From contig JAOAHJ010000039.1 of assembly GCA_026415295.1 (NCBI GenBank), positions 1 to 64,000 on the forward strand: DNA of 64,000 nt. The letters run 5' to 3'. The first letter of the stretch is position 1. Every line of letters begins with the position of its first letter. The notes beneath the pieces were generated by a model. It was not told the DNA's origin and did no database searches. It was given only the letters and a program-made list of their open reading frames with translations. Positions 1 through 64,000 of the stretch are shown here, in pieces. The translations under genes were made by a program, and so were the position numbers. This stretch comes from Spirochaetota bacterium (GTDB lineage Bacteria > Spirochaetota > JAAYUW01 > JAOAHJ01).

Positions 1-1816
1 CCATTGCTTCATAAATTGGCCATGGAGTCAAAGGAACCCAGAAAGCACCTGCTGAAGCTACTCTTGCTTTTTCCATTGGCCAGTTGTAATCATAATATGT
101 TGTAATAGTTCCATCATTATTAATTACAATTCCTTTTATAATATCAAGACCTGGTTTAACTTGACTCGAATACTGATCATCATAATATTTATCATTATCA
201 CCATCTTTATTTGCCCATTCAACAGAGAAAGCTATTGCATATAAAACATCAACCAATCTTTGTTGATGACCGTTATGATATTTTGAGAAAACAAATTTAT
301 ATGTACATGTTGCAAAAGAGTTTGTTCCTTTTGCTACAGGTTCCCATTTTTTTGTTTTAGAATTATACCATATAGCATTAGCTGGAACTGGAATCTGTCC
401 AACAAGTTTGCCATCTTTATCAATTGTTCCTTTTGTCTGAAGTTTATTTAAATCCCATTGAACTCTCCATGGCATCATATCTGCAGAATATGGAGATTCA
501 AAAGAACCAAAATCTCTCATTGGCTCCATTAAAACTCTACTGTAAACATCTGCAAATCCATCTACTCCAATTGGGTCCCAAGCTGACATAAATAGAGCAC
601 CTTTTGCTGAAAATTCAGTCATTCTTAAAACTTTAGAACCATCTTTTTCTGGTTTAACATCAGCTGTTCTTAAAGACCAATGATTCATACCATCACCAAC
701 ACCGTAAGCCATTCTATCAACAAATCTATCTTTATTTACAACATAATACTGTTCTTGTGAACAAATATATATTCTCATTGCTTCTTTCAATCCTAATTCA
801 ACTGCTTTAAGTGCCATATCCCAATATTCTTGTTCAGTTAAAAATTGTCCATTAACAAGTTTTTTAGTTAAATCATCAATCTCTTTTTGTTCATAATTCC
901 ATTTTGCTGGATCAGCACCACCTGGCATGTAACCATACCATGGAGCATACATCTGAGCAATAGTTCCTTCCCACCATTTTCTTGTTGAACCTGCACCCCA
1001 ACCTTCTGTATAGAGATGCCACTGCATTTCTTTAGGATCAGTATAGTAAGAAGTAGATATAGCTTTTTTTCTATCCCATTCAAGTCTTTCTACTTTAATT
1101 CCTGCTTTTTCTATTTGATCTGCTATATATCTTCCTGATCTTAATCTTCCATTTGGATCATCAACTCTTATCAAAAATTTAACTGTAACAGGTTCATTAT
1201 TGAAATACCAAAAGTTATCTTTTTTAACAAGTTTACCTTTTAATTCAGGTAAATTTGAAGCTTCTGTTAAAGCAGCATTTATATCTTCAATAGCTTTCTT
1301 TTCATTTCCTGTAGCTGTCATACCAAGTTTTGCAGCTATTAAACCATATCTATAAGTTCCTGGTTGTCCTGGAGTAGCCATTGTAAACATTGGTTGTCCG
1401 TCACCACCTAAAATTTCATCAATAATATACTTTCTGTTAATCAACCAGTTTAATGCAAATCTAACTTTTTGAATTGCAAAGGGGTTAAATTGATCTTTGC
1501 CACCAACATTTGCAACGTAAGGAGCTTTATGTGGATATGAATTAATATTAATAGACCATGAACCAGAAGGAATCCTGTAAACATCAAGTTTAGCTTTTAC
1601 ATCATCTGGTAAAGCTTTATAAGTTCTTCCTTGAACTCCCCAAAAGAATATGTCTGTTTTACCTTCTGCTGCATCCTTCATACCAACATCTTCTTGCATT
1701 CTTACATCAACTAAAATGGTATCAACAATAGGGCCTTTTTTTGCAGCTTGTCCAAAAGTAAAAAGTATAGAAATCATAACTGCAAAAACAATCAGAAAAG
1801 GAATAAATTTTTTCAT
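1..1816 (-). CDS. ABC transporter family 5 extracellular solute-binding protein (3' end outside window)
   Basis: Periplasmic ligand-binding component of a peptide/nickel/oligosaccharide-type ABC importer (SBP_bac_5 family). Reading the complement from the ATG at 1814-1816 gives an uninterrupted frame of 605 codons that runs off the left edge. The N-terminus is a signal peptide (MKKFIPFLIVFAVMISILFT), followed by features typical of the family: an early stretch FFWGVQGRTYKALPDD, then VRFALNWLINRKYIIDEIL and a Trp/Tyr-rich lobe. An AGGAGGT Shine-Dalgarno sequence (complement of 1821-1827) lies 4 nt before the ATG. The stop codon and any permease genes would be to the left of the window. The ligand cannot be told from sequence; the family also includes sugar and peptide binders. 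The family call is confident, the substrate is unknown. Confidence 0.88.
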   Translation of the reverse strand, partial: MKKFIPFLIVFAVMISILFTFGQAAKKGPIVDTILVDVRMQEDVGMKDAAEGKTDIFFWGVQGRTYKALPDDVKAKLDVYRIPSGSWSININSYPHKAPYVANVGGKDQFNPFAIQKVRFALNWLINRKYIIDEILGGDGQPMFTMATPGQPGTYRYGLIAAKLGMTATGNEKKAIEDINAALTEASNLPELKGKLVKKDNFWYFNNEPVTVKFLIRVDDPNGRLRSGRYIADQIEKAGIKVERLEWDRKKAISTSYYTDPKEMQWHLYTEGWGAGSTRKWWEGTIAQMYAPWYGYMPGGADPAKWNYEQKEIDDLTKKLVNGQFLTEQEYWDMALKAVELGLKEAMRIYICSQEQYYVVNKDRFVDRMAYGVGDGMNHWSLRTADVKPEKDGSKVLRMTEFSAKGALFMSAWDPIGVDGFADVYSRVLMEPMRDFGSFESPYSADMMPWRVQWDLNKLQTKGTIDKDGKLVGQIPVPANAIWYNSKTKKWEPVAKGTNSFATCTYKFVFSKYHNGHQQRLVDVLYAIAFSVEWANKDGDNDKYYDDQYSSQVKPGLDIIKGIVINNDGTITTYYDYNWPMEKARVASAGAFWVPLTPWPIYEAM

Positions 1817-1834
1817 TTTTACCTCCTATTATTT

Positions 1835-1850
1835 CAGAGTTTTTACTCTG
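1835..1850 (-). promoter_or_regulatory. Stem-loop just upstream of the solute-binding protein RBS
   Basis: A perfect 6-bp inverted repeat, CAGAGT and ACTCTG, separated by a 4-nt loop. It is notable because the surroundings are almost pure A/T. It lies 7 nt upstream of the AGGAGGT Shine-Dalgarno sequence, so it would be in the 5' leader or at an operator. A role in mRNA stability, attenuation or repressor binding is inference only. Confidence 0.4.
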
Positions 1851-2010
1851 ATTAATTTATTAATAATAATTAATATAAAAAATAAAAAAGTAAAGAATTT
1901 TTTAAATTTTTTTTTTAATTTTCATTTTATTGGTAAAAAATAAATTTATTTTCATTAATATTTATATTTTTTAATAACTTAAATTATTTGTTAACAATTA
2001 ATTATTAAAT

Positions 2011-4104
2011 TTATTCTATAATTATATTATATATTTCATCAATTGTTTTTGCATTTATAAGTTTTTCTCTTCTTTCTGCTGTTAAAATTGAAGCAATATA
2101 TGCCATAAATTTTAAATGGGAAACATTTTCTCCTTTAGGAGATAAAACCATAAAAAAAATGTAAGATGGTTTTTTATCAAGAGAGTTAAAATCAATACCT
2201 TTTTTGCTTATACCTACTGCACATATTAATTTGTCTACTGCTTGTGTTTTAGCATGAGGTAATGCTATTCCATATTGCATTCCAGTACTCATGCTCCTTT
2301 CTCTTTCAATTATGTCTTTAATAATTAGATCTTTATCATATCCAGGATTAAATAAAATAATTCTATCCACAAGTTCTCTTATAACTTCTTCCTTTGTAGA
2401 TGCTTTTAAATCTGGAATAATAAGTAATTTTGAAAAATAGGAAGCATATTCAGAAGCAAATTTTTTATTCTGAATCTTATCTTCAATATTATCTGAACCT
2501 ATAAATTGTTCTATTGCCTTTTTTGTATCAATAGGTTTTTGTAAAGATTTTATAGTTTTTTCAACATTAGCAATTACTTCTATGAAAATAGCATTTATTA
2601 GTTTTAAATCATCATCATTAAAATAACTTAAAATAATTCTATCCTCTTCTTTCTCAATTGTAATAAAACTTGTATCTTTTCTAACATTATATATTTCTTC
2701 TGCCTGATTAATAATATGAATAAAAAAACCTTCTTCTTCAAACATTTTAAGAATATAGCCAAGGACTAGATTTGTAATATCTTCATTTGGAAATTGATAA
2801 GTTGTAGTTTTGTATGTCTCTTCCTCTGTCTTATTAACTTTATAACCTGATTTTGGATTTAAAAATAACTTTAGCATTAAAATTGGAGCAATCATTGTAG
2901 TAAATAAAGTCATAAAAATAGAAACCCCAAATATTTCTTGGCTTATAAAACCTGATGCAATTCCTATACCAGCTATTATTAAAGCTACTTCTCCTCTAGG
3001 AATCATTCCTGAACCAATCCTTAGTGCTCCAATAAAATTAAAATTGAAAAATAATGAAGGAAATCCACAACCTATAACTTTTCCTAAAATTGCTAATATT
3101 AGAAAAATAATTCCAAAAGTTAAAACATTAATATTTATCATTTCTTTTATATTAACAAGCATTCCCATTACACAAAAAAAAATTGGTATCAAGAACTCAG
3201 ATATTGGTTGGAGCATTTCTCTTATCAATATACTTATATCAGTATTTGAAAGTGAAATACCTGTAACATAAGCACCAATAATAAGTGCAAGTCCTGCTTC
3301 TTCAAACAAACCAGCAACAATTAAAGATAAACCCAGTGCCATAATAGAAATTGATACCTTATGTTTAAATAATTTTAATGTTTTACTTAATTTTTGGGAT
3401 AGGAGCAATCCAATAAATGTCGCTCCAAGCCAAACAGATATAGCTTTTATTCCAACTAAAGATATTTTAACCCAATCTATTTTATTTGAATTTGAAGATG
3501 AATTAACAACTCCAAGTATTATCGCTAAAAATATTATTCCAAGTACATCATCTACTACTGCAGCTGAAAGTATAGAAACCCCTTCCGGAGTTTCAAGTTT
3601 CTTCCTCTCAGAGAGAATCCTTGCAGTAATTCCAACTGAAGTTGCTGTACTCATTACTCCAAGAAAAAGTGTAGAGGGACTAGTAAATATAAAAGATGTT
3701 TTTAATATAAATACTTTATATATATATGCTGCTAATATACCCAAAATAAATGAGCCTAAAACACCCCCAAGACCAATAAAAAACCCAGCAACTGAATATT
3801 TTAAAAATAATTTTATATCAGTTTCTAATCCAACATTAAATAAAAGTACAATTGATGCTATAGTACATAAACCATATAATTCTTTAGATATTGGGAATTC
3901 TTGGTTTAATGGAAAAACTCCATTTTCAAAACCACTAATAGGTAAAGGAATACTGCCTAATAAATATGGACCTATTAAAATGCCAATTAATAATTCTCCT
4001 AATAATCCAGGTAATTTTAACTTCTCAAAAATTAAATTCCCGATTTTTGCTGCAAAAACAATAATTCCGACCTGAATAACAAATACTAACATTAACTCTG
4101 TCAT
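2011..4104 (-). CDS. CPA2-family cation/proton antiporter fused to a C-terminal PTS EIIA (fructose/Ntr-type) domain
   Basis: Inner-membrane monovalent cation:proton antiporter of 697 residues. Residues 1-400 are about 12 hydrophobic segments with the CPA2 pattern TSVGITARIL (TM4 break, about 156-165) and an Asp pair D185-D186 in AAVVDDVLG, the motif of electrogenic Na+/H+ exchangers such as NapA. About 410-540 is a soluble linker of unknown fold. About 545-697 is a PTS EIIA type-2 domain with the phospho-acceptor site GIALPHAKTQAV, His617. The domain combination implies, but does not prove, that transport is controlled by PTS phosphorylation or PTS state. GAGG at the complement of 4111-4114 supports the ATG at 4104. 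The gene stands alone, divergent from glpK. Cation specificity (Na+ or K+) is not determined. Confidence 0.88.
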   Translation of the reverse strand: MTELMLVFVIQVGIIVFAAKIGNLIFEKLKLPGLLGELLIGILIGPYLLGSIPLPISGFENGVFPLNQEFPISKELYGLCTIASIVLLFNVGLETDIKLFLKYSVAGFFIGLGGVLGSFILGILAAYIYKVFILKTSFIFTSPSTLFLGVMSTATSVGITARILSERKKLETPEGVSILSAAVVDDVLGIIFLAIILGVVNSSSNSNKIDWVKISLVGIKAISVWLGATFIGLLLSQKLSKTLKLFKHKVSISIMALGLSLIVAGLFEEAGLALIIGAYVTGISLSNTDISILIREMLQPISEFLIPIFFCVMGMLVNIKEMININVLTFGIIFLILAILGKVIGCGFPSLFFNFNFIGALRIGSGMIPRGEVALIIAGIGIASGFISQEIFGVSIFMTLFTTMIAPILMLKLFLNPKSGYKVNKTEEETYKTTTYQFPNEDITNLVLGYILKMFEEEGFFIHIINQAEEIYNVRKDTSFITIEKEEDRIILSYFNDDDLKLINAIFIEVIANVEKTIKSLQKPIDTKKAIEQFIGSDNIEDKIQNKKFASEYASYFSKLLIIPDLKASTKEEVIRELVDRIILFNPGYDKDLIIKDIIERERSMSTGMQYGIALPHAKTQAVDKLICAVGISKKGIDFNSLDKKPSYIFFMVLSPKGENVSHLKFMAYIASILTAERREKLINAKTIDEIYNIIIE

Positions 4105-4112
4105 AAATAGCC

Positions 4113-4130
4113 TCTATAAATATTTATAGA
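4113..4130 (-). promoter_or_regulatory. 18-bp perfect palindrome touching the antiporter Shine-Dalgarno
   Basis: TCTATAAATATTTATAGA reads identically on both strands. In the transcript it can fold as a 7-bp stem with an AUAU loop. Its last two bases are the first half of the GAGG ribosome-binding site. It could be an operator or a leader hairpin that affects translation. AT-rich palindromes arise by chance, so support is limited. Confidence 0.4.
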
Positions 4131-4154
4131 ATTTTTTAATAAATTTTTTCTAAA

Positions 4155-4182
4155 TTCATATAATATAAAATATAAATGTCAA
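4155..4182 (-). promoter_or_regulatory. Putative sigma70 promoter for the antiporter gene
   Basis: On the minus strand a consensus TTGACA (complement of 4177-4182) is followed after 16 nt by TATGAA (complement of 4155-4160). Transcription would start near 4148 and give a leader of about 44 nt that contains the palindrome at 4113-4130. Confidence 0.5.
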
Positions 4183-4380
4183 CCTTAATTTTTGTAAAAT
4201 TAATTTTTAAAAGATAGTTTTTAAAAATATTTTTTCTAAAAATTTTATTTATAAATTATTTAAAAAATTAATTTTCTTATTTTTGTTGAATTATTAAATT
4301 TATAAAATAAAATTAATTAAAACAATAATTTTAAATTAATAAATTATAAATTAAAAAATCACTTTTTATGGAGGTTTATT

Positions 4381-5868
4381 ATGCCTATGGATTATTTTCT
4401 AGCTCTTGATGCTGGAACTACATCATCAAGATCAATACTATTCGATTCAAAAGGAGATATTGTAGCAATTGATCAAATAGAATTCAACCAAATATTCCCC
4501 CAAAAAGGTTGGGTTGAACATAATCCTGAAGAAATTTGGGAAACTCAACTTAGAACAATAAAAAGAGTAATTCAGAAAGCAAATATAAAACCTGAACAAA
4601 TTGTTTCTATTGGTATCACAAATCAAAGAGAAACAACTGTATTATGGGATAGAGATAGTGGAAATCCTGTTTACAATGCTATTGTTTGGCAATGTAGAAG
4701 GACAACTCCGTTATGCCAAAAAATTAAACAAGAAAATTATGATAAAATAATTTTTCAAAAAACTGGACTTGTTGTTGATCCATATTTTAGTGCCACAAAA
4801 ATTAAATGGATAATAGACAATGTTGATAAAGCTAAAAAACTATTAAAAGAAAAAAAGCTTTGTTTTGGAACAATTGATTCTTGGTTACTTTACAAACTTA
4901 CAGGAGGACAATCTCACAAAACTGATCATTCAAATGCATCAAGAACAATGTTATTTAATATTGAAACTTGTAAGTGGGATAATGAATTAATTAATTATTT
5001 TGAACTAGATCCTTCAATTTTACCTGAAGCTATTGATTCAAATTCATATTTTGGAAAACTTGATAAATCTCTAATAGGTGTAGAAATTCCAATTACTGGC
5101 ATACTTGGTGATCAACAAGCAGCTCTTTTTGGACAAACATGTTTCTCAGAATGTGAAGCTAAAATGACTTACGGAACAGGTGGTTTTATATTGTTTAATA
5201 TAGGAAAAGAAATTTATCATTCAAAAAATAAACTATTAACTACAATAGCCTGGACAATTAATGGAGACACCTTTAGAGCTCTAGAAGGATCGATTTTTAT
5301 AGCTGGTGCTGCAATTCAATGGTTAAGAGATAATTTACAAATTATACCAAACTCTCCCTCTTCTGAACTTGCTGCAAATGCTGTTCCTGATAATGGTGGT
5401 ATATATTTTGTACCTGCTTTTACAGGACTGGGAGCTCCATATTGGGATCCTGAAGCAAAAGGTGCTATTTTTGGAATAACAAGGGATACCACAAAAGAAC
5501 ATATTGTTAGAGCTGCACTTGAAGGAATAGTATTTTCAACTAAAGATGTTGTAGAGGCCATAGAAAAAGATTCAAATAAAAAATTAATTTCATTAAAAGT
5601 TGATGGTGGTGCTGCAAAAAATAATTTTCTTTTACATTTCCTTGCAGATATATTAAATGTTGAAATAATAAGACCAAAAATAACTGAAACAACTGCTCTT
5701 GGTGCTGCTCTTATATCAGCTCTCGGATGTGGTTATTTTAAATCCTTTGATGAACTCAAAAAAATATATAAGGTTGAAAAAATATTTAAACCTAATATGA
5801 ATGAAGAAAAAAGAAATAATCTATATTACCATTGGAAAAAGGCTATAGATAAAATAAGAAATTTTTAA
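4381..5868 (+). CDS. glpK: Glycerol kinase
   Basis: Phosphorylates glycerol to sn-glycerol 3-phosphate with ATP in the cytoplasm. It is 495 aa, the usual size for the FGGY kinase family. Visible are the N-terminal phosphate-binding motif LALDAGTTSSRSILFD, the FGGY N-domain region YNAIVWQCRRT, the catalytic-Asp segment GILGDQQAALFGQ, the second ATPase motif MTYGTGGF and the C-terminal adenosine motif DGGAAKNNFLLHFLADIL. GGAGG lies 6 nt before the ATG. No glpF or glpD is adjacent; the gene is monocistronic between the divergent antiporter and a convergent HD protein whose stop overlaps it by 4 bp. Identification is secure. Confidence 0.97.
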   Translation: MPMDYFLALDAGTTSSRSILFDSKGDIVAIDQIEFNQIFPQKGWVEHNPEEIWETQLRTIKRVIQKANIKPEQIVSIGITNQRETTVLWDRDSGNPVYNAIVWQCRRTTPLCQKIKQENYDKIIFQKTGLVVDPYFSATKIKWIIDNVDKAKKLLKEKKLCFGTIDSWLLYKLTGGQSHKTDHSNASRTMLFNIETCKWDNELINYFELDPSILPEAIDSNSYFGKLDKSLIGVEIPITGILGDQQAALFGQTCFSECEAKMTYGTGGFILFNIGKEIYHSKNKLLTTIAWTINGDTFRALEGSIFIAGAAIQWLRDNLQIIPNSPSSELAANAVPDNGGIYFVPAFTGLGAPYWDPEAKGAIFGITRDTTKEHIVRAALEGIVFSTKDVVEAIEKDSNKKLISLKVDGGAAKNNFLLHFLADILNVEIIRPKITETTALGAALISALGCGYFKSFDELKKIYKVEKIFKPNMNEEKRNNLYYHWKKAIDKIRNF

Positions 5869-7043
5869 ATACTTAATCCTTTTCTTTTTAAGAAAGAGAC
5901 TATTTTCTTATAATTTGTTAACTCCGACATAGATGAAAGAAGATCTGATTTATAAAGTTTAACAAGATTATTAATATCATTATTATTTATAATTTTACTT
6001 ACTTCCTTATCATCTAATTTGTCTATATATGAAATAATCATATGGTTTCCTATAAGATAGGTAATTCTTTCTTCCAACTTTTCATAAAAATATAAATATT
6101 TTTTCCAATTAGCGATTATATTCAAAGCTTTATTAACCCCTACTTTAGAATGATATGGAAATTTCCAATCTCTTTCCCCATCCCTATATTTAATATCTTT
6201 AACTTCATATTTACCAATATCATGAAAAAGAACTGAAAAATTTAATACAAAATCATTTGATCTAAGATATCTTAATGTTCTTAAAGAATGTTCAAAAGCA
6301 TCTCCCTCTGGATGATTTTCTTTGTTATGATATACCTCTTTAAGTTTATATAAATCAGGAAATACTTCTTTCAATATAAATAAACTATCCAATAATCTTA
6401 ATAAATAATAATTAAATCTATCTATAAGAATAAAATAAATAAAAGCAAACTTATTAATAAATCCAGATCTTGTATAGCAATTAAATATATAATTTTTATA
6501 TTTTTCAATATCTTTGAAGTAAACATTTATGTTTTTTTTAAAACTTTCATCATCTTTTTTTATATCATTTAATAAAGCAAACCTATTAAAATAAAACAAA
6601 GAATAAATTTTATAATCATCATCAAAATCTAAAATAATTTTTTCATAGATTTTATTTCCCTTATACATTGCGCCAAATGAATAAAAATCATATAGAATAT
6701 CCTGGTGTAAATCATAAAAAAAAGGCAAAAGAAGTGGATGATTTATATGTTTATAAAAATTTTGAAGATATATTTTATCATCTAAAGAATTATATTTATA
6801 TATTCTCAAATAAACAAAAATATCATTAAATTTTATAGCATAATCAAATGGTTCAAAATCTAATTTATAAACAGAATCTTGGTTCTTATATAGTTCAACA
6901 ATATCAATATCAGAAATTATAAAATAATTAAAAGTATTTTTATGATAGAAAAATTCTAAAGCTGATAATCCAATAAAATAAAGCCTATATTTATTAAATA
7001 TTGTTTTTAGGTTCTTAATAATATATTCATCTTTATATTTCAT
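5865..7043 (-). CDS. CCA-adding enzyme/poly(A) polymerase-like protein with eroded nucleotidyltransferase head and intact HD domain
   Basis: A 392-aa cytoplasmic protein. The C-terminal part is recognisable: FPDLYKLKEV leads into HPEGDAFEHSLRTL (residues 244-257), then FHDIGKYEV with His274-Asp275, which is the layout of the HD phosphohydrolase domain in bacterial tRNA nucleotidyltransferases. The N-terminal part keeps the catalytic-type acidic pair in SDIDIV (Asp45, Asp47). The usual GGxVRD motif is replaced by IGLSALEFF, and the rest of the head is rich in Tyr, Phe and Lys and hard to align. I infer a degenerate or re-purposed member of the class II nucleotidyltransferase family, unlikely to be the housekeeping CCA enzyme. 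It ends 4 bp inside the convergent glpK and starts 45 bp downstream of the 216-aa gene. Confidence 0.7.
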   Translation of the reverse strand: MKYKDEYIIKNLKTIFNKYRLYFIGLSALEFFYHKNTFNYFIISDIDIVELYKNQDSVYKLDFEPFDYAIKFNDIFVYLRIYKYNSLDDKIYLQNFYKHINHPLLLPFFYDLHQDILYDFYSFGAMYKGNKIYEKIILDFDDDYKIYSLFYFNRFALLNDIKKDDESFKKNINVYFKDIEKYKNYIFNCYTRSGFINKFAFIYFILIDRFNYYLLRLLDSLFILKEVFPDLYKLKEVYHNKENHPEGDAFEHSLRTLRYLRSNDFVLNFSVLFHDIGKYEVKDIKYRDGERDWKFPYHSKVGVNKALNIIANWKKYLYFYEKLEERITYLIGNHMIISYIDKLDDKEVSKIINNNDINNLVKLYKSDLLSSMSELTNYKKIVSFLKRKGLSI

Positions 7044-7088
7044 TTTTAATCCAAATTTTTTTATGTAATATAAAATAAATTATGAATA

Positions 7089-7739
7089 TTATGATAAGAA
7101 CTCTTCAATATCTTTAATTGAATTTATAATATTAGTAGGGGTATCATCCCTTATAATAATATATGATAGTCTTCTTAAATGAAATAGTGCTCTCTTTTTT
7201 TCTTCTCTAGATAGATTTATGCTACTCAATTTCTCATTTGTATTTTCATTATCATCTAAAATATTATCATTTATGATGCTTTTACCTTTTTTTATTATAG
7301 TATTTAAACTTAATCCCTTTTGAAGAACATCATTTTTTATATTACTATAATTTTGTATAATATCTTTAACTTTATCTGAACTTAAATTATTATTTTCTAA
7401 ATTTTTATTTACAGTATTTTTTAGCTTTGCAAGACCAATTATTGAATCCAAAGGTGGTATATTGTTATCTTCGAATACAATATTCTCTTCTATTAAAAAA
7501 TCATAAGAACTTAATAATTTAAAAACTGTCTCTTTTTTAATAAAAAGTTCTTTTTTTGCATATTCATAAATGGATGAATATCCCCAATTCTGATAAAGCT
7601 TTTCCTTATATACTTCTGATAAAACTTTTGCAAATGACACCCAATTTCTTTTAAACTCAATTGCACTTTTTTTTATTAATTCTCTTAAATCAGTTGCTTT
7701 ATCGTCAAACTTATTATCAATATCATTTAAGTCACTCAT
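7089..7739 (-). CDS. Hypothetical cytoplasmic protein, possible DNA-binding helical protein
   Basis: 216 aa, not recognised. It is highly charged and rich in Lys, Asn, Asp and Ile, without signal peptide or membrane segment. The segment around residues 40-80 (WGYSSIYEYAKKELFIKKET) has the spacing of a helix-turn-helix, as seen in some partition- or plasmid-type regulators, but this is only a resemblance. The C-terminus is a helical, leucine-containing tail ending DIEEFLS. It precedes the HD/nucleotidyltransferase-like gene by 45 bp on the same strand and is probably co-transcribed with it. Confidence that this is a real gene is good, since codon use and base bias match its neighbours. Confidence 0.6.
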   Translation of the reverse strand: MSDLNDIDNKFDDKATDLRELIKKSAIEFKRNWVSFAKVLSEVYKEKLYQNWGYSSIYEYAKKELFIKKETVFKLLSSYDFLIEENIVFEDNNIPPLDSIIGLAKLKNTVNKNLENNNLSSDKVKDIIQNYSNIKNDVLQKGLSLNTIIKKGKSIINDNILDDNENTNEKLSSINLSREEKKRALFHLRRLSYIIIRDDTPTNIINSIKDIEEFLS

Positions 7740-7933
7740 TTAAATTTAACCCAAAAGTATAATAAAATAAATTAATATTATAATTATCTATTATTATTAA
7801 AAAATAACAATAATAAACATATATTTAGATATTAACATATAAAGATATAAATTCAACAAATTGATGAAAATATATTTTTTTATTAAAATATTTAATTAAA
7901 TAAAAATTAAAATTATATTTTTATATAAAAAAA

Positions 7934-10108
7934 TTATATTTTTGAAAATTGTAATTTATATAAATTATAATAAATACCTTTGTTTTTTAAAAGTTCGTCA
8001 TGGTTTCCCTGTTCAACAATCTTCCCTCTATCTAGAACAATAATATTTTTGGAATCTCTTATTGTTGACAATCTATGTGCTATAGCAATTGTTGTTCTTC
8101 CTTTCATAAGGTTTTTTATAGCTTCTTGAATAAGTTTTTCAGTATGGGTATCTATATTTGAGGTAGCTTCATCAAGGATAAGTATAGAAGGATTAAAATA
8201 TAGAGCTCGAGCAAAAGAAAGAAGTTGCTTTTCACCCGCTGAAAAAGTTGCCCCCCTTTCCATAACTTCTTCATCATCTTTATCTCTCAAATTATTTATA
8301 AAATCATCTATAAAAGTTAACTTTTTAACAAGTTTATAGTATTCCTCATTAAATTCTTTATTTAATACAATGTTTTCTCTAATAGTCCTTGAAAAAAGAA
8401 AAACATCTTGCATAACAATTGAAATATTTCTTCTCAGAATAGAATGAGGTATATCATTTATATCTTTCCCATCTATTAATATTTTCCCTTTTTGAATCTT
8501 ATAAAATTTATTTAGAATATTTGTAATAGTAGTTTTACCAGCACCAGTTTCTCCAACTATTGCAAGTGATTCTTGTGGTTTTACTTCGAAAGAAACACCT
8601 CTTAAAACCCAATTATCATCGCCTGTATAAGAAAACCATACATTATCAAAAATTATGTGTCCTTTAAATCTATATAAATCATCAGCATTATAAGTTAATT
8701 TAATATATTTTTTTTCATAATCTTTAAGTTTTTCTTCTTCTTTAAATTCATTCATAAAATTTGTATTTAATATAGAAAGTATTTTTTCTCCTGCTGCATT
8801 AGCAGATTGCATTATATCAAATTTTTCTGCAAAATCTTGAACTGGAGAAAAAAATGATTCAATATAAGCAACAAACATTATAATTAATCCATAAGACACT
8901 CTATTTTGCAGTATACCTTTCGCTCCAAAATAGATTAAACTTCCCAAAGCAAACCATCTTAAAAATCCTATTAATGGTCTAAATGTAGCGTAAACATATA
9001 GTTGTTCTATATTTGCTTTATAAAGTTCATTATTGTTTTTCATAAATTTTTTATAATTTTTTATCTCTTGTACAAATATCTGAATAATTCTTATTCCAGT
9101 AATTGTTTCATTTAAGAAAGCATTTAATTGTGATATTTTAGTTCTTATCTTTCTATATGCTTCCCTTGCTGCATATCTAAAATATATAGTTAAAATTACA
9201 ATAAAAGGAAATGATATAGCTATTATTGATGCCAGATAAATATCAGTAAAAAACATCACTATAGCAATTCCCCCCATCATTAAAATATCTTGAAAAAGGG
9301 TTACTAATACATTTGAAAACAACTCATTTAATGTTTCTATATCATTAGTTACTCTATTTACAATTTTACCAATAGGATTTCTATCAAAAAAAGAAATTTC
9401 AAGTGAAGTAATATGCTTGAAAAGGTCTTCTCTCAAATCTCTCATAGAATATTGAGATAGTTTCATTAAAAATATTATTTGAATATAAGTAATAAAAAAT
9501 TGTATAAACAATAATAATATTATTAATAGAGAATAGAGGATAACATTTTTAAAATCTTTACTTCTAATTATTACAAGCTCATTAAAAGTAAAATTATTAA
9601 AATATTTTGAATCTATAGTATAAAAACTAATACCAAATTTATTGGCTTTATCTTCTAGAACTAAACTATCTAATTTTTCAATAATTTTTTTATCAATTTT
9701 ATTTTTATCTAACTCAATTAATAAAAAATCTTTATTCAAAATTGCATTATTTTCAGTATAAAACTCCATTTTCTTTTTAGAAAAATACTTTAAATCAGAA
9801 TTAAGTATAAAAATGTATTCATTGCTAAGTTTAATCCCTTTCTTTAGTTGTTTTCTATAAAAATCATCTGTTTCAAGTTTATAAAAAATATCTTTATTTA
9901 TAATCTTTCCTGTTTTAGAAATATACCTATCAACAATTATCTTAGAAATATAAGGTGTCACAACAGTTACACCACTTATTATAAAAACAAATAAAATTGA
10001 AAGAATAAAATATTTTTTATATTTAAAAATATATTTGAATAACAGAGAATATACTTCTTTAGAATAGAGCTTGCCTTCATTTTTATCTTCTTCATGATAA
10101 AAATCCAT
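7934..10108 (-). CDS. Heterodimeric ABC exporter, catalytically competent half with large extracytoplasmic loop
   Basis: Type IV ABC exporter half-transporter of 724 aa: a six-helix transmembrane domain followed by an ATPase. Walker A GETGAGKTT starts at 519, the signature motif is altered to FSAGEKQ (622-628), Walker B is ILILDEATS with catalytic Glu647, and the switch His is in AIAHRLS. Between the first two membrane helices (about 60-190) there is an extra hydrophilic segment of roughly 120 residues, as in the BmrD/YheH subunit of Bacillus BmrCD. With the upstream gene it forms an asymmetric pair: this half carries the catalytic Glu but a poor signature. Typical roles are multidrug or lipid export; the substrate is unknown. 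GGAGG-type RBS precedes the ATG; the gap to the partner is 101 bp. Confidence 0.9.
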   Translation of the reverse strand: MDFYHEEDKNEGKLYSKEVYSLLFKYIFKYKKYFILSILFVFIISGVTVVTPYISKIIVDRYISKTGKIINKDIFYKLETDDFYRKQLKKGIKLSNEYIFILNSDLKYFSKKKMEFYTENNAILNKDFLLIELDKNKIDKKIIEKLDSLVLEDKANKFGISFYTIDSKYFNNFTFNELVIIRSKDFKNVILYSLLIILLLFIQFFITYIQIIFLMKLSQYSMRDLREDLFKHITSLEISFFDRNPIGKIVNRVTNDIETLNELFSNVLVTLFQDILMMGGIAIVMFFTDIYLASIIAISFPFIVILTIYFRYAAREAYRKIRTKISQLNAFLNETITGIRIIQIFVQEIKNYKKFMKNNNELYKANIEQLYVYATFRPLIGFLRWFALGSLIYFGAKGILQNRVSYGLIIMFVAYIESFFSPVQDFAEKFDIMQSANAAGEKILSILNTNFMNEFKEEEKLKDYEKKYIKLTYNADDLYRFKGHIIFDNVWFSYTGDDNWVLRGVSFEVKPQESLAIVGETGAGKTTITNILNKFYKIQKGKILIDGKDINDIPHSILRRNISIVMQDVFLFSRTIRENIVLNKEFNEEYYKLVKKLTFIDDFINNLRDKDDEEVMERGATFSAGEKQLLSFARALYFNPSILILDEATSNIDTHTEKLIQEAIKNLMKGRTTIAIAHRLSTIRDSKNIIVLDRGKIVEQGNHDELLKNKGIYYNLYKLQFSKI

Positions 10109-10209
10109 AAAAAAATTTCCTCCAATAAATATTCAAAAAATTAATATAAAATTTAAATAAAATTAATTAAAAATAATATTATATTATTTAAAAAATAATA
10201 GTTTCTATT

Positions 10210-12015
10210 TTATTCCTTTTCGAAAACAATTTCTTCAAGTTTTTGAAGTTCATATAATTTAGCATAATAACCATCAAGTTTTAATAATTCTTCGTGAGTT
10301 CCTCTTTCAATTATTTTCCCTTCATCCAATATTATAATTTCATCACAATCTTTAACAGTAGAAACTCTATGAGCTATTATTATAGATGTTCTTTTTCTAA
10401 TTTCCTCTTTTAAGTTATTTAGAATTTCTCTTTCAGTATTAGCATCCACAGAAGATAATGCATCATCTAAAATTAAAATTGATGGATTTATTATAAGTGC
10501 TCTAGCAATAGCTATTCTCTGTTTCTGTCCCCCAGATAATGTTATACCCCTTTCTCCAACAATAGTCTCATATCCTGCTGGAAAATTAATAATATCTTTA
10601 TGAATAGAAGCTATTTTCCCATATTTTTCAACAATTTCAAAGTCTACTTTATCATCTTCGATTCCAAAAGTTATATTATTTTTAATAGAATCTGAAAATA
10701 AAAAAGAGTCTTGAGGAACATAACCAATGGATTTTCGTAATGTTTTTATTGGGATTTTATTAATATCATAACCATCTATAAAAACTTTTCCATCTTCAAC
10801 ATTAAAAAGATGGAATAAAATTGATATCAAAGTTGATTTTCCAGAACCTGGCCTACCCATAATGCCTAATGAATTACCTTTTTTTATATGTAAATTTATA
10901 CCTTTTAAAACTTCCTTCTCCCCATTATAAGAAAAAGTTAAATCTTTTATCAAAATATCACCTTCTATTTTATCTATTTTAAAATCTGTTTTTTCATTAT
11001 CACTTATTTCAGGTACCTCTTTTAAAAGAACAAGTATTCTTTTAGATGAGGCAATACCTCTTTGAAACATATTAATAAGCCAACCTATAGCCATCATTGG
11101 CCATACAAATTGTCCTAAATACATGGTCATAGCAACAAGAGTACCAAGAGATATCTCACCAATCATAACACCTCTACCACCAAAAAGGTAAAGTAATGAA
11201 ATGGAAGAAGAAGAAAGAAAAATAACTATTGGAAAAAAAATACCCCAAATTTTAACTAACTTAAGATTTTTTGAAACATAATCATCACAACGCTTTTCAA
11301 AATTTATTAATTCATCCTTTTCTTGATTAAAACCTTTAACAACTCTTATCCCTGAAAAAACTTCTTGAGTTATCATTGAAATTGAAGAAAATGATTCTTG
11401 AACTTGAGAAAAAAATGTCCTTAAACGAGGAGATATTATTGCAGAAATAATAGCAATAAAACCTAGAGGTATTATTGAAAGAATAGTAATTTTAACAGAT
11501 AAAGCAAACATAAAGATAAGAGACATAGTCCCCATAAACAAAGCATCAGTAAGGGCTATAAATGAGGGCCCTGTAGCCATTCTTATAGCATTAACATCAT
11601 TAATCATTAATGCCATTAAATCCCCAGTTTTAGTTTTATTAAAATAATTAAAAGACAAACTTTGTACTTTTAAAAACATATCTTCTCTAACCTGCTTTTC
11701 TATTTTCCTTGAAGCCCCTATAATTCCAAGTCTCCAGAAAACTCTTAAAAAAGCCATCAAAAATGATAAAATCATAATTTTAATAAAAATTATTAATATT
11801 AATTTTTCACTAAAATATTCCATTGACAATAAATCAAGAGACTCTTTTACATATTTAGGTATTATTAGTTGCAATAAATCAACAACAACTAAAACTAAAA
11901 TTCCAAAAATCATTTGTAAAAAATTTCTCTTGATATATCCCCATAAAAATTTTGAAGCTTCTTTATTAGAAATTATATCTTCAGCTTTGGCCATAGAACT
12001 TTTTTTAATTTCCAT
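10210..12015 (-). CDS. Heterodimeric ABC exporter, half with non-canonical Walker B
   Basis: 601-aa ABC exporter half, partner of the following gene. There are six membrane helices to about residue 320, then the ATPase: Walker A GRPGSGKST from 387, canonical signature LSGGQKQRIAIARAL, and Walker B ILILDDALSSVD, in which the catalytic Glu is replaced by Asp518. This division of labour (canonical signature with Asp in this half, Glu with a damaged signature in the other) matches TM287/288, LmrCD and BmrCD, where only one of the two ATP sites hydrolyses. It is the promoter-proximal gene of the two. GAGGA lies about 6 nt before the ATG. Confidence 0.9.
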   Translation of the reverse strand: MEIKKSSMAKAEDIISNKEASKFLWGYIKRNFLQMIFGILVLVVVDLLQLIIPKYVKESLDLLSMEYFSEKLILIIFIKIMILSFLMAFLRVFWRLGIIGASRKIEKQVREDMFLKVQSLSFNYFNKTKTGDLMALMINDVNAIRMATGPSFIALTDALFMGTMSLIFMFALSVKITILSIIPLGFIAIISAIISPRLRTFFSQVQESFSSISMITQEVFSGIRVVKGFNQEKDELINFEKRCDDYVSKNLKLVKIWGIFFPIVIFLSSSSISLLYLFGGRGVMIGEISLGTLVAMTMYLGQFVWPMMAIGWLINMFQRGIASSKRILVLLKEVPEISDNEKTDFKIDKIEGDILIKDLTFSYNGEKEVLKGINLHIKKGNSLGIMGRPGSGKSTLISILFHLFNVEDGKVFIDGYDINKIPIKTLRKSIGYVPQDSFLFSDSIKNNITFGIEDDKVDFEIVEKYGKIASIHKDIINFPAGYETIVGERGITLSGGQKQRIAIARALIINPSILILDDALSSVDANTEREILNNLKEEIRKRTSIIIAHRVSTVKDCDEIIILDEGKIIERGTHEELLKLDGYYAKLYELQKLEEIVFEKE

Positions 12016-12319
12016 ACTATTTCCTCATTATTTATATTTTAATAAAACTTGCAGAACTTTATTAATATTATCTTTAATAAAAATTAATAGTAATTTCCCT
12101 TTAATTGAATTTACTTAATAATTTTTTTTTTGCAATATATTTGTTAAGAAATCTTAACTATTAAAAATAATATAATTTTAATTTTATTTATTAAAAATTA
12201 TAAATTATTAATCAATTATTTAATCAAAATATTTAAATTATAAACAATTTAAAAGATCAAATAATAAAAAATATATATTTCAAATAAAGAAAAAATAAAT
12301 GCTTTAAAATTAAAAATAA
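12016..12319. other. Gene-free stretch upstream of the ABC exporter and downstream of korB
   Basis: 304 bp of nearly pure A/T without a credible gene. The only structured element seen is GTTAAGA-AA-TCTTAAC at 12143-12158, two perfect 7-bp arms, about 130 bp before the exporter start. It might be an operator or the end-of-transcript structure of korB (no U-run follows it in the korB direction that would make a convincing terminator). Otherwise I see nothing. Confidence 0.4.
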
Positions 12320-13105
12320 TTATTGATAAATTTCTTTATTTTTATTGATATAAATTAAACCTAAGGCTATTTTAGTTTTATCTGAAGCTATAGAAAAAGC
12401 TTTCTCTCTATCATTAGGGTTATAACTCTCAGGTAAAATATAAGTATTTTCTTTATACCATTGATAACTATTTTCTTTATTAAAGGAAACGCATGGATGT
12501 AAAATATCTAAAAGAGCATATCCTTTATGTTGAATTCCAATTTTTATTAATTCTTTAGTAAGCTCTTTATAACCTGAAAAACTTCTTGCAACAAAAGATG
12601 CATCCAGTGAAATTGCTACTGCAATAGGGTCAAAAGGATAATATGGTACTCCATCAAATTGAAGAGATGTTTTTTGACCTCGTCTTGTTGTAGGGGAAGC
12701 TTGTCCTTTTGTTAAACCATAAATTTGATTATTATGTACTATATTTAAAATATCAGGATTTTTTCTTATTGTATGAATGAAATGATTCCCACCTTCTCCA
12801 TAAGAACAACCATCTCCACTTTCAGCAATTACTATTAACTCAGGATTAGTAAGTTTAATTCCAATTGCAGCAGGTAGAGCCCTTCCATGCAAACCATTAA
12901 ACATATTAACATTTATATACTGAGGTATTTTTGCTGCTTGCCCAATCCCTGAAACAATAACAACTTTAGAAGGACTAATTTCTAGCTCAACAAGAGCTTC
13001 TTTTAAAGAATTTAAAATATCATAATTACCACATCCAGGACACCACGCTAAATCTTTGTTATTTATTTCAAATATGTCAAATTTATCATTTTTATAATCA
13101 CTCAT
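12320..13105 (-). CDS. korB: 2-oxoacid:ferredoxin oxidoreductase, beta (TPP-binding) subunit
   Basis: Binds thiamine diphosphate and, with the alpha/gamma subunit encoded just upstream, oxidatively decarboxylates a 2-oxoacid to the acyl-CoA and reduced ferredoxin. It is 261 aa. Motifs: N-terminal WCPGCGNYDIL, the TPP/Mg binding region ESGDGCSYGEGGNHFIHTIR and NNQIYGLTKGQASPTT. Gene order korA-korB with an 88-bp gap indicates an operon. Members of this two-gene type act on 2-oxoglutarate, pyruvate or other 2-oxoacids, so substrate is open; the glutamate-fermentation genes nearby would supply pyruvate. AGGAAAAT precedes the ATG. Confidence 0.9.
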   Translation of the reverse strand: MSDYKNDKFDIFEINNKDLAWCPGCGNYDILNSLKEALVELEISPSKVVIVSGIGQAAKIPQYINVNMFNGLHGRALPAAIGIKLTNPELIVIAESGDGCSYGEGGNHFIHTIRKNPDILNIVHNNQIYGLTKGQASPTTRRGQKTSLQFDGVPYYPFDPIAVAISLDASFVARSFSGYKELTKELIKIGIQHKGYALLDILHPCVSFNKENSYQWYKENTYILPESYNPNDREKAFSIASDKTKIALGLIYINKNKEIYQ

Positions 13106-13193
13106 ATTATTTTCCTCAATTTATTAAAATTTAAAAATTTATTTTTTAAAAAATAAATAAAATTTTATATAAAATTTAATTAAAAAATTTTAT

Positions 13194-15077
13194 TTAAATT
13201 ATAATTTTTGTTTTAGCAAATAAATATAATTTATCTATTATTTCTTCAGGGGTCATTATATACCCATCATATTTCAATATTTTTAAAGAAAATTCAAAAT
13301 TAAAAACCTCTTTAAGATAATTACCAAACTGTCCTGAATAGTTTTGCTCTACAAGAATAATATTTTCTGTTTTTTGAAAATATTTTAATATTTCTGCATA
13401 AGAAGGTATTGGATAAACTTGAGAAAAATGAATTATGCCAATTTTTATATTCTCAAAAAACTTTTTTATGTTATTTATTTTTTTGTAAGGTACAAATAAT
13501 CTATTTTTTAAAATATTATAAACCTCTTTAACTATATTAAAAAGAGAACCCCAGCAAACAAGCAAAATGTCATAATTTTCATCTCCATAAAATTCTGGGG
13601 AAATAAATTCCTCAAAAATTTTATTAATTTTTTTATTTCTCTTTTCTACCATAATCTTTCTAACTTCACCACTTTCAGTAATATGCCCATAAACATCATG
13701 TTCATCTGAGTCAACCCTAACAACACCATCACCATATCCAGGCACACCTCTTGGAGATATTCCATCATCAGTCAATCTATATCTTATATAATCTTTTTCT
13801 GTTTTAACAATAAAAACACTATTAATATCAAAATCAAATTTAGAACTTAAATCATCTAATCTCTTACATGTAAATATAGAATCTAGAAAATATTGTGAGG
13901 TTAAAATAAATACAGGAATTTGATACTTTTGAGAAAGATAAAAAGCTTTAGCAGTTAAATAATATGCTTGCTCAGGAGTTGACGGAGCTAAAATAACTCT
14001 AGGAAACTCTCCATGGCCTGAATATCTTACAAGATTAAAATCTCCCTCTTCTGTTCTAGTTGGAAGCCCTGTTGCAGGTCCAGGTCTTTGTCCAATATGA
14101 ATTACTATTGGGGTTTCGGTCATTGCTGCAAGACTAACAGCTTCGGTCATTAATGCAAATCCACCTCCAGATGTTGATACAATAGATCTAGCTCCTGCAT
14201 ATGAAGCTCCTATTGCCATATTAATAGCTGCAATTTCATCTTCTGCTTGATCAACTACAATTTTTTTTCTTTTTATTTCTGGATTATCAAATTTAACATC
14301 AAAAGATTTTGAATATTTTGATAGATATGTAAAAACAGTAGTTGCTGGAGACATTGGATATGAAGAAATAAAATTACAACCCCCTCTGATTGCACCCATA
14401 GCTACTGATTGAGCACCTGATATAAAATCATAGTTATCATTCAAATTTTTCTCTATATTAATAATTATTTTATCTTTAAATTTATACCCATAATTATAGC
14501 CTTCTTCTGAATATTTTAAATTTTCTTCAATTGTTTTATTATCCTTTTTTGAAAACTTTTCTTTTATAATACCTAAAATATTATCTAATTTTGCTCCAAA
14601 TAAATTACAAATTAAACCTGAAATGAATATAGGATAAAGGATTCCAAAAGAGTAATTACAAGTATTAAAAGAATAATCTATCTTTATAAAATTTTTACTA
14701 AAATAATTTTCATCTAAATCTCTTTTTTTTATTAAATAACTTCTAAAAATATTATCATTATCTTCTTCAGTTAAAAAGTTATCTATATAAAAAATGTATG
14801 TGTCTTCATAAATTCTATCAATATGCCTTTTCAATGAATCTCTATTTATTAAAAAAATAAAATCAACTTTATTTGTTATAGAGTTTTTAATTTCAGAAGC
14901 AATTCTAATATAAGTTGAATTATTTCCCCCTCTAATTCTTGACATATATTCTTTAGTACCAAAAACAAAATATCTCTCCTTTTTAAGACAACTTAAGATT
15001 ATATCTTCAACAGTATTTAACCCTTGCCCTGCTGCTCCACTTAAAAGAATAGAAACATCTTCTTCTTTTACTATCAT
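13194..15077 (-). CDS. korA: 2-oxoacid:ferredoxin oxidoreductase, fused gamma-alpha subunit
   Basis: 627 aa. Residues 1-190 are the gamma domain (ILLSGAAGQGLNTVEDIIL, then YMSRIRGGNNSTYIRIAS) and about 215-625 is the alpha (pyrimidine-binding) domain (AMGAIRGGCNFISSYPMSPA, GGGFALMTEAVSLAAMTETP, then RPGPATGLPTRTEEGD). The gamma-alpha fusion is a known KorA architecture and explains why only two genes are present. I place the start at the ATG 15075-15077 because GGAGG (complement of 15083-15087) sits 5 nt upstream; a longer reading from a TTG at 15089 would place the Shine-Dalgarno inside the coding sequence. It is divergent from htpG. Confidence 0.9.
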   Translation of the reverse strand: MIVKEEDVSILLSGAAGQGLNTVEDIILSCLKKERYFVFGTKEYMSRIRGGNNSTYIRIASEIKNSITNKVDFIFLINRDSLKRHIDRIYEDTYIFYIDNFLTEEDNDNIFRSYLIKKRDLDENYFSKNFIKIDYSFNTCNYSFGILYPIFISGLICNLFGAKLDNILGIIKEKFSKKDNKTIEENLKYSEEGYNYGYKFKDKIIINIEKNLNDNYDFISGAQSVAMGAIRGGCNFISSYPMSPATTVFTYLSKYSKSFDVKFDNPEIKRKKIVVDQAEDEIAAINMAIGASYAGARSIVSTSGGGFALMTEAVSLAAMTETPIVIHIGQRPGPATGLPTRTEEGDFNLVRYSGHGEFPRVILAPSTPEQAYYLTAKAFYLSQKYQIPVFILTSQYFLDSIFTCKRLDDLSSKFDFDINSVFIVKTEKDYIRYRLTDDGISPRGVPGYGDGVVRVDSDEHDVYGHITESGEVRKIMVEKRNKKINKIFEEFISPEFYGDENYDILLVCWGSLFNIVKEVYNILKNRLFVPYKKINNIKKFFENIKIGIIHFSQVYPIPSYAEILKYFQKTENIILVEQNYSGQFGNYLKEVFNFEFSLKILKYDGYIMTPEEIIDKLYLFAKTKIII

Positions 15078-15218
15078 TTTTGCCTCCAATTTATAAAATA
15101 ATCCTATTTATTTTTTTTTCAATTTTATATTTTTTATTATAAAAAATAAATATTAAATTTATTATTAATTTATATTTTTTATATTGTCATAAGAAAAAAA
15201 ATTTATTATTTTTAAATT

Positions 15219-15234
15219 TAGATAAATTTATCTA
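15219..15234 (+). promoter_or_regulatory. 16-bp perfect palindrome before the htpG RBS
   Basis: TAGATAAATTTATCTA is a perfect dyad, 5 nt upstream of the AGAGGGG Shine-Dalgarno and 20 nt before the ATG. It is not the CIRCE/HrcA element. It may be an operator or a leader hairpin of the chaperone gene; the evidence is its symmetry and position only. Confidence 0.4.
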
Positions 15235-15254
15235 TTTTAGAGGGGTATTAATTT

Positions 15255-17324
15255 ATGGAAAGAAAGGAAACATTATCGTTTCAAGCACATACAAAACAAC
15301 TTTTAGATTTAATGATTCATTCTATTTACACTCATAAAGAAATCTTTTTAAGAGAACTAATATCAAACTCTTCAGATGCTTTAGATAAACTAAGATTTAA
15401 AGCTTTAACAGATCCTTCAATATTAGGTAAGGATGAAGAACTTCTTATCGAAATCAAAATAGATGAAAAAAATAGATCTATTAGTGTATCAGACAATGGT
15501 ATTGGTATGACTTATGAAGAAGTTATAAATAATATAGGAACTATTGCGAATTCTGGTTCAAAAGCTTTCTTTGAAGCAATAAACAAAGAAAAAGATAATA
15601 AAAAAGGAAGTAATTTTGAAAATTTAGAACTAATAGGCCAATTTGGAGTTGGTTTTTATTCTTCTTTTATGGTTGCCAAAAAAGTAGTAATATTAACAAA
15701 ATCTCCTTTTTCTGAAAAAGGAGTAAGATGGGAGTCAAAAGGTGATGGAGAATATACAATTGAAGATTATGATAAAGCTACAAGAGGAACCAAAATTATA
15801 TTATATTTAAGAGATAAAAAAGAAGAAAATGATGATTTTGACTATGACGAATTATTAAAACAATACAAAATAGAATCACTTGTTAAAAAATACTCTGATT
15901 TTATTAGATACCCAATTAAAATGGAAGTTGAAATTGAAGAATATCCCAAAAAAGATGATGGTACACCAGACTATGATAAAAAACCAATTAAAAAGAAAGA
16001 AATAAAAACATTAAACTCAATGCAACCTATATGGCAAAAGGATAAATCTTCTGTGAAAGATGAAGAGTACTTTGAATTTTATAAGTCTACTTTTCATGAC
16101 TGGACTGATCCTTTAGATTATATTTATATTAAAGGTGAGGGAACTATAGAATTTAAAGCTTTACTTTTTATTCCCAAAAAAGCTCCATTTGACCTTTATT
16201 CACCTGAATATAAAAAAGGATTAAGACTTTATTCTAAAAATGTTTTTATTATGGAAAACTGTGAAGAAATATTACCTGATCACTTTAAGTTTATTAAAGG
16301 ACTTGTTGACTCTCCAGACTTTTCTTTAAACATTTCAAGAGAAATATTGCAACATACAAAACAACTTAAAACAATCTCTAAAAATATTGAAAAAAAGATT
16401 TATGACAAATTAATTTCCTTAATGAAAGATAAAAGAAAGCAATATGAAGATTGGTTTAAAGATTTTGGTACTATTATAAAAACTGGAATTTATCAAGATT
16501 TCTCAAAAGAAAATACTAAATTAAAAGATCTTCTTGTTTTTGAATCAACATACACAATAACAAAAGAAAAAGAAAAGACAATTAAAGAAAATATAAATTC
16601 AGATAAATCTAATCAAAAAACTGAGGAAGGTAAAGAATCAGAAAAAAAAGATTTGAGCTCTGAGAATAATATTTCAAAAATGACTACATTAAAAGAATAT
16701 GTAGAAAGAATGAAAAAAGATCAGGATAAAATTTACTATATTTCTGGTAAAGATAAAAATACTTTATTAAACATACCTCAAATGGAAGCTATAAAAGAAA
16801 AAGGTTATGAAGTACTTCTTTTTCTTGATAATATCGATGAATTTATTGTTCCAATGATGCATGACTATGAAGGAAAACAGTTTCAATCTGTTTTAAATGC
16901 TGAAATTGACAAAGAAAAAAAAGAAATTATAAAAACAGAAGAGGAAACTTCAAAAGAGCTTCTAAATTATTTAAAAGAGATACTAAAGGATAAAGTTGTG
17001 GATGTTAGATTTACTACCAAACTTAAAGAAAGTCCAGCATGTGTTGTTTCTGCTTCAGAGCATATGAGTCTTCAAATGGAAAAAATTTTATCAGAATTTG
17101 AAAAAATTGATTTTCCTAAAATAGATAAAATACTTGAAATAAATCCCGAACATGAAGTTTATAAAACATTAAAAGCAAAATTTGCTGTTGATGCAAAACA
17201 TCCAGATATTTATGAAATTGCTCATCTTCTCTATGATCAAGCTATGCTTGCACAAGGGTTTTTGCCAGAAGATCCCATAAACTTTGCAAAAAAAATTGCT
17301 ACATTAATATCTAAAGCTTTTTAA
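15255..17324 (+). CDS. htpG: Molecular chaperone HtpG (Hsp90 family)
   Basis: ATP-dependent cytoplasmic Hsp90 chaperone, 689 aa. The GHKL ATPase domain is clear: LRELISNSSDALDKLR, DNGIGMTYEE, GTIANSGSK and GQFGVGFYSSFMVA. The middle domain includes ENCEEILPDHFKFIKGLVDS and the conserved Arg in NISREILQ; the C-terminal dimerisation domain ends VYKTLKAKFA onward. It is longer than the roughly 625-aa enterobacterial protein because of a charged Lys/Asp segment near 225-250 and a Lys/Glu/Ser-rich insert at about 430-475. AGAGGGG is 9 nt before the ATG. It is followed after 32 bp by the DUF1848 gene. Confidence 0.96.
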   Translation: MERKETLSFQAHTKQLLDLMIHSIYTHKEIFLRELISNSSDALDKLRFKALTDPSILGKDEELLIEIKIDEKNRSISVSDNGIGMTYEEVINNIGTIANSGSKAFFEAINKEKDNKKGSNFENLELIGQFGVGFYSSFMVAKKVVILTKSPFSEKGVRWESKGDGEYTIEDYDKATRGTKIILYLRDKKEENDDFDYDELLKQYKIESLVKKYSDFIRYPIKMEVEIEEYPKKDDGTPDYDKKPIKKKEIKTLNSMQPIWQKDKSSVKDEEYFEFYKSTFHDWTDPLDYIYIKGEGTIEFKALLFIPKKAPFDLYSPEYKKGLRLYSKNVFIMENCEEILPDHFKFIKGLVDSPDFSLNISREILQHTKQLKTISKNIEKKIYDKLISLMKDKRKQYEDWFKDFGTIIKTGIYQDFSKENTKLKDLLVFESTYTITKEKEKTIKENINSDKSNQKTEEGKESEKKDLSSENNISKMTTLKEYVERMKKDQDKIYYISGKDKNTLLNIPQMEAIKEKGYEVLLFLDNIDEFIVPMMHDYEGKQFQSVLNAEIDKEKKEIIKTEEETSKELLNYLKEILKDKVVDVRFTTKLKESPACVVSASEHMSLQMEKILSEFEKIDFPKIDKILEINPEHEVYKTLKAKFAVDAKHPDIYEIAHLLYDQAMLAQGFLPEDPINFAKKIATLISKAF

Positions 17325-17356
17325 TAAATAGTTAAAAAGATTAAAAAAATATTTAT

Positions 17357-18178
17357 ATGAATATTATTTCAGCTAGCAGAAGAACTGATTTCCCTGTTTT
17401 CTTTTTTGAATATTTTTTAAGGTGTTTAAAAAATGGATTTATTGAAGTTAAAAATCCATATAACTATAAACAGAATAAAAATGTATCCTTAAAAGATGAT
17501 GATGTTTCTTTTTTTGTTTTTTGGACAAGAAATCCAATTAATATTATAAAAAATATTAAATTATTAAAAAAATATAAATTTTATGTACTTGTTACTATAA
17601 ATCCATATACAGAAGAAATTGAGCCAGCTTTTAGTGATAAAAACTTATTCTTAAACTATTTTAAAGAATTAAGTTCTTTAATAGGAAAGGATAGAGTTGT
17701 ATGGAGATATGATCCAATATTAATTTCTAAAAAATACTCTTATAATTTTCACTTTGAAAAGTTTGAAGAATACTCATCTATTCTTAATAAATTTACAAAT
17801 AAAGTTATAATAAGTTTTCTACAATTCTATAAAAAGAACATAAAAAAATTGATAAAAGAAAATATAATTGATATTAATTTTGAAAAAAAAATTTCTATTC
17901 TTAGCAATTTTTCATCAATTTCTAAAAATTACAATTTAAAAATTGAATTATGTTGTGATGAAATAAATTTACTTATTAAAAAACAATTATTTACAAACTT
18001 TGATAATATTAAAAGTTCTAAATGTATTGACTGTAATATAATTAATAACATTTATGGCACTAAATACAATGAAATAAAAGACAAATATCAAAGAAAATTT
18101 TGCAATTGTGACAAAAGTATAGATATTGGGCAATACCATACCTGTAAATATGGTTGTATCTATTGTTATGCAAAATAG
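17357..18178 (+). CDS. DUF1848 family protein with C-terminal cysteine cluster
   Basis: 273 aa. It begins with the DUF1848 hallmark MNIISASRRTDFPVF, has FFVFWTRNPINI, and ends with a Cys-rich block: CIDC, CNCDKSIDIG and YHTCKYGCIYCYAK. The final Cys pattern resembles the iron-sulfur cluster ligands of radical SAM enzymes, and family members are commonly annotated as Fe-S proteins; the biochemical function is not established. No clear Shine-Dalgarno precedes the ATG, which lies 32 bp after htpG, so translation may depend on read-through transcription from htpG. The family call is firm, the role unknown. Confidence 0.85.
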   Translation: MNIISASRRTDFPVFFFEYFLRCLKNGFIEVKNPYNYKQNKNVSLKDDDVSFFVFWTRNPINIIKNIKLLKKYKFYVLVTINPYTEEIEPAFSDKNLFLNYFKELSSLIGKDRVVWRYDPILISKKYSYNFHFEKFEEYSSILNKFTNKVIISFLQFYKKNIKKLIKENIIDINFEKKISILSNFSSISKNYNLKIELCCDEINLLIKKQLFTNFDNIKSSKCIDCNIINNIYGTKYNEIKDKYQRKFCNCDKSIDIGQYHTCKYGCIYCYAK

Positions 18179-18185
18179 TAATAAC

Positions 18186-18737
18186 TTAATTTATTTTTCT
18201 ATATCTTTCAGGTCCAATTTTATAAATATTGTTTCCTCTACAATCAATAGCAACAATAACAGGAAAGTCCTCTACTATTAACTCTCTAATTGCTTCTGTC
18301 TGTAGATCTTCATAACAGATAATCTTAGATGATTTTATACATCTTGAAATTAATGCTCCAGCACCTCCTATTGCAGCAAAGTATATAGCTTTATTTTTTA
18401 TCAGACTTTCTATAACCTCCTTGCTTCTGTTTCCCTTTCCAATAATTCCTTTTAATCCATTATCAAGTAATTTAGGTGTAAATGGGTCCATTCTTCCACT
18501 TGTTGTTGGACCTGCACTTCCAATAACCTCTCCAGGTTTTGCAGGTGTTGGGCCTACATAATAAATAATATTCCCACTTAATTCTATAGGAAGTTTTTCT
18601 CCTTTTTCAATGACTTCAATAAGTCTCTTATGTGCCATATCTCTTGCTGTATATATTTTACCTGAAATATAAACCTCATCACCAGCAAACAATCTATCTA
18701 TAACTTCATCTACTAATGGTGTACTAATTTTAATCAT
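18186..18737 (-). CDS. Class I fumarase-type hydratase, beta subunit (probable mesaconase/fumarase C-terminal domain)
   Basis: 183 aa, equivalent to the C-terminal domain of Fe-S fumarases and to the TtdB/FumB-type small subunit. It shows GDEVYISGKIYTARDMAHKR, YYVGPTPAKPGEVIGSAGPT, TTSGRMDPFTPKLL and AIYFAAIGGAGAL. With the alpha subunit at 19937-20791 it would hydrate fumarate, mesaconate or dehydrate tartrate. In a methylaspartate operon the expected reaction is mesaconate to (S)-citramalate, an inference from context. A GAGG lies 5 nt before the ATG. Unusually, it is split from its alpha gene by an opposite-strand DUF218 gene. Confidence 0.85.
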   Translation of the reverse strand: MIKISTPLVDEVIDRLFAGDEVYISGKIYTARDMAHKRLIEVIEKGEKLPIELSGNIIYYVGPTPAKPGEVIGSAGPTTSGRMDPFTPKLLDNGLKGIIGKGNRSKEVIESLIKNKAIYFAAIGGAGALISRCIKSSKIICYEDLQTEAIRELIVEDFPVIVAIDCRGNNIYKIGPERYRKIN

Positions 18738-19037
18738 AAAAACCTCTATATTAATTTTAAGATTAAAAATAAATTAAATCTTTTAATTATTTATTAACCA
18801 AATTTACTATAATTTATAATAAATTCAATATATTAAAATTAATATTTTCAAGATATTTTTAGTATTTAGGTTGTTAATTTAAAATAAAATTAAACAAAAC
18901 TATTAAGATGAATTTTTTTTTAATATAATTTTAATTAAAATAATTAATAAATTAAAATTATTAAATAATTTATTGATATTTTTTATAAAAAATATTAATA
19001 TTAAATTACTATTTTATTATTTGAAAATAAATAATTT
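18738..19037. other. Divergent intergenic region between hydratase beta and DUF218 genes
   Basis: 300 bp, A/T-rich, no gene. It contains an imperfect dyad at 18801-18825 (two 12-bp arms with one mismatch around a central T), 64 bp before the beta-subunit start, and a 20-bp perfect palindrome at 18976-18995 lying inside the spacer of the putative promoter of the DUF218 gene. Either could be an operator; both are made only of A/T or nearly so, so chance is a serious alternative. Confidence 0.35.
18973..19001 (+). promoter_or_regulatory. Putative promoter of the DUF218 gene
   Basis: TTGATA at 18973-18978, a 17-nt spacer and TAATAT at 18996-19001. The predicted transcript would begin near 19008 and leave a leader of about 30 nt, without an obvious Shine-Dalgarno before the ATG at 19038. 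Confidence 0.4.
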
Positions 19038-19892
19038 ATGATTAATTTAATATTTAAAATCATTACTAAATTATTTTTACCACCATCTATTTTTATAATT
19101 TTACTTATAACATCAAGTTTATATTTAGCTTTTATAAATAAAAAATTGAAAAATAATAAGTTGAAATATTTAGCAATTATTTTTTTTATTTCAGGAGTTT
19201 TAATCTATATTTTTTCTATAAATATTACAAAAAATATACTTTTTAATTCACTTGAAAAAAAATATAAAATTCAAATTGATAGTTTTAAACAGAATAGTTT
19301 ACTTGGTGTTGATTATATAGTTATTTTATCAAGTAACATTAAAAATATTAAGAATTCATATCTTTCTTCACAAAAAGGTTACCCAGAAAGATTCTTTCTT
19401 GTGAGATTGATAGAAGGAGCTAAACTTTTCAATTTTATAAAATCAAACAAAAAAAATTTTAATAAAAATGAAAATATCATTATTCCTAATATTATTGTAT
19501 GTGGGGGAGTAATTTTTCAAAATAAATATAATAATATTGCAGAAAGTGAAATAGGTAAAGATTTTTTAATATCAATTGGAATTAATGAAGATTTTATATT
19601 AACAGAAACTAAAAGCAAAAACACATATGAAAATTTACTTTTTGCTAAAAATAAATTTAATCTTAATAAGAAAAAAATTATTATAGTAAGTTCAGCATTT
19701 CATATGAAAAGAGTTTCATTAATATCTGATTATCTAAATCTCAATTATCTTTTATATCCTGTTGATTTTAATTCCTCAAAAGGAATAAACATTGATTCTT
19801 TTATTCCATCAAATTCAAATTTAGAATTAATCAATCTTATAATTTTAGAATATATATCAATTATTTATCATAAGTTATTTATACTTAAATAA
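19038..19892 (+). CDS. DUF218 (YdcF/SanA/ElyC-like) membrane-anchored protein
   Basis: 284 aa. Two N-terminal membrane helices (about 10-30 and 40-62) are followed by the DUF218 domain: DYIVILSSN, a shortened VCGG, ESEIGKDFLISIGI, then TETKSKNTYENLLFAKN and IIIVSSAFHMKRVS, which are the family's conserved blocks. In other bacteria such proteins influence envelope or peptidoglycan-precursor metabolism; the biochemical activity is not established. It is inserted in opposite orientation between the alpha and beta genes of the hydratase and converges on the alpha gene with a 44-bp gap. Confidence 0.82.
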   Translation: MINLIFKIITKLFLPPSIFIILLITSSLYLAFINKKLKNNKLKYLAIIFFISGVLIYIFSINITKNILFNSLEKKYKIQIDSFKQNSLLGVDYIVILSSNIKNIKNSYLSSQKGYPERFFLVRLIEGAKLFNFIKSNKKNFNKNENIIIPNIIVCGGVIFQNKYNNIAESEIGKDFLISIGINEDFILTETKSKNTYENLLFAKNKFNLNKKKIIIVSSAFHMKRVSLISDYLNLNYLLYPVDFNSSKGINIDSFIPSNSNLELINLIILEYISIIYHKLFILK

Positions 19893-19936
19893 TTTCCTTA
19901 ATAAAACTAAGTTTTTTTAATATTTCTTCAATTTAA

Positions 19937-20791
19937 TTAAATCTCAATTTCACCATGTCTTGCGGCATGACAGTTTAAATTAACAGCAACAGGCAATGAT
20001 GCTATATGACATGGGTAATATTCAATAAAAACATCAAGGCAGGTAACTCTTCCACCTATACCTTGAGGACCAACCCCTGTGTTATTAACTTCTTTTTTTA
20101 TCCTTTCTTCTAGTCTTGCATAATTTGGATTTTTATTTCTTTCTCCTATATTTCTAAAAAGTGCTTTTTTAGCTAAAATTGCACATTTTTCAAAGTTTCC
20201 TCCAATTCCAATACCAATAATAATTGGGGGGCAGGGATTCCCTCCAGCAGAAATAACTGTTTCAACAACAAATTTAATAATAGCTTCTTCCCCTTCAAGA
20301 GGTTTAAACATTTTAAGTGCACTCATATTTTCTGCACCCCCACCTTTTGGAGCAAATTTTATACTAATTTTATTGCCAGAAATGTTCTCAAAGTGAATTA
20401 TAGGAGGTAAATTTGTTTTAGTATTAGATCTATCATAAATTGGGTCATTTACCATTGATTTCCTAAGATAGCCTTTATCATAAGCTTCTCTAGTTGCTTC
20501 AATAATAGCATCTGAAATATGCCCACCTTCAACTTTAACATCATCACCTACTTGAACAAAAAAAACCGCAGTGCCGGTGTCTTGACATATTGGCATATAA
20601 TTTTCTTTAGCAATATCTGCATTTTGAATCAATTTTTCTAAAATAGATTTACCAACTGGAGATTCTTCAATTTTTATATTATCTTTTATAGATTGATATA
20701 CATCAGAAGGTAGAATATAGGATGTTTGAAGAATCAAATCAACAACTTTATTTTTTATTTCATTAAAACTTATAATCCTAATTTTTTCCAT
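19937..20791 (-). CDS. Class I fumarase-type hydratase, alpha subunit (probable mesaconase/fumarase)
   Basis: 284 aa, Fe-S hydro-lyase alpha subunit. Conserved elements are PICQDTGTAVFFVQVGDD (cluster Cys), PPIIHFENISG, FAPKGGGAENMSALKM, GGNPCPPIIIGIGIGG and VTCLDVFIEYYPCHIASLP. The start is set at the ATG 20789-20791 because GGAG (complement of 20797-20800) is just upstream and the family begins at about this residue; a longer reading from 20872 would overlap the previous gene and add an unrelated hydrophobic tail. It is the last gene of the methylaspartate operon, 40 bp after the P-loop gene. Class I enzymes of this split type include the heterodimeric clostridial mesaconase and fumarase; sequence alone does not separate them. 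Confidence 0.88.
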   Translation of the reverse strand: MEKIRIISFNEIKNKVVDLILQTSYILPSDVYQSIKDNIKIEESPVGKSILEKLIQNADIAKENYMPICQDTGTAVFFVQVGDDVKVEGGHISDAIIEATREAYDKGYLRKSMVNDPIYDRSNTKTNLPPIIHFENISGNKISIKFAPKGGGAENMSALKMFKPLEGEEAIIKFVVETVISAGGNPCPPIIIGIGIGGNFEKCAILAKKALFRNIGERNKNPNYARLEERIKKEVNNTGVGPQGIGGRVTCLDVFIEYYPCHIASLPVAVNLNCHAARHGEIEI

Positions 20792-20831
20792 ATCTACTCC
20801 AGAAAATAAAAATGAAAAATAAAATAATATC

Positions 20832-21797
20832 TTATTCCATTGAAGCATAACCTTCGATAGAAGTAAATCCATCCACTTTTAATGGAGGAAATTCATCCAT
20901 AACTTCTATATTCTCTTCACCAATAAATCCAACCATAAGATACTGCTTTGAAATCGGATCAAATTTAAATTGTTTAATTAACCTAAAATCTTTTACTTCA
21001 CCAGTACTTTTTACATGAATTCTTTTCCCTGTACAATAATATTTCTCCTCCCCAATTGAAATATAATCTCCATTTAAAGGTTTAACTGGTAAGTTTTGCT
21101 CTATTAACTTTTTTACTTCACTTTCTACTAATTCTAAATCGATCTTTGGTCTTTCACTAAAACCAATAACAAAACCATGCCTAACATCAGAGTGCAAAAT
21201 ATCCCTACTAATACCATAAAGCTTCATCAATACTAGACCTGTTAGATCTTCTGCTGTATGGGCCATAAGTCTATATATAAGATTTGTTTCAGCAACTTCT
21301 TTAATTTTATATGGTGATGGACCTAGAACAGATGGTCTATAAACTCTAACTTCTTCACCTATTCCAAATATTATCTGAGCATTGTAGCCAAGATGCTTAT
21401 AAACTAGATCAAAATGCTCAACAACTACTCTTCTATTTGAATGAACAACTTTATTTATAACATCAACTATTTCATGCATTTGGTGAAATGCAAGTTCATG
21501 CCTTACATCAATATGAAAAGTGTGACCAGAAAAATAGTCTGAAGGTTCAAAACTAAATATTGGATTGTTTGGTATATTTACACCTTCATCATCATTTGTA
21601 AGCTCAAGCCCAGGGAATATTCCCCTTATTAAAGTTGATTTACCAGAACCTTCAGGCCCTATAACTCCGATTAAATAATCTGTTGGGTATAAAAATTTAT
21701 CAGCAATTTGACTACCAAGAATATATAATCTATATCTTCCTCTTGGAGCATAATAAACAGCAAATCTTAGATTTTCTTTAATTGGCATTGAAAGCAT
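20832..21797 (-). CDS. P-loop protein with alanyl-tRNA-synthetase-like second additional domain, methylaspartate-cluster associated
   Basis: 321 aa, function unknown. A Walker A motif GPEGSGKS sits at 47-54 in a P-loop NTPase-like N-terminal half. The C-terminal half contains RLMAHTAEDLTGLVLMKLYG and HSDVRHGFVIGFSE, resembling the second additional (editing-type) domain of alanyl-tRNA synthetase, although the second zinc-ligand His of the usual HxxxH is absent. From memory, proteins described this way accompany DUF1446, DUF4387 and methylaspartate genes in clostridia; I cannot check this. AAGGGGG lies 5 nt before the ATG. A role as ATPase, kinase or accessory factor of the pathway is speculation. 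Confidence 0.6.
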   Translation of the reverse strand: MLSMPIKENLRFAVYYAPRGRYRLYILGSQIADKFLYPTDYLIGVIGPEGSGKSTLIRGIFPGLELTNDDEGVNIPNNPIFSFEPSDYFSGHTFHIDVRHELAFHQMHEIVDVINKVVHSNRRVVVEHFDLVYKHLGYNAQIIFGIGEEVRVYRPSVLGPSPYKIKEVAETNLIYRLMAHTAEDLTGLVLMKLYGISRDILHSDVRHGFVIGFSERPKIDLELVESEVKKLIEQNLPVKPLNGDYISIGEEKYYCTGKRIHVKSTGEVKDFRLIKQFKFDPISKQYLMVGFIGEENIEVMDEFPPLKVDGFTSIEGYASME

Positions 21798-21857
21798 ATT
21801 TACCCCCTTAATACAAATATAGACATTTATAATTATATAATTTTAAAAAACATTCAC

Positions 21858-22178
21858 TTAAAGTTCAAATTCCATATCAAGTAAAGGACCATGCTGCTGT
21901 GCTCCATAAACATCTGTATCACCGGGAGAACCAGATGGAATAATCCTTTTCATTCCAAATTTAACTGCTAAAGCTGGTTCAAAGAATATTATATCAAAAA
22001 TTTCTTCTTCATCAACCTTAAATAATTTAGAAATAATATTTTTATTAATAAGATTTTTTTCTTTAACTTTTTTAAATGTTTCAGCATCCTTAAAAATTAT
22101 ATCAAAGGTTAGTTCAAATGGACTTGAATTTTTGCTCCTAATAACTTTTGCTATTTCTCTTATATTTTTTTTTATCAT
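21858..22178 (-). CDS. DUF4387 family protein (AtuA-associated small subunit)
   Basis: 106 aa. The family pattern is visible: IREIAKVIRSKNSSPFELTF, DAETFKKVKE, FFEPALAVKFGMKR and the C-terminal VYGAQQHGPLLD. DUF4387 genes are typically paired with a DUF1446/AtuA-like gene, as here (162 bp downstream of it), suggesting the two proteins form a complex. The catalytic activity is not known. GGAGATATAG precedes the ATG. Confidence 0.8.
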   Translation of the reverse strand: MIKKNIREIAKVIRSKNSSPFELTFDIIFKDAETFKKVKEKNLINKNIISKLFKVDEEEIFDIIFFEPALAVKFGMKRIIPSGSPGDTDVYGAQQHGPLLDMEFEL

Positions 22179-22340
22179 CTATATCTCCATCAATTTTTTA
22201 ATTTAATTAATTTAATAAATATTTATTTTTGACATAAATATTATTTTATATTATCTGTTAAATATTTTTTATTTTATATAATTTTGTTTTTATTTTTTAC
22301 ATTAAAAAATAAAAATATAAAAATTTTATAAATAAATTAA

Positions 22341-23735
22341 TCAATTTTTAATATATTCAATCTGCTTTTTGAATATTGAAAAATCATCAAGTTCCATAAG
22401 ATGATACAATGAAAATTTATAAACTTCTCCTGCTTTAATGTCAGAAGGTGAAAAAGGAAATGCAAGATTTCCTGCAGTTGAAATCCTTCCTTCATACCCA
22501 TAATGGAGCATAGTTGATCTAACAAGAGAACAAATAGTATTTGCTTCAGATTGAGTCTTTGCTACTGCCTCAATTAGAATTCCTATTTCATAAGAAAATG
22601 CTTTATTTACAGGTTCAAGTTTTCCCATAACTCCATTTTTTCCATAAACATGAAAATATATATCTCCATTTATATTTTCTTTTTCAAGTAAAAGATTTAC
22701 CCTTTCTTTAACTTTTTCTATAATAGAATCTATTTTTTCAATCATCACTGGATCATGTGAACCTGCTATTGTAATAGTTCTATAACCAACTTTTCTTGAT
22801 CCCTCCAGTTTAATCATATATTTTGGAGATTTTTCATATTTGGAGCTTCTTACCTCAACCATACCATTTCCAATATCTATAAATTTAACATTTTCAAGAT
22901 TTAACTGTCCACCAGGACCTGGAAGATGAATAGGATCCGATTTTTCATAAAGTGAGTGAGCTGCTACTGATAAAGTTGTAAATATTCTATCATCATTTAA
23001 AGGCTTTAATATAAATGAATCTTTCTTTAATATACCAAATGCACAGTCAGAACCAGAACCAGGAGAAGCAGCAATTGCTGCACACTCTAATATTTTTCCA
23101 AGATGAATAGCTAAACCTTTATCATAACCAAGCATGATAGGTAGACAAGCAAAACAAGCTGGATCATAGGTTCTTCCAGCTAAAATAACATCACATCCTT
23201 CTTTAAGAAGATCAATAAATGGCTCAACACCTATTTGAGCTACAATATGAGGAGTTTCTTCAATATCCTCAAGATTCAAAACTTCTGGATAACCTAAAGG
23301 AATTAATTTTCCTTCTTTAAATTTTTTAATAACTAAATCCTTATCTATATCAGAATAAATTTTTCCCATCTTAAATGAAAGCTTTTCTTCTTTAGCTATT
23401 TCTTTTATTATTTCTTCACACCAATCCATATGTGGCTTTGCCCCAGAACCACCAGCAGTACCAATGACAACAGGAATACCATTTTTAACTCCATGAACCA
23501 GCATATATCTTAAATCTCTTTTAACACCTAGTCTATCTGTAAAAGATACTCCTGCTCCCAAATAGTATGGGCCTGGATCAGTAGAACCAGCATCAACAGC
23601 AATTAAATCTGGTTGCAATTCCATTGCATTTAAAAAAGACTTTTCTGGAAATCCATAACCAAGAATAGCAGTAGGTGAAAGTATCTTAAGTTCATCTTTT
23701 TGTGGATTTTTTTCTAAAATTTCTTTTTTTATCAT
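22341..23735 (-). CDS. DUF1446 / AtuA-like family protein in the methylaspartate operon
   Basis: 464 aa. Conserved DUF1446 features include ILSPTAILGYGFPE, AVDAGSTDPGPYYLGAG, IGTAGGSGAKPHMDW, LAGRTYDPACFACLP and LHLPGPGGQLN-like IHLPGPGGQLNLENV. The family is named for AtuA of acyclic terpene utilisation in Pseudomonas, whose exact reaction is not well defined; acyl-CoA or hydroxyacid chemistry has been suggested. Here it lies 66 bp after methylaspartate ammonia-lyase and before DUF4387, so it is expected to work on mesaconate, citramalate or their CoA derivatives, which is inference. AGGAG is 8 nt before the ATG. Confidence 0.82.
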   Translation of the reverse strand: MIKKEILEKNPQKDELKILSPTAILGYGFPEKSFLNAMELQPDLIAVDAGSTDPGPYYLGAGVSFTDRLGVKRDLRYMLVHGVKNGIPVVIGTAGGSGAKPHMDWCEEIIKEIAKEEKLSFKMGKIYSDIDKDLVIKKFKEGKLIPLGYPEVLNLEDIEETPHIVAQIGVEPFIDLLKEGCDVILAGRTYDPACFACLPIMLGYDKGLAIHLGKILECAAIAASPGSGSDCAFGILKKDSFILKPLNDDRIFTTLSVAAHSLYEKSDPIHLPGPGGQLNLENVKFIDIGNGMVEVRSSKYEKSPKYMIKLEGSRKVGYRTITIAGSHDPVMIEKIDSIIEKVKERVNLLLEKENINGDIYFHVYGKNGVMGKLEPVNKAFSYEIGILIEAVAKTQSEANTICSLVRSTMLHYGYEGRISTAGNLAFPFSPSDIKAGEVYKFSLYHLMELDDFSIFKKQIEYIKN

Positions 23736-23801
23736 TATTTTTACTCCTAAAGATTAAATAAAAAATATATTTGTATTTAAACATTTACCTATACATTCTT
23801 T

Positions 23802-25049
23802 TTACCTTTTATACTTATACTCAAGAAGATTAATAACTCTTTCAATTTCATTTTTAACTATACAAAATCCTTCATCAAAACCCATTCCTGGTTTTGCAAG
23901 TAATCTTTCTGATTGAACAGCAATAGCTATGTCAGTACAAATTTTAGCTGAAATGTCTGTCTCATTACAAGTACCTCCCTGATAAGCTTCCATTCCAAAT
24001 TTCTTACAATAAATAACACTTTCAATTATATTATGAACTGAACCAAGATCTGGAGTTTTTATTTGTACCATATGACAAGCTTTGGCATCTGTAAATTCAA
24101 CTATATCTTCATAAGTATTACACCATTCATCAGCAACTATTTTTACTCTTGACCCAAAAGACTCAAGTTTCTCTTTTATCTTTTTTAAATATTCTATCTG
24201 TTTATTCTTTTCACCTAAATCAACAGGTCCTTCTATATATAGTTGAAATTCTTGAGCATACTTTTCAAGTGAGGCAAGATAATCTGCTATTTTATCTATA
24301 TTGTTTTCAAATATTATTCCAATAGTACCATAAACATCAATATGAATTGTTGGAATATAATTATTGTGAAGTCGTATTTTTTTTATTCTATTTGCAATCC
24401 AACTAATATAATCTTTCAATAATTCTCCCTTTTTCCCTAGCTTTGTATCTACATTGTTTATTAAACCATGTGGGAGAACATCTACTTCTTTTAATATCAT
24501 CTTATCTACATTAATAAATCTATCATCTCCAGATTGACCAAAAATAGGAACCCTTTTTATAACTTTAGGTAAATTATATTCCCTCCATATTGTTTCAACA
24601 ATAGTTTCGCAATGTGCTTTTGAAACAGCATCTAATAAGGCTTGACTGATACCGTATCTTATAGCAGTATGTACTCTTTTACCATCAATAACAAGATCAT
24701 CAATTTCTTTTGCAAGTTCTCTAAAATTATTAACTTCTCTACCTAGCAATAAAGGCTTTATATATTTTTCAATAAAAGGAATATAATTTTTTGCTAAAAA
24801 TAGAGGATCTCTTCCACCAGCTCCTGAATATTGAACGGCAGCACAATCTCCAATAGCTATATTTCCATTTTCTAAAATAATCATTATAGAAATTGACTCT
24901 CCAGCTTGTCTAATAGCCTCAAAACCTGGTAATTCAGGTCTACCTTCGTAAATAAAACCATCCTGTTTAGCACCTTTTTTTATTGCTTTTTGGTCATCAA
25001 AGAAAAAACCCGTTTTACCAGCTGATAAAATTATATCTTTAATTTTCAT
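23802..25049 (-). CDS. mal: Methylaspartate ammonia-lyase
   Basis: Deaminates (2S,3S)-3-methylaspartate to mesaconate; enolase superfamily. It is 415 aa, matching the roughly 413-aa Clostridium tetanomorphum enzyme. Metal-ligand segments are IHIDVYGTIG (Asp), QLYIEGPVD (Glu) and KIVADEWCNTYED (Asp); the catalytic-Lys region is HMVQIKTPDLGS, and the substrate loop EAYQGGTCNETDISA is intact. GGAGAACAT leads directly to the ATG. It lies between GlmE and the DUF1446 gene on one transcript. No lesion is seen; identification is secure. Confidence 0.95.
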   Translation of the reverse strand: MKIKDIILSAGKTGFFFDDQKAIKKGAKQDGFIYEGRPELPGFEAIRQAGESISIMIILENGNIAIGDCAAVQYSGAGGRDPLFLAKNYIPFIEKYIKPLLLGREVNNFRELAKEIDDLVIDGKRVHTAIRYGISQALLDAVSKAHCETIVETIWREYNLPKVIKRVPIFGQSGDDRFINVDKMILKEVDVLPHGLINNVDTKLGKKGELLKDYISWIANRIKKIRLHNNYIPTIHIDVYGTIGIIFENNIDKIADYLASLEKYAQEFQLYIEGPVDLGEKNKQIEYLKKIKEKLESFGSRVKIVADEWCNTYEDIVEFTDAKACHMVQIKTPDLGSVHNIIESVIYCKKFGMEAYQGGTCNETDISAKICTDIAIAVQSERLLAKPGMGFDEGFCIVKNEIERVINLLEYKYKR

Positions 25050-25183
25050 ATGTTCTCCTTCTTTTTATTTTATATAACTTCTTAATTCTATGTTATAAAA
25101 ATTAAATTTTATAAATTTTTTTTTTATTTTTGCATTCCTACATCTTATAACTATAATTTTTTTATGAATTAATAAAAATGTTA

Positions 25184-26650
25184 TTAATTTTTTCTTGGCC
25201 TTCCAACAAGTCTTCCTTTACTTATAGCATAAATGTCATCAACAAGCATCTGAAATGTTGGTTCTCTTTTTTCAAAATCAGCTCTCTCTCTTGTCTTAAT
25301 TTTATGTATCTCTTTTACTTCATTTTTCATCGGTACAAAACCATTATCTAAAATTCTAATAGCACCTGTATTATCCCTTACAGGCATTATTTTCCCTTTA
25401 TTATAAATAGATGGTGCAAATGGAACATCAAGAATTCCTGCTTCAAAAGATTTTACAACCCCTATAGCAAGATCTCCTTCTCCTGCTTCTATAACTTTAT
25501 CTAAAAGATACCTTACTTCCTCTTTTATTAAATTTATTTCTTTCTCAAGTAGAGGAGATCTATCCATTGATTGCTCATATAACATATTTACAACTTGCTT
25601 TGTAGCTTTTAAACCTTGAAGATTAGCTTCTTTTGTAGGAATACCCAAAGCTTCATGTGGTGTTTTTACAATAACTTTTGTAGCCTTTGCAAGTGCTGCT
25701 GTAGCTGCACCCCATGAAATCACTCCAAAAGCTCTTGCCTCATCTTCTGGGAAACCTCCCATCCATTGATGAAAAACTGTAGTTAATTCATAATCCTGAT
25801 AATTGAATTTGTCAAAGTACTCTTTAGCTAATTCTCTTAAAGAGATAACAGCAGCAGTATCTTGAATAAGGTTACCACATTGTCCATATCCAAGAGTTAT
25901 AGATTTAACTCCTTGTTCCAAAGCAAGAATACCCTCTATTATTGCTATGGTATTTGAAATAAATGGAGGCACAAGAGTTCCTGTTAAAGGGCCAAAAGGT
26001 TCAACATTTATCCTTATTCCATTCTCCTCATAATATCCTACTAATCTATACACATATTGCCAATCTCTTAATGATTTTTCTAATGGTACAGATTTAGCAT
26101 AAGGGATATTATATGAAATACCTCCCCCCTCAAAAGATGTAAAACCTGCTGCAAGTGTTATTTCTGCAAGAAGTCTTGCATCTGGAGTACCATGCCTTAC
26201 TTGAACTGGTTTATTTAAACTTTCAATAACCTTTCTACAATTATGAACCCCCCAATTTACCGCAGGAAATCCATTTAATAATGATCTACCTGCTTCTTTA
26301 GATCTTTGAATACCTTTTTCACATTCAGTATATCTATTTTGTCTTGTATATGCATCTATTGTTGTTGGTAAAAGATCAGCTTCTTGTTCAAGATATCTTA
26401 AAAGTTCAATATGCTCTTCAAGCAGAGCAACTCCAGCTCTTGGTTGAATAAGAGTCTGTTTCTTCTCATCAGCAATCTTTAAAACATTAGAAAATCTTTT
26501 ATTTCCTGAAATCTTTCGCTGATACTCTATCCCCTCATTAATATCCACTATATCTTTTCCTGTGGGCCATCCCTGTAATACTTCTTTTCTCTCTTCAAAA
26601 AATAGATCAATAGGAATTTTTTTGTTCTTCAATTCTCTTTTGGTTTCCAT
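25184..26650 (-). CDS. glmE: Glutamate mutase epsilon subunit (methylaspartate mutase, large subunit)
   Basis: 488 aa TIM-barrel subunit that, with the B12-binding GlmS, converts (S)-glutamate to (2S,3S)-3-methylaspartate using adenosylcobalamin. The substrate-binding arginines known from the Clostridium cochlearium structure have apparent counterparts in [12 protein letters not shown] (Arg71), DAYTRQNRY (Arg103) and [13 protein letters not shown] (Arg152). Other conserved blocks are [18 protein letters not shown] and [25 protein letters not shown] precedes the ATG. It follows glmL by 126 bp; that gap carries no obvious signal. Confidence 0.96.
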
Positions 26651-26776
26651 TTTATATCTCCTCTAACAATTTTTTGTATTATTTATATTTTTTAATATTT
26701 ATAAAAGTTTCATTTCTCATTTTCTTCTAACTATATTTATCTTAATTTTTCAAATAATACCAATTACTATTTTTAA

Positions 26777-28417
26777 TTATGAAGAATACTTAATTTTTTC
26801 TTCCAAATTCATCATAAGGCATAATGTTGCTTCATATTGATACTTTTTAGAAATATTTGCCAGTATAGGTAGCAGATATTCTTTATCTCTTAGATAAACA
26901 AAGTTTTCTGGCAAAAGAGCTATCTCTTCTTCTAATTCATAATATTGTTTTTTGTTAAAAAAAGATTCATATGAAAATGTTAATAATTCTTTTGGATTAA
27001 ACATCTCCATTCTTGCAAGATAACCCCCACTTCCTATCATTGTTTTAACATTTTTTAAATTTTTTCCATACTGAATAAATTTCTCACCATTTATGGTAAA
27101 TATTCTCTTGTATTTGCCAGCATGTCTTAATCCGGAAAACTTAATACATATAGAGGCAATAATTTCATCAAAAAAAATTTCTAAATCATTTTCAGGTAAA
27201 TAAGATGTATTTTGATTAACCTTACAAACATAATCCCAAAATCTATTAACGAAATCTTCTTCATTATCAATCATCTCAATTAATTTAAATCCTTTAACTT
27301 CTTTTTTTATCTTAAAGATTTGTTTTACATAATCTACTCCACATTCAAAAACCGCCTTCGCAGAGACCCTCATCCCGAGATCACCTTCAACAGTTCTTTT
27401 TACTGTTGGTTCAATAATTCCTTTTATCATTACATTACTATCTTCTATTACATCTCTATGATAAGAATAAAAATCTGTGGTTGCTCCACCCATATCAATT
27501 GCAATAAATGATTCCCAATCATAATTTAAAATATTTTCAACCTCTTTGATTTTTATACTAAAGTTATTGATATAACTATCAAATGATTTTAAATTACTAA
27601 CATCTGTTTTTATTCTATTATTAATATTTAAATTTAGTTCCTTTAAATTTTTCTTTATTTTTTTAACATTTTCTGGTATTCCACTAATAAAATTAAAAAC
27701 TGATAAAGGAGTTGGTTCAGGGTAAAACCCTATTTTTTCTACAATCTCATCTAAACCCTTGCCATGTATTATATTTTTAAGAAATATATCTCTAATACTA
27801 CTTTTTGCAGGCTCTATATTTATCTTCTCAATTTCAGGCATTACATTTTCTGTTATTTTTATTTCAAAATTTTTTCTTATAAATATGTCAAAAATCTCAT
27901 CAGCACAAGCAGTATTACCAGCATAAAGGATTACTGGCTTTATATCCATGTTTGATAGCATTTGAGCATTATGAATATTTATCTCTTCATTACCGCCATC
28001 AGTACCACCAGTGAAAAGTATAATATCAGGATTTTCCTCCTCTATTTGTTTTATATTTTTAACAGTTAATCTATATGAAAAAGATTTTGTTACTTTACCC
28101 CCAGCAGATAATGCAGTAAGTCTAGCTATTTTTAATGTTAATTCTGGAACAATTCCTATAGCTATAATTTTTAAGCCCCCCTTAGCTGATGAAGAATAAA
28201 AAATATCTAAATCTTTATAATTTTTAATATCTTGAAAATTTTTTATATTTTCATTTTCCAATAACTTATAGAGAACCTCAAAAAAACCATCAGCAAGATG
28301 GTTTACTGTTGTTGAGATTTGATATCTTTTTGCAGGTAATAAAATATTATCATACAGATAAAATAAAAAGCCTTTTGTATAGGTTGAGCCTATATCAATA
28401 CTAATCAATTTTTTCAC
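26777..28417 (-). CDS. glmL: GlmL/MutL, glutamate mutase reactivation-type ATPase
   Basis: 546 aa, ASKHA-fold ATPase found between the glutamate mutase subunit genes and thought to reactivate or protect the B12 enzyme. ATPase motifs: SIDIGSTYTKGFLF at the N-terminus, ILFTGGTDGGNEE, SFIAIDMGGATTDFYS and VKTMIGSGGYLARM. I set the start at the GTG 28415-28417, because GAGG (complement of 28427-28430) is 9 nt upstream and the ATPase strand starts immediately after; a TTG 15 nt earlier is less likely. It overlaps the end of glmS by 17 bp, so the two are translationally coupled. Confidence 0.92.
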   Translation of the reverse strand: MKKLISIDIGSTYTKGFLFYLYDNILLPAKRYQISTTVNHLADGFFEVLYKLLENENIKNFQDIKNYKDLDIFYSSSAKGGLKIIAIGIVPELTLKIARLTALSAGGKVTKSFSYRLTVKNIKQIEEENPDIILFTGGTDGGNEEINIHNAQMLSNMDIKPVILYAGNTACADEIFDIFIRKNFEIKITENVMPEIEKINIEPAKSSIRDIFLKNIIHGKGLDEIVEKIGFYPEPTPLSVFNFISGIPENVKKIKKNLKELNLNINNRIKTDVSNLKSFDSYINNFSIKIKEVENILNYDWESFIAIDMGGATTDFYSYHRDVIEDSNVMIKGIIEPTVKRTVEGDLGMRVSAKAVFECGVDYVKQIFKIKKEVKGFKLIEMIDNEEDFVNRFWDYVCKVNQNTSYLPENDLEIFFDEIIASICIKFSGLRHAGKYKRIFTINGEKFIQYGKNLKNVKTMIGSGGYLARMEMFNPKELLTFSYESFFNKKQYYELEEEIALLPENFVYLRDKEYLLPILANISKKYQYEATLCLMMNLEEKIKYSS

Positions 28418-28832
28418 CGAATCTTTCCTCAATATCTTTTTTAAGATATTCTATAGCTTTTTTTAGATCAGCATCTGGACCAAAAACTCTATCAAAACCC
28501 ATTTTTTTAAATTTTTCTTCAACTTCTGCAAAATCATGTTTACCAACAACAAGATTTCCGCCAACATATAAAATAATATTTTCCAAACCTCTTTCGATGC
28601 ATCTATCCCTTAAACCTTCACAATCAAGCTCCCCTTGCCCATAAAGAGATGAAACGAGAATAGCTTTAGCATTTGATTCAATAGCAGCATCAATAAACTC
28701 ATCTTGACTAACCATTACTCCAAGGTTTATAACATTAAAACCTGCTTCCGAAAATACTTTTTCAATAATTTTATTACCAACTGCATGACAATCAGAACCA
28801 ATTACTCCTGTAACTATATTAATCTTTTTCAT
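28401..28832 (-). CDS. glmS: Glutamate mutase sigma subunit (B12-binding)
   Basis: 143 aa, cobalamin-binding subunit of glutamate mutase. The DxHxxG motif is at Asp14-Cys-His16-Ala-Val-Gly19, His16 being the expected lower axial ligand of cobalt; SSLYGQGELDCEG and the later GG in YVGGNLVVGKHDF complete the Rossmann-type B12 site. Its ATG lies inside the last codons of the GntR gene (14-bp overlap) with AAGGGG as ribosome-binding site, so regulator and enzyme are made from one message. Confidence 0.96.
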   Translation of the reverse strand: MKKINIVTGVIGSDCHAVGNKIIEKVFSEAGFNVINLGVMVSQDEFIDAAIESNAKAILVSSLYGQGELDCEGLRDRCIERGLENIILYVGGNLVVGKHDFAEVEEKFKKMGFDRVFGPDADLKKAIEYLKKDIEERFGEKID

Positions 28833-29973
28833 TTAAAACCCCTTCTTTTATAAAATCTTTAAATTTTTTTCTATAAATTTCATTAATCTTATCTTCTATT
28901 AATAATAAAGAACCATTGTCAATTTTATAATTAAAATATATTATCATATTTGAATAATTTTTAAATAAATAATCAATTTTCATTAAAATATTTTCATCTA
29001 AATTTATTCTTAAATTCTTATTTTCTTTAAAGTATCTTAAATAATTACCAATATTAAAATATTCTGGAATTATAAAACAATCATATTTTTTTAAATTCTC
29101 ATTTATATATTTCTCAAGTTCTATAAAATTATAACTTTCAAAAAAACTTAAATTTTTATTTAAATAATTTTCAATTGGGAAAAAATCAACATTTTTATAT
29201 ATATCAAACTTTTTAAGATAGTCTTTTATTATTATAGAAAATTTTGAAGAAAAAGTAATTACAAGCTTTTTTGCATTTTTGTCAACTTTTGCAAGTTTAA
29301 GTACTGTTTTAGAATCAGGTTCAATATTTACTTTTATAAGATTAACTTCGTTTTCAAACTCTCCTTTAAATTTTTCATAAATCTCTTTATAATGTTTCTT
29401 TGTGGTTATAATAAATTCAAAACTATTTTTTAATTGTTTAAAAATATTATCATAATTTCTTTTATAAAAATACTCAATTGGATAAAAGAAAAGATTTATC
29501 TTATAAAGGTCTCTTAATTGTTTACTTAGAATAAAAAAGGATTCTATATTACAATCTATAAAAGCTAAATTTATTTCAGCAACATTTAATTCTTTATAAG
29601 ATAAAATAGAATTAAAAAAATTCTTTATATCATTGAAACTAAAATCTTCTTTTAAGAGTTCATCAATAAGATTATTTATTAGAATGTAAGCTTTCTCTTT
29701 TCTACTTTGGACAAAAGCCAATGAATCAAAATTTATATAATAACCACTACCTTTTTTAGAATAAATCAAACCCTCATTTTTTAATTTATCATATACTTTA
29801 TTTATAGTTAATCTTGAAACATTTAATAAACTTGAGAGCTCTCTTTCAGAAGGAAGTTTTTCTAATTCTTTATTTATTATTTTGCTCCTGATAAAGTTTA
29901 AAAGCTGAATATAGAAGGGGAATTTTGAATTTGAATCATAAGAAAAATTTTTAAAAATACTGGCATAGTCCAT
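28819..29973 (-). CDS. GntR-family transcriptional regulator of the methylaspartate operon
   Basis: 384 aa. The N-terminal winged helix is typical of GntR: FPFYIQLLNFIRSKIINKEL, LPSERELSSLLNVSRLTINK, VYDKLKNEGLIYSKKGSGYY. The remaining 300 residues do not match the aminotransferase domain of MocR-type or an evident UTRA/FCD domain; strands such as NVAEINLAFIDCNIESFF suggest a periplasmic-binding-protein-like or other ligand domain that I cannot name. I prefer the ATG at 29971-29973 over a GTG at 30003, because the promoter's -10 box overlaps that GTG. No Shine-Dalgarno is evident at either. It heads the operon and presumably senses glutamate or an intermediate. Confidence 0.85.
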   Translation of the reverse strand: MDYASIFKNFSYDSNSKFPFYIQLLNFIRSKIINKELEKLPSERELSSLLNVSRLTINKVYDKLKNEGLIYSKKGSGYYINFDSLAFVQSRKEKAYILINNLIDELLKEDFSFNDIKNFFNSILSYKELNVAEINLAFIDCNIESFFILSKQLRDLYKINLFFYPIEYFYKRNYDNIFKQLKNSFEFIITTKKHYKEIYEKFKGEFENEVNLIKVNIEPDSKTVLKLAKVDKNAKKLVITFSSKFSIIIKDYLKKFDIYKNVDFFPIENYLNKNLSFFESYNFIELEKYINENLKKYDCFIIPEYFNIGNYLRYFKENKNLRINLDENILMKIDYLFKNYSNMIIYFNYKIDNGSLLLIEDKINEIYRKKFKDFIKEGVLNEKD

Positions 29974-29980
29974 ATAATAA

Positions 29981-30051
29981 TTTATTGAATTGGTATTTGC
30001 CACATATTATTAAAATATAAATAAATGTCAAGAAAAATATTTTATTGAATT
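29981..30051. repeat. Exact 11-bp direct repeats flanking the gntR promoter
   Basis: TTTATTGAATT occurs at 29981-29991 and again at 30041-30051, 60 bp apart and on either side of the gntR promoter. The spacing is close to six helical turns. This is a candidate operator pair for autoregulation by the GntR protein, or chance in A/T-rich DNA. Confidence 0.3.
30004..30031 (-). promoter_or_regulatory. Putative sigma70 promoter of the gntR-glmS-glmL-glmE operon
   Basis: On the minus strand a consensus TTGACA (complement of 30026-30031), 16-nt spacer and TAATAT (complement of 30004-30009). The start point would be near 29997, downstream of the possible GTG at 30003 and upstream of the ATG at 29973. 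Confidence 0.55.
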
Positions 30052-30114
30052 TTAAAAATATTAAACTATTTTTACTATAAAATTATTTAATTTTTATATT
30101 TTAATTAAATTTAT

Positions 30115-31587
30115 ATGCAAAAATTTATATTTAATTTAAATAAAATTTCTTTAAAAATTAAAAATAGTTCTAATAATTTTATAAAATGTTTTAAAAGAAA
30201 AAGATTTATTTTTATAATAATTTTTACATTCTTAATTTTTTTATTATTTATAATTTTTAATGAAGATCTTTTAGCTTCTGAAAAAATAGAAGAAAGTTAT
30301 AAAATAGTTACAATTAATAAAATTAGAATAATTATAAATGAAGAAATTTATGATTGGGAAAATTTACACATTTTTCCAAAAAAAAGACCAACCAACTATA
30401 CTGATCCTTTAACAATTATTTCATTTTTAAGTATAAAACCAAAGCAAACTATCAAATTAAATATCCTGGAACAAAAAATATTTAATATAGAAAAAATATT
30501 AATAAGTTCAGCACTTTTTAGTTCTGTATGTATTGATATTATTGAATTATCTCAGGATAATAATCTTGTAAATATAATTGTTGAAGTAAAGGAAGGATTT
30601 CTATATAAATTTGGCGGTGGTTCTATATATGGTATTTTTGGGAAAAACAATCTTAGTGGTTTAAGAAAATCTTTTACTATTACATTAGGCTATAATCTTA
30701 ATGGAATAAATTATACAGATCAACTATTATTCAATACTAACTTTTTTCTAGATTTTAGTTTATATTATAAAAATAGTTTTGGTTTCAAAGAAATTAGCTT
30801 TAACAGGATTGATTTAAATTTATCATTAGGTTATAGGATAACTCCTTTTTTTGAGATTATTTTAAATTCTTTAGTTAAATTCCAAAATTCTAATCTTATA
30901 AATGAACTTAGTAATTTTTTTATTCAAGGAAGTTTTTATTCAATAGAGGAAACATTAAGTTTTAACTACATTTATTATTTTTTTATTAATAAAAATAAAA
31001 AAAATGATTTCTATTTTAGAGGTTATTTAAAATTTTATCCCTCTTTAATATATTTTTATAATTTAAAATTTGAAGATTCATTTCAATTTATTAATTATAA
31101 TATAGGTCCAATCTATTCAATAAATATTAAAAATAGTTTTTTATTCGAATCAAAATATTTTTCCATAGGTTTTATATCTCAACTTTCTACTTCTACATAT
31201 AAATTAGATTATTTTAACTCCAAAAATATGTCCCTTTCAGAAGAACCATTTGTTAGAAGCCCCGTAGATATAAATCTTACATTTCCTGATAATTTTTTTA
31301 TAACAAGTTTTGAAATAAGATCCCCTTTTATAAAATTATTTAATATTAATTTTTTAGCTTTTGAATTATCAGTTTTTAGTTTTTATGACATAGCTATATG
31401 CAAAATTTTATATAAATACTCTAATAGTTTTAATCTATATTTAAATAATCCTTATTATCTCCATGCTTTTGGAATTGGAATAAGATTTGGTTTCGCACAA
31501 CCTGTAAACACATATTTTACTTTGACATTTGGTATAAACAAAGATAATAATTGGAAATTAATATTTTATTCTGGTAAAGGTTTTTAA
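30115..31587 (+). CDS. Predicted outer-membrane beta-barrel protein with one POTRA-like domain (Omp85-like)
   Basis: 490 aa, not assigned to a named protein. It has a positively charged N-terminus and a hydrophobic export segment (about 32-50, ending DLLAS). A domain of about 75-155 reads like a POTRA repeat: TIKLNILEQKIFNIEKILIS and the following ALFSSV, then NIIVEVKEGFLYKFGGGS. From about 165 to the end there are alternating hydrophobic/aromatic strands with Asn-rich turns, finishing with Phe (FYSGKGF), the classic C-terminal signal of outer-membrane barrels. It is much shorter than BamA, so a single-POTRA Omp85 or TamA/two-partner-type protein is more likely. No Shine-Dalgarno is evident. 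It is divergent from gntR and convergent with the formyltransferase gene. Confidence 0.6.
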   Translation: MQKFIFNLNKISLKIKNSSNNFIKCFKRKRFIFIIIFTFLIFLLFIIFNEDLLASEKIEESYKIVTINKIRIIINEEIYDWENLHIFPKKRPTNYTDPLTIISFLSIKPKQTIKLNILEQKIFNIEKILISSALFSSVCIDIIELSQDNNLVNIIVEVKEGFLYKFGGGSIYGIFGKNNLSGLRKSFTITLGYNLNGINYTDQLLFNTNFFLDFSLYYKNSFGFKEISFNRIDLNLSLGYRITPFFEIILNSLVKFQNSNLINELSNFFIQGSFYSIEETLSFNYIYYFFINKNKKNDFYFRGYLKFYPSLIYFYNLKFEDSFQFINYNIGPIYSINIKNSFLFESKYFSIGFISQLSTSTYKLDYFNSKNMSLSEEPFVRSPVDINLTFPDNFFITSFEIRSPFIKLFNINFLAFELSVFSFYDIAICKILYKYSNSFNLYLNNPYYLHAFGIGIRFGFAQPVNTYFTLTFGINKDNNWKLIFYSGKGF

Positions 31588-31602
31588 ATAATTAATATTT
31601 AA

Positions 31603-32703
31603 TTATATATTTATTTTAATTAATCTATTTAAGTAAGATTTAATAATTTCTATAATAATAGAATTATATTTTAAATTTATAGATTTTAATAATAATTTAA
31701 ATGAAGTTCTTCTCTTTCTTTTCCTTGGTGGAATAATCCATTCTCTAAAAAACTTTTCACATTCATTATCAACAAGCATAATACAAAATCCATCTTTTAC
31801 TTTCAATATTGGCTGATTTCTAAACTTACCTCTACCCATATATAAACCCATTAAGGTACCAGGTTTTATTTTAGTTAAGATTTTAGTCTTATAAAGCTCA
31901 AGGTCAAAAATTATAAATTCTTCTCCATTTATTTTCACCTTAAGTCTTATTCCTATATCCTGTCCGCAAAAAGCTCTTAACTTTCTCCATATTATTTCAC
32001 AATTATCTTTTTCAAAATCAATAAAACTTAATTCTTTAGCTTTTTTTAAAGTCGCATAAGATCCAGATGATTGAATTTTAGTAAAATTTTTTTTTGTTTC
32101 TAGTTTATCCAAAGATTTTAATATCGCATCAACACCTAGCATTGTTAAATTATATAAAACTTGAATTGGAGTTGAATATTTTGAAATTTTATAAATCCCA
32201 GTTTTTGCAATAAGATCTCCTTTATCAAAATCCTCTTCAACTTTATGTACAGTTCCCCATATCTTTTTCCAACCTTCAAGTATAGCAAAAGTATCAGGTT
32301 CCATACCACGCAAATAAGGTAAAGGACCTGGGTGATAATTTATAAAACCATATCTTGGTATAGAGAATAACTCCGATGGTATCCAATTCCCATAAAAAAC
32401 AATACCTATATCTAAATTTAATTTTCTTATTTCATTTAACCAATTATTAATATTTGTCTTAACTTCATCTATTTTTAATTTTTCTATGATCTCAGTTCTT
32501 TTTAATTTTAATTCATCTGGTAAAAAAAATCTTTTTTTCATTTTAACTTCAGGATATAAATTTATAGGGTCATCTTTATAAATAATAAGCCCTTCAATAT
32601 TATATCCCTCTTTTTCAAGTTTTTCAAACAATATCATTCCATAATCATCCCTTCCAGTTGGCCTATTTCTACCTAGATACAATAAAACATTATTTATAAT
32701 CAT
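31603..32703 (-). CDS. Formyltransferase-family protein (Fmt/ArnA-type N-terminal domain)
   Basis: 366 aa. The formyltetrahydrofolate-binding signature is visible as YGFINYHPGPLPYLRGMEPD, followed by WGTVHKVEEDFDKGDLIAK, the conserved active-site Asp segment. The later SGSYATLKKAKELSFIDF and WRKLRAF resemble the linker to the C-terminal OB-like domain of methionyl-tRNA formyltransferase. The first 60 residues are unlike Fmt and the C-terminus is basic, so it may formylate something other than Met-tRNA. The start is reset to the ATG 32701-32703, preceded by GAGG; an upstream in-frame reading to 32778 would add a hydrophobic tail. It follows the sensor cyclase by 87 bp. Confidence 0.7.
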   Translation of the reverse strand: MIINNVLLYLGRNRPTGRDDYGMILFEKLEKEGYNIEGLIIYKDDPINLYPEVKMKKRFFLPDELKLKRTEIIEKLKIDEVKTNINNWLNEIRKLNLDIGIVFYGNWIPSELFSIPRYGFINYHPGPLPYLRGMEPDTFAILEGWKKIWGTVHKVEEDFDKGDLIAKTGIYKISKYSTPIQVLYNLTMLGVDAILKSLDKLETKKNFTKIQSSGSYATLKKAKELSFIDFEKDNCEIIWRKLRAFCGQDIGIRLKVKINGEEFIIFDLELYKTKILTKIKPGTLMGLYMGRGKFRNQPILKVKDGFCIMLVDNECEKFFREWIIPPRKRKRRTSFKLLLKSINLKYNSIIIEIIKSYLNRLIKINI

Positions 32704-32790
32704 TAAAACCTCAAAAAAATATTTATATATTAATAATTTATTTTTAACAAATATTTTGATAAAATTATTTAATGCCAAAAAGTAATTTAG

Positions 32791-35607
32791 TCATTTTTCA
32801 TAAAATATTAAAACATTCTCTTTAATATTTTCTTTTAAATAATAATTACATATTTCAATATAGAAGTTAGTTGCTTTATCATCAGGAAATTTTTCTTCAA
32901 TTTTTTTAAAAACATTTAATGCTTTATTATAATCATAATTTTCAAAATATTTCACTCCAATATGAAAATGTTCAAGGTATTTTATTCTTTTTATTTTATC
33001 TTCTTTTTTAAGTCCATCTAAAACTTCAAAAATTTTAACAGGATTTTCTTTACCTTTAACTCTTACTTTTCCAAGATATCTAAAAACATAAATTTCTTTA
33101 TTTATTAATTTATCATAAGAAAATTCACTTATTATTATTGAAGCATCAAATTTCCTTGTTAATCCCTCTAATCTTGAAGCTAAATTTACATTATCTGATA
33201 TAACTGTAGAATCTATTCTTTGCTCTTCACCTAAAATACCAAGCATAAGCAACCCAGTGTGAATTCCAAATCTGACATCTATTTCTGGTAATCCCTTTTC
33301 TTTCTGCTTTTTATTGAAATCAATGCTTGTCTTTCTTATTTCTATTGCTGTTTCTATAGCATCACCAGCATAATTTGGATACAGAGCCATTATTCCATCT
33401 CCCATATACTTATCAATAAAACCACTATTTTTTCTAACTAAAGGCCCAATTATACTTAAATATGAATTAAGGAAATTAAAATTTTCAGAAGGGGAAAGTT
33501 TTTCAGAAATCTTAGTAAACCCAACTATATCTACAAACATTATTGTCATCTCTTTTTGAACTTGATCTCCAAGTTTAAAATCTGTAATATTTTGTTTATT
33601 AAGAAATTTTAAAAACTCTTCTGGCACAAATTTAAAATATGTTTTATTTAAATTTGTAATCTCTGTTAAATATTTATTAATGTAACTAACCATTTTGTTA
33701 AAAGAATTTGCAAGATCTTCTATTTCGTCTCTTCCTTTAACTTTAACCTGAACTCCCCAAACCCCTTTTTCTATCATTTGGGTACCTTCTTTTAATCTTT
33801 TAATTGAGTTTAATAAATAATATAAAATCAAAAATAAAAAAAATATTATAAATAATGTTAATAAGATTACATTTCTTATAGTTCTCTTTATTAATTCCCT
33901 ATTTTTCATTTCAAATGCAATATTATCTTTTCCTATTTCAACTAATCCCATTACATTTTGATTATCATCATAAATAGGCCCCACTCCATAAAACCAATTG
34001 CCCCATTGATCAACAGATTTTTCTATTGCAATTTCTCCTTCATAACTTTTTGTATATATGCTGTTTGTTTCATTCAAATAATCAAATGGAGTTTTAACAG
34101 TTATATCATCATTTAAATACATTATTGAATAAATATAATTATCAATTTTTTTATGTAATGCAAAATAAAAATCTTTATTCCACTCATCTTTATTAAAGTT
34201 GAGCAGAGTTAATATTTTTTCTTTTATTCTTACATATGGTTCAGACATAAAATCTTCAGGTGAATTTAGCTTATTTAAATCTTGGCTATTAATACTTTTT
34301 GATACCATTTGAATCATTGTTGCTATTTTATTATTAAGGAGTGATTCATACCTATCTATCAAATCTTTATAAATAATAAATGAAGTCAAGGTTATTGAAA
34401 TAATAATTAAAGGAATAAATATAATCAACATTTTAAAGAAAATGGAAAATTTTTTATTCATTACTATTTTATATGTATTAATTAATAAAAAAATAAATAT
34501 TATAACTAAAATAATCGCAATCGCAAAAAATAGATAAAATTTAATAATATTTAACTTTTTATTTAGAATATAATCAAATACTTTAATTATTTTTCCATCT
34601 ATATCAACCTCTATGCAAAATTTTTCAGATGTTAGAAGTAAATTTCTACCTGAAACTTTAATATTATAATAGTAATTATAAATATTTGTATAATTTTCTA
34701 GACTTTGATCATTAAAACTAGTTTTAAATAAAAATTCTTTATTGTTATAATAAATTTTAACAATATTTTTATGTAGAAGATCACTTAATACAAAAGTATC
34801 ATCTATTTTATTTATAGAGTAAGGTAAACTATTAGGTTCTTTATATATTAAATTAAATTTCCCATCTTTAACTTCATAAATTTCACCTCTCTTTGTTGCA
34901 ATATAATATTCATTTTTTTCATCAGCGAATATATTAAAAATAAATAAATTAGCCTTTTCAAAATTAAATATTTCTTTATTATTTAACTTTTCTAAATCAA
35001 TATTATATTCATATTGTTTAACACTATTATTGTCAAAAAGAAAAAAATATAACATATTTTTTTTATAAATTAAATTTTTATATAAAGATCTTTGAACATT
35101 TATATAAGATAATTCTTCATTTTTATAGTTTCTTTCATAGATTAACTTATCAAATTTACCATATTTATTATACTTAATCACAGAAATTCTATTTATATAA
35201 AAACCATTATCATCAAGAACAGAATTTAAAACATATAAGTTTTCCTCATTATCAACTGCTATATCAACTACTTGATAAAAACCTCTATTTGACTTTTTAC
35301 TACTATTTATAATATATTTTAATTTATAATTACTATCAGCTTTAATTATTCTTTTAGAAGAATTATCAACAATATAATTATTTTGGTTTATATCTTTTAA
35401 AAATATTGATGGATAAGAAAGGTAAATCTCTTTTGATTTATAATTATAATCTTTTAAGAAAATAATAAAATATAATAAAACAATTAGAATTAAAATATCT
35501 AGAAGAATAATTAAACTTTTTTTTATTAACTCATTTTTTAAAAATGAATTCAAAAAAATTTCACTAAACTTTAATTTTAATTTTTTCATACTTTTAAAAT
35601 TAATCAT
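32791..35607 (-). CDS. Transmembrane class III adenylate cyclase with propeller and Cache-like sensor domains
   Basis: 938 aa. Order seen: TM helix (about 28-50); extracytoplasmic NHL/propeller-like repeats (about 60-340; e.g. NNYIVDNSSKRIIKAD); two TM helices (about 350-415); a Cache-like extracytoplasmic domain (about 420-575, with DQWGNWFYGVGPI and GLVEIG); TM; HAMP (about 605-660); class III cyclase from 687. Both metal Asp residues are present (Asp693 in FVDIVGFT, Asp737 in KYMGDG), with Lys733 and Thr801 as adenine-recognising residues and Asn808/Arg812 in NLASR, so it should make cAMP. A TPR-like tail closes the protein. Its ATG overlaps the stop of the MFS-fusion gene (ATGA), implying coupled expression. 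Confidence 0.88.
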   Translation of the reverse strand: MINFKSMKKLKLKFSEIFLNSFLKNELIKKSLIILLDILILIVLLYFIIFLKDYNYKSKEIYLSYPSIFLKDINQNNYIVDNSSKRIIKADSNYKLKYIINSSKKSNRGFYQVVDIAVDNEENLYVLNSVLDDNGFYINRISVIKYNKYGKFDKLIYERNYKNEELSYINVQRSLYKNLIYKKNMLYFFLFDNNSVKQYEYNIDLEKLNNKEIFNFEKANLFIFNIFADEKNEYYIATKRGEIYEVKDGKFNLIYKEPNSLPYSINKIDDTFVLSDLLHKNIVKIYYNNKEFLFKTSFNDQSLENYTNIYNYYYNIKVSGRNLLLTSEKFCIEVDIDGKIIKVFDYILNKKLNIIKFYLFFAIAIILVIIFIFLLINTYKIVMNKKFSIFFKMLIIFIPLIIISITLTSFIIYKDLIDRYESLLNNKIATMIQMVSKSINSQDLNKLNSPEDFMSEPYVRIKEKILTLLNFNKDEWNKDFYFALHKKIDNYIYSIMYLNDDITVKTPFDYLNETNSIYTKSYEGEIAIEKSVDQWGNWFYGVGPIYDDNQNVMGLVEIGKDNIAFEMKNRELIKRTIRNVILLTLFIIFFLFLILYYLLNSIKRLKEGTQMIEKGVWGVQVKVKGRDEIEDLANSFNKMVSYINKYLTEITNLNKTYFKFVPEEFLKFLNKQNITDFKLGDQVQKEMTIMFVDIVGFTKISEKLSPSENFNFLNSYLSIIGPLVRKNSGFIDKYMGDGIMALYPNYAGDAIETAIEIRKTSIDFNKKQKEKGLPEIDVRFGIHTGLLMLGILGEEQRIDSTVISDNVNLASRLEGLTRKFDASIIISEFSYDKLINKEIYVFRYLGKVRVKGKENPVKIFEVLDGLKKEDKIKRIKYLEHFHIGVKYFENYDYNKALNVFKKIEEKFPDDKATNFYIEICNYYLKENIKENVLIFYEK

Positions 35608-38576
35608 ACTACCCTCTGCTTTTTCCTTTTAATAAAAGAAAATAAGAATGGGAAAAAGTAAATAATAGAAATTACAATCATAATAATTCCAAATAAAAAC
35701 ATACCATTTTTTTCTTTAAATAATAATATCCATCCAAATATTATAGGAGCAATAACTTCTGCAAATTTTGCAAATAATTCAAAATATGTTACAGATAAAT
35801 CTTCACCTATTTTTTTTACAACTGGTATTTCAAGAAAAAAATCATTTTGAAAAACAACTCCAAAACCTTCAACTATTCCCATAAAAATTATAGTAAGAAT
35901 CAATCCTATTAAATTTTGATTAAGTGCAAAATATATTATCGTTAAAGCCCAAAAAATAGATGTTAAAAATATACCGGTTCTGTTACTTATATATTTTTTC
36001 ATAAATCCACTTAAAAAAGGTCCAAGATAAATAATCAAAATACCATTTAATATGAACAATCTTCCAACATCTGATATATTAAGATTAATTTTTTCACTAA
36101 ATAATGGCAAATAATAAAATAAGAACATACCTGCTACATAAGTTGGCATAATTGCAAAAATAAGATAAGATATAACTTTCCAGTTAAATAAAAGTTGAAA
36201 TATTTTTGAATACATATTAACATTAGAAATATTTCTATTTGTCTTGATATCTTCATTTTTTATAAGATATTTTAAACCAAAGATAAAAGAAATTATAATT
36301 AATATAACTGCTACATAAAAAGTTAACTTATATCCATATTGATCAGCAAAAAAAGCACCAATAACAACACCAGCATTTACACCAGCTAAAGCTCCAGAAT
36401 AATAATGAGAAAATGACAAACTTCTTTTTACTTGATCCATTTCACAATTTATACAACTTCTTAGTGAAATTAAAATAAATCCTGAACCCAAACCAACAAT
36501 AGCTCTAGCAAAAATAAATAAATAAGGATTGTCAAATAAAGCAGAAAATAATAACCCTAAAGTAGAAATAATTATTCCAAATATCATAACTTTTCTAAAA
36601 CCGCTAAAATTTACAACTATTCCCCCTAATAATAAAGCTATACTAAACAATAACATTTCCGATGATAAAGGCAGGGCTATAATTAATTCTTGTCCCCAAT
36701 TAAAAACAAAATTATTTCCTTTATCAATAAATTTGATGTAAATATCTCTCATCATCAATGGGATAAATGAAATAGACATACTTATTGCAAAAGTAAAAAT
36801 AAAATTAAATGGTCTTACAAAATATGTGTCTGAAAATTCAGAATTTTTTTTATCCTTCTTATCAACAATATCAGTGATAAATAAAAATTCAAAAAATATT
36901 ATTATTAAAACAACAAGAATAGTAGCAATATCAAGAATGACTCTCTTTATAAGATTCCAGTTTTCTAAATTGAAACTATAAAAATCAGAACCAATTTCTA
37001 TTAATCCAATGATTTCCCCCTTTGAATTTTTAATCGGCCCCATTGAATAAAACCAAGAACCCCATTGGTCTTCATCTATCTCAAAAACTATTTCACCTTT
37101 TATTGCTTTTGAAGGGGCACTATCTTCTTCTTCATACCATCCTAATATAGGATAATTTATTCCAATTTGATCATTAAGATACATGTAACCATATAATTTA
37201 TTATCAATAACTTTGTAAATTGCAAAATAATAATTTTCATTCCATCTATCATTGTTATAATTTAAAGCTTTGTGTAAAAATTCTCTTAATTCCATGTAAT
37301 CTTTGCTTAAAAAATCATCTTTTGTCTTAATCCTTTCTAAAATATCTCCATTTAAATTACTCGAAATCATTTGGACCATAAGTGAACATTTTTGATCAAC
37401 TATATCAATATACCTATTATTAAAATTTTTTAACATTAATTTTGTTATAAAAAATGTTGACAAAGTAGCAACTATAACTATTAAAATTACATTAAAAAAT
37501 ACTTTTGAGTTTTTTCTTATTATTGTTATTAAAAAACTAAAAATAAATGCAATTATATTAACAATTGTAAAAATAAAAACTATCCAGAATATATTAATAA
37601 AAAGAAACTGGCTATTTTTATAATAACATTTATCATATAAATGTATATTTTTAGTTTCGATATTAACCATTAAAATTTTATCATTAAAACCAGTAAATAG
37701 AACATCTTTAGAAGAATTTAAAATAAATATATTATAAAATATTCCTTCATCATTTAAATCTTGTTCAGAAATAAATTTTTCTAAAACACCATACTTGTAT
37801 CTATAAATAGATCTATCTAAAATATCAGAAAAATATAAGTTATTAAATGTATCAATAGCAATATCATAAGGTGAATTAATAATGTTTCTATCAACAAAAT
37901 TTGTAAAAAATGATCCTTTTGAATAATCTAAAAGTATTATATCACCTTTCTTTGTTATTAAAAGCCATTGAAAATTATTAAATTCTATTATGTTATAAAT
38001 AAGAATTGAAGCATATTGAAAAAGAAATTTTTTAACTTCGATAATTTTTTTAAGACTAATATCATAGATATAGTAAACAATTTCATCTTTATCTAAATAA
38101 AACCATTTAATTTGTTTGTTAGAGTAAATTATTTTATTTATTTTCCCTTTCTGTATAAGATTTGAATCTTTTTCTTTATATTCAATCTTGAATATTTTAT
38201 CTAAATATTTTCCATCTTTTGAATATCTTACAATTTCTTCAGATATAGTATAAAAGCCCCCTTTATCCGGAATCCTATTTACTACATAAAGATTTTCATT
38301 ATCATCAAAAACAAAATCTTCAGCATAAAAGAATTTTCCATTATCTCTTAATCCTCCATTAATAATATATTTAATATAACCTTCTTGATCGAATTTAATT
38401 ATTCTTCTTTTAGAATTATCTATTACATAAATGTTATTACTTCTATCTCCAACTATTCTATAAGGCATATTAAATGATACAAATTTAGTAAAAGGTCTAA
38501 TATTTAAAAAACCTTTATTAAAAAATATAAAAAATAATAAAATTATAATAAACACCAAATATAATTTTTTTAACAT
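35604..38576 (-). CDS. Propeller/Cache-like sensor fused to a Major Facilitator Superfamily transporter domain
   Basis: 990 aa. The first 560 residues repeat the architecture of the downstream cyclase: TM1, NHL-like propeller (NNIYVIDNSKRRIIKFD), two TM helices, then a Cache-like domain with DQWGSWFYSMGPI and GEIIGLIEIG. HAMP and cyclase are absent; instead about 580-985 is an MFS domain of some 10-12 helices, with LLLGGIVVNFSGFRKVMIFG in the loop 2-3 position and ARAIVGLGSGFILISLRSC as the motif after helix 4. This is a sensor-transporter fusion that I do not recognise as a described family. It is the first gene of a two-gene unit with the cyclase (4-bp overlap). Substrate and ligand are unknown. 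AAAGGG lies 8 nt before the ATG. Confidence 0.82.
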   Translation of the reverse strand: MLKKLYLVFIIILLFFIFFNKGFLNIRPFTKFVSFNMPYRIVGDRSNNIYVIDNSKRRIIKFDQEGYIKYIINGGLRDNGKFFYAEDFVFDDNENLYVVNRIPDKGGFYTISEEIVRYSKDGKYLDKIFKIEYKEKDSNLIQKGKINKIIYSNKQIKWFYLDKDEIVYYIYDISLKKIIEVKKFLFQYASILIYNIIEFNNFQWLLITKKGDIILLDYSKGSFFTNFVDRNIINSPYDIAIDTFNNLYFSDILDRSIYRYKYGVLEKFISEQDLNDEGIFYNIFILNSSKDVLFTGFNDKILMVNIETKNIHLYDKCYYKNSQFLFINIFWIVFIFTIVNIIAFIFSFLITIIRKNSKVFFNVILIVIVATLSTFFITKLMLKNFNNRYIDIVDQKCSLMVQMISSNLNGDILERIKTKDDFLSKDYMELREFLHKALNYNNDRWNENYYFAIYKVIDNKLYGYMYLNDQIGINYPILGWYEEEDSAPSKAIKGEIVFEIDEDQWGSWFYSMGPIKNSKGEIIGLIEIGSDFYSFNLENWNLIKRVILDIATILVVLIIIFFEFLFITDIVDKKDKKNSEFSDTYFVRPFNFIFTFAISMSISFIPLMMRDIYIKFIDKGNNFVFNWGQELIIALPLSSEMLLFSIALLLGGIVVNFSGFRKVMIFGIIISTLGLLFSALFDNPYLFIFARAIVGLGSGFILISLRSCINCEMDQVKRSLSFSHYYSGALAGVNAGVVIGAFFADQYGYKLTFYVAVILIIISFIFGLKYLIKNEDIKTNRNISNVNMYSKIFQLLFNWKVISYLIFAIMPTYVAGMFLFYYLPLFSEKINLNISDVGRLFILNGILIIYLGPFLSGFMKKYISNRTGIFLTSIFWALTIIYFALNQNLIGLILTIIFMGIVEGFGVVFQNDFFLEIPVVKKIGEDLSVTYFELFAKFAEVIAPIIFGWILLFKEKNGMFLFGIIMIVISIIYFFPFLFSFIKRKKQRVV

Positions 38577-38694
38577 AATAAAAACCCTTTTAAAACTTAC
38601 TCTATTTTAAATAATTCTAATTAAATAATTTTAAAATTCAAAAAACTATAAGCTTAAATTTAGTAAATTATTATAAGACTTATGAAAAGATTAC

Positions 38695-39018
38695 TTATTT
38701 ATCTTTTGGTTTTAAGTATATACTTGATTTTTTATAATCATCCTCTTCTTCCAAGACATGAATAAGATTCAAAATAATAAACTCAAAAGTATTTTTTGGA
38801 ACAAATTGATGCTTTAAAACTTTTTGTTCTTCTAATATTTTATCAAATTTGATTTTACCAGTTAAAGACCGAATTTTAGAATTTATCCTTTCATCACCTA
38901 CCTGATAAATTATTCCAAGTTCTTTATCATTAATTTTTAATAAAATATTCTGTAATTTATAATCAGGGATTGAATTTATAAGTTTTACTAATTTCTCCCA
39001 CATTGGTGAATATCTCAT
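38695..39018 (-). CDS. Small hypothetical protein, weakly FliG-like
   Basis: 107 aa, no signal or membrane segment. The middle (PDYKLQNILLKINDKELGII and the following YQVGDERINSKI) faintly recalls the repeat unit of the flagellar switch protein FliG, but a motif-level match is lacking and I do not assign a function. Its ATG overlaps the stop of the ABC-F gene by 4 bp, so it is translationally coupled to it. Confidence 0.5.
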   Translation of the reverse strand: MRYSPMWEKLVKLINSIPDYKLQNILLKINDKELGIIYQVGDERINSKIRSLTGKIKFDKILEEQKVLKHQFVPKNTFEFIILNLIHVLEEEDDYKKSSIYLKPKDK

Positions 39019-40907
39019 AAATTAAACCATTCCTCTTCAAGTTTTTTAAGTTTATCTTTTAGTTCTTCATATTCATTTTTTAAAAAAATATGTTCTTTTT
39101 TCCAATTTTCTACCAAAAACCTTTTTTCTATTTCTTTAATTCTATTTTCAATTTTTAATATATCATTTTCTATTTCAATTTTTCTTTTTTCATTTACTCT
39201 TTTTTTATAATCATCTTTTTTTCTTTTATTATCATTATTTTTAAAATTATTAAAACCAATCTTTTCTTTATTTTCTCTATCATATTTACTTACTAATTCT
39301 ATTTTTTTTCTATCTAAGTACTCATCTAAATTTTTTAAAACTTTAATTTTTCTATTCTCAATAGTCCAAAGGATAGATGCAGTTTTTTTTATAAAGTCAA
39401 TATCATGGGAAACAAGAATTACTGCTCCATTAAAATTGATAATACATTGAGCTAATATATCTTTTGAATTAATATCTAAATAAGTTGTTGGTTCATCAAG
39501 AAGTAAAATATCAGGAGAATTTACAAATATCTTTGCAATTAATAATCTAACTTTTTCACCACCAGAAAGAAACTTTATTTTTTTATAAATATCATCTTTT
39601 TCAAAACCAAATATTCCTAAATATGTTCTCTTCTCCTTATCCTTCATATTTAAAGAAACATTTTCCTTCTCAAATTCGGTTATAACATCATTTTCATAAT
39701 TTAAACTTTCAGTAATATCCTGAGAAAAATAACCATAAGATGCTTTATTATGGTAAATTATTCTTCCCTTAATAGGCTTCAATTTATTTGAAGCCAATTT
39801 AAGAAGGGTAGTTTTCCCAACCCCATTTTTTCCAAGAAGAAGAATTTTTTCACCTCTTGTAATTGAAAAAGAAATATTTTCAAAAATCAAGTCTTCCTTA
39901 TCTAAAATTGAATTATAGCTAAAATCAACATTTTCAAAACTCAAAATATTTAAAAATCTGTTATCATTATTATTTATAAAAAAACTAATTTTATTTTCCT
40001 TCAAATTTAAATCAGTTATCTCTTTTTGAAGTTTTTCTATTGACTTAATTTTACTTTGAACTCTTTTTGCAATAGTGTTCTTTGCTCTAAATCTATCAAC
40101 AAATTCTTGTAGATGTTCAATTTCCTTTAATTTATTTTCATTAATTTTATTAATTTGTTCAACCATTTCTTTTTTTTTCTCTATAAATTTTGTATAGTTA
40201 CATCCATTAAATTCAAATATTTTTTGATTATTTAAGTAAAATATTTTATTAACAACAGAATCAAGAAAATTAATATCATGAGAAATTACTATAAAAGATT
40301 TTTGAAAAGATTTTAAATATTCTGTTAAAAATATTATAGAATCAATATCTAAATAATTTGTTGGCTCATCAAGAAGAAGCAAATCCTTATCCAATAATAA
40401 AAGAAATCCTATGTATGCTCTTATTTTATAACCACCTGATAAATTAACAAGATTTTTATTTATAGTTTCCTTATTAAACCCCAAATTAAATAAAATGTTT
40501 TCAATTTTATAATCAATATTAAATGCATTTTTCTGTTCTATTAAATGCAAAATTTTATCATATTCTTCTGCTAAATTAGAATTATTTGCAAAATTGTTTG
40601 ATATTTTTTCAAACTTTTTTATTAAATCATTTTCTTCCTCAAAAGCTTTCCTACAAAGCTTAAGTGGAGTTTCATTATCATCAAAATTTAATTCTTGTGG
40701 TATATAGCCTACTTTAACATTTCCTTCAAATATAATTTCACCTTTATCTGGTTTAAGTTCTCCTGATAATAATTTTAAGAATGTTGTTTTTCCTGAACCA
40801 TTAATTCCAACAAGACCAATTTTATCTTTCCTATATATATTTAAGTTTATATTTTCAAAAATTTTATTAGCTCCATAAGAAAAATATAGATTTTTTATAT
40901 TTATCAT
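39015..40907 (-). CDS. ABC-F family ATPase (Uup/Etta-like, ribosome-associated)
   Basis: 630 aa with two ABC ATPase domains and no membrane segment. Domain 1: Walker A GINGSGKTT, signature LSGGYKIRAYIG, Walker B LLLLDEPTNYLD. Domain 2: GKNGVGKTT, LSGGEKVRLLIAK, LLLLDEPTTYLD. A charged linker (about 240-310) joins them, and a Lys/Glu-rich coiled coil (about 535-630) ends the protein, as in Uup and YfmR. ABC-F proteins act on ribosomes (translation factors or antibiotic-target protection); the linker does not let me choose. It is followed by the overlapping 107-aa gene. Confidence 0.9.
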   Translation of the reverse strand: MINIKNLYFSYGANKIFENINLNIYRKDKIGLVGINGSGKTTFLKLLSGELKPDKGEIIFEGNVKVGYIPQELNFDDNETPLKLCRKAFEEENDLIKKFEKISNNFANNSNLAEEYDKILHLIEQKNAFNIDYKIENILFNLGFNKETINKNLVNLSGGYKIRAYIGFLLLLDKDLLLLDEPTNYLDIDSIIFLTEYLKSFQKSFIVISHDINFLDSVVNKIFYLNNQKIFEFNGCNYTKFIEKKKEMVEQINKINENKLKEIEHLQEFVDRFRAKNTIAKRVQSKIKSIEKLQKEITDLNLKENKISFFINNNDNRFLNILSFENVDFSYNSILDKEDLIFENISFSITRGEKILLLGKNGVGKTTLLKLASNKLKPIKGRIIYHNKASYGYFSQDITESLNYENDVITEFEKENVSLNMKDKEKRTYLGIFGFEKDDIYKKIKFLSGGEKVRLLIAKIFVNSPDILLLDEPTTYLDINSKDILAQCIINFNGAVILVSHDIDFIKKTASILWTIENRKIKVLKNLDEYLDRKKIELVSKYDRENKEKIGFNNFKNNDNKRKKDDYKKRVNEKRKIEIENDILKIENRIKEIEKRFLVENWKKEHIFLKNEYEELKDKLKKLEEEWFNL

Positions 40908-40941
40908 AATTTATTAATTTTTATAAATTTATATTTTTTTT

Positions 40942-41895
40942 CTAACTAATATTATTCAATCTTTTTAAAGCCTTATAAAGAGCCTGTGTACCTAATTTCC
41001 CATCACCTTGAGCTTTTAATGAAATATATAGTTGATGAACAAGAGCTAGCCCTGGAAGAGATATATTCATTCTTGAAGCTTCTTCCAATGCTATCCCCAT
41101 ATCTTTAACAAAATGTTCAACAAAAAAACCTGGATTAAAATCACCTCTAATAATTCTGGGAGCTAAATTATCAAGAGTCCAACATCCTGCTGCTCCTTTT
41201 GTTATTGAAAAAAGGACTTTTTCAATATCTAAACCAGCTTTATAAGCATAAATTAAAGCTTCACAAACCCCTATCATAGTACCTGCAATAACTATCTGAT
41301 TGCACATTTTAGTATTCTGACCTGAACCAGATTCTCCTTGATAAACAATGTTCTTCCCAATAATTTCAAAATATGGCTTTACAAATTCAAAAATATTTTT
41401 ATCTCCTCCAACCATTATGGAAAGTGTAGCATTTTTTGCACCTACATCTCCCCCTGAAACAGGAGCATCAAGAAAACCACAATTCAAACTATTAAGTTCA
41501 TTATAAATTTTTTTAGCAATGGAAGGTTTAGTAGTTGTCATATCTATAAATATTTTTTTCTTTCCACTTTTTTCTAAAAACTCTTTCTCCAAATTTATAT
41601 CTTTTAAATCTAATTCTCCCTTATTTAAATTTTGAATTGTATCAATAATTTTATTATTAGAAAAATAGACATCTTCCACATCTTCTGGAAAACCAACCAT
41701 AGTAAATATTATATTGCTTTTTAATACTAGTTCATCAACACCATCACAATAAATGGCTCCTTTATTAATCAATTCATATGCTTTTTCTTTGGTCCTAGTA
41801 TTAATAAAAACTTTAAACCCATTAGAAATAAAATGACTTACCATAGATTTCCCCATAACTCCTAATCCGATCCAACCTATATTCCATTTATCCAT
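40942..41895 (-). CDS. Beta-hydroxyacid dehydrogenase (3-hydroxyisobutyrate dehydrogenase / tartronate semialdehyde reductase family)
   Basis: 317 aa NAD(P)-dependent dehydrogenase. It has the N-terminal Rossmann motif IGLGVMGKSMVSHFISNG, with NTRTKEKA after the second strand (an Arg-containing site consistent with NADP preference), the substrate motif FLDAPVSGGDVGAKNATLSI and the catalytic-Lys helix GSGQNTKMCNQIVIAGTM. A short acidic insert (about 90-115) enlarges it relative to the usual 290-300 aa. AAGGAG lies 8 nt before the ATG. Candidate substrates are 3-hydroxyisobutyrate, tartronate semialdehyde or succinic semialdehyde; context does not decide. Confidence 0.85.
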   Translation of the reverse strand: MDKWNIGWIGLGVMGKSMVSHFISNGFKVFINTRTKEKAYELINKGAIYCDGVDELVLKSNIIFTMVGFPEDVEDVYFSNNKIIDTIQNLNKGELDLKDINLEKEFLEKSGKKKIFIDMTTTKPSIAKKIYNELNSLNCGFLDAPVSGGDVGAKNATLSIMVGGDKNIFEFVKPYFEIIGKNIVYQGESGSGQNTKMCNQIVIAGTMIGVCEALIYAYKAGLDIEKVLFSITKGAAGCWTLDNLAPRIIRGDFNPGFFVEHFVKDMGIALEEASRMNISLPGLALVHQLYISLKAQGDGKLGTQALYKALKRLNNIS

Positions 41896-42017
41896 TATTA
41901 TTACTCCTTTTTAATAGTTTTTTTAAATTTAAAAAATAATAAAAAAAGTAATGATTTAAATATTTCAATTTTATTTTTTTAAAATTATTTTAATATCTTA
42001 AAAAAGGGAAATAAACA

Positions 42018-42722
42018 ATGATACTTTTAGGTACAATAATAAATTCTTTAGCAGTAATTATAGGTTCATTTCTTGGATTAACTATAATAAAAAAAATTAA
42101 TGAATCAACGGAAAATATTTTGTTTTCAATTATTGGTGTATTTACTTTATTCATAGGCTTTAAAATGTGCTTATCAACTAAACAACCAATAGGTGTTTTA
42201 ATTTCTTTAATCTTAGGAGGTTTAATTGGCAATCTATTAAAAATTGACAAATATTTAGATAGTTTATTTGAAAAATTTAAAAATAGGTTTTCCAATAACA
42301 TAAACAAAAAAACTAATTTTTCAGAAGGAATTTTTACTGCTTTTTTACTTTTTTGTATAGGTTCTATGACTATTGTTGGTGCTATGGAGGAAGGAATAAA
42401 TAGAAATTCATCTATCTTAATCACAAAATCTTTAATGGATTTTTTCTCTTCAATTATTTTAACATCTTCTTTAGGAATAGGGGTTTTATTCTCTTTTATT
42501 CCCCTTTTTATTTATCAAAGCCTTTTAACAATTTTTTTCTATTTATTTGGTAATTTTATTCCACAAAACTTAATAATTGAAATAAGCGCAACAGGTGGTT
42601 TTATATTAGTCTTATTAAGTTTAAATCTATTAAAACTAAAAAACTTTAAAATTATTAATTTAATTCCATCTCTTATTCTAATTATCCCAATTAACTATAT
42701 CTTTAATAAAATAATAATTTAA
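42018..42722 (+). CDS. DUF554 family membrane protein
   Basis: 234 aa, six to seven predicted membrane helices. Family blocks are GTIINSLAVIIGSFLGL at the N-terminus, GVFTLFIGFKMCLSTKQP and FLLFCIGSMTIVGAMEEG. DUF554 proteins (YdfK/YqgA type) have no settled function; a transport or channel role has been proposed. AAAGGGA lies upstream of the ATG. The gene is flanked by a divergent dehydrogenase and a convergent receptor gene, so it is probably monocistronic. Confidence 0.85.
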   Translation: MILLGTIINSLAVIIGSFLGLTIIKKINESTENILFSIIGVFTLFIGFKMCLSTKQPIGVLISLILGGLIGNLLKIDKYLDSLFEKFKNRFSNNINKKTNFSEGIFTAFLLFCIGSMTIVGAMEEGINRNSSILITKSLMDFFSSIILTSSLGIGVLFSFIPLFIYQSLLTIFFYLFGNFIPQNLIIEISATGGFILVLLSLNLLKLKNFKIINLIPSLILIIPINYIFNKIII

Positions 42723-42760
42723 ATTATTTATAAAATTGATCTTATATTTCCCATATAATA

Positions 42761-44950
42761 TCATTTTTCAATACTATTTAATTTAATTTGGTAATATTTA
42801 AGAATATTATCATCATTATTCCTTACAATCAATTTTAATAAAATATCTTTTGCAATTTCAAATTTTTTATTATTAAAAAACAATATCATTTCTTCTAGCT
42901 CTTTTTTATAAAAACTCCTTAAGTATTGCTCTCTTTCAGGAAAAATACCCAAATATTCATAAAGAGTCGTTTCTTCATCCCCCTTTTTCATATTGCCGAT
43001 ATATCTCATTAACTCTTTGTCATCATCTTTAATTATTTCATAAAGCCCTTCTGAAACCATTACTTTACACCTATACTCATCATTAATAACCCCCATAATT
43101 TTTAAATACTCTAAATCTTCAGAAATCAAGGCATCATTTAATTTTTCTTCACTCCCAATTGTTCCAATTACTATATCTCCATAATGCAATACTATGAAAA
43201 AGTCCAATCTTTTTTGCTCTTCTAGAAGAATATTTTTCTCTGTTTCCTCAAGTATTTCTTTTGATGAAAATAACAATATTTCAGGATTTGTAGGAAAAAG
43301 AACAAGAATCCCTTCTGAACTAAATTTTTCAATAAAACCAAAATTTTTTCTAATAATTTTACTCCAAATATTAAAATACATGTTCATTATTTTAATAATT
43401 TCTTCATGATTAAGTTTAATGGAAAGTTCATTATAATTATTAATTTTTATAAGCATCATACCCATTTTAGTCTGAAGATTTTCTCCAGTTATAATTTTAT
43501 CCTTAAAATTATCATTTTTTAAATAGTTTAGCAAAGTTTGAGGAACAAACTTTTGATAAAAAATATTTAACTTCTCAAGCTCATTAGACATTTTAATTAT
43601 TTCTTTATGTTCATCAGAAAACCTAATAGAAAGAATTAAGGATTGAATATAAATAAAAGAAGCAATAGAGATAGGCATTAGATTTATTTGCAAGCCAAAA
43701 CCAAAATCTTTTATAATATCATGAAAAGTTGATAAAATTAAAATTAAAATTCCGAAAAAGAAAATAAAAGTATATTTGTATTTTTTTATAGAAGATATTA
43801 TTAAAATGTAAATTAAGTAAATCATAAAAAATAAAGCAAATATTTCAAAAATTATTAACAAATAATCAATATATTTCAATGGAATAATTAAATTTAATAA
43901 GATTAAAAATAAAGGGAAAAAATTAAATAATTTAAATAAAAACTTACTATAATATTTTTCAAATAATTTACCAATAAAACTTGAAAATGTAGGTAAAATT
44001 AAAAATAAAAATATCTGATATATTCTTAGATCCCAATTTATATTTAATTCTGGAAATATTTTATTTATAATAAGTACACCTGTAGAAATTATCCTATAAG
44101 AATATACTATAGAAAAAAAACCAAAATATAAATACGCCTTTTCTTTATAACCAGCAAAATATAAAATAATATGGTAAAAGCCCATAATGAAAACAATTCC
44201 AAAAATAAAAAGATCTGATGCTGTTTGAAAAATATTTTTATTAATAACTTCCTTTTGATTTCCAATTTCTATTGGTAAATAAATGCCACTTTTAAAGTAA
44301 TAATCAGATTGAGTTTCTATAATTATTTCTATTTTATCATATCCCTCCTTAAAAGAGTAATAAAATACATCAGATGAGAATTTTAATTTTGCTTTTTTTA
44401 TATCTCTATTTATGACACCTTTTCTAAATATTTCTTCACCATTTATATAAAAAGTATAAGCTCCGCCAATCCCTCTAATTAAAAATCCTATATTTTTAAT
44501 ATTACTTTTATTCTCTAAAATTAATCTATAAGAAGCAACACCTCTATAAGGATAATTTTTGCCAAATTTATCTTTATTTTTCTGCCAATATGATGGGACA
44601 AATATAAAGTCCCTGTATTTATTAATAAAATCTTCATTTTGATAATCAATTTTTTCTGAAATTAAAAGTTTATCATAATAAAATTCCCATTCCCCATTTA
44701 ATTTAAGAATACTATTTGATTTAAAAATATTGTTATCAATAATGCAATAAGCTTTATTTATCTTCAAATCAAACTTATTAGAAATAGTATGCTTATTAAT
44801 TAAAACATAAAAATAAAAAAGAAAACCTATAAAAAATATAATTGATAAAAAGTAAAAAAAATAAGACAAATTGTATCTGTTTTTTAGATTAACAAAATTT
44901 TTTTTAATATTTTTTGAAAATTTTTTAAAATTATAATAGGATTTTTCCAT
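42761..44950 (-). CDS. 7TM-DISM receptor with a catalytically degenerate cyclase domain
   Basis: 729 aa. After an N-terminal anchor (about 30-50) there is a beta-sandwich ligand domain of the galactose-binding/7TMR-DISMED2 kind (LNGEWEFYYDKLL, VPSYWQKN, YRLILEN, FYINGEEIFRKG; about 80-230). Seven membrane helices follow (about 245-450), then the pre-cyclase motif YQKFVPQTLLNYL. The domain from 496 aligns without gaps to a class III cyclase over its first 50 residues, but the metal-binding Asp of FVDIVGFT is Lys502 and that of KYMGDG is Glu546, and the Asn/Arg pair is missing. I infer a pseudocyclase that signals by binding or dimerisation. The tail resembles that of the active cyclase at 32791-35607. 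Confidence 0.82.
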   Translation of the reverse strand: MEKSYYNFKKFSKNIKKNFVNLKNRYNLSYFFYFLSIIFFIGFLFYFYVLINKHTISNKFDLKINKAYCIIDNNIFKSNSILKLNGEWEFYYDKLLISEKIDYQNEDFINKYRDFIFVPSYWQKNKDKFGKNYPYRGVASYRLILENKSNIKNIGFLIRGIGGAYTFYINGEEIFRKGVINRDIKKAKLKFSSDVFYYSFKEGYDKIEIIIETQSDYYFKSGIYLPIEIGNQKEVINKNIFQTASDLFIFGIVFIMGFYHIILYFAGYKEKAYLYFGFFSIVYSYRIISTGVLIINKIFPELNINWDLRIYQIFLFLILPTFSSFIGKLFEKYYSKFLFKLFNFFPLFLILLNLIIPLKYIDYLLIIFEIFALFFMIYLIYILIISSIKKYKYTFIFFFGILILILSTFHDIIKDFGFGLQINLMPISIASFIYIQSLILSIRFSDEHKEIIKMSNELEKLNIFYQKFVPQTLLNYLKNDNFKDKIITGENLQTKMGMMLIKINNYNELSIKLNHEEIIKIMNMYFNIWSKIIRKNFGFIEKFSSEGILVLFPTNPEILLFSSKEILEETEKNILLEEQKRLDFFIVLHYGDIVIGTIGSEEKLNDALISEDLEYLKIMGVINDEYRCKVMVSEGLYEIIKDDDKELMRYIGNMKKGDEETTLYEYLGIFPEREQYLRSFYKKELEEMILFFNNKKFEIAKDILLKLIVRNNDDNILKYYQIKLNSIEK

Positions 44951-44982
44951 AAAAGCTCTTTCATTTTAAATCTTTTTTATAT

Positions 44983-45897
44983 CTATTTGTCTGTTTTTGT
45001 TAAAAAAATAGATATTATTTTCTCTTTTAAACTAATTAACTTATTAAATATAATTTTATCAATGTTTTTTAAATCTTCTTTATTTAATAACTTAAGATTT
45101 AAAGGTTTATCAAACGCTACAAAAACATCTTTGCCTTTATTAACACCAAACTCACCAGGTTTACATACCTCTCTAGTACCATAAATAAAAGTTGGTACAA
45201 GTAAAGCATTGCCATAATATGCCGCCATTAGTCCACCTTTATATAAACTCTGCAATTCACCATCCTTGCTCATATAACCTTCAGGAAATAAAATTAAATT
45301 ATTACCTTTTCTTAGAGAGTCAGCAATATCTTTTAATGATTTAATTTGAGAAGATTTATCATGCTTATCTATAAAAACTCCTCCTGAATGTCTTACCCAA
45401 AAATGAGTTACAAAAAAGGATGTAAATTGTTTGTTAGCTATATAACCATTAGGGACAGGGATAGATGCACTCAAAACTGGAATATCATAAGGTGAAAGAT
45501 GGTTAGAAGCAAAAAGATAAGTTTCATTCAATTTTAGAAATTCTTCCCCTATAATTTTTAGATTTATTTTAGCAATTTTACATAAATCTTCCCCCCATGA
45601 TTTCATCCTTAAATAAGAATATTCTTTCCAAGAAATAGTTTTCTTTTTCAAATAAGCAAATGGTATTTCAAATCCCAAAAGCAAAGTCCTCCATAATATT
45701 TTAAATGTAGTTAATAATTTACCTTCTTTATAAGCATTTCTTAAAAATGGTATTAACTTAAACTTACCACCTTTAATAAGTTTACTATATTTAAGTCCAC
45801 CTTCATATATTTCTTCTTTTTTTCTAGTATGGAAAAAATTTACAATTTCTTTTTTATTCTCTTTTTCATTTTTTAATTTATTTTTAATATTTTCCAT
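44983..45897 (-). CDS. 1-acyl-sn-glycerol-3-phosphate acyltransferase-like (PlsC family)
   Basis: 304 aa. PlsC-domain signatures are SNHLSPYDIPVL (His-X4-Asp), VFIDKHDKSS and the phosphate-binding LFPEGYMSKDG, then TFIYGTREV. A hydrophobic region around 70-85 may tether it to the membrane. It probably transfers an acyl chain to lysophosphatidate or a related lipid. AGGGG precedes the ATG. It lies 30 bp after the zinc-ribbon membrane protein gene, which follows the HxxxDG acyltransferase, forming a likely three-gene lipid-related unit. Confidence 0.85.
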   Translation of the reverse strand: MENIKNKLKNEKENKKEIVNFFHTRKKEEIYEGGLKYSKLIKGGKFKLIPFLRNAYKEGKLLTTFKILWRTLLLGFEIPFAYLKKKTISWKEYSYLRMKSWGEDLCKIAKINLKIIGEEFLKLNETYLFASNHLSPYDIPVLSASIPVPNGYIANKQFTSFFVTHFWVRHSGGVFIDKHDKSSQIKSLKDIADSLRKGNNLILFPEGYMSKDGELQSLYKGGLMAAYYGNALLVPTFIYGTREVCKPGEFGVNKGKDVFVAFDKPLNLKLLNKEDLKNIDKIIFNKLISLKEKIISIFLTKTDK

Positions 45898-45927
45898 AAT
45901 TATTCCCCTAAAGATAATAATTATTAA

Positions 45928-46647
45928 TTAATTTAAATGAAAAAACCTATCTATATTGAACTTCTTTTTTGCTCCATAATGAAGATATAAAAAATAAATA
46001 GAAATTGGAATTAATATCGCTAAAACAAATGGAGACCAAATAAGATCAAACTTTCTAAATGAATAAAAACAAATTATAAAATCTATTAAAATACAAAAAA
46101 AAGATATATAAATTAAAATAAAACCAAATATATTCCAACCTTTAGTTTTAACTTTTAAAAAAGTTAAGTAAAAAAGTAAACATAAAACAATTACTGATAT
46201 AATAATAGGTAATCCCAAAGTTAAAAACCAGTTTATTTTTTTATCAATAAAATCAATAAAAAAAAGAAATATTGATAAATCAATAAAAACTAAAAAAAGA
46301 GTCAAAAAAATTTTCCTATAAAGAAAAAAGATAATAGAAATTAAACCAAAGAAAAATATTATAGAAACAATGGGATAAAATACCCAATTTTTAGTTTGTG
46401 GAAATTTTATTAAAATAACAATAAATATAAATAAAGCTACCGAAAAAAATAATCCAATTATTGACCAAATTATTTTTATATCTTTAGAATTATCTCTTTT
46501 ATCATTAAAAGAATTTGTTGAAATATTTGGATATAAATCCCCCTTATCATCAATATTGGTAAATGAAGTTACAAGTATTTCTCCACATAAAGGGCATCTA
46601 TCTTTTTTCTGATCTATTTCTATACCACACCTCTTACAATATGGCAT
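45928..46647 (-). CDS. Zinc-ribbon polytopic membrane protein (DUF6320-like)
   Basis: 239 aa. The N-terminus is a zinc ribbon with two CxxC knuckles (YCKRCGIEID and CPLCGEIL). After a polar linker come about six hydrophobic helices (from about 62 to 225), ending in a short basic tail. GGAGG is directly before the ATG. In Firmicutes, proteins of this layout adjoin alcohol-acetyltransferase-like genes, as here (12-bp gap), which suggests a functional pair; the function is not known. Confidence 0.7.
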   Translation of the reverse strand: MPYCKRCGIEIDQKKDRCPLCGEILVTSFTNIDDKGDLYPNISTNSFNDKRDNSKDIKIIWSIIGLFFSVALFIFIVILIKFPQTKNWVFYPIVSIIFFFGLISIIFFLYRKIFLTLFLVFIDLSIFLFFIDFIDKKINWFLTLGLPIIISVIVLCLLFYLTFLKVKTKGWNIFGFILIYISFFCILIDFIICFYSFRKFDLIWSPFVLAILIPISIYFLYLHYGAKKKFNIDRFFHLN

Positions 46648-46659
46648 AAAACCTCCAAA

Positions 46660-47958
46660 TTAAAAATTTGTTTTTACTTTAACTTTAATATTATTTTTAA
46701 TGAAATTTTCTATAAAATACCGCTCTATTTTAGTACATTTACAAACTTTTCCTATATTAATAATAAGCTTATCTTGAAATCCTATAACACCTGTTAAATA
46801 TTTTAAAGTATATGACGGGGAAGGAATAAAATCAAATGAATCAATGTATTTATTCATCTTTTCTGGCATTTTTATAATTCCTATATTTGAAACAGATGTT
46901 GAAACAGGTTTTGATCCAATAGCATCATAGGATAATTTCAATATAAAATCCTTAATAAATAATGGAATAATTTTAATAATAAATTTTTTTTCAGAAATTA
47001 TATTTCTTTTAAGATATGGTAAAATATTCTTAGGAGTATTATACAATTTCATAAAATGATGAACATTGTTTAAGATTTCATCAAAAGTAAAAATTCCAAG
47101 ATTCATATCAATAGAAGGATCTAAAATATATGAGAAATTCCTTAATGTATTTACTCCAAAATGTTTTCTTAAATTAACTGGAACTACAACAGTAATAGGT
47201 TGCTTTTTATTTCTTTTCCATAATTTTGAGTCATTTATATAATATCTTTGATATGCTTCAATCATAGAGGCAACAATAAAATCATTAATTGTCACTCCTA
47301 AGTTTTTTGTAACTTTAGAAATCTCCTCTATTGAAATTTCCAATCTCACTATAAAATATTCATTATTTTTGTTAGCATCACAATCAACCTTAAATGCTCT
47401 TATCTTTTTAGGAACTTTTGCAGTTTTTATATTTTTAAATCTTTGAAAAGCATCCTCATATTCTTCTTCATTTATCTTTTTTTTTGGAGTTATTAAATCT
47501 TCAAAATCAAAATCCTCTCCATACTTAAAATGTAAATAGCATCCTGTTAAAGCTTTCAAGAAAGTCAAGATACCATATCCATCAGTTAAAATATGGGTAG
47601 ATTCTACAGAAATTCTATTCTTATATGGTATAATCTTTACAAGTAAATTATCATTAAATATTTTTAAACTTCTACATGGGTAAGTTTGTTCACATAATAA
47701 TTGAGGAATTTTATCAGTTTTTTCAAAATAAAACCAGAATAAGCCTTTTTTAAGATAAACTTGAAAATATGGAAATCTTGGAAATACATAATTTAAAGTT
47801 TCTTCTAGAATACTTATATTAACAGGTTCTTTTAAATAAACAGACACCCTAAAAAAATTTGTATTTTTTGTATTTGTAATGCTTGGGTATATTTTTGCTG
47901 CATTATCCAGTTTAATCCAAGAAAATAAGTTTTTAACTTTTTCTTTTAATTCATTCAT
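46660..47958 (-). CDS. Condensation-type acyltransferase with HxxxDG motif (alcohol acetyltransferase/wax-ester-like)
   Basis: 432 aa CoA-dependent acyltransferase fold. The catalytic motif is HILTDG (His122 to Gly127) in VESTHILTDGYGILTFLK, preceded by a conserved RFPYFQVYL; later blocks are VTINDFIVASMIEAY, TVVVPVNLRKHFG, NFSYILDP and SVSNIGIIKMPE, typical of PapA5, alcohol acetyltransferase and NRPS condensation-like proteins. Substrate is unknown; partner genes are a zinc-ribbon membrane protein and a PlsC-like enzyme, which points to lipid or polyol esterification. The start is placed at the ATG 47956-47958; a TTG lies one codon before. No clear Shine-Dalgarno. Confidence 0.78.
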   Translation of the reverse strand: MNELKEKVKNLFSWIKLDNAAKIYPSITNTKNTNFFRVSVYLKEPVNISILEETLNYVFPRFPYFQVYLKKGLFWFYFEKTDKIPQLLCEQTYPCRSLKIFNDNLLVKIIPYKNRISVESTHILTDGYGILTFLKALTGCYLHFKYGEDFDFEDLITPKKKINEEEYEDAFQRFKNIKTAKVPKKIRAFKVDCDANKNNEYFIVRLEISIEEISKVTKNLGVTINDFIVASMIEAYQRYYINDSKLWKRNKKQPITVVVPVNLRKHFGVNTLRNFSYILDPSIDMNLGIFTFDEILNNVHHFMKLYNTPKNILPYLKRNIISEKKFIIKIIPLFIKDFILKLSYDAIGSKPVSTSVSNIGIIKMPEKMNKYIDSFDFIPSPSYTLKYLTGVIGFQDKLIINIGKVCKCTKIERYFIENFIKNNIKVKVKTNF

Positions 47959-48105
47959 CAAAAAAAATATAAAATTAAATAAAAAAAATTCAATTAATCA
48001 AATTTTGTTAATAAAAATAATTATTTTGTTAAAACGCTTTTAAAAATTATTCTAATTGATAAAAATATATTAAAACATTAAAATTTTATATTAAAGAGAA
48101 AATTA

Positions 48106-49269
48106 TTAATCTTTCAGATAGTTATTGATCTCTTTTTCTAGTGAATCTATCATTTTACTTATCTCATTTATCTTTTTTGTAAACTCTTCTAATGTTATAT
48201 TGTTTAAATTCTCTTCTAACATTATTATTAGTTTATATATATCATTTAATTTATTAATAAATTCATCAAGTTTTTTAATATCTTTAATTTTAATATAAGC
48301 TTTATCAAGGACATCTTTCAATTCATTTAATTTCTTATTTAACTTCTCTATCTGTTCTTTTATATATTTTTCAAGATATTCTGAACTTTTATCTATTGTT
48401 TCTTTTTTCTCCTCTGAAGATAAAATTGGATAAAAACCAATTAGCATAGTATTTATAGAAGTTTGTGATTTTTCAATGTATTTTTCACCAAAAAGAATTC
48501 CAATAGCAGCATCCCCTTTTTTATATTTACTATCAAAACTTAAAGGAGAGAAACTTTTATAATCAAATAGGTTAATAACCATATCATCGTATGATGATAA
48601 AAAAATTCTTTCAGGCACAGTATAACCAGTTTTTCTAAAATAAAAAACTATTCCATAGGATGGATCTTTTGGATTATCTAAAGAATAAATTATATCAGGG
48701 ATTGAAGTTTTTTCATAGACTCTAGCTTTTTCTATTAATCCAGTTGTTGAAACTCTAAAAGGAGTTAAGCTAGATTCGCCTAAATAAGTATCTACAACAA
48801 GGCCTAGAGTTATATAGTGTCCTCTTTTATCTTTATTTATTATCTCAAAACTTACTTCAATTCCAGTATTTAAATCATCAATTTTAACAAACTTTATTTT
48901 TTCAATAAAACTTAAATATGAAAGTTCAAAATTATAAACTATTGTATCTTTATCTAAAAATATCTCTCTTTTAATTGCACTTATTTTATCCAATTGAATC
49001 AGTGTTGTATCATATTTTATTAATATAATAGAAGTTAATGGCTTAGAAGGGAAAAAATAGTAAACTTTATATTTTTTAGAATAAACATTAAAAAAACCAC
49101 TATCTTTATCAATTGTTATTTTAAACTCTTCATTTTCAAGTTCATTTTCTGCATATAATTTCAAATTTATAAAACCTTCTCTATTAAAAGGTATATCAAA
49201 ATAAAATAAGAATAAAAAAATAATAGGCAATAAAATCAAAATAAGGCATTTATTCCTAGTATTTTTCAT
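48106..49269 (-). CDS. Exported protein with beta-rich domain and C-terminal coiled coil
   Basis: 387 aa, not recognised. There is a signal peptide (about 8-25, CLILILLPIIFLFLFYF). Residues about 45-290 look like a beta-sandwich (many alternating strands; KRGHYITLGLVVDTYLGESS, DPSYGIVFYFRK). From about 295 to the end it is strongly heptad-like, rich in Leu, Ile, Lys and Glu, so it should form coiled coils. It follows the TPR/coiled-coil protein by 20 bp and the chemotaxis genes beyond that, suggesting one operon, but there is no direct link to chemotaxis. A glycoside-hydrolase-like or adhesin fold cannot be excluded. Confidence 0.65.
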   Translation of the reverse strand: MKNTRNKCLILILLPIIFLFLFYFDIPFNREGFINLKLYAENELENEEFKITIDKDSGFFNVYSKKYKVYYFFPSKPLTSIILIKYDTTLIQLDKISAIKREIFLDKDTIVYNFELSYLSFIEKIKFVKIDDLNTGIEVSFEIINKDKRGHYITLGLVVDTYLGESSLTPFRVSTTGLIEKARVYEKTSIPDIIYSLDNPKDPSYGIVFYFRKTGYTVPERIFLSSYDDMVINLFDYKSFSPLSFDSKYKKGDAAIGILFGEKYIEKSQTSINTMLIGFYPILSSEEKKETIDKSSEYLEKYIKEQIEKLNKKLNELKDVLDKAYIKIKDIKKLDEFINKLNDIYKLIIMLEENLNNITLEEFTKKINEISKMIDSLEKEINNYLKD

Positions 49270-49289
49270 AAAAAAATTATCTTTAATAT

Positions 49290-50537
49290 TTATTCCTCTA
49301 TCTGAACTTTTTCAATCATTGATATTAACTCATTTAAAATAGCCATCTTTTTTTCAATAATTTTATTTAATATATCAAGTATTCTTAACTTCAAATCTAA
49401 AATAATGTTTTTCTTCTCTACATCTGTTTTTAATTTCTCTAATTCTTGTAATTTACTATCAATATTATCCTTTCCATTTTGATTCTTAACTTCTTCATTA
49501 GTTTGAGAAATGATATATTTTTGTGATTGAAGTTCTTCTACTTTTTTATTTAAATCATTTATCTGATTTTTTAATGAATTATTTTCAACCTTTAAATATT
49601 CTATAGTTTCATAAGCTTTATTCAAAGCTATCCTTAATTGCTCGTTTTCTATTTTTAATGTTGCATTTTCTACCTCAAGTTTATTTAGTTTATCCAATAA
49701 TGTATTTACATCACTTGATATTTTTTCACTCATGTTTTTTTCATAAATTGCTATTTTATTTTTTAATTCTTCATTTTCTTTTTTTAGTTTATTAAGTTCT
49801 GCCTCAATCTGTTCAATATAATCAACTTTCTTTTCAGATTCATCTTTGAAACTAATATCTATTCCTTTTAATAAAAGATTTTTATAACTATTTATTATAC
49901 AATAATATATATAGTATTTTTCTCTTAAAAAAAGATAATCTGAAAGATTTGTCAAATTATTTTTTGAAAATTTTAAGTTCTCATTAAAAGAATTATTAAA
50001 AAATAATTTATAATATTTTTCTTGTTGAACTTTGTTTTTAAGTAATCCATAAATTTCAGAAATATAATAATAACTATTTATATTAGTAATTCCACTACTA
50101 TTTTTATCAAGATAATTAATAAAATAAGATAAAGCTTCATTATATTTTTTATTAAAGTAATTTAGTTTGCCTAGAAAGTAAAGAGAATCTACTTTAAAAC
50201 TAAATTGATTTTCTGATAATGTAACCTTTAATAATGATTCCTTAGATTTTGAATAATTTTTAATAAGATAATAGGAAATCCCTAAAAAAAAATTATAATC
50301 TCCTGTTTTAGAAGATTCTGGATACTTGTTTAATAATATTTCTAATAAATTTATAGCTTCTGAATACTTATTATCTTTTAATTTTTCTAAGGAATTTATA
50401 AATAACGAATCTTCACTCTCTTCTACTGCATTTAAGTAACCTACTAAAGAAAAATATTTACTTAAAAAAATTGAAAATAAAAATAGAAATATAAAGAAAA
50501 GAAAGAAAAAAATACTTTTAGTACTAAAACACTTCAT
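49290..50537 (-). CDS. Exported/anchored TPR plus coiled-coil protein
   Basis: 415 aa. A hydrophobic N-terminal segment (about 8-30) serves as signal or anchor. About 45-190 has tetratricopeptide-like repeats (YSEAINLLEILLNKYPESSK, YFLGISYYLIKNYSKSKESL, YNEALSYFINYLDKNSS). From about 240 to the end it is a long coiled coil (EAELNKLKKENEELKNKIAI onward). The order TPR then coiled coil is the reverse of CpoB/YbgF. It sits 53 bp after cheW on the same strand and may be the fourth gene of the chemotaxis operon. Function unknown. Confidence 0.68.
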   Translation of the reverse strand: MKCFSTKSIFFFLFFIFLFLFSIFLSKYFSLVGYLNAVEESEDSLFINSLEKLKDNKYSEAINLLEILLNKYPESSKTGDYNFFLGISYYLIKNYSKSKESLLKVTLSENQFSFKVDSLYFLGKLNYFNKKYNEALSYFINYLDKNSSGITNINSYYYISEIYGLLKNKVQQEKYYKLFFNNSFNENLKFSKNNLTNLSDYLFLREKYYIYYCIINSYKNLLLKGIDISFKDESEKKVDYIEQIEAELNKLKKENEELKNKIAIYEKNMSEKISSDVNTLLDKLNKLEVENATLKIENEQLRIALNKAYETIEYLKVENNSLKNQINDLNKKVEELQSQKYIISQTNEEVKNQNGKDNIDSKLQELEKLKTDVEKKNIILDLKLRILDILNKIIEKKMAILNELISMIEKVQIEE

Positions 50538-50590
50538 ACTTTAAACTATCGGTTAATAGGAATTTTTTTTTATTTATAATTGCTTTCAAT

Positions 50591-51076
50591 TTATATAGAT
50601 TTCAAATTTTTTATTTGAGAAGTTTTTAAATTTTTTAATTTAGAAATTTCAGATGGAGAAAATAACTTTTGTATATCAATAATTAAAATTATATCCTCTT
50701 TGTTATCCCCTATCTTAGCAATACCAACTAAATACTCTTTTTGAATTCCTGAATTCAAAACTGGTGGTGGTTGAATAACACTCGAATCAATATCTATAAC
50801 TTTCCTCACTTTATCGATTATAATAGCAATTTCCATCCCATTAACATTAACAACAAGAACTGTAGAAGAACTATCATCTGTTCCTTCAAAAACAAATCTT
50901 TGTTTTAAATCTACTATTGGTACTATATTATTTCTAACTTTAAAAACCCCCTTTATAGATTCAGGCATATTTGGTAATCTATATATAACTTCAAGTTTAT
51001 AAACAGCTTTTACAAACATTATATCTATTGCATATATTTCACTACCAAGATGAAAGGTAACATATTTTTTCTCCAT
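50591..51076 (-). CDS. cheW: Chemotaxis coupling protein CheW
   Basis: 161 aa scaffold that links receptors to the CheA kinase. It has the two CheW SH3-like subdomains: YVTFHLGSEIYAIDIMFVKA, the canonical VKAVYKLEVIYRLPNMPESI, GVFKVRNNIVPIVDLKQRF and IAIIIDKVRKVIDI. GGAG lies 5 nt before the ATG. The gap after cheX is 136 bp. Length and motifs are normal. Confidence 0.95.
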   Translation of the reverse strand: MEKKYVTFHLGSEIYAIDIMFVKAVYKLEVIYRLPNMPESIKGVFKVRNNIVPIVDLKQRFVFEGTDDSSSTVLVVNVNGMEIAIIIDKVRKVIDIDSSVIQPPPVLNSGIQKEYLVGIAKIGDNKEDIILIIDIQKLFSPSEISKLKNLKTSQIKNLKSI

Positions 51077-51212
51077 ATTTACTCCACACTTATTAAAATT
51101 AAATAATAAAAAATTTTTTAGAACAACTTTTTAAATTTTTACACTTTAATAATAGTTTTTAATTAAAAAATAATAAATCAATTAAAAAAATTCTACAAAA
51201 TTAAACTATTTA

Positions 51213-51677
51213 TTAAAATTCTTCTTTAATTGCTATATTTATTTCTACGGTTCCGAAAGGTAAAATTAATGGGACTACAAGTGTTTCTAAATCTTTATCT
51301 CTTACTTCAACTTCTTTACCACTTATTATTGAAGGTGGGGTAAGATCAAAATTAAAGCCTTTGTCATGAAGTTTAGTAATAGATAAAGCAGTAATCATAT
51401 TTGAAACTTCGGAAATAGTATCTTTAACAATTTCATCCACTTTTGTATATTTTTCACCATTCATTATAGAAGCTATTTCACAAGCTGTTTTTTCATTCAT
51501 ATCAAGAATAAGTCTTCCTTCTGCTTCTCCAATAAGTCCAACAATAACACCAACACCTTTAATTGATGAAACATTCTCTTTTAAATAAAGTTCCCCTCTT
51601 TTAATTTCAACTTGTAAAACTTCACTTAGAATTTCATAAGAAGCCTCAACAAATGGATTGATATACTCTATGTTCAT
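51213..51677 (-). CDS. cheX: CheY-P phosphatase CheX
   Basis: 154 aa. CheX dephosphorylates CheY-P and replaces CheZ in spirochaetes and thermotogae. The catalytic signature ExxN is present as Glu90 and Asn93 in DTISEVSNMITALS; the strand-rich IKGVGVIVGLIGEAEGRLIL and C-terminal VPLILPFGTVEINI fit the family. AGGAG precedes the ATG, which overlaps the cheA stop (ATGA). Its place between cheA and cheW supports the call. Confidence 0.92.
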   Translation of the reverse strand: MNIEYINPFVEASYEILSEVLQVEIKRGELYLKENVSSIKGVGVIVGLIGEAEGRLILDMNEKTACEIASIMNGEKYTKVDEIVKDTISEVSNMITALSITKLHDKGFNFDLTPPSIISGKEVEVRDKDLETLVVPLILPFGTVEINIAIKEEF

Positions 51678-54133
51678 ATAGTCTCCTTTTGCTCAATATT
51701 CTCAACTTGTTGAAATTCAACTAGTTGATTAACATCAAGTATTAAAGCAATATCTCCATTTCCAAGTATAGAAGCACCTGAAATACCTGTTACTTTTGTA
51801 AGTTTATTGCTTAATGGTTTTATAACAATGTCTTCTTCACCAAGCATATTATCAACAACTAGTCCTACTTTTTTACCCTCAAAACCAACTATTACAAGGT
51901 AACCACTTTTAAAATCTTCTATATTACCCATACTAAAAAGTTCTCTCAATATAATTACAGATATAAATTCATTCCTTAATTTTATTACATTTTTATTTTC
52001 AATTTTAAATATTTCATTATACTCTATCCTTTTTGTTTCAAATATTGAATCAATGGGAATAGCATAAACTTCATTGTCTATATCAACCATAAGGGCTTTA
52101 ATAATAGCAAGTGTTAAAGGTAACTTAATTGTAAAAGTAGTTCCATAACCAACTTTTGAATCAACTGAAACTGTCCCATTTAATTTTTCTATAGACTTTT
52201 TAACAACATCAAGACCAACACCTCTACCAGATACTTCAGAAACTTTTTTCGCTGTAGAAAAACCTGGTAAAAAAAGAAAATTATAAATTTCTGATATAGT
52301 CAAATTATCATTTGGAGAGATTAAACCTTTATCAATAGCTTTTTTCCTAACTTCATTATAATCTATTCCCCTTCCATCGTCAGAAACAGAAATATAGATA
52401 ATACTTCCTTCATTTCTAGCAGAGATTTTAACTTTTCCAATAGGATTTTTCCCAATAGCTTTTCTTTCAGCTGGTGATTCGATACCATGATCTATACAAT
52501 TCCTCAACATATGCATTAAGGGATCATTTAATTCTTCTATTATTGATTTATCAAGTTCTGTATCTTGACCTTCTAAGATAAGTTCTATATCTTTGTTAAG
52601 TTTTTTCTGCAAATCTCTCACTATTCTTGGAAACCTAGAATAAAGCTGTTCAATAGGTACCATCCTAACTTTCATAACACTATCACGCATTTGATTAATA
52701 ATATTTGAATGAATGTGTATATCACTCTGTAAGTTATCAAGATTACTTCTTATCTGTTTAAATCCATTAGAAAAGCTATTTATAATTTTTTCAAAATTTT
52801 CAAATATCTCATTTCCAAAATCAATAAGATTTGTTTTTTCACCAAGTTTTATAATCAAATCTTTAATAGATTTTATTAAAATATCCTCATAATTAGAAAT
52901 CTTAGAGATACTATCACTCAGCCTATTCAAACTATCTGAAAAAGAAGCTTTATTTATAACTAATTGAGATACCATATTAAGAAGTTCATCAACTCTTTCC
53001 GAGTCAACTCTAATAATAGTTTTCTGTTTAACCTGGACTGCTGGTGATTTATTTTCCTCAAATTTTTCCTCTTCATTCACATCATATTTAGAAATTGTTT
53101 TTTCTTCTGTTTCTCTTTTATTAAATTTTTCGCTATCTTCTTCATAAACCTCATTATTAGAATTATCCTCTTCTAATCCCTTTTCATAATTTTCAATTTT
53201 ATCATCTTTATTATTATCAATTATTTTGTCTGCAGAAAATTCCAATAAATCATCTTTATTTAATTCTTTAATTATAACTTCTGTTGTAGTATCAGGTATA
53301 TAAGTAAAATTATAAATAACTTCTCTATTCTTATTTGATGAAAAAAAATAGATAGTAAATTGATGAAACTCATTTTTTTTAAGTATTTCATATTCGGGAT
53401 ATGTATAATATACAACTCCAAGGTCTCTTAAAGAAGAATATACCTGAATTGGACCAACTGAAGCCATGGGATCATCCTTTGAAAAGTAAACAGTAATTTT
53501 ATAAAGTTTTGTATACTCAAAATCAACATCAGAAAACATTTCATCTATTTTAGATTTTGGAATAGAAATATTTTTTTTATCTTCTTTTTCAATTAATTCA
53601 TTTTTTTCTTCGTTTTGAATTTTTTGAGCTTCATACTCTTCTATTTTTTTAACTTTTTTATTATATTCTTCAACATTTTCTTCCTTTTCTTCTTTAATTA
53701 CTTTTCTCTCTTTTTCTTTCTCATTTACATTTATAGAATACATAGATGGGATATTCTCTATTCTTTTTATAATATCTTCAATATCTGGTATTTTAACTTC
53801 ATTATTTTGTTTTGCTTGAAGAAGTAATTTTAAAGTATCAATTCCTTCCAATATAATATCAATGAGTTCTGAGGTAATAGGTAAATTTTTATTTCTTCTA
53901 ATAAAATCAAGGGAATCTTCAAAAATATGTGCAAACTTTGAAATATCATTTAATCCTAGAGTTGCTGAAGAACCTTTTATTGTATGGGCCCCTCTAAATA
54001 TCTCATTTATCTTTTCTCTATTTTTATTGTCCTTTTCAAGCTCTATTATAGATTGTTCCATATTTTCAATCATTTCATTTGCTTCTACAATAAACTCAGA
54101 AAAAAACTCTTCAAAATTTTCAAGTTTTTCCAT
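51674..54133 (-). CDS. cheA: Chemotaxis histidine kinase CheA
   Basis: 819 aa. P1 HPt domain with phospho-acceptor His50 in FRGAHTIKGSSATLG; an extended Lys/Glu-rich linker (about 140-190); a P2-like domain (about 205-300, YKITVYFSKDDPMASVGPIQ); acidic linker; P3 dimerisation helices (about 375-510); P4 kinase with MHMLRNCIDHGIESP (N box), VSDDGRGID (G1) and VSGRGVGLDVVK (G2); and P5 CheW-like regulatory domain (about 680-819). All catalytic elements look intact. It begins the operon cheA-cheX-cheW and has its own promoter (54178-54206). Confidence 0.96.
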   Translation of the reverse strand: MEKLENFEEFFSEFIVEANEMIENMEQSIIELEKDNKNREKINEIFRGAHTIKGSSATLGLNDISKFAHIFEDSLDFIRRNKNLPITSELIDIILEGIDTLKLLLQAKQNNEVKIPDIEDIIKRIENIPSMYSINVNEKEKERKVIKEEKEENVEEYNKKVKKIEEYEAQKIQNEEKNELIEKEDKKNISIPKSKIDEMFSDVDFEYTKLYKITVYFSKDDPMASVGPIQVYSSLRDLGVVYYTYPEYEILKKNEFHQFTIYFFSSNKNREVIYNFTYIPDTTTEVIIKELNKDDLLEFSADKIIDNNKDDKIENYEKGLEEDNSNNEVYEEDSEKFNKRETEEKTISKYDVNEEEKFEENKSPAVQVKQKTIIRVDSERVDELLNMVSQLVINKASFSDSLNRLSDSISKISNYEDILIKSIKDLIIKLGEKTNLIDFGNEIFENFEKIINSFSNGFKQIRSNLDNLQSDIHIHSNIINQMRDSVMKVRMVPIEQLYSRFPRIVRDLQKKLNKDIELILEGQDTELDKSIIEELNDPLMHMLRNCIDHGIESPAERKAIGKNPIGKVKISARNEGSIIYISVSDDGRGIDYNEVRKKAIDKGLISPNDNLTISEIYNFLFLPGFSTAKKVSEVSGRGVGLDVVKKSIEKLNGTVSVDSKVGYGTTFTIKLPLTLAIIKALMVDIDNEVYAIPIDSIFETKRIEYNEIFKIENKNVIKLRNEFISVIILRELFSMGNIEDFKSGYLVIVGFEGKKVGLVVDNMLGEEDIVIKPLSNKLTKVTGISGASILGNGDIALILDVNQLVEFQQVENIEQKETI

Positions 54134-54177
54134 ATAATTTTATCCTAATTTAATAATTAAAATTTAATCTTTTAAAA

Positions 54178-54206
54178 TTTATAATTTATTTTTAATATTT
54201 TGTCAA
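54178..54206 (-). promoter_or_regulatory. Sigma70-type promoter of cheA
   Basis: Minus strand TTGACA (complement of 54201-54206), 17-nt spacer, TATAAA (complement of 54178-54183). The predicted start is near 54171, giving a leader of about 38 nt to the cheA ATG. There is no sigma28-like pattern, so chemotaxis here seems to be under housekeeping control. Confidence 0.6.
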
Positions 54207-54241
54207 ATTAACTTTAATAAGAATTTATAATTAAAAATTAC

Positions 54242-54270
54242 TTGACAATTATAAAAAAATTATTTAAATA
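54242..54270 (+). promoter_or_regulatory. Promoter of the tRNA-Ser gene
   Basis: TTGACA at 54242-54247 followed by TTAAAT (16-nt spacer) or TAAATA (17-nt spacer) ending at 54270. It ends 11 bp before the mature tRNA 5' end and is divergent from the cheA promoter, the two -35 boxes being 35 bp apart. Confidence 0.55.
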
Positions 54271-54281
54271 AGTTTAATAAG

Positions 54282-54368
54282 GGAGAGATGGCAGAGTGGT
54301 CGAATGCGGCGGTCTTGAAAATCGTTGTCCCCTCACGGGGACCGGGGGTTCGAATCCCTCTCTCTCCG
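54282..54368 (+). tRNA. tRNA-Ser (anticodon UGA)
   Basis: An 87-nt island of high GC. Acceptor GGAGAGA (54282-54288) pairs fully with TCTCTCC (54361-54367) with G as discriminator. The anticodon loop is CTTGAAA with TGA at 54316-54318, reading UCA. A long variable arm with a CCCC/GGGG stem marks class II serine tRNA, and the T-arm holds GGTTCGAATCC. The CCA end is not encoded, so a CCA-adding enzyme is needed. Confidence 0.97.
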
Positions 54369-54545
54369 TTTTCTCACAAAAATGAAAAGATAATTAATTT
54401 TATATTGGCTTTATTTATTCTAATATTTTTATTACTAAAAATCTCATTTTAAAAATGTTCTTGATTAGAAATATTTACTTAATAATTTAAAATTTTCTTT
54501 ATTAATTTTGAAAAAATTTACATAAAAAATTGAAAACTTATTATA

Positions 54546-55730
54546 TCAATACAATGAACTAAATATTAGATTTTCAAAAATATCTTTTTCAGAAAGCCCT
54601 GATTTTAAAAGCAATTGAGGATACATAGAAATTCTAGTAAAACCTGGAATACTATTTATTTCATTGCAATATATTTCATTATTCTTATTATCATAAAAGA
54701 AATCTATTCTTGCAAATCCCTTTGCATTTAAAGCTTTTATGATATTTAAACTAATAGCTCTAAAATTATCTATAATTTTATCTTCTAGTTTTACAGGAAT
54801 TTCAAATTTAGCTTCATTTTTAAGATATTTGTCTTCATAAGAATAAAATTCTTCTGAAGGGATAACTCTACCTGGGAGTGATATAAAATCAGTAAAATCT
54901 TTCAGTTTCAAATAAGAAACTTCTATTTCAAAACCTTCTATTTGTTTTTCAATAATTATTTTATCTGTCAAAAATATAAGTTCTTTTAAACTTGTCCAAA
55001 ATTTCTCATAAGAATCAATTTTATAAACTCCAATTGATGAACCAAGATTTGATGCTTTGAGAAAAAATGGGAGTGAATATAATTTTTTAGATTTTTCAAA
55101 TACTTCTTTAATAATTTCTTTATTTAAAAAATTATCCTTTATGTTTATAAATAATTTTTTCTGATAATATTCTATAGGATCTATTTTTTTGGATAAGATC
55201 ATAAAATTTTCAAGCTCACTTGTTAAAATAAAATTGTATACTGGGTACCATATGAATGGGGCTACTTTAATATTGTTTGCAATACAAATATTTTTAAATA
55301 TTACTTTATCCATACCTATCGCTGAATTTAGAGTATCAAAACCAATTAACTTCTTTTTTAATATAGAAATAAATCCTTGGAGATTTCCATCCTCTCCATA
55401 AGGACCATGTATCATTGGAAATATAAGATCATAATCAATTATCTTTTTAGCCAAAAATGAAATATCTTCTTTTTCATTTTCAACATCTTTTTGATCAAGT
55501 ATTTTTTCAAGTGAAAATTTATCTATTATAGTTTTATTTTCTTTTTCAAAATAATTAAATATTTCATATGGACACCTTTTCGAATATATTAGATTATTTT
55601 TTGAAATATAAATTAGACTTAATTCTATATTTTTAAAATATTTTTTAATTGTATTATAACAATAATAAGCTGAAGCAATAGAGACTTCATGTTCTGGAGA
55701 AACACCACCAAATATTAAACACAATTTCAT
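54546..55730 (-). CDS. ddl: D-alanine--D-alanine ligase
   Basis: 394 aa ATP-grasp ligase that makes the D-Ala-D-Ala dipeptide for peptidoglycan. Motifs: FGGVSPEHEVSIASA, FPMIHGPYGEDGNLQGFISI, FLKASNLGSSIGVYK, EVSYLKL, the omega-loop FYSYEDKYLK (Tyr-containing as in D-Ala ligases, not the His of VanA-type D-Ala-D-Lac ligases), and EINSIPGFTRISMYPQLL with the Mg-binding Glu/Asn. It is longer than E. coli DdlB because of a Lys/Phe-rich insert at about 165-195. It ends 177 bp from the tRNA gene; a DUF434 gene precedes it by 76 bp. Confidence 0.95.
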   Translation of the reverse strand: MKLCLIFGGVSPEHEVSIASAYYCYNTIKKYFKNIELSLIYISKNNLIYSKRCPYEIFNYFEKENKTIIDKFSLEKILDQKDVENEKEDISFLAKKIIDYDLIFPMIHGPYGEDGNLQGFISILKKKLIGFDTLNSAIGMDKVIFKNICIANNIKVAPFIWYPVYNFILTSELENFMILSKKIDPIEYYQKKLFINIKDNFLNKEIIKEVFEKSKKLYSLPFFLKASNLGSSIGVYKIDSYEKFWTSLKELIFLTDKIIIEKQIEGFEIEVSYLKLKDFTDFISLPGRVIPSEEFYSYEDKYLKNEAKFEIPVKLEDKIIDNFRAISLNIIKALNAKGFARIDFFYDNKNNEIYCNEINSIPGFTRISMYPQLLLKSGLSEKDIFENLIFSSLY

Positions 55731-55806
55731 ATTACACCTTTAATTTTTTCCAATAAATTAATCCTCAATAAATAATTTTCAATCTTTTTTAATTAATAAA
55801 TATTTT

Positions 55807-56544
55807 TTATAAATTAAAAACTTTTTTCTTAAGTACTTTTTTTATATACCACCCAACCAAATCAAATATTTTTAATTCGGACTTATCAATAATATATGAA
55901 TCGGAAGTTACTAAGACACCATTTTTATCTTTTAATTCAATTAAATAATTATCTGGATTTTTAATAGTAACCAATTCAAAATTTATTTTAGTAAACCTTT
56001 TATATGCGCTATTTTTGCTTATATAATTTATATTATTTATAAAATTATTTTTAATATTTTTAATATAATTTTCAAAGTCTTCTTTAATATTTTTAGAAAA
56101 AGAAACTGGTTCATCAAATAAAACAATAACTTTTTTTGGTTTAGCTTTAATAAAAAATTCAAAAATACAATAATAATATTTCTCAACATTTATCTTATGT
56201 ATATTATGGCCTCCAATAAGTGAAATATCTCTTAAATATCCATCTAAACCAATAAAGACAACTTTACCTGTATAGAAACTATGAAATGTTAGTAAAATAT
56301 TAAAAAAATCAATATAAATATTTTTATTTCTTAATTTCCATAAATATTTTAATCTCTTTTTCTTTCTTTTTATTAAAATTTCTTTTTTACAAACCCCCCT
56401 TTTTATAAAACCTCTCTCTACATTATTAAGTTTATAAAAATCTGAAACAATTTTAAATACATTATCTGCAGGATAATTTTTATTTAAAAAAGTTGAATAA
56501 TCTTTTATAGCTTTTTTTAATAAATCTATTCTTATTTTATTCAT
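55807..56544 (-). CDS. DUF434 family protein
   Basis: 245 aa. The pattern of DUF434 proteins is seen: an N-terminal helical part with VERGFIKRGVC, a metal-site-like IYIDFFNILLTFHSFYTGK, VFIGLDGYLRDISLIGGHN, KPKKVIVLFDEPVS and VLVTSDSYIIDKSELKIFDL. The Asp-rich arrangement recalls a PIN/NYN-type nuclease fold, an inference only. No Shine-Dalgarno is evident before the ATG. It may be co-transcribed with ddl. Confidence 0.72.
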   Translation of the reverse strand: MNKIRIDLLKKAIKDYSTFLNKNYPADNVFKIVSDFYKLNNVERGFIKRGVCKKEILIKRKKKRLKYLWKLRNKNIYIDFFNILLTFHSFYTGKVVFIGLDGYLRDISLIGGHNIHKINVEKYYYCIFEFFIKAKPKKVIVLFDEPVSFSKNIKEDFENYIKNIKNNFINNINYISKNSAYKRFTKINFELVTIKNPDNYLIELKDKNGVLVTSDSYIIDKSELKIFDLVGWYIKKVLKKKVFNL

Positions 56545-56728
56545 CTGTCTTTACTATATTATGTATTATAATTATTTTTTTAATATTTTAATTAAAAATT
56601 TAATTTATTATTCTTTACAACTTGTTGAAAAATATTTTTAAAAAAATAAAATTAAAAAAGAAAAATAAAAACAATAATAATAAAATATAAATTAAACTAA
56701 AATGTAATTCTTTTTATTAATTTAATTT

Positions 56729-57574
56729 ATGTATAAAAATAAAATAAAAAAAATTAAATATTTTATTTTTTTCTTAATTATAATTATTCTATTTTTTTAT
56801 TATAATCATCAAATTTTCTCAAATGAATTTTTCATAATTTCCATTGTATCAAACTATGATCTAATAATTAATAATTTTAAATTTAAACCATATACCATAA
56901 TTTATAATGACCAAGATTCAATCCATGAATTATTATCAATAAAAAATAGTATTAAAGAAATTAAAAAAAGAGTTAAAGGTGATCTTTTATTATTTATTAA
57001 TTTTGACTCTATCGGTCTTGATATAATAGCATGTGATCTAAATAAAGAAAAAAAACTGTTTTCAAAAAAATTCTCTTCTAAAATATTCCCCTATTTTGAT
57101 AAGTTTATTTTGGATTTCCTTGAAGATATAAACTTTTTATATAAATTTTATAAAAACTATAATTTTAATTTTATGTTTTTTCTAGGTATAAATAATTTTG
57201 AAATAATTTATAATTATTCAAACTTTTTATCCTTTTTCAAAACTTCTACTGAAAGCGATCTTGAAATGTTAATAAGAAATTATTTAATAAATAATTTTGT
57301 CAGAAAAGAAAATTTTGAAAAATTTTTTAAGGAAAATGAAATTAATAATTTGTATTCCAGTATAAAAAAAATTTCGAGCATTTGTAAAAAAAATTTAGAT
57401 GACTATATTGATAAAACAGAAAATACCGAAAATTTTAAAATATTCAATTTTAGAGACAATATCAATTTTATTATCTTTAAAAAATCAATTTTAGATCAAA
57501 AAATTATACTTTTATTAAAAGAAAAATACCTTAATTATTTAGATTATAAATTAATCAATTTTATATTTCATTAA
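56729..57574 (+). CDS. Hypothetical exported protein
   Basis: 281 aa, not recognised. A basic start and hydrophobic segment (about 10-27, YFIFFLIIIILFFYY) mark a signal peptide or anchor. The rest is rich in Phe, Asn, Lys and Ile; strands such as DLLLFINFDSIGLDIIACDL and helices such as ENEINNLYSSIKKISSICKK suggest a mixed alpha/beta fold. No Shine-Dalgarno precedes the ATG. It converges with lysC (25-bp gap) and is divergent from DUF434. Compositional bias agrees with the neighbours, so it is probably a real gene. Confidence 0.5.
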   Translation: MYKNKIKKIKYFIFFLIIIILFFYYNHQIFSNEFFIISIVSNYDLIINNFKFKPYTIIYNDQDSIHELLSIKNSIKEIKKRVKGDLLLFINFDSIGLDIIACDLNKEKKLFSKKFSSKIFPYFDKFILDFLEDINFLYKFYKNYNFNFMFFLGINNFEIIYNYSNFLSFFKTSTESDLEMLIRNYLINNFVRKENFEKFFKENEINNLYSSIKKISSICKKNLDDYIDKTENTENFKIFNFRDNINFIIFKKSILDQKIILLLKEKYLNYLDYKLINFIFH

Positions 57575-57599
57575 CACTTTGAAATTTAACTTATAATAC

Positions 57600-58805
57600 T
57601 TAAAATTCTTCAATAAAAAAACTTTTTAATTTTTCATATAAACTTTTAATAATAGAATCATGATCATTTTTGTTATTAAAAATAATAGAAGTAGCAAGAT
57701 TAAATGATGCTAAAAAAATAGGTTCATAATTATTTTCTCTAAGAATATTTTTAACAAGATTAATTGAACCAGGAAAATTATTAAACCCTTCTCCAAGAAT
57801 TGAAATTATAAAACCATTTTCTAGTATTGGATTAAATCTTTTTATAATTTCATTTTCTATAATCTCAATATTTTTAATAAATTCATAATCTTCAATTATT
57901 AAAATAGATCTTTTTATGTCTGTAAAAACACTATAAATATTAATATCATTTTTATCAAATATATCCAACAAAAAATCTAAACCAATATTGTTAAAAATGA
58001 ATATCTTTAAATCTTTTTTTGATGTAATTCCTTTAATAAAGGGTTTTTCTTTTACATTTTCATTCATAAGTTTATCCATAACAAAAGTCCCTCCATTAGA
58101 ATTAAAACTAGATTTTATATAATAAGGATATTTATATAAACTAGCTAAACTACAAGCTCTATCATGCATAACTTTTGCACCAGTAGAAGCAAAAAGTGAG
58201 GCATCAAAAAAACTCATTGTTTTAAAAGGTTTAACATCATTAACTATTCTAGGATCCACAGGGTATATGCCATCTACATCAGTATTTATATAACATTTTG
58301 AAGCATTTAATGATATTGCTAAAGCAATTGCTGTTAAATCTGATCCACCTCTACCTAATGTTGTTATCTCTTTTTCAAAAGACACTCCTTGAAATCCTGC
58401 AACTATTACTACTTTTTCTTTTTTTAATTCATCTAATATCCTATAAGGTTTTATTTGATTAATTTTTGCTTTAGTATGAGAACAATCAGTAATTATGCCA
58501 GATTGAGAACCTGTAAATGATATTGCATTAACACCAATATCATTTAAAGCTATTGAAAGAAGAGCCATTGATATTCTTTCTCCAGTTGTAAGAAGCATAT
58601 CTATTTCTCTTTTTGGTGGATTTTTGGCAATATTATAAGCCATATTTATAAGGGAATCAGTCTGTTTGCCCATTGCTGAAACAACAATAAGAATATTATT
58701 CCCCTCACTTTTTAACTCTTTTACATATTGAGCTATCCTTTTTATCTTGTTTTCATCACTTACTGAGGAACCACCGTATTTTAATACAATTAACTCTTTA
58801 TCCAT
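57600..58805 (-). CDS. lysC: Aspartate kinase
   Basis: 401 aa. Phosphorylates aspartate, the first step to lysine, methionine, threonine and diaminopimelate. Motifs: LKYGGSSVSDENKIKRIA, MLLTTGERISMALLSIAL, GFQGVSFEKEITTLGRGGSD and INTDVDGIYPVDPRI (the nucleotide/aspartate sites), then paired ACT domains from about 270. The second ACT region is less conserved, so which end product inhibits it cannot be read. It follows the exported coiled-coil gene by 20 bp. A gene-symbol choice among lysC/thrA/metL types is tentative, but it is a monofunctional kinase. Confidence 0.93.
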   Translation of the reverse strand: MDKELIVLKYGGSSVSDENKIKRIAQYVKELKSEGNNILIVVSAMGKQTDSLINMAYNIAKNPPKREIDMLLTTGERISMALLSIALNDIGVNAISFTGSQSGIITDCSHTKAKINQIKPYRILDELKKEKVVIVAGFQGVSFEKEITTLGRGGSDLTAIALAISLNASKCYINTDVDGIYPVDPRIVNDVKPFKTMSFFDASLFASTGAKVMHDRACSLASLYKYPYYIKSSFNSNGGTFVMDKLMNENVKEKPFIKGITSKKDLKIFIFNNIGLDFLLDIFDKNDINIYSVFTDIKRSILIIEDYEFIKNIEIIENEIIKRFNPILENGFIISILGEGFNNFPGSINLVKNILRENNYEPIFLASFNLATSIIFNNKNDHDSIIKSLYEKLKSFFIEEF

Positions 58806-58825
58806 AGATTATTTACCTATAATAA

Positions 58826-60289
58826 TTATTCTTCAAAATTAAATTTAAATATAAATTGTACATTTCTTTCAATAACAACTTCTGGTTCAAAATCTCTAAT
58901 TATAAATATTATATAATCAAGCAAAGATGGCGTAATTTGAAATATTTGAATGGCTTTTTCTCTTTCTATCCTTAGATTATTTATTGTCTCTATTACATCT
59001 TTTTCATAAGATTCAAAAATACTTTTAACTTCAATTAATTTATCTCTTATTAATTTAGAGCCTTCATTAAATTGTATTAAGATATTTTGAGTGTTTTTTA
59101 ATGTAAATTCCCCTAAATCAATAATTTGAGGGAAATCGTATATTCCAGGGGCTTTAAATTCTTCTATTATTACTCCTTCAAGTACAACTTTTATTAATTT
59201 ATTATTTAATTCAAAAAGACTAACTATTTTTTGATACATATTTTCATCTAAGGAAAGATAATCTTTCATATCTTTTAATATCTGAAGGAAAGCATTATTT
59301 AATTTAATTACTTTTTCAAGATTAGCAGAATATAAATTTAACAAATCATTTACACTTGAAATATAAGGATACAGACCTGATAATGTTTTGTAAAAAATAT
59401 CTATCTGTTCAATTATTTGAGCTTCTGTATCTATTATTGTTTTAAGAAATTCTTTCATCAATTGATAATTCTGATAAATAGTATTCAATGCATTGTCAAT
59501 ATTTTTTATATTATCAAGAAATTGATTTGGTATATTGAAATTTAAAGGTGAACATGTAGCTATAAATGAGGGTAAGTTTTTCATATTACCTTTGAAAGTT
59601 ATAGAAGCTTTAGCATCCGGATATGTAATCATTAAAAGGTTTATATTTATATTGTCACCAAAAAAATATTTTGTTCCAGATGTTACTTCTATATCTCTAA
59701 AGCTAGCTATATTTATTTGACTATTATTAGTAATAATAATTATATATGGAATTATCAAGTTTGTAGATATTTTTGCATTTGAATTATCCGGAAACTTCTG
59801 ATAATTAATATCTTTTAGATATGTTTGCAAAGATCTTGCATAAAATTCTATTCTTAAAGTCCCATTTAAATTTGCTTTATTTTTTAAAATTTCATCAGGT
59901 TTTATTTCTTTATCATTAAAAAAGTATTTAGCAGTAAGTGAAATTGGCAAAAAAAATGTCTTTTCCAAAGAAGCATCAAGATATACTATGTTGTCATTTT
60001 TAAATTCTACCGTTGCAACATCCCCAGATATATTAAATGGGTTTCTTGCATCAAATGGTCTTATATTTTTAATATTTATTTTACTCCTAAAATTTAATAT
60101 TTTACCAACAGCCCATCTGATTGTTCCTCTGAAATTTATTTTTGAAATATTACCATTTAAATCATTTTCAACATAAAATAATTCTACCTTAATAATTTTT
60201 AATGGATTTGCTATAATAATCATAGGAGGAATAATAAAATATATAAATAAAAATATAACAATCAATATCTTTAATTTTAATTTTAACAT
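58826..60289 (-). CDS. Exported protein with C-terminal helical/coiled-coil region, RND-transporter neighbour
   Basis: 487 aa, not recognised. A signal/anchor segment (about 5-27) is followed by a beta-rich N-terminal half (about 30-240, with FRGTIRWAVGKILNFRSKI and LNGTLRIEFYARSL) and a long helical stretch (about 245-460) whose heptads suggest a periplasmic coiled coil. AGGA precedes the ATG. It lies between the RND-type exporter and lysC on the same strand; an adaptor-like role for the exporter is conceivable but unproven. The 193-bp region upstream carries repeats. Confidence 0.6.
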   Translation of the reverse strand: MLKLKLKILIVIFLFIYFIIPPMIIIANPLKIIKVELFYVENDLNGNISKINFRGTIRWAVGKILNFRSKINIKNIRPFDARNPFNISGDVATVEFKNDNIVYLDASLEKTFFLPISLTAKYFFNDKEIKPDEILKNKANLNGTLRIEFYARSLQTYLKDINYQKFPDNSNAKISTNLIIPYIIIITNNSQINIASFRDIEVTSGTKYFFGDNININLLMITYPDAKASITFKGNMKNLPSFIATCSPLNFNIPNQFLDNIKNIDNALNTIYQNYQLMKEFLKTIIDTEAQIIEQIDIFYKTLSGLYPYISSVNDLLNLYSANLEKVIKLNNAFLQILKDMKDYLSLDENMYQKIVSLFELNNKLIKVVLEGVIIEEFKAPGIYDFPQIIDLGEFTLKNTQNILIQFNEGSKLIRDKLIEVKSIFESYEKDVIETINNLRIEREKAIQIFQITPSLLDYIIFIIRDFEPEVVIERNVQFIFKFNFEE

Positions 60290-60311
60290 TTTTTCTTGTC
60301 CTAAAATTAAT

Positions 60312-60342
60312 TTAATAAGATTAAGCTAATAACTCTTATTAA
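60312..60342. repeat. Inverted repeat upstream of the 487-aa gene
   Basis: TTAATAAGA (60312-60320) and TCTTATTAA (60334-60342) are perfect 9-bp arms separated by 13 nt, 22 bp before the start codon of the minus-strand gene. It would overlap the leader or promoter. Confidence 0.35.
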
Positions 60343-60400
60343 GAACATTAATAAATAAATAATAAATTGTAAATTAAACAAAATCAAATATAGTTTATAA

Positions 60401-60437
60401 TATCAACTAAAATGTATCAACTAAATATTTAACTAAA
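60401..60437. repeat. Short tandem direct repeats between the RND gene and the 487-aa gene
   Basis: TATCAACTAAA occurs exactly at 60401-60411 and 60415-60425 (14-bp period), and a third degenerate copy ending AACTAAA is at 60431-60437. The array is a possible regulator binding site, about 110-150 bp upstream of the 487-aa gene. Confidence 0.35.
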
Positions 60438-60482
60438 TTTAGCAAATGTAATTTTATTAACAATTGTAAATTTGTAAAATGT

Positions 60483-62666
60483 TTACTTCTCTAATTTAAA
60501 TAATTTTTTTCTTAAGTTGATAACAAAGCTAATTCTATTATATAATAAATAGCACAAAAGTGGACTAAAAATTACTACTGTTAAAAATGATATTATAGCT
60601 CCTCTACCTATTAACTTAGTAATATCTTTTACAATAGGATAATTTGAAAAAAAACCATAAGTAGTAACTGCAATAAAAAGACATAATGAGGCAGATAAAA
60701 TTGGTAAGAAAGTTGAAACAGAAGCATGATATATTGCATCAAATTTTGTTTTACCTTCTCTTATTTCATCAAATAACCTGTTTAAATATAATACGCCATA
60801 ATCTATAGTAGCTCCAAGTTGAATCGAACCTAGAATAGTTTGAGTTATAAAAGATATAGGTTTACCAGCTATGAAATTAAAAGAAAAATTTAAAAATATT
60901 GCAAGTTCTATAATAATTATTAACAAAAGAGGTAAAGATATTGAAAAAAAAGAAACAATTAATGTAATAAAAATTAAAATTAAAGATATACTATTAATCT
61001 TCATAAAATCTACTTTGGTTAATCTTGCAAAATCATAAACTAAAACTCCTTGCCCAGCGAGATAATATTCTTTATAGTATTCTGAAACTTTTTTAAATAT
61101 TTTTTCTATTGTTCTATAAGAATCGTTAGTTCCAGGTTGAAATTTTAACTTTAAATGACAAACAAGATAATTTTCTTGATAAAAAGACTTCAATGTACTT
61201 TTTGATAAAAAACTTAATGGTTCTAAAAAAGATCTTCCAAAGTTAACATGTAATATTGTTTCTATTCCATAAATATCTTTTAATTCAGATATCATTAAAT
61301 TGTACTGGTAATTTTCAAAATCATCAAATTTATCAATTTTTACTATAAGAGAAATTATATCTCCAGAACCAGTCTTATCAATAATATAAATAGAATCCTT
61401 TATTGAATCCAAATTTGATGGATATGTATCATTTATTTGGTACGATATTGGAACATTAAAATATCCGTAAGATGAAATAGTAATAAGAACAACAAATATT
61501 ATAAATAAAATAAATCTATTTGATTTAAATTTATAAATATAAAAAAAGTTTTTATTTCCTTTATTAATTCTTCTATCATCATTCTTTACTTTATTTTCAA
61601 TCTTATAATGAAATCTTTTATTTAAATTTTTTAAAAAATTAAAATTAATTTTTGTCTTCTTAATTAATGGATAAAAAATAATTAATAAACATGGCATTAA
61701 AGTTAATGTGGTGAAAAGGGTAAAAAATATTCCCTTTGCGAGTATAAGTCCTAGATCATAACCTATTCTTATTGACATAACAGTAATAGCTAGAAACCCA
61801 ATTAATGTTGTTATACTTGATGTAAATATAGATTTATAAGTATAGTTTAAGGCTTTTACCATAGCTTTATCAATCTCTTTTTTTAAATCTTTAGCAAACT
61901 CTTCTTCAAATCTATGAAATAAAAAGATTGAATAATCTATAGAAACTCCAAGTTGTAATGCACCAGTTAAACCAGAAGAAAGATAAGAAATTTCTTTAAA
62001 GAAAAAATTTGTTCCCATATTAATAACATAAGCAATAGCAAGAGAAAATAGAAATAAAAAAGCCTCTATAAAGGAACCTGTATTAAATGTAAGGAAAATA
62101 AAAATAGCAAAAATAGTAATATATAGAGCAATATCTTGGGTATTAGATCTAACCTCCCTATTACTTTCTTCATTAATTACAGCAAATCCTCCAAAATATA
62201 AATTTTTGTAACCTTTTAGATTTTCTTTAATTTTTCTAACAGTTTCAAATGTTCTTTTATCCTCTGGACCATATTTAAATTGAATGGTAATTAGAGATCC
62301 TTCTTTTGAATAAAATTGCGATCTAATATTTTCTGGTAGAAATTCAGGAGGAACAGTTAAAACTCCAAAGCTTTTTGTACTATAAATACCTTTTATTCCA
62401 TCAATTAATGATATTTTTTCAATTATTTCATTAATATATTTAATATTTTCAAAGCCTTCTAAATAAATAAAAGCAGAAGAAGAAGAGTGAAAATATTGTT
62501 CAAGGATTTTTTGACCTTTAACTGAATCTAAATCTTGAGGTAAATAGGAAGTCAAAGAAGTATTTATATGGGTATTTTTCCAAGAATAGAAACAAAATGG
62601 AATAATTAAAATATAAAAAATAAAAACCCAAATTCTATTTTTAACTATAAAATTAAATACTTTCAT
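60483..62666 (-). CDS. RND superfamily exporter, MMPL/HpnN type
   Basis: 727 aa, two symmetrical halves, each with one membrane helix, an extracytoplasmic domain and a five-helix bundle. The helix-4/10 motifs are LQLGVSIDYSIFLFHRFEEE (about 240-260) and IQLGATIDYGVLYLNRLFDE (about 630-650), with the Asp-Tyr typical of MMPL transporters. The first helix is followed by LTSYLPQDLDSVKGQKIL, the family's conserved region. Likely substrates are lipids or hydrophobic compounds. The start ATG has no Shine-Dalgarno. It appears first in a unit with the 487-aa gene and lysC, though a 193-bp gap intervenes. Confidence 0.88.
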   Translation of the reverse strand: MKVFNFIVKNRIWVFIFYILIIPFCFYSWKNTHINTSLTSYLPQDLDSVKGQKILEQYFHSSSSAFIYLEGFENIKYINEIIEKISLIDGIKGIYSTKSFGVLTVPPEFLPENIRSQFYSKEGSLITIQFKYGPEDKRTFETVRKIKENLKGYKNLYFGGFAVINEESNREVRSNTQDIALYITIFAIFIFLTFNTGSFIEAFLFLFSLAIAYVINMGTNFFFKEISYLSSGLTGALQLGVSIDYSIFLFHRFEEEFAKDLKKEIDKAMVKALNYTYKSIFTSSITTLIGFLAITVMSIRIGYDLGLILAKGIFFTLFTTLTLMPCLLIIFYPLIKKTKINFNFLKNLNKRFHYKIENKVKNDDRRINKGNKNFFYIYKFKSNRFILFIIFVVLITISSYGYFNVPISYQINDTYPSNLDSIKDSIYIIDKTGSGDIISLIVKIDKFDDFENYQYNLMISELKDIYGIETILHVNFGRSFLEPLSFLSKSTLKSFYQENYLVCHLKLKFQPGTNDSYRTIEKIFKKVSEYYKEYYLAGQGVLVYDFARLTKVDFMKINSISLILIFITLIVSFFSISLPLLLIIIIELAIFLNFSFNFIAGKPISFITQTILGSIQLGATIDYGVLYLNRLFDEIREGKTKFDAIYHASVSTFLPILSASLCLFIAVTTYGFFSNYPIVKDITKLIGRGAIISFLTVVIFSPLLCYLLYNRISFVINLRKKLFKLEK

Positions 62667-62977
62667 TTATCTATTTCAATTTAAATCAAATTTTTAATTA
62701 ATAAAACTATACTATTTTTTGGATAAAAATCTTGCCTTAATATATATAACTTTTTAAAAACTTCAATTTTTATATTTAAATATTTATTAAAAAAATTTCT
62801 ATAAATTTATTAAATAACTTAAATTTTTTTAGTTAAAATTTTATTTTTAGAAATATGGAGTTTAAATTATCCAAGATTTTATTAAAAATAATTGACTTTT
62901 ATAAAAAAATATTTATATATTTTAAAAATTAGCAATAATTAATTTATTCTTTTTTAACAAAAGGAGGATAAAATTTA
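62667..62977. other. Divergent intergenic region with a probable promoter for the DUF3795 gene
   Basis: 311 bp, A/T-rich, between the RND gene and the DUF3795 gene. A plausible plus-strand promoter is TTGACT at 62892-62897 with TATATT at 62916-62921 (18-nt spacer; TATATA at 62914 gives 16). AAGGAGG at 62961-62967 is a strong Shine-Dalgarno for the downstream ATG. I see no other gene or structured RNA. Confidence 0.45.
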
Positions 62978-63328
62978 ATGGATTCATTAGTTGCTTATTG
63001 TGGATACGATTGTACTAAATGTCCTGCTTTCTTGGCTTACAAAAATGGTGTTCAAAATATCGACAAAGAAGCTTTGATAAAATGGGCTTCAAATTCAGGA
63101 AGTAATTTAAAACCTGAAGAAATTATTTGTTCAGGTTGCACAAGTAATGATGAAATTAAATTTAAGTTTTGTTATGAATGTAAAATTAGAGAATGTGCTT
63201 CATCTAAAGATCTTGTAAATTGTGGTTATTGCGAAAATTACCCATGTAGTAATCTCGATGAAGTATTTTCTTATTCTAAAGAAGCAAAATATAGACTTGA
63301 TAATATAAATATGCAATTTTTAGAATAA
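62978..63328 (+). CDS. DUF3795 cysteine-rich protein
   Basis: 116 aa. It begins AYCGYDCTKCPAFLAYKNG, the DUF3795 signature, and continues with CSGC, CYECKIREC and CGYCENYPCSNL, around a dozen Cys in all, so it probably binds zinc or an Fe-S cluster. No function is established. AAGGAGG lies 10 nt before the ATG. It converges on the MATE gene, with a 4-bp gap between the stops. Confidence 0.88.
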   Translation: MDSLVAYCGYDCTKCPAFLAYKNGVQNIDKEALIKWASNSGSNLKPEEIICSGCTSNDEIKFKFCYECKIRECASSKDLVNCGYCENYPCSNLDEVFSYSKEAKYRLDNINMQFLE

Positions 63329-63332
63329 AATT

Positions 63333-64000
63333 TTATTTGCTTAGTATTAACCTCATTTTTTTTAACTCATTACACCCTATAGAAAAGCCAATAAAGGAAC
63401 CAGTTATATTTGCAAGTGAAATACCTATACATATACCTTTTATTCCCAGTTTAAAAAATACTCCAAAAAGAAAAGAAAAAAATATTTGTAAAATTATTGT
63501 TCTAATTATGGTAATTATTAAAGCCATTCTACCATTCCCTATTCCTTGGAAAAAAGATGAGGAATTCATACCAAAAGAAACAAAAGGAATAAATATAGAA
63601 AGATATCTAATTGACTGGGAAATTAAAGGTATAAATTCTATATTCTCTTTATTAAGGGAAAAAATATATGATATTTCTTTAGAAAAAATATTAATCAAAA
63701 TAAAAATAATTAACTCAATAACAATTCCAAAAAAAATTGAATAAAAATAGCTAGTTTTAACTCCACCAAAACTTTTTCTACCATAATTAGCACCTATTAC
63801 TACATTTGAAGAAGCAGCAAGTCCAGTTAAAGGAACAATCGCTAATAGAATTATTCTCCATGAACTTGTAAATATTGCTAACCCTGTAGAATCACTAACT
63901 CTTAATACAAAATAATTAATAAAAAACATAGCTAAAGACATTGATAGTTGAGCAAGAGCAGATGGTAAAGCTACAATAATTATATCTTTTATTATATAAT
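63333..64000 (-). CDS. MATE-family multidrug/sodium antiporter (5' end outside window)
   Basis: 222 codons of a polytopic membrane protein that continues past the right edge. An internal ATG at 63941 should not be taken as the start, because the frame remains open upstream with IIIVALPSALAQLSMSLAMF, a normal MATE helix. Typical MATE features include GLAIFTSSWRIILLAIVPL, then GLAASSNVVIGANYGRK and GIKGICIGISLANITGSFIG. It is presumably the C-terminal half of a roughly 450-aa drug or organic-cation efflux protein. Substrate unknown. Confidence 0.88.
   Translation of the reverse strand, partial: YIIKDIIIVALPSALAQLSMSLAMFFINYFVLRVSDSTGLAIFTSSWRIILLAIVPLTGLAASSNVVIGANYGRKSFGGVKTSYFYSIFFGIVIELIIFILINIFSKEISYIFSLNKENIEFIPLISQSIRYLSIFIPFVSFGMNSSSFFQGIGNGRMALIITIIRTIILQIFFSFLFGVFFKLGIKGICIGISLANITGSFIGFSIGCNELKKMRLILSK

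Follow-up and report, generated by a model that had tools for sequence, protein, structure and literature searches.

A 64,000-nucleotide stretch of a Spirochaetota genome (the window, by which we mean the whole stretch of DNA that was analysed) carries a three-gene operon encoding an MFS protein with an N-terminal sensor module, a class III cyclase with a twin of that module, and a formyltransferase-like enzyme. We interpret the operon, with a probability of about 0.45, as a modify-transport-sense module, in which the product of the enzyme would be moved by the sensor-gated MFS domain, probably outward, and its presence reported as cAMP. What the analysis itself shows is the content of the operon, the layout of the domains, the presence of the catalytic residues, a conserved pairing, the link with the enzyme and joint inheritance.

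The gene pair and its duplicated sensor

The sensor-MFS and sensor-cyclase genes lie on the minus strand of the source genome, a 2.1-Mb assembly of 39 contigs, and their coordinates and the ATGA shared by stop and start confirm the 4-bp overlap that an earlier note on this DNA had described. Sequence inspection places a GAGGG-type ribosome site close upstream of the overlap, and gene maps of genomes G091, G149, G316 and G360 display an identical 4-bp overlap. The features of the operon are:

35604..38576 (-): sensor-MFS gene, 990 aa (ORF; MFS_1 match, E=1e-25; AlphaFold2 model)
37623..38489 (-): NHL-type beta-propeller of the MFS protein, residues 30-318 (profile against PDB; strands in the model)
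36984..37445 (-): sCache_3-like domain of the MFS protein, residues 378-531 (weak profile matches; model topology)
35622..36830 (-): MFS domain, 12 helices, residues 583-985 (PF07690; AlphaFold2; Foldseek)
35604..35607 (-): ATGA stop-start overlap of the sensor-MFS and sensor-cyclase genes (sequence)
32791..35607 (-): sensor-cyclase gene, 938 aa (ORF; HAMP and Guanylate_cyc matches; AlphaFold2 model)
34564..35442 (-): propeller of the cyclase protein, residues 56-348 (alignment to the MFS sensor; profile)
33925..34374 (-): Cache-like domain of the cyclase protein, residues 412-561 (40% identity to the Cache of the MFS protein)
33682..33822 (-): HAMP domain, residues 596-642 (PF00672, E=9e-9)
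33040..33558 (-): class III cyclase domain, residues 684-856 (PF00211, Guanylate_cyc, E=7e-19)
31603..32703 (-): formyltransferase-like enzyme, third operon gene, downstream of the cyclase (PF00551, E=5e-13)

The sensor-MFS protein runs from TM1 through the propeller, TM2-TM3, the Cache domain and TM4 into the 12-helix MFS domain, and the sensor-cyclase has a TM, propeller, two TMs, Cache, a further TM, HAMP, class III cyclase and a C-terminal helical tail (weak TPR). The common front of about 550 residues, already proposed in the earlier note, is borne out by a BLASTP alignment of 542 aa (32% identity, E=1e-71) that ends at the start of HAMP or of MFS, and by the same order of secondary structure in the N-terminal halves of both AlphaFold2 models (pLDDT 84 and pTM 0.71 for sensor-MFS, pLDDT 81 and pTM 0.59 for sensor-cyclase). 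Single propeller sequences score under the Pfam cut-offs, and it is the profile built from homologues that reaches NHL propellers in the PDB (Pizza7H, E=9e-27; PknD 1rwi, E=4e-13). A CitA match of the Cache profile (E=0.008) and Pfam sCache_3 matches in 14 of 39 Cache members (best E=5e-4), all of them weak, weakly suggest that the second sensor domain is sCache_3-like.

Within the window pair the propellers are 28% and the Caches 40% identical. Across eight pairs, the Cache columns conserved in both sensor lineages hold the same residue in 29 cases and a different one in 0; the corresponding propeller counts are 20 and 1. Caches of one locus were also more alike than Caches of different loci (p=0.0002, seven loci), an excess that persisted (p=0.009) when we used letters little driven by base composition, and the propeller displayed no within-locus identity excess after base-composition correction. 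The agreement between the twin Caches fits a common ligand class without proving it. Of the coupled system envisaged in the earlier note, the pairing stands, whereas the notion that both proteins answer the same ligand is supported only indirectly, by this column agreement and the slight within-locus likeness of the Caches.

The MFS domain is complete, as had been suspected: Pfam MFS_1 (PF07690) matches residues 591-911 (E=1e-25; 90.6 bits against a cut-off of 33.4), and the AlphaFold2 model is predicted to contain all 12 MFS helices. R588, N734 and invariant Gly/Pro positions are conserved across 21 proteins, and TM5 is glycine-rich, which presumably recalls antiporter motif C. The best Foldseek matches of the model are the exporters VMAT2, NorA and MdfA (TM-score on target 0.81–0.85, with NorA and VMAT2 at 0.82–0.85), and PepT, sialin and the galactonate symporter are likewise among the matches; multidrug models also match the domain, but under their cut-offs. 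The predicted fold and the glycine-rich TM5 favour export as the direction of transport, although the structural likeness to exporters leaves the direction unfixed, since PepT, sialin and the galactonate symporter match too.

The other protein carries HAMP and an apparently active class III cyclase, in line with the earlier reading, with all catalytic residues present (D693, K733, D737, T801, N808 and R812). Their pattern is one we take to be class IIIb, and the Lys/Thr pair (K733 and T801 here) is the adenine-selecting pair of class III cyclases. The metal-binding D693 and D737 and the transition-state N808 and R812 are kept in all paired cyclases, and the modelled cyclase domain matches CyaC/CyaB in fold. 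The sensor-cyclase is thus predicted to make cAMP.

The third gene

Downstream of the cyclase and beyond the interval covered by the earlier note, which overlooked it, lies a gene at 31603-32703 whose product matches Formyl_trans_N (PF00551) at 49.6 bits against a cut-off of 26.1. The ORF could begin at 32778, but homologues favour the ATG at 32703. The N-x-H...D triad (N122, H124, D160) is invariant in six homologues, and amine formylation is the usual reaction of this fold. As in Met-tRNA formyltransferase, ArnA and the VioF N-formyltransferases, fold and triad are present, but the protein stays far under the model cut-offs of fmt, ArnA and dTDP-sugar formyltransferases (82 bits against the equivalog cut-off of 201.5 of the Met-tRNA formyltransferase model TIGR00460) and is without the ArnA partner domain. 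A housekeeping Fmt was considered and ruled out by the cut-off, the sequence gap and a second Fmt-like gene in the genome.

The close family of the third gene (E<=1e-40) occurs in exactly 7 of 393 genomes, which are the seven with an MFS-first pair, and the next homologues follow at E=2.5e-26 and weaker. The gene adjoins the pair in six of the seven; the G091 copy lies next to a cyclase domain on another, second contig, an arrangement suggestive of a split locus. At other sensor-MFS loci the neighbouring enzyme is an LPG_synthase_C protein (cyclase-first loci and family-level group f42) or a GNAT (G182). The enzyme slot is thus filled regularly, but by exchangeable enzymes.

Recurrence and descent in Spirochaetota

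Propeller-Cache-MFS proteins were found in about 22 of the 393 Spirochaetota genomes searched, and the matches in G091 (E=2e-210), G063, G316, G202, G360, G153, G194, G182, G188 and G149 are close to full length. The idea of a pair unique to the source genome was rejected on this search. A signalling gene is adjacent on the same strand in 17 of the ~22: a sensor-cyclase in 10, a SpoIIE phosphatase in six and a chemoreceptor in one. The MFS gene comes first in seven of the sensor-cyclase pairs (G000, G091, G063, G149, G316, G202 and G360, where the neighbour in G091 was counted as a sensor-cyclase on a contig that stops inside the gene, past its propeller) and the cyclase in three (G153, G194 and G188). 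These 10 genomes fall into five family-level groups (f1, f32, f47, f48 and f19), and conserved pairing in several lineages, which the earlier note had named as support for a system, is therefore observed; the counts include related genomes, which are non-independent observations.

The SpoIIE and chemoreceptor partners, outputs that the earlier note had also missed, occur in two further family-level groups (f18 and f42). All six genomes with an adjoining SpoIIE phosphatase belong to one genus, and the chemoreceptor, a methyl-accepting chemotaxis protein, adjoins sensor-MFS in G365. A cyclase lies a few genes away in G182, G299 and G335, the loci of G358 and G294 are limited by contig ends, and the gene map of G237 contains no signalling neighbour of sensor-MFS. 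In the SpoIIE-type loci (L083-L088) a conserved protein of 445-460 aa precedes the MFS gene, and the one tested has no Pfam match; in some of them a short protein resembling an RsbW-like kinase is encoded beyond it.

Class III cyclase domains number 6-17 per genome in eleven of the genomes named above, which corresponds to a chance adjacency of about 1% per locus. With a signalling gene adjacent in 17 of the ~22 loci, chance adjacency is ruled out. Because the gene set recurs in distant relatives, a real, unnamed system is likely, one that would couple the transport of a molecule to a signal reporting it.

When 42 sensor modules were placed in a maximum-likelihood tree, two changes sufficed to account for the MFS label, against a shuffled mean of 14. 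The cyclase sensor of the window falls with its G063 and G149 counterparts (98/97) rather than with the sensor of its own neighbour, and the subclades of MFS sensors and cyclase sensors match. Deep forks are poorly resolved and strict monophyly is accordingly unclaimed, but on these trees the sensor duplication probably predates these families, with joint inheritance of the pair.

Double-sensor relatives and occurrence outside the phylum

Other spirochaetes encode a sister family, MFS proteins with two smaller extracytoplasmic sensor domains, annotated just as "MFS transporter" and without a named family in the libraries used. They share the TM-sensor-TM-TM-sensor-TM-MFS topology and a homologous MFS domain (24–26% identity in spirochaetes), but their first sensor is Cache-sized rather than a propeller, and they are accompanied by a separate binding protein. 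Sister clusters contain an ornithine-racemase-like protein, a TrpX-like binding protein, a Ddl-type ligase and often a cyclase; like the propeller loci, they include an enzyme (Ddl, GNAT or GCS2) and, in several cases, a cyclase or SpoIIE neighbour. The possibility that the cluster Ddl is the housekeeping enzyme was ruled out in six of nine genomes, which have another Ddl elsewhere (in G217 about 8 kb from the sister cluster); G028 and G220 were uninformative. In two genomes, G217 (L097, 5679-8060) and G220 (L098, 3948-6332), the sister-cluster binding protein consists of two domains in tandem. In G314, four tandem propeller-Cache-cyclase genes (L043, 5049-15646) adjoin a racemase-SBP-double-sensor-MFS-Ddl cluster, and at least some of these cyclases are probably inactive because both that were aligned have lost metal-binding Asp residues.

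The sister family extends to Proteobacteria and Desulfovibrionia: Azospirillum has a cluster of racemase, SBP, MFS and GNAT, Aureimonas one of MFS, GCS2, SBP and SpoIIE, and Nitratidesulfovibrio carries a similar cluster. On a Vibrio gigantis plasmid (L115, 5808-10995) a Ddl-type ATP-grasp, a double-sensor-MFS and two binding proteins lie inside a type VI secretion cluster. The Azospirillum sp. B510 cluster adjoins a gene for a 1123-aa protein (L111, 7992-11363) in which a periplasmic binding protein, an MscS-type channel and a cyclic-nucleotide-binding domain are fused. An Oscillospiraceae plasmid encodes a propeller-Cache-MFS homologue of nearly full length, which covers 94% of the query at 24% identity and has no signalling neighbour. 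Outside the phylum the search covered plasmids and one insensitive genome-contig scan, with patchy coverage; the nine loci returned by the scan are all from Spirochaetota, and because many known members were missed this says nothing on absence elsewhere.

Proposed function and alternatives

The common denominator of these loci is an amine-modifying or ligating enzyme, a sensor-carrying MFS protein and a signalling output, to which we add by inference the direction of transport, the substrate, the common ligand, gating and cAMP output. In the proposed module the cytosolic formyltransferase-like enzyme would add a formyl group to an amine-bearing small molecule, and in the simplest account the product, or its precursor, would be both the MFS substrate and the sensor ligand. 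The MFS domain would carry the modified compound across the membrane, most likely outward, while the periplasmic propeller and Cache of the same protein would read the compound or a linked signal and, by way of TM4, gate its transport. On the cyclase, the twin sensor may read the same ligand class and drive cAMP production through HAMP. Speaking against the module are the signalling neighbours missing at some sensor-MFS genes and the weak within-locus likeness of the propellers.

Transport could instead run inward, with sensor-MFS taking up an external nutrient that the twin sensor reports as cAMP and the enzyme processes inside the cell. CitA and DcuS, relatives within sCache_3, sense nutrients, and the weak CitA match as well as PepT, sialin and the galactonate symporter among the structural matches agree with uptake, but the best fold matches are exporters and the exchangeable enzymes are transferases and ligases, with no catabolic enzymes among them; we consider import fairly unlikely. 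Envelope defence, in which the sensors would detect an antimicrobial or envelope damage, the MFS protein would export drugs or flip lipids and the enzymes would modify components of the envelope, appears less probable still. Relatives of the LPG_synthase_C, formyltransferase and Ddl folds identified at sensor-MFS loci (MprF, ArnA and VanG) act in cationic-peptide or glycopeptide resistance, and the MFS domain does match multidrug models, though under their cut-offs. The third gene, however, has no ArnA partner domain and scores far under the ArnA cut-off, and the GCS2, GNAT and racemase neighbours of relatives misfit a single envelope pathway.

The MFS domain might also be a non-transporting receptor like UhpC, the pair then forming a complex devoted purely to signalling, perhaps a heterodimer built on the Cache and TM modules common to both proteins. 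An adjacent signalling partner in 17 of ~22 loci would suit such a complex, and a common sensor could permit heterodimers, but a complete 12-helix fold with R588, N734 and the invariant Gly/Pro kept across 21 proteins speaks for transport and the dedicated enzyme gene argues for a substrate, which makes a pure receptor improbable in our view. Least credible is a mere tandem duplication whose products are neighbours through history, with different ligands and uncoupled functions. The modest identity of the window propellers (28%) and the lack of a propeller within-locus excess after composition correction would be expected of it; adjacency across five family-level groups in both gene orders plus a third gene, the 0 conserved-but-different Cache columns and a chance adjacency of about 1% per locus would not.

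Relation to known systems

UhpB/UhpC, CbrA and BceAB-BceS are transporter-coupled sensors. As in UhpB/UhpC, a transporter-type protein and a membrane signalling protein would serve one stimulus, but the partner here is a HAMP-cyclase and Pfam finds no kinase domain in either protein; unlike in all three systems, the sensor module is duplicated onto the MFS protein and the cyclase. CyaC and CyaB, class IIIb enzymes with HAMP, share the catalytic fold and the catalytic residues including the K/T pair, whereas the window cyclase bears a propeller and Cache front that, to our knowledge, neither of them has. PknD of Mycobacterium tuberculosis, an NHL-propeller receptor kinase without Cache, MFS or cyclase, likewise uses an extracytoplasmic NHL propeller as sensor.

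Each domain is known already, as is transporter-coupled sensing as a kind. No Pfam or NCBIfam model covers the whole length of sensor-MFS or sensor-cyclase, consistent with the earlier statement that the architecture has no named family, and no paper on it was found in the open literature searched, although an earlier notice of the enzyme neighbourhoods is still possible. A sensor duplicated on transporter and cyclase together with an exchangeable enzyme has a real chance of being a new class. The fuller conjecture of an unnamed modify-export-sense class, in which exchangeable amine-modifying enzymes (formyltransferase, LPG_synthase_C, GNAT, Ddl or GCS2 ligases) would make a small signal, sensor-MFS would export it and a twin-sensor cyclase, phosphatase or chemoreceptor would read it, is tentative and, taken as a whole, somewhat unlikely. 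If true, bacteria would have a new way of communicating by small molecules, the propeller version of which occurs in Spirochaetota and on a single Oscillospiraceae plasmid and the double-sensor version in several phyla, and proteins publicly recorded just as "MFS transporter" would gain a function. Transport, sensing and second-messenger synthesis would be tied to one duplicated sensor, the dedicated enzyme offers a direct handle on the ligand, and, if both sensors share that ligand, the pair would provide a model, open to testing, of how a transporter is gated by a periplasmic receptor of its own.

Other genes in the window

Convergent with the formyltransferase-like gene is a plus-strand gene (30115-31587) for a 490-aa outer-membrane-barrel-like protein, Omp85-like by eye. 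Further along, minus-strand genes at 23802-28832 were recognized by eye as methylaspartate ammonia-lyase, glutamate mutase E, a MutL/GlmL-like protein and glutamate mutase S, a set that reads as the methylaspartate pathway of glutamate fermentation, with a GntR-type regulator upstream (28819-30003). A 729-aa membrane protein (42761-44950, minus strand) has a cyclase-like C-terminus (E=4e-20 to the window cyclase) that has lost its metal and transition-state residues (LIKINNY, EKFSSEG), and is likely a pseudo-cyclase.
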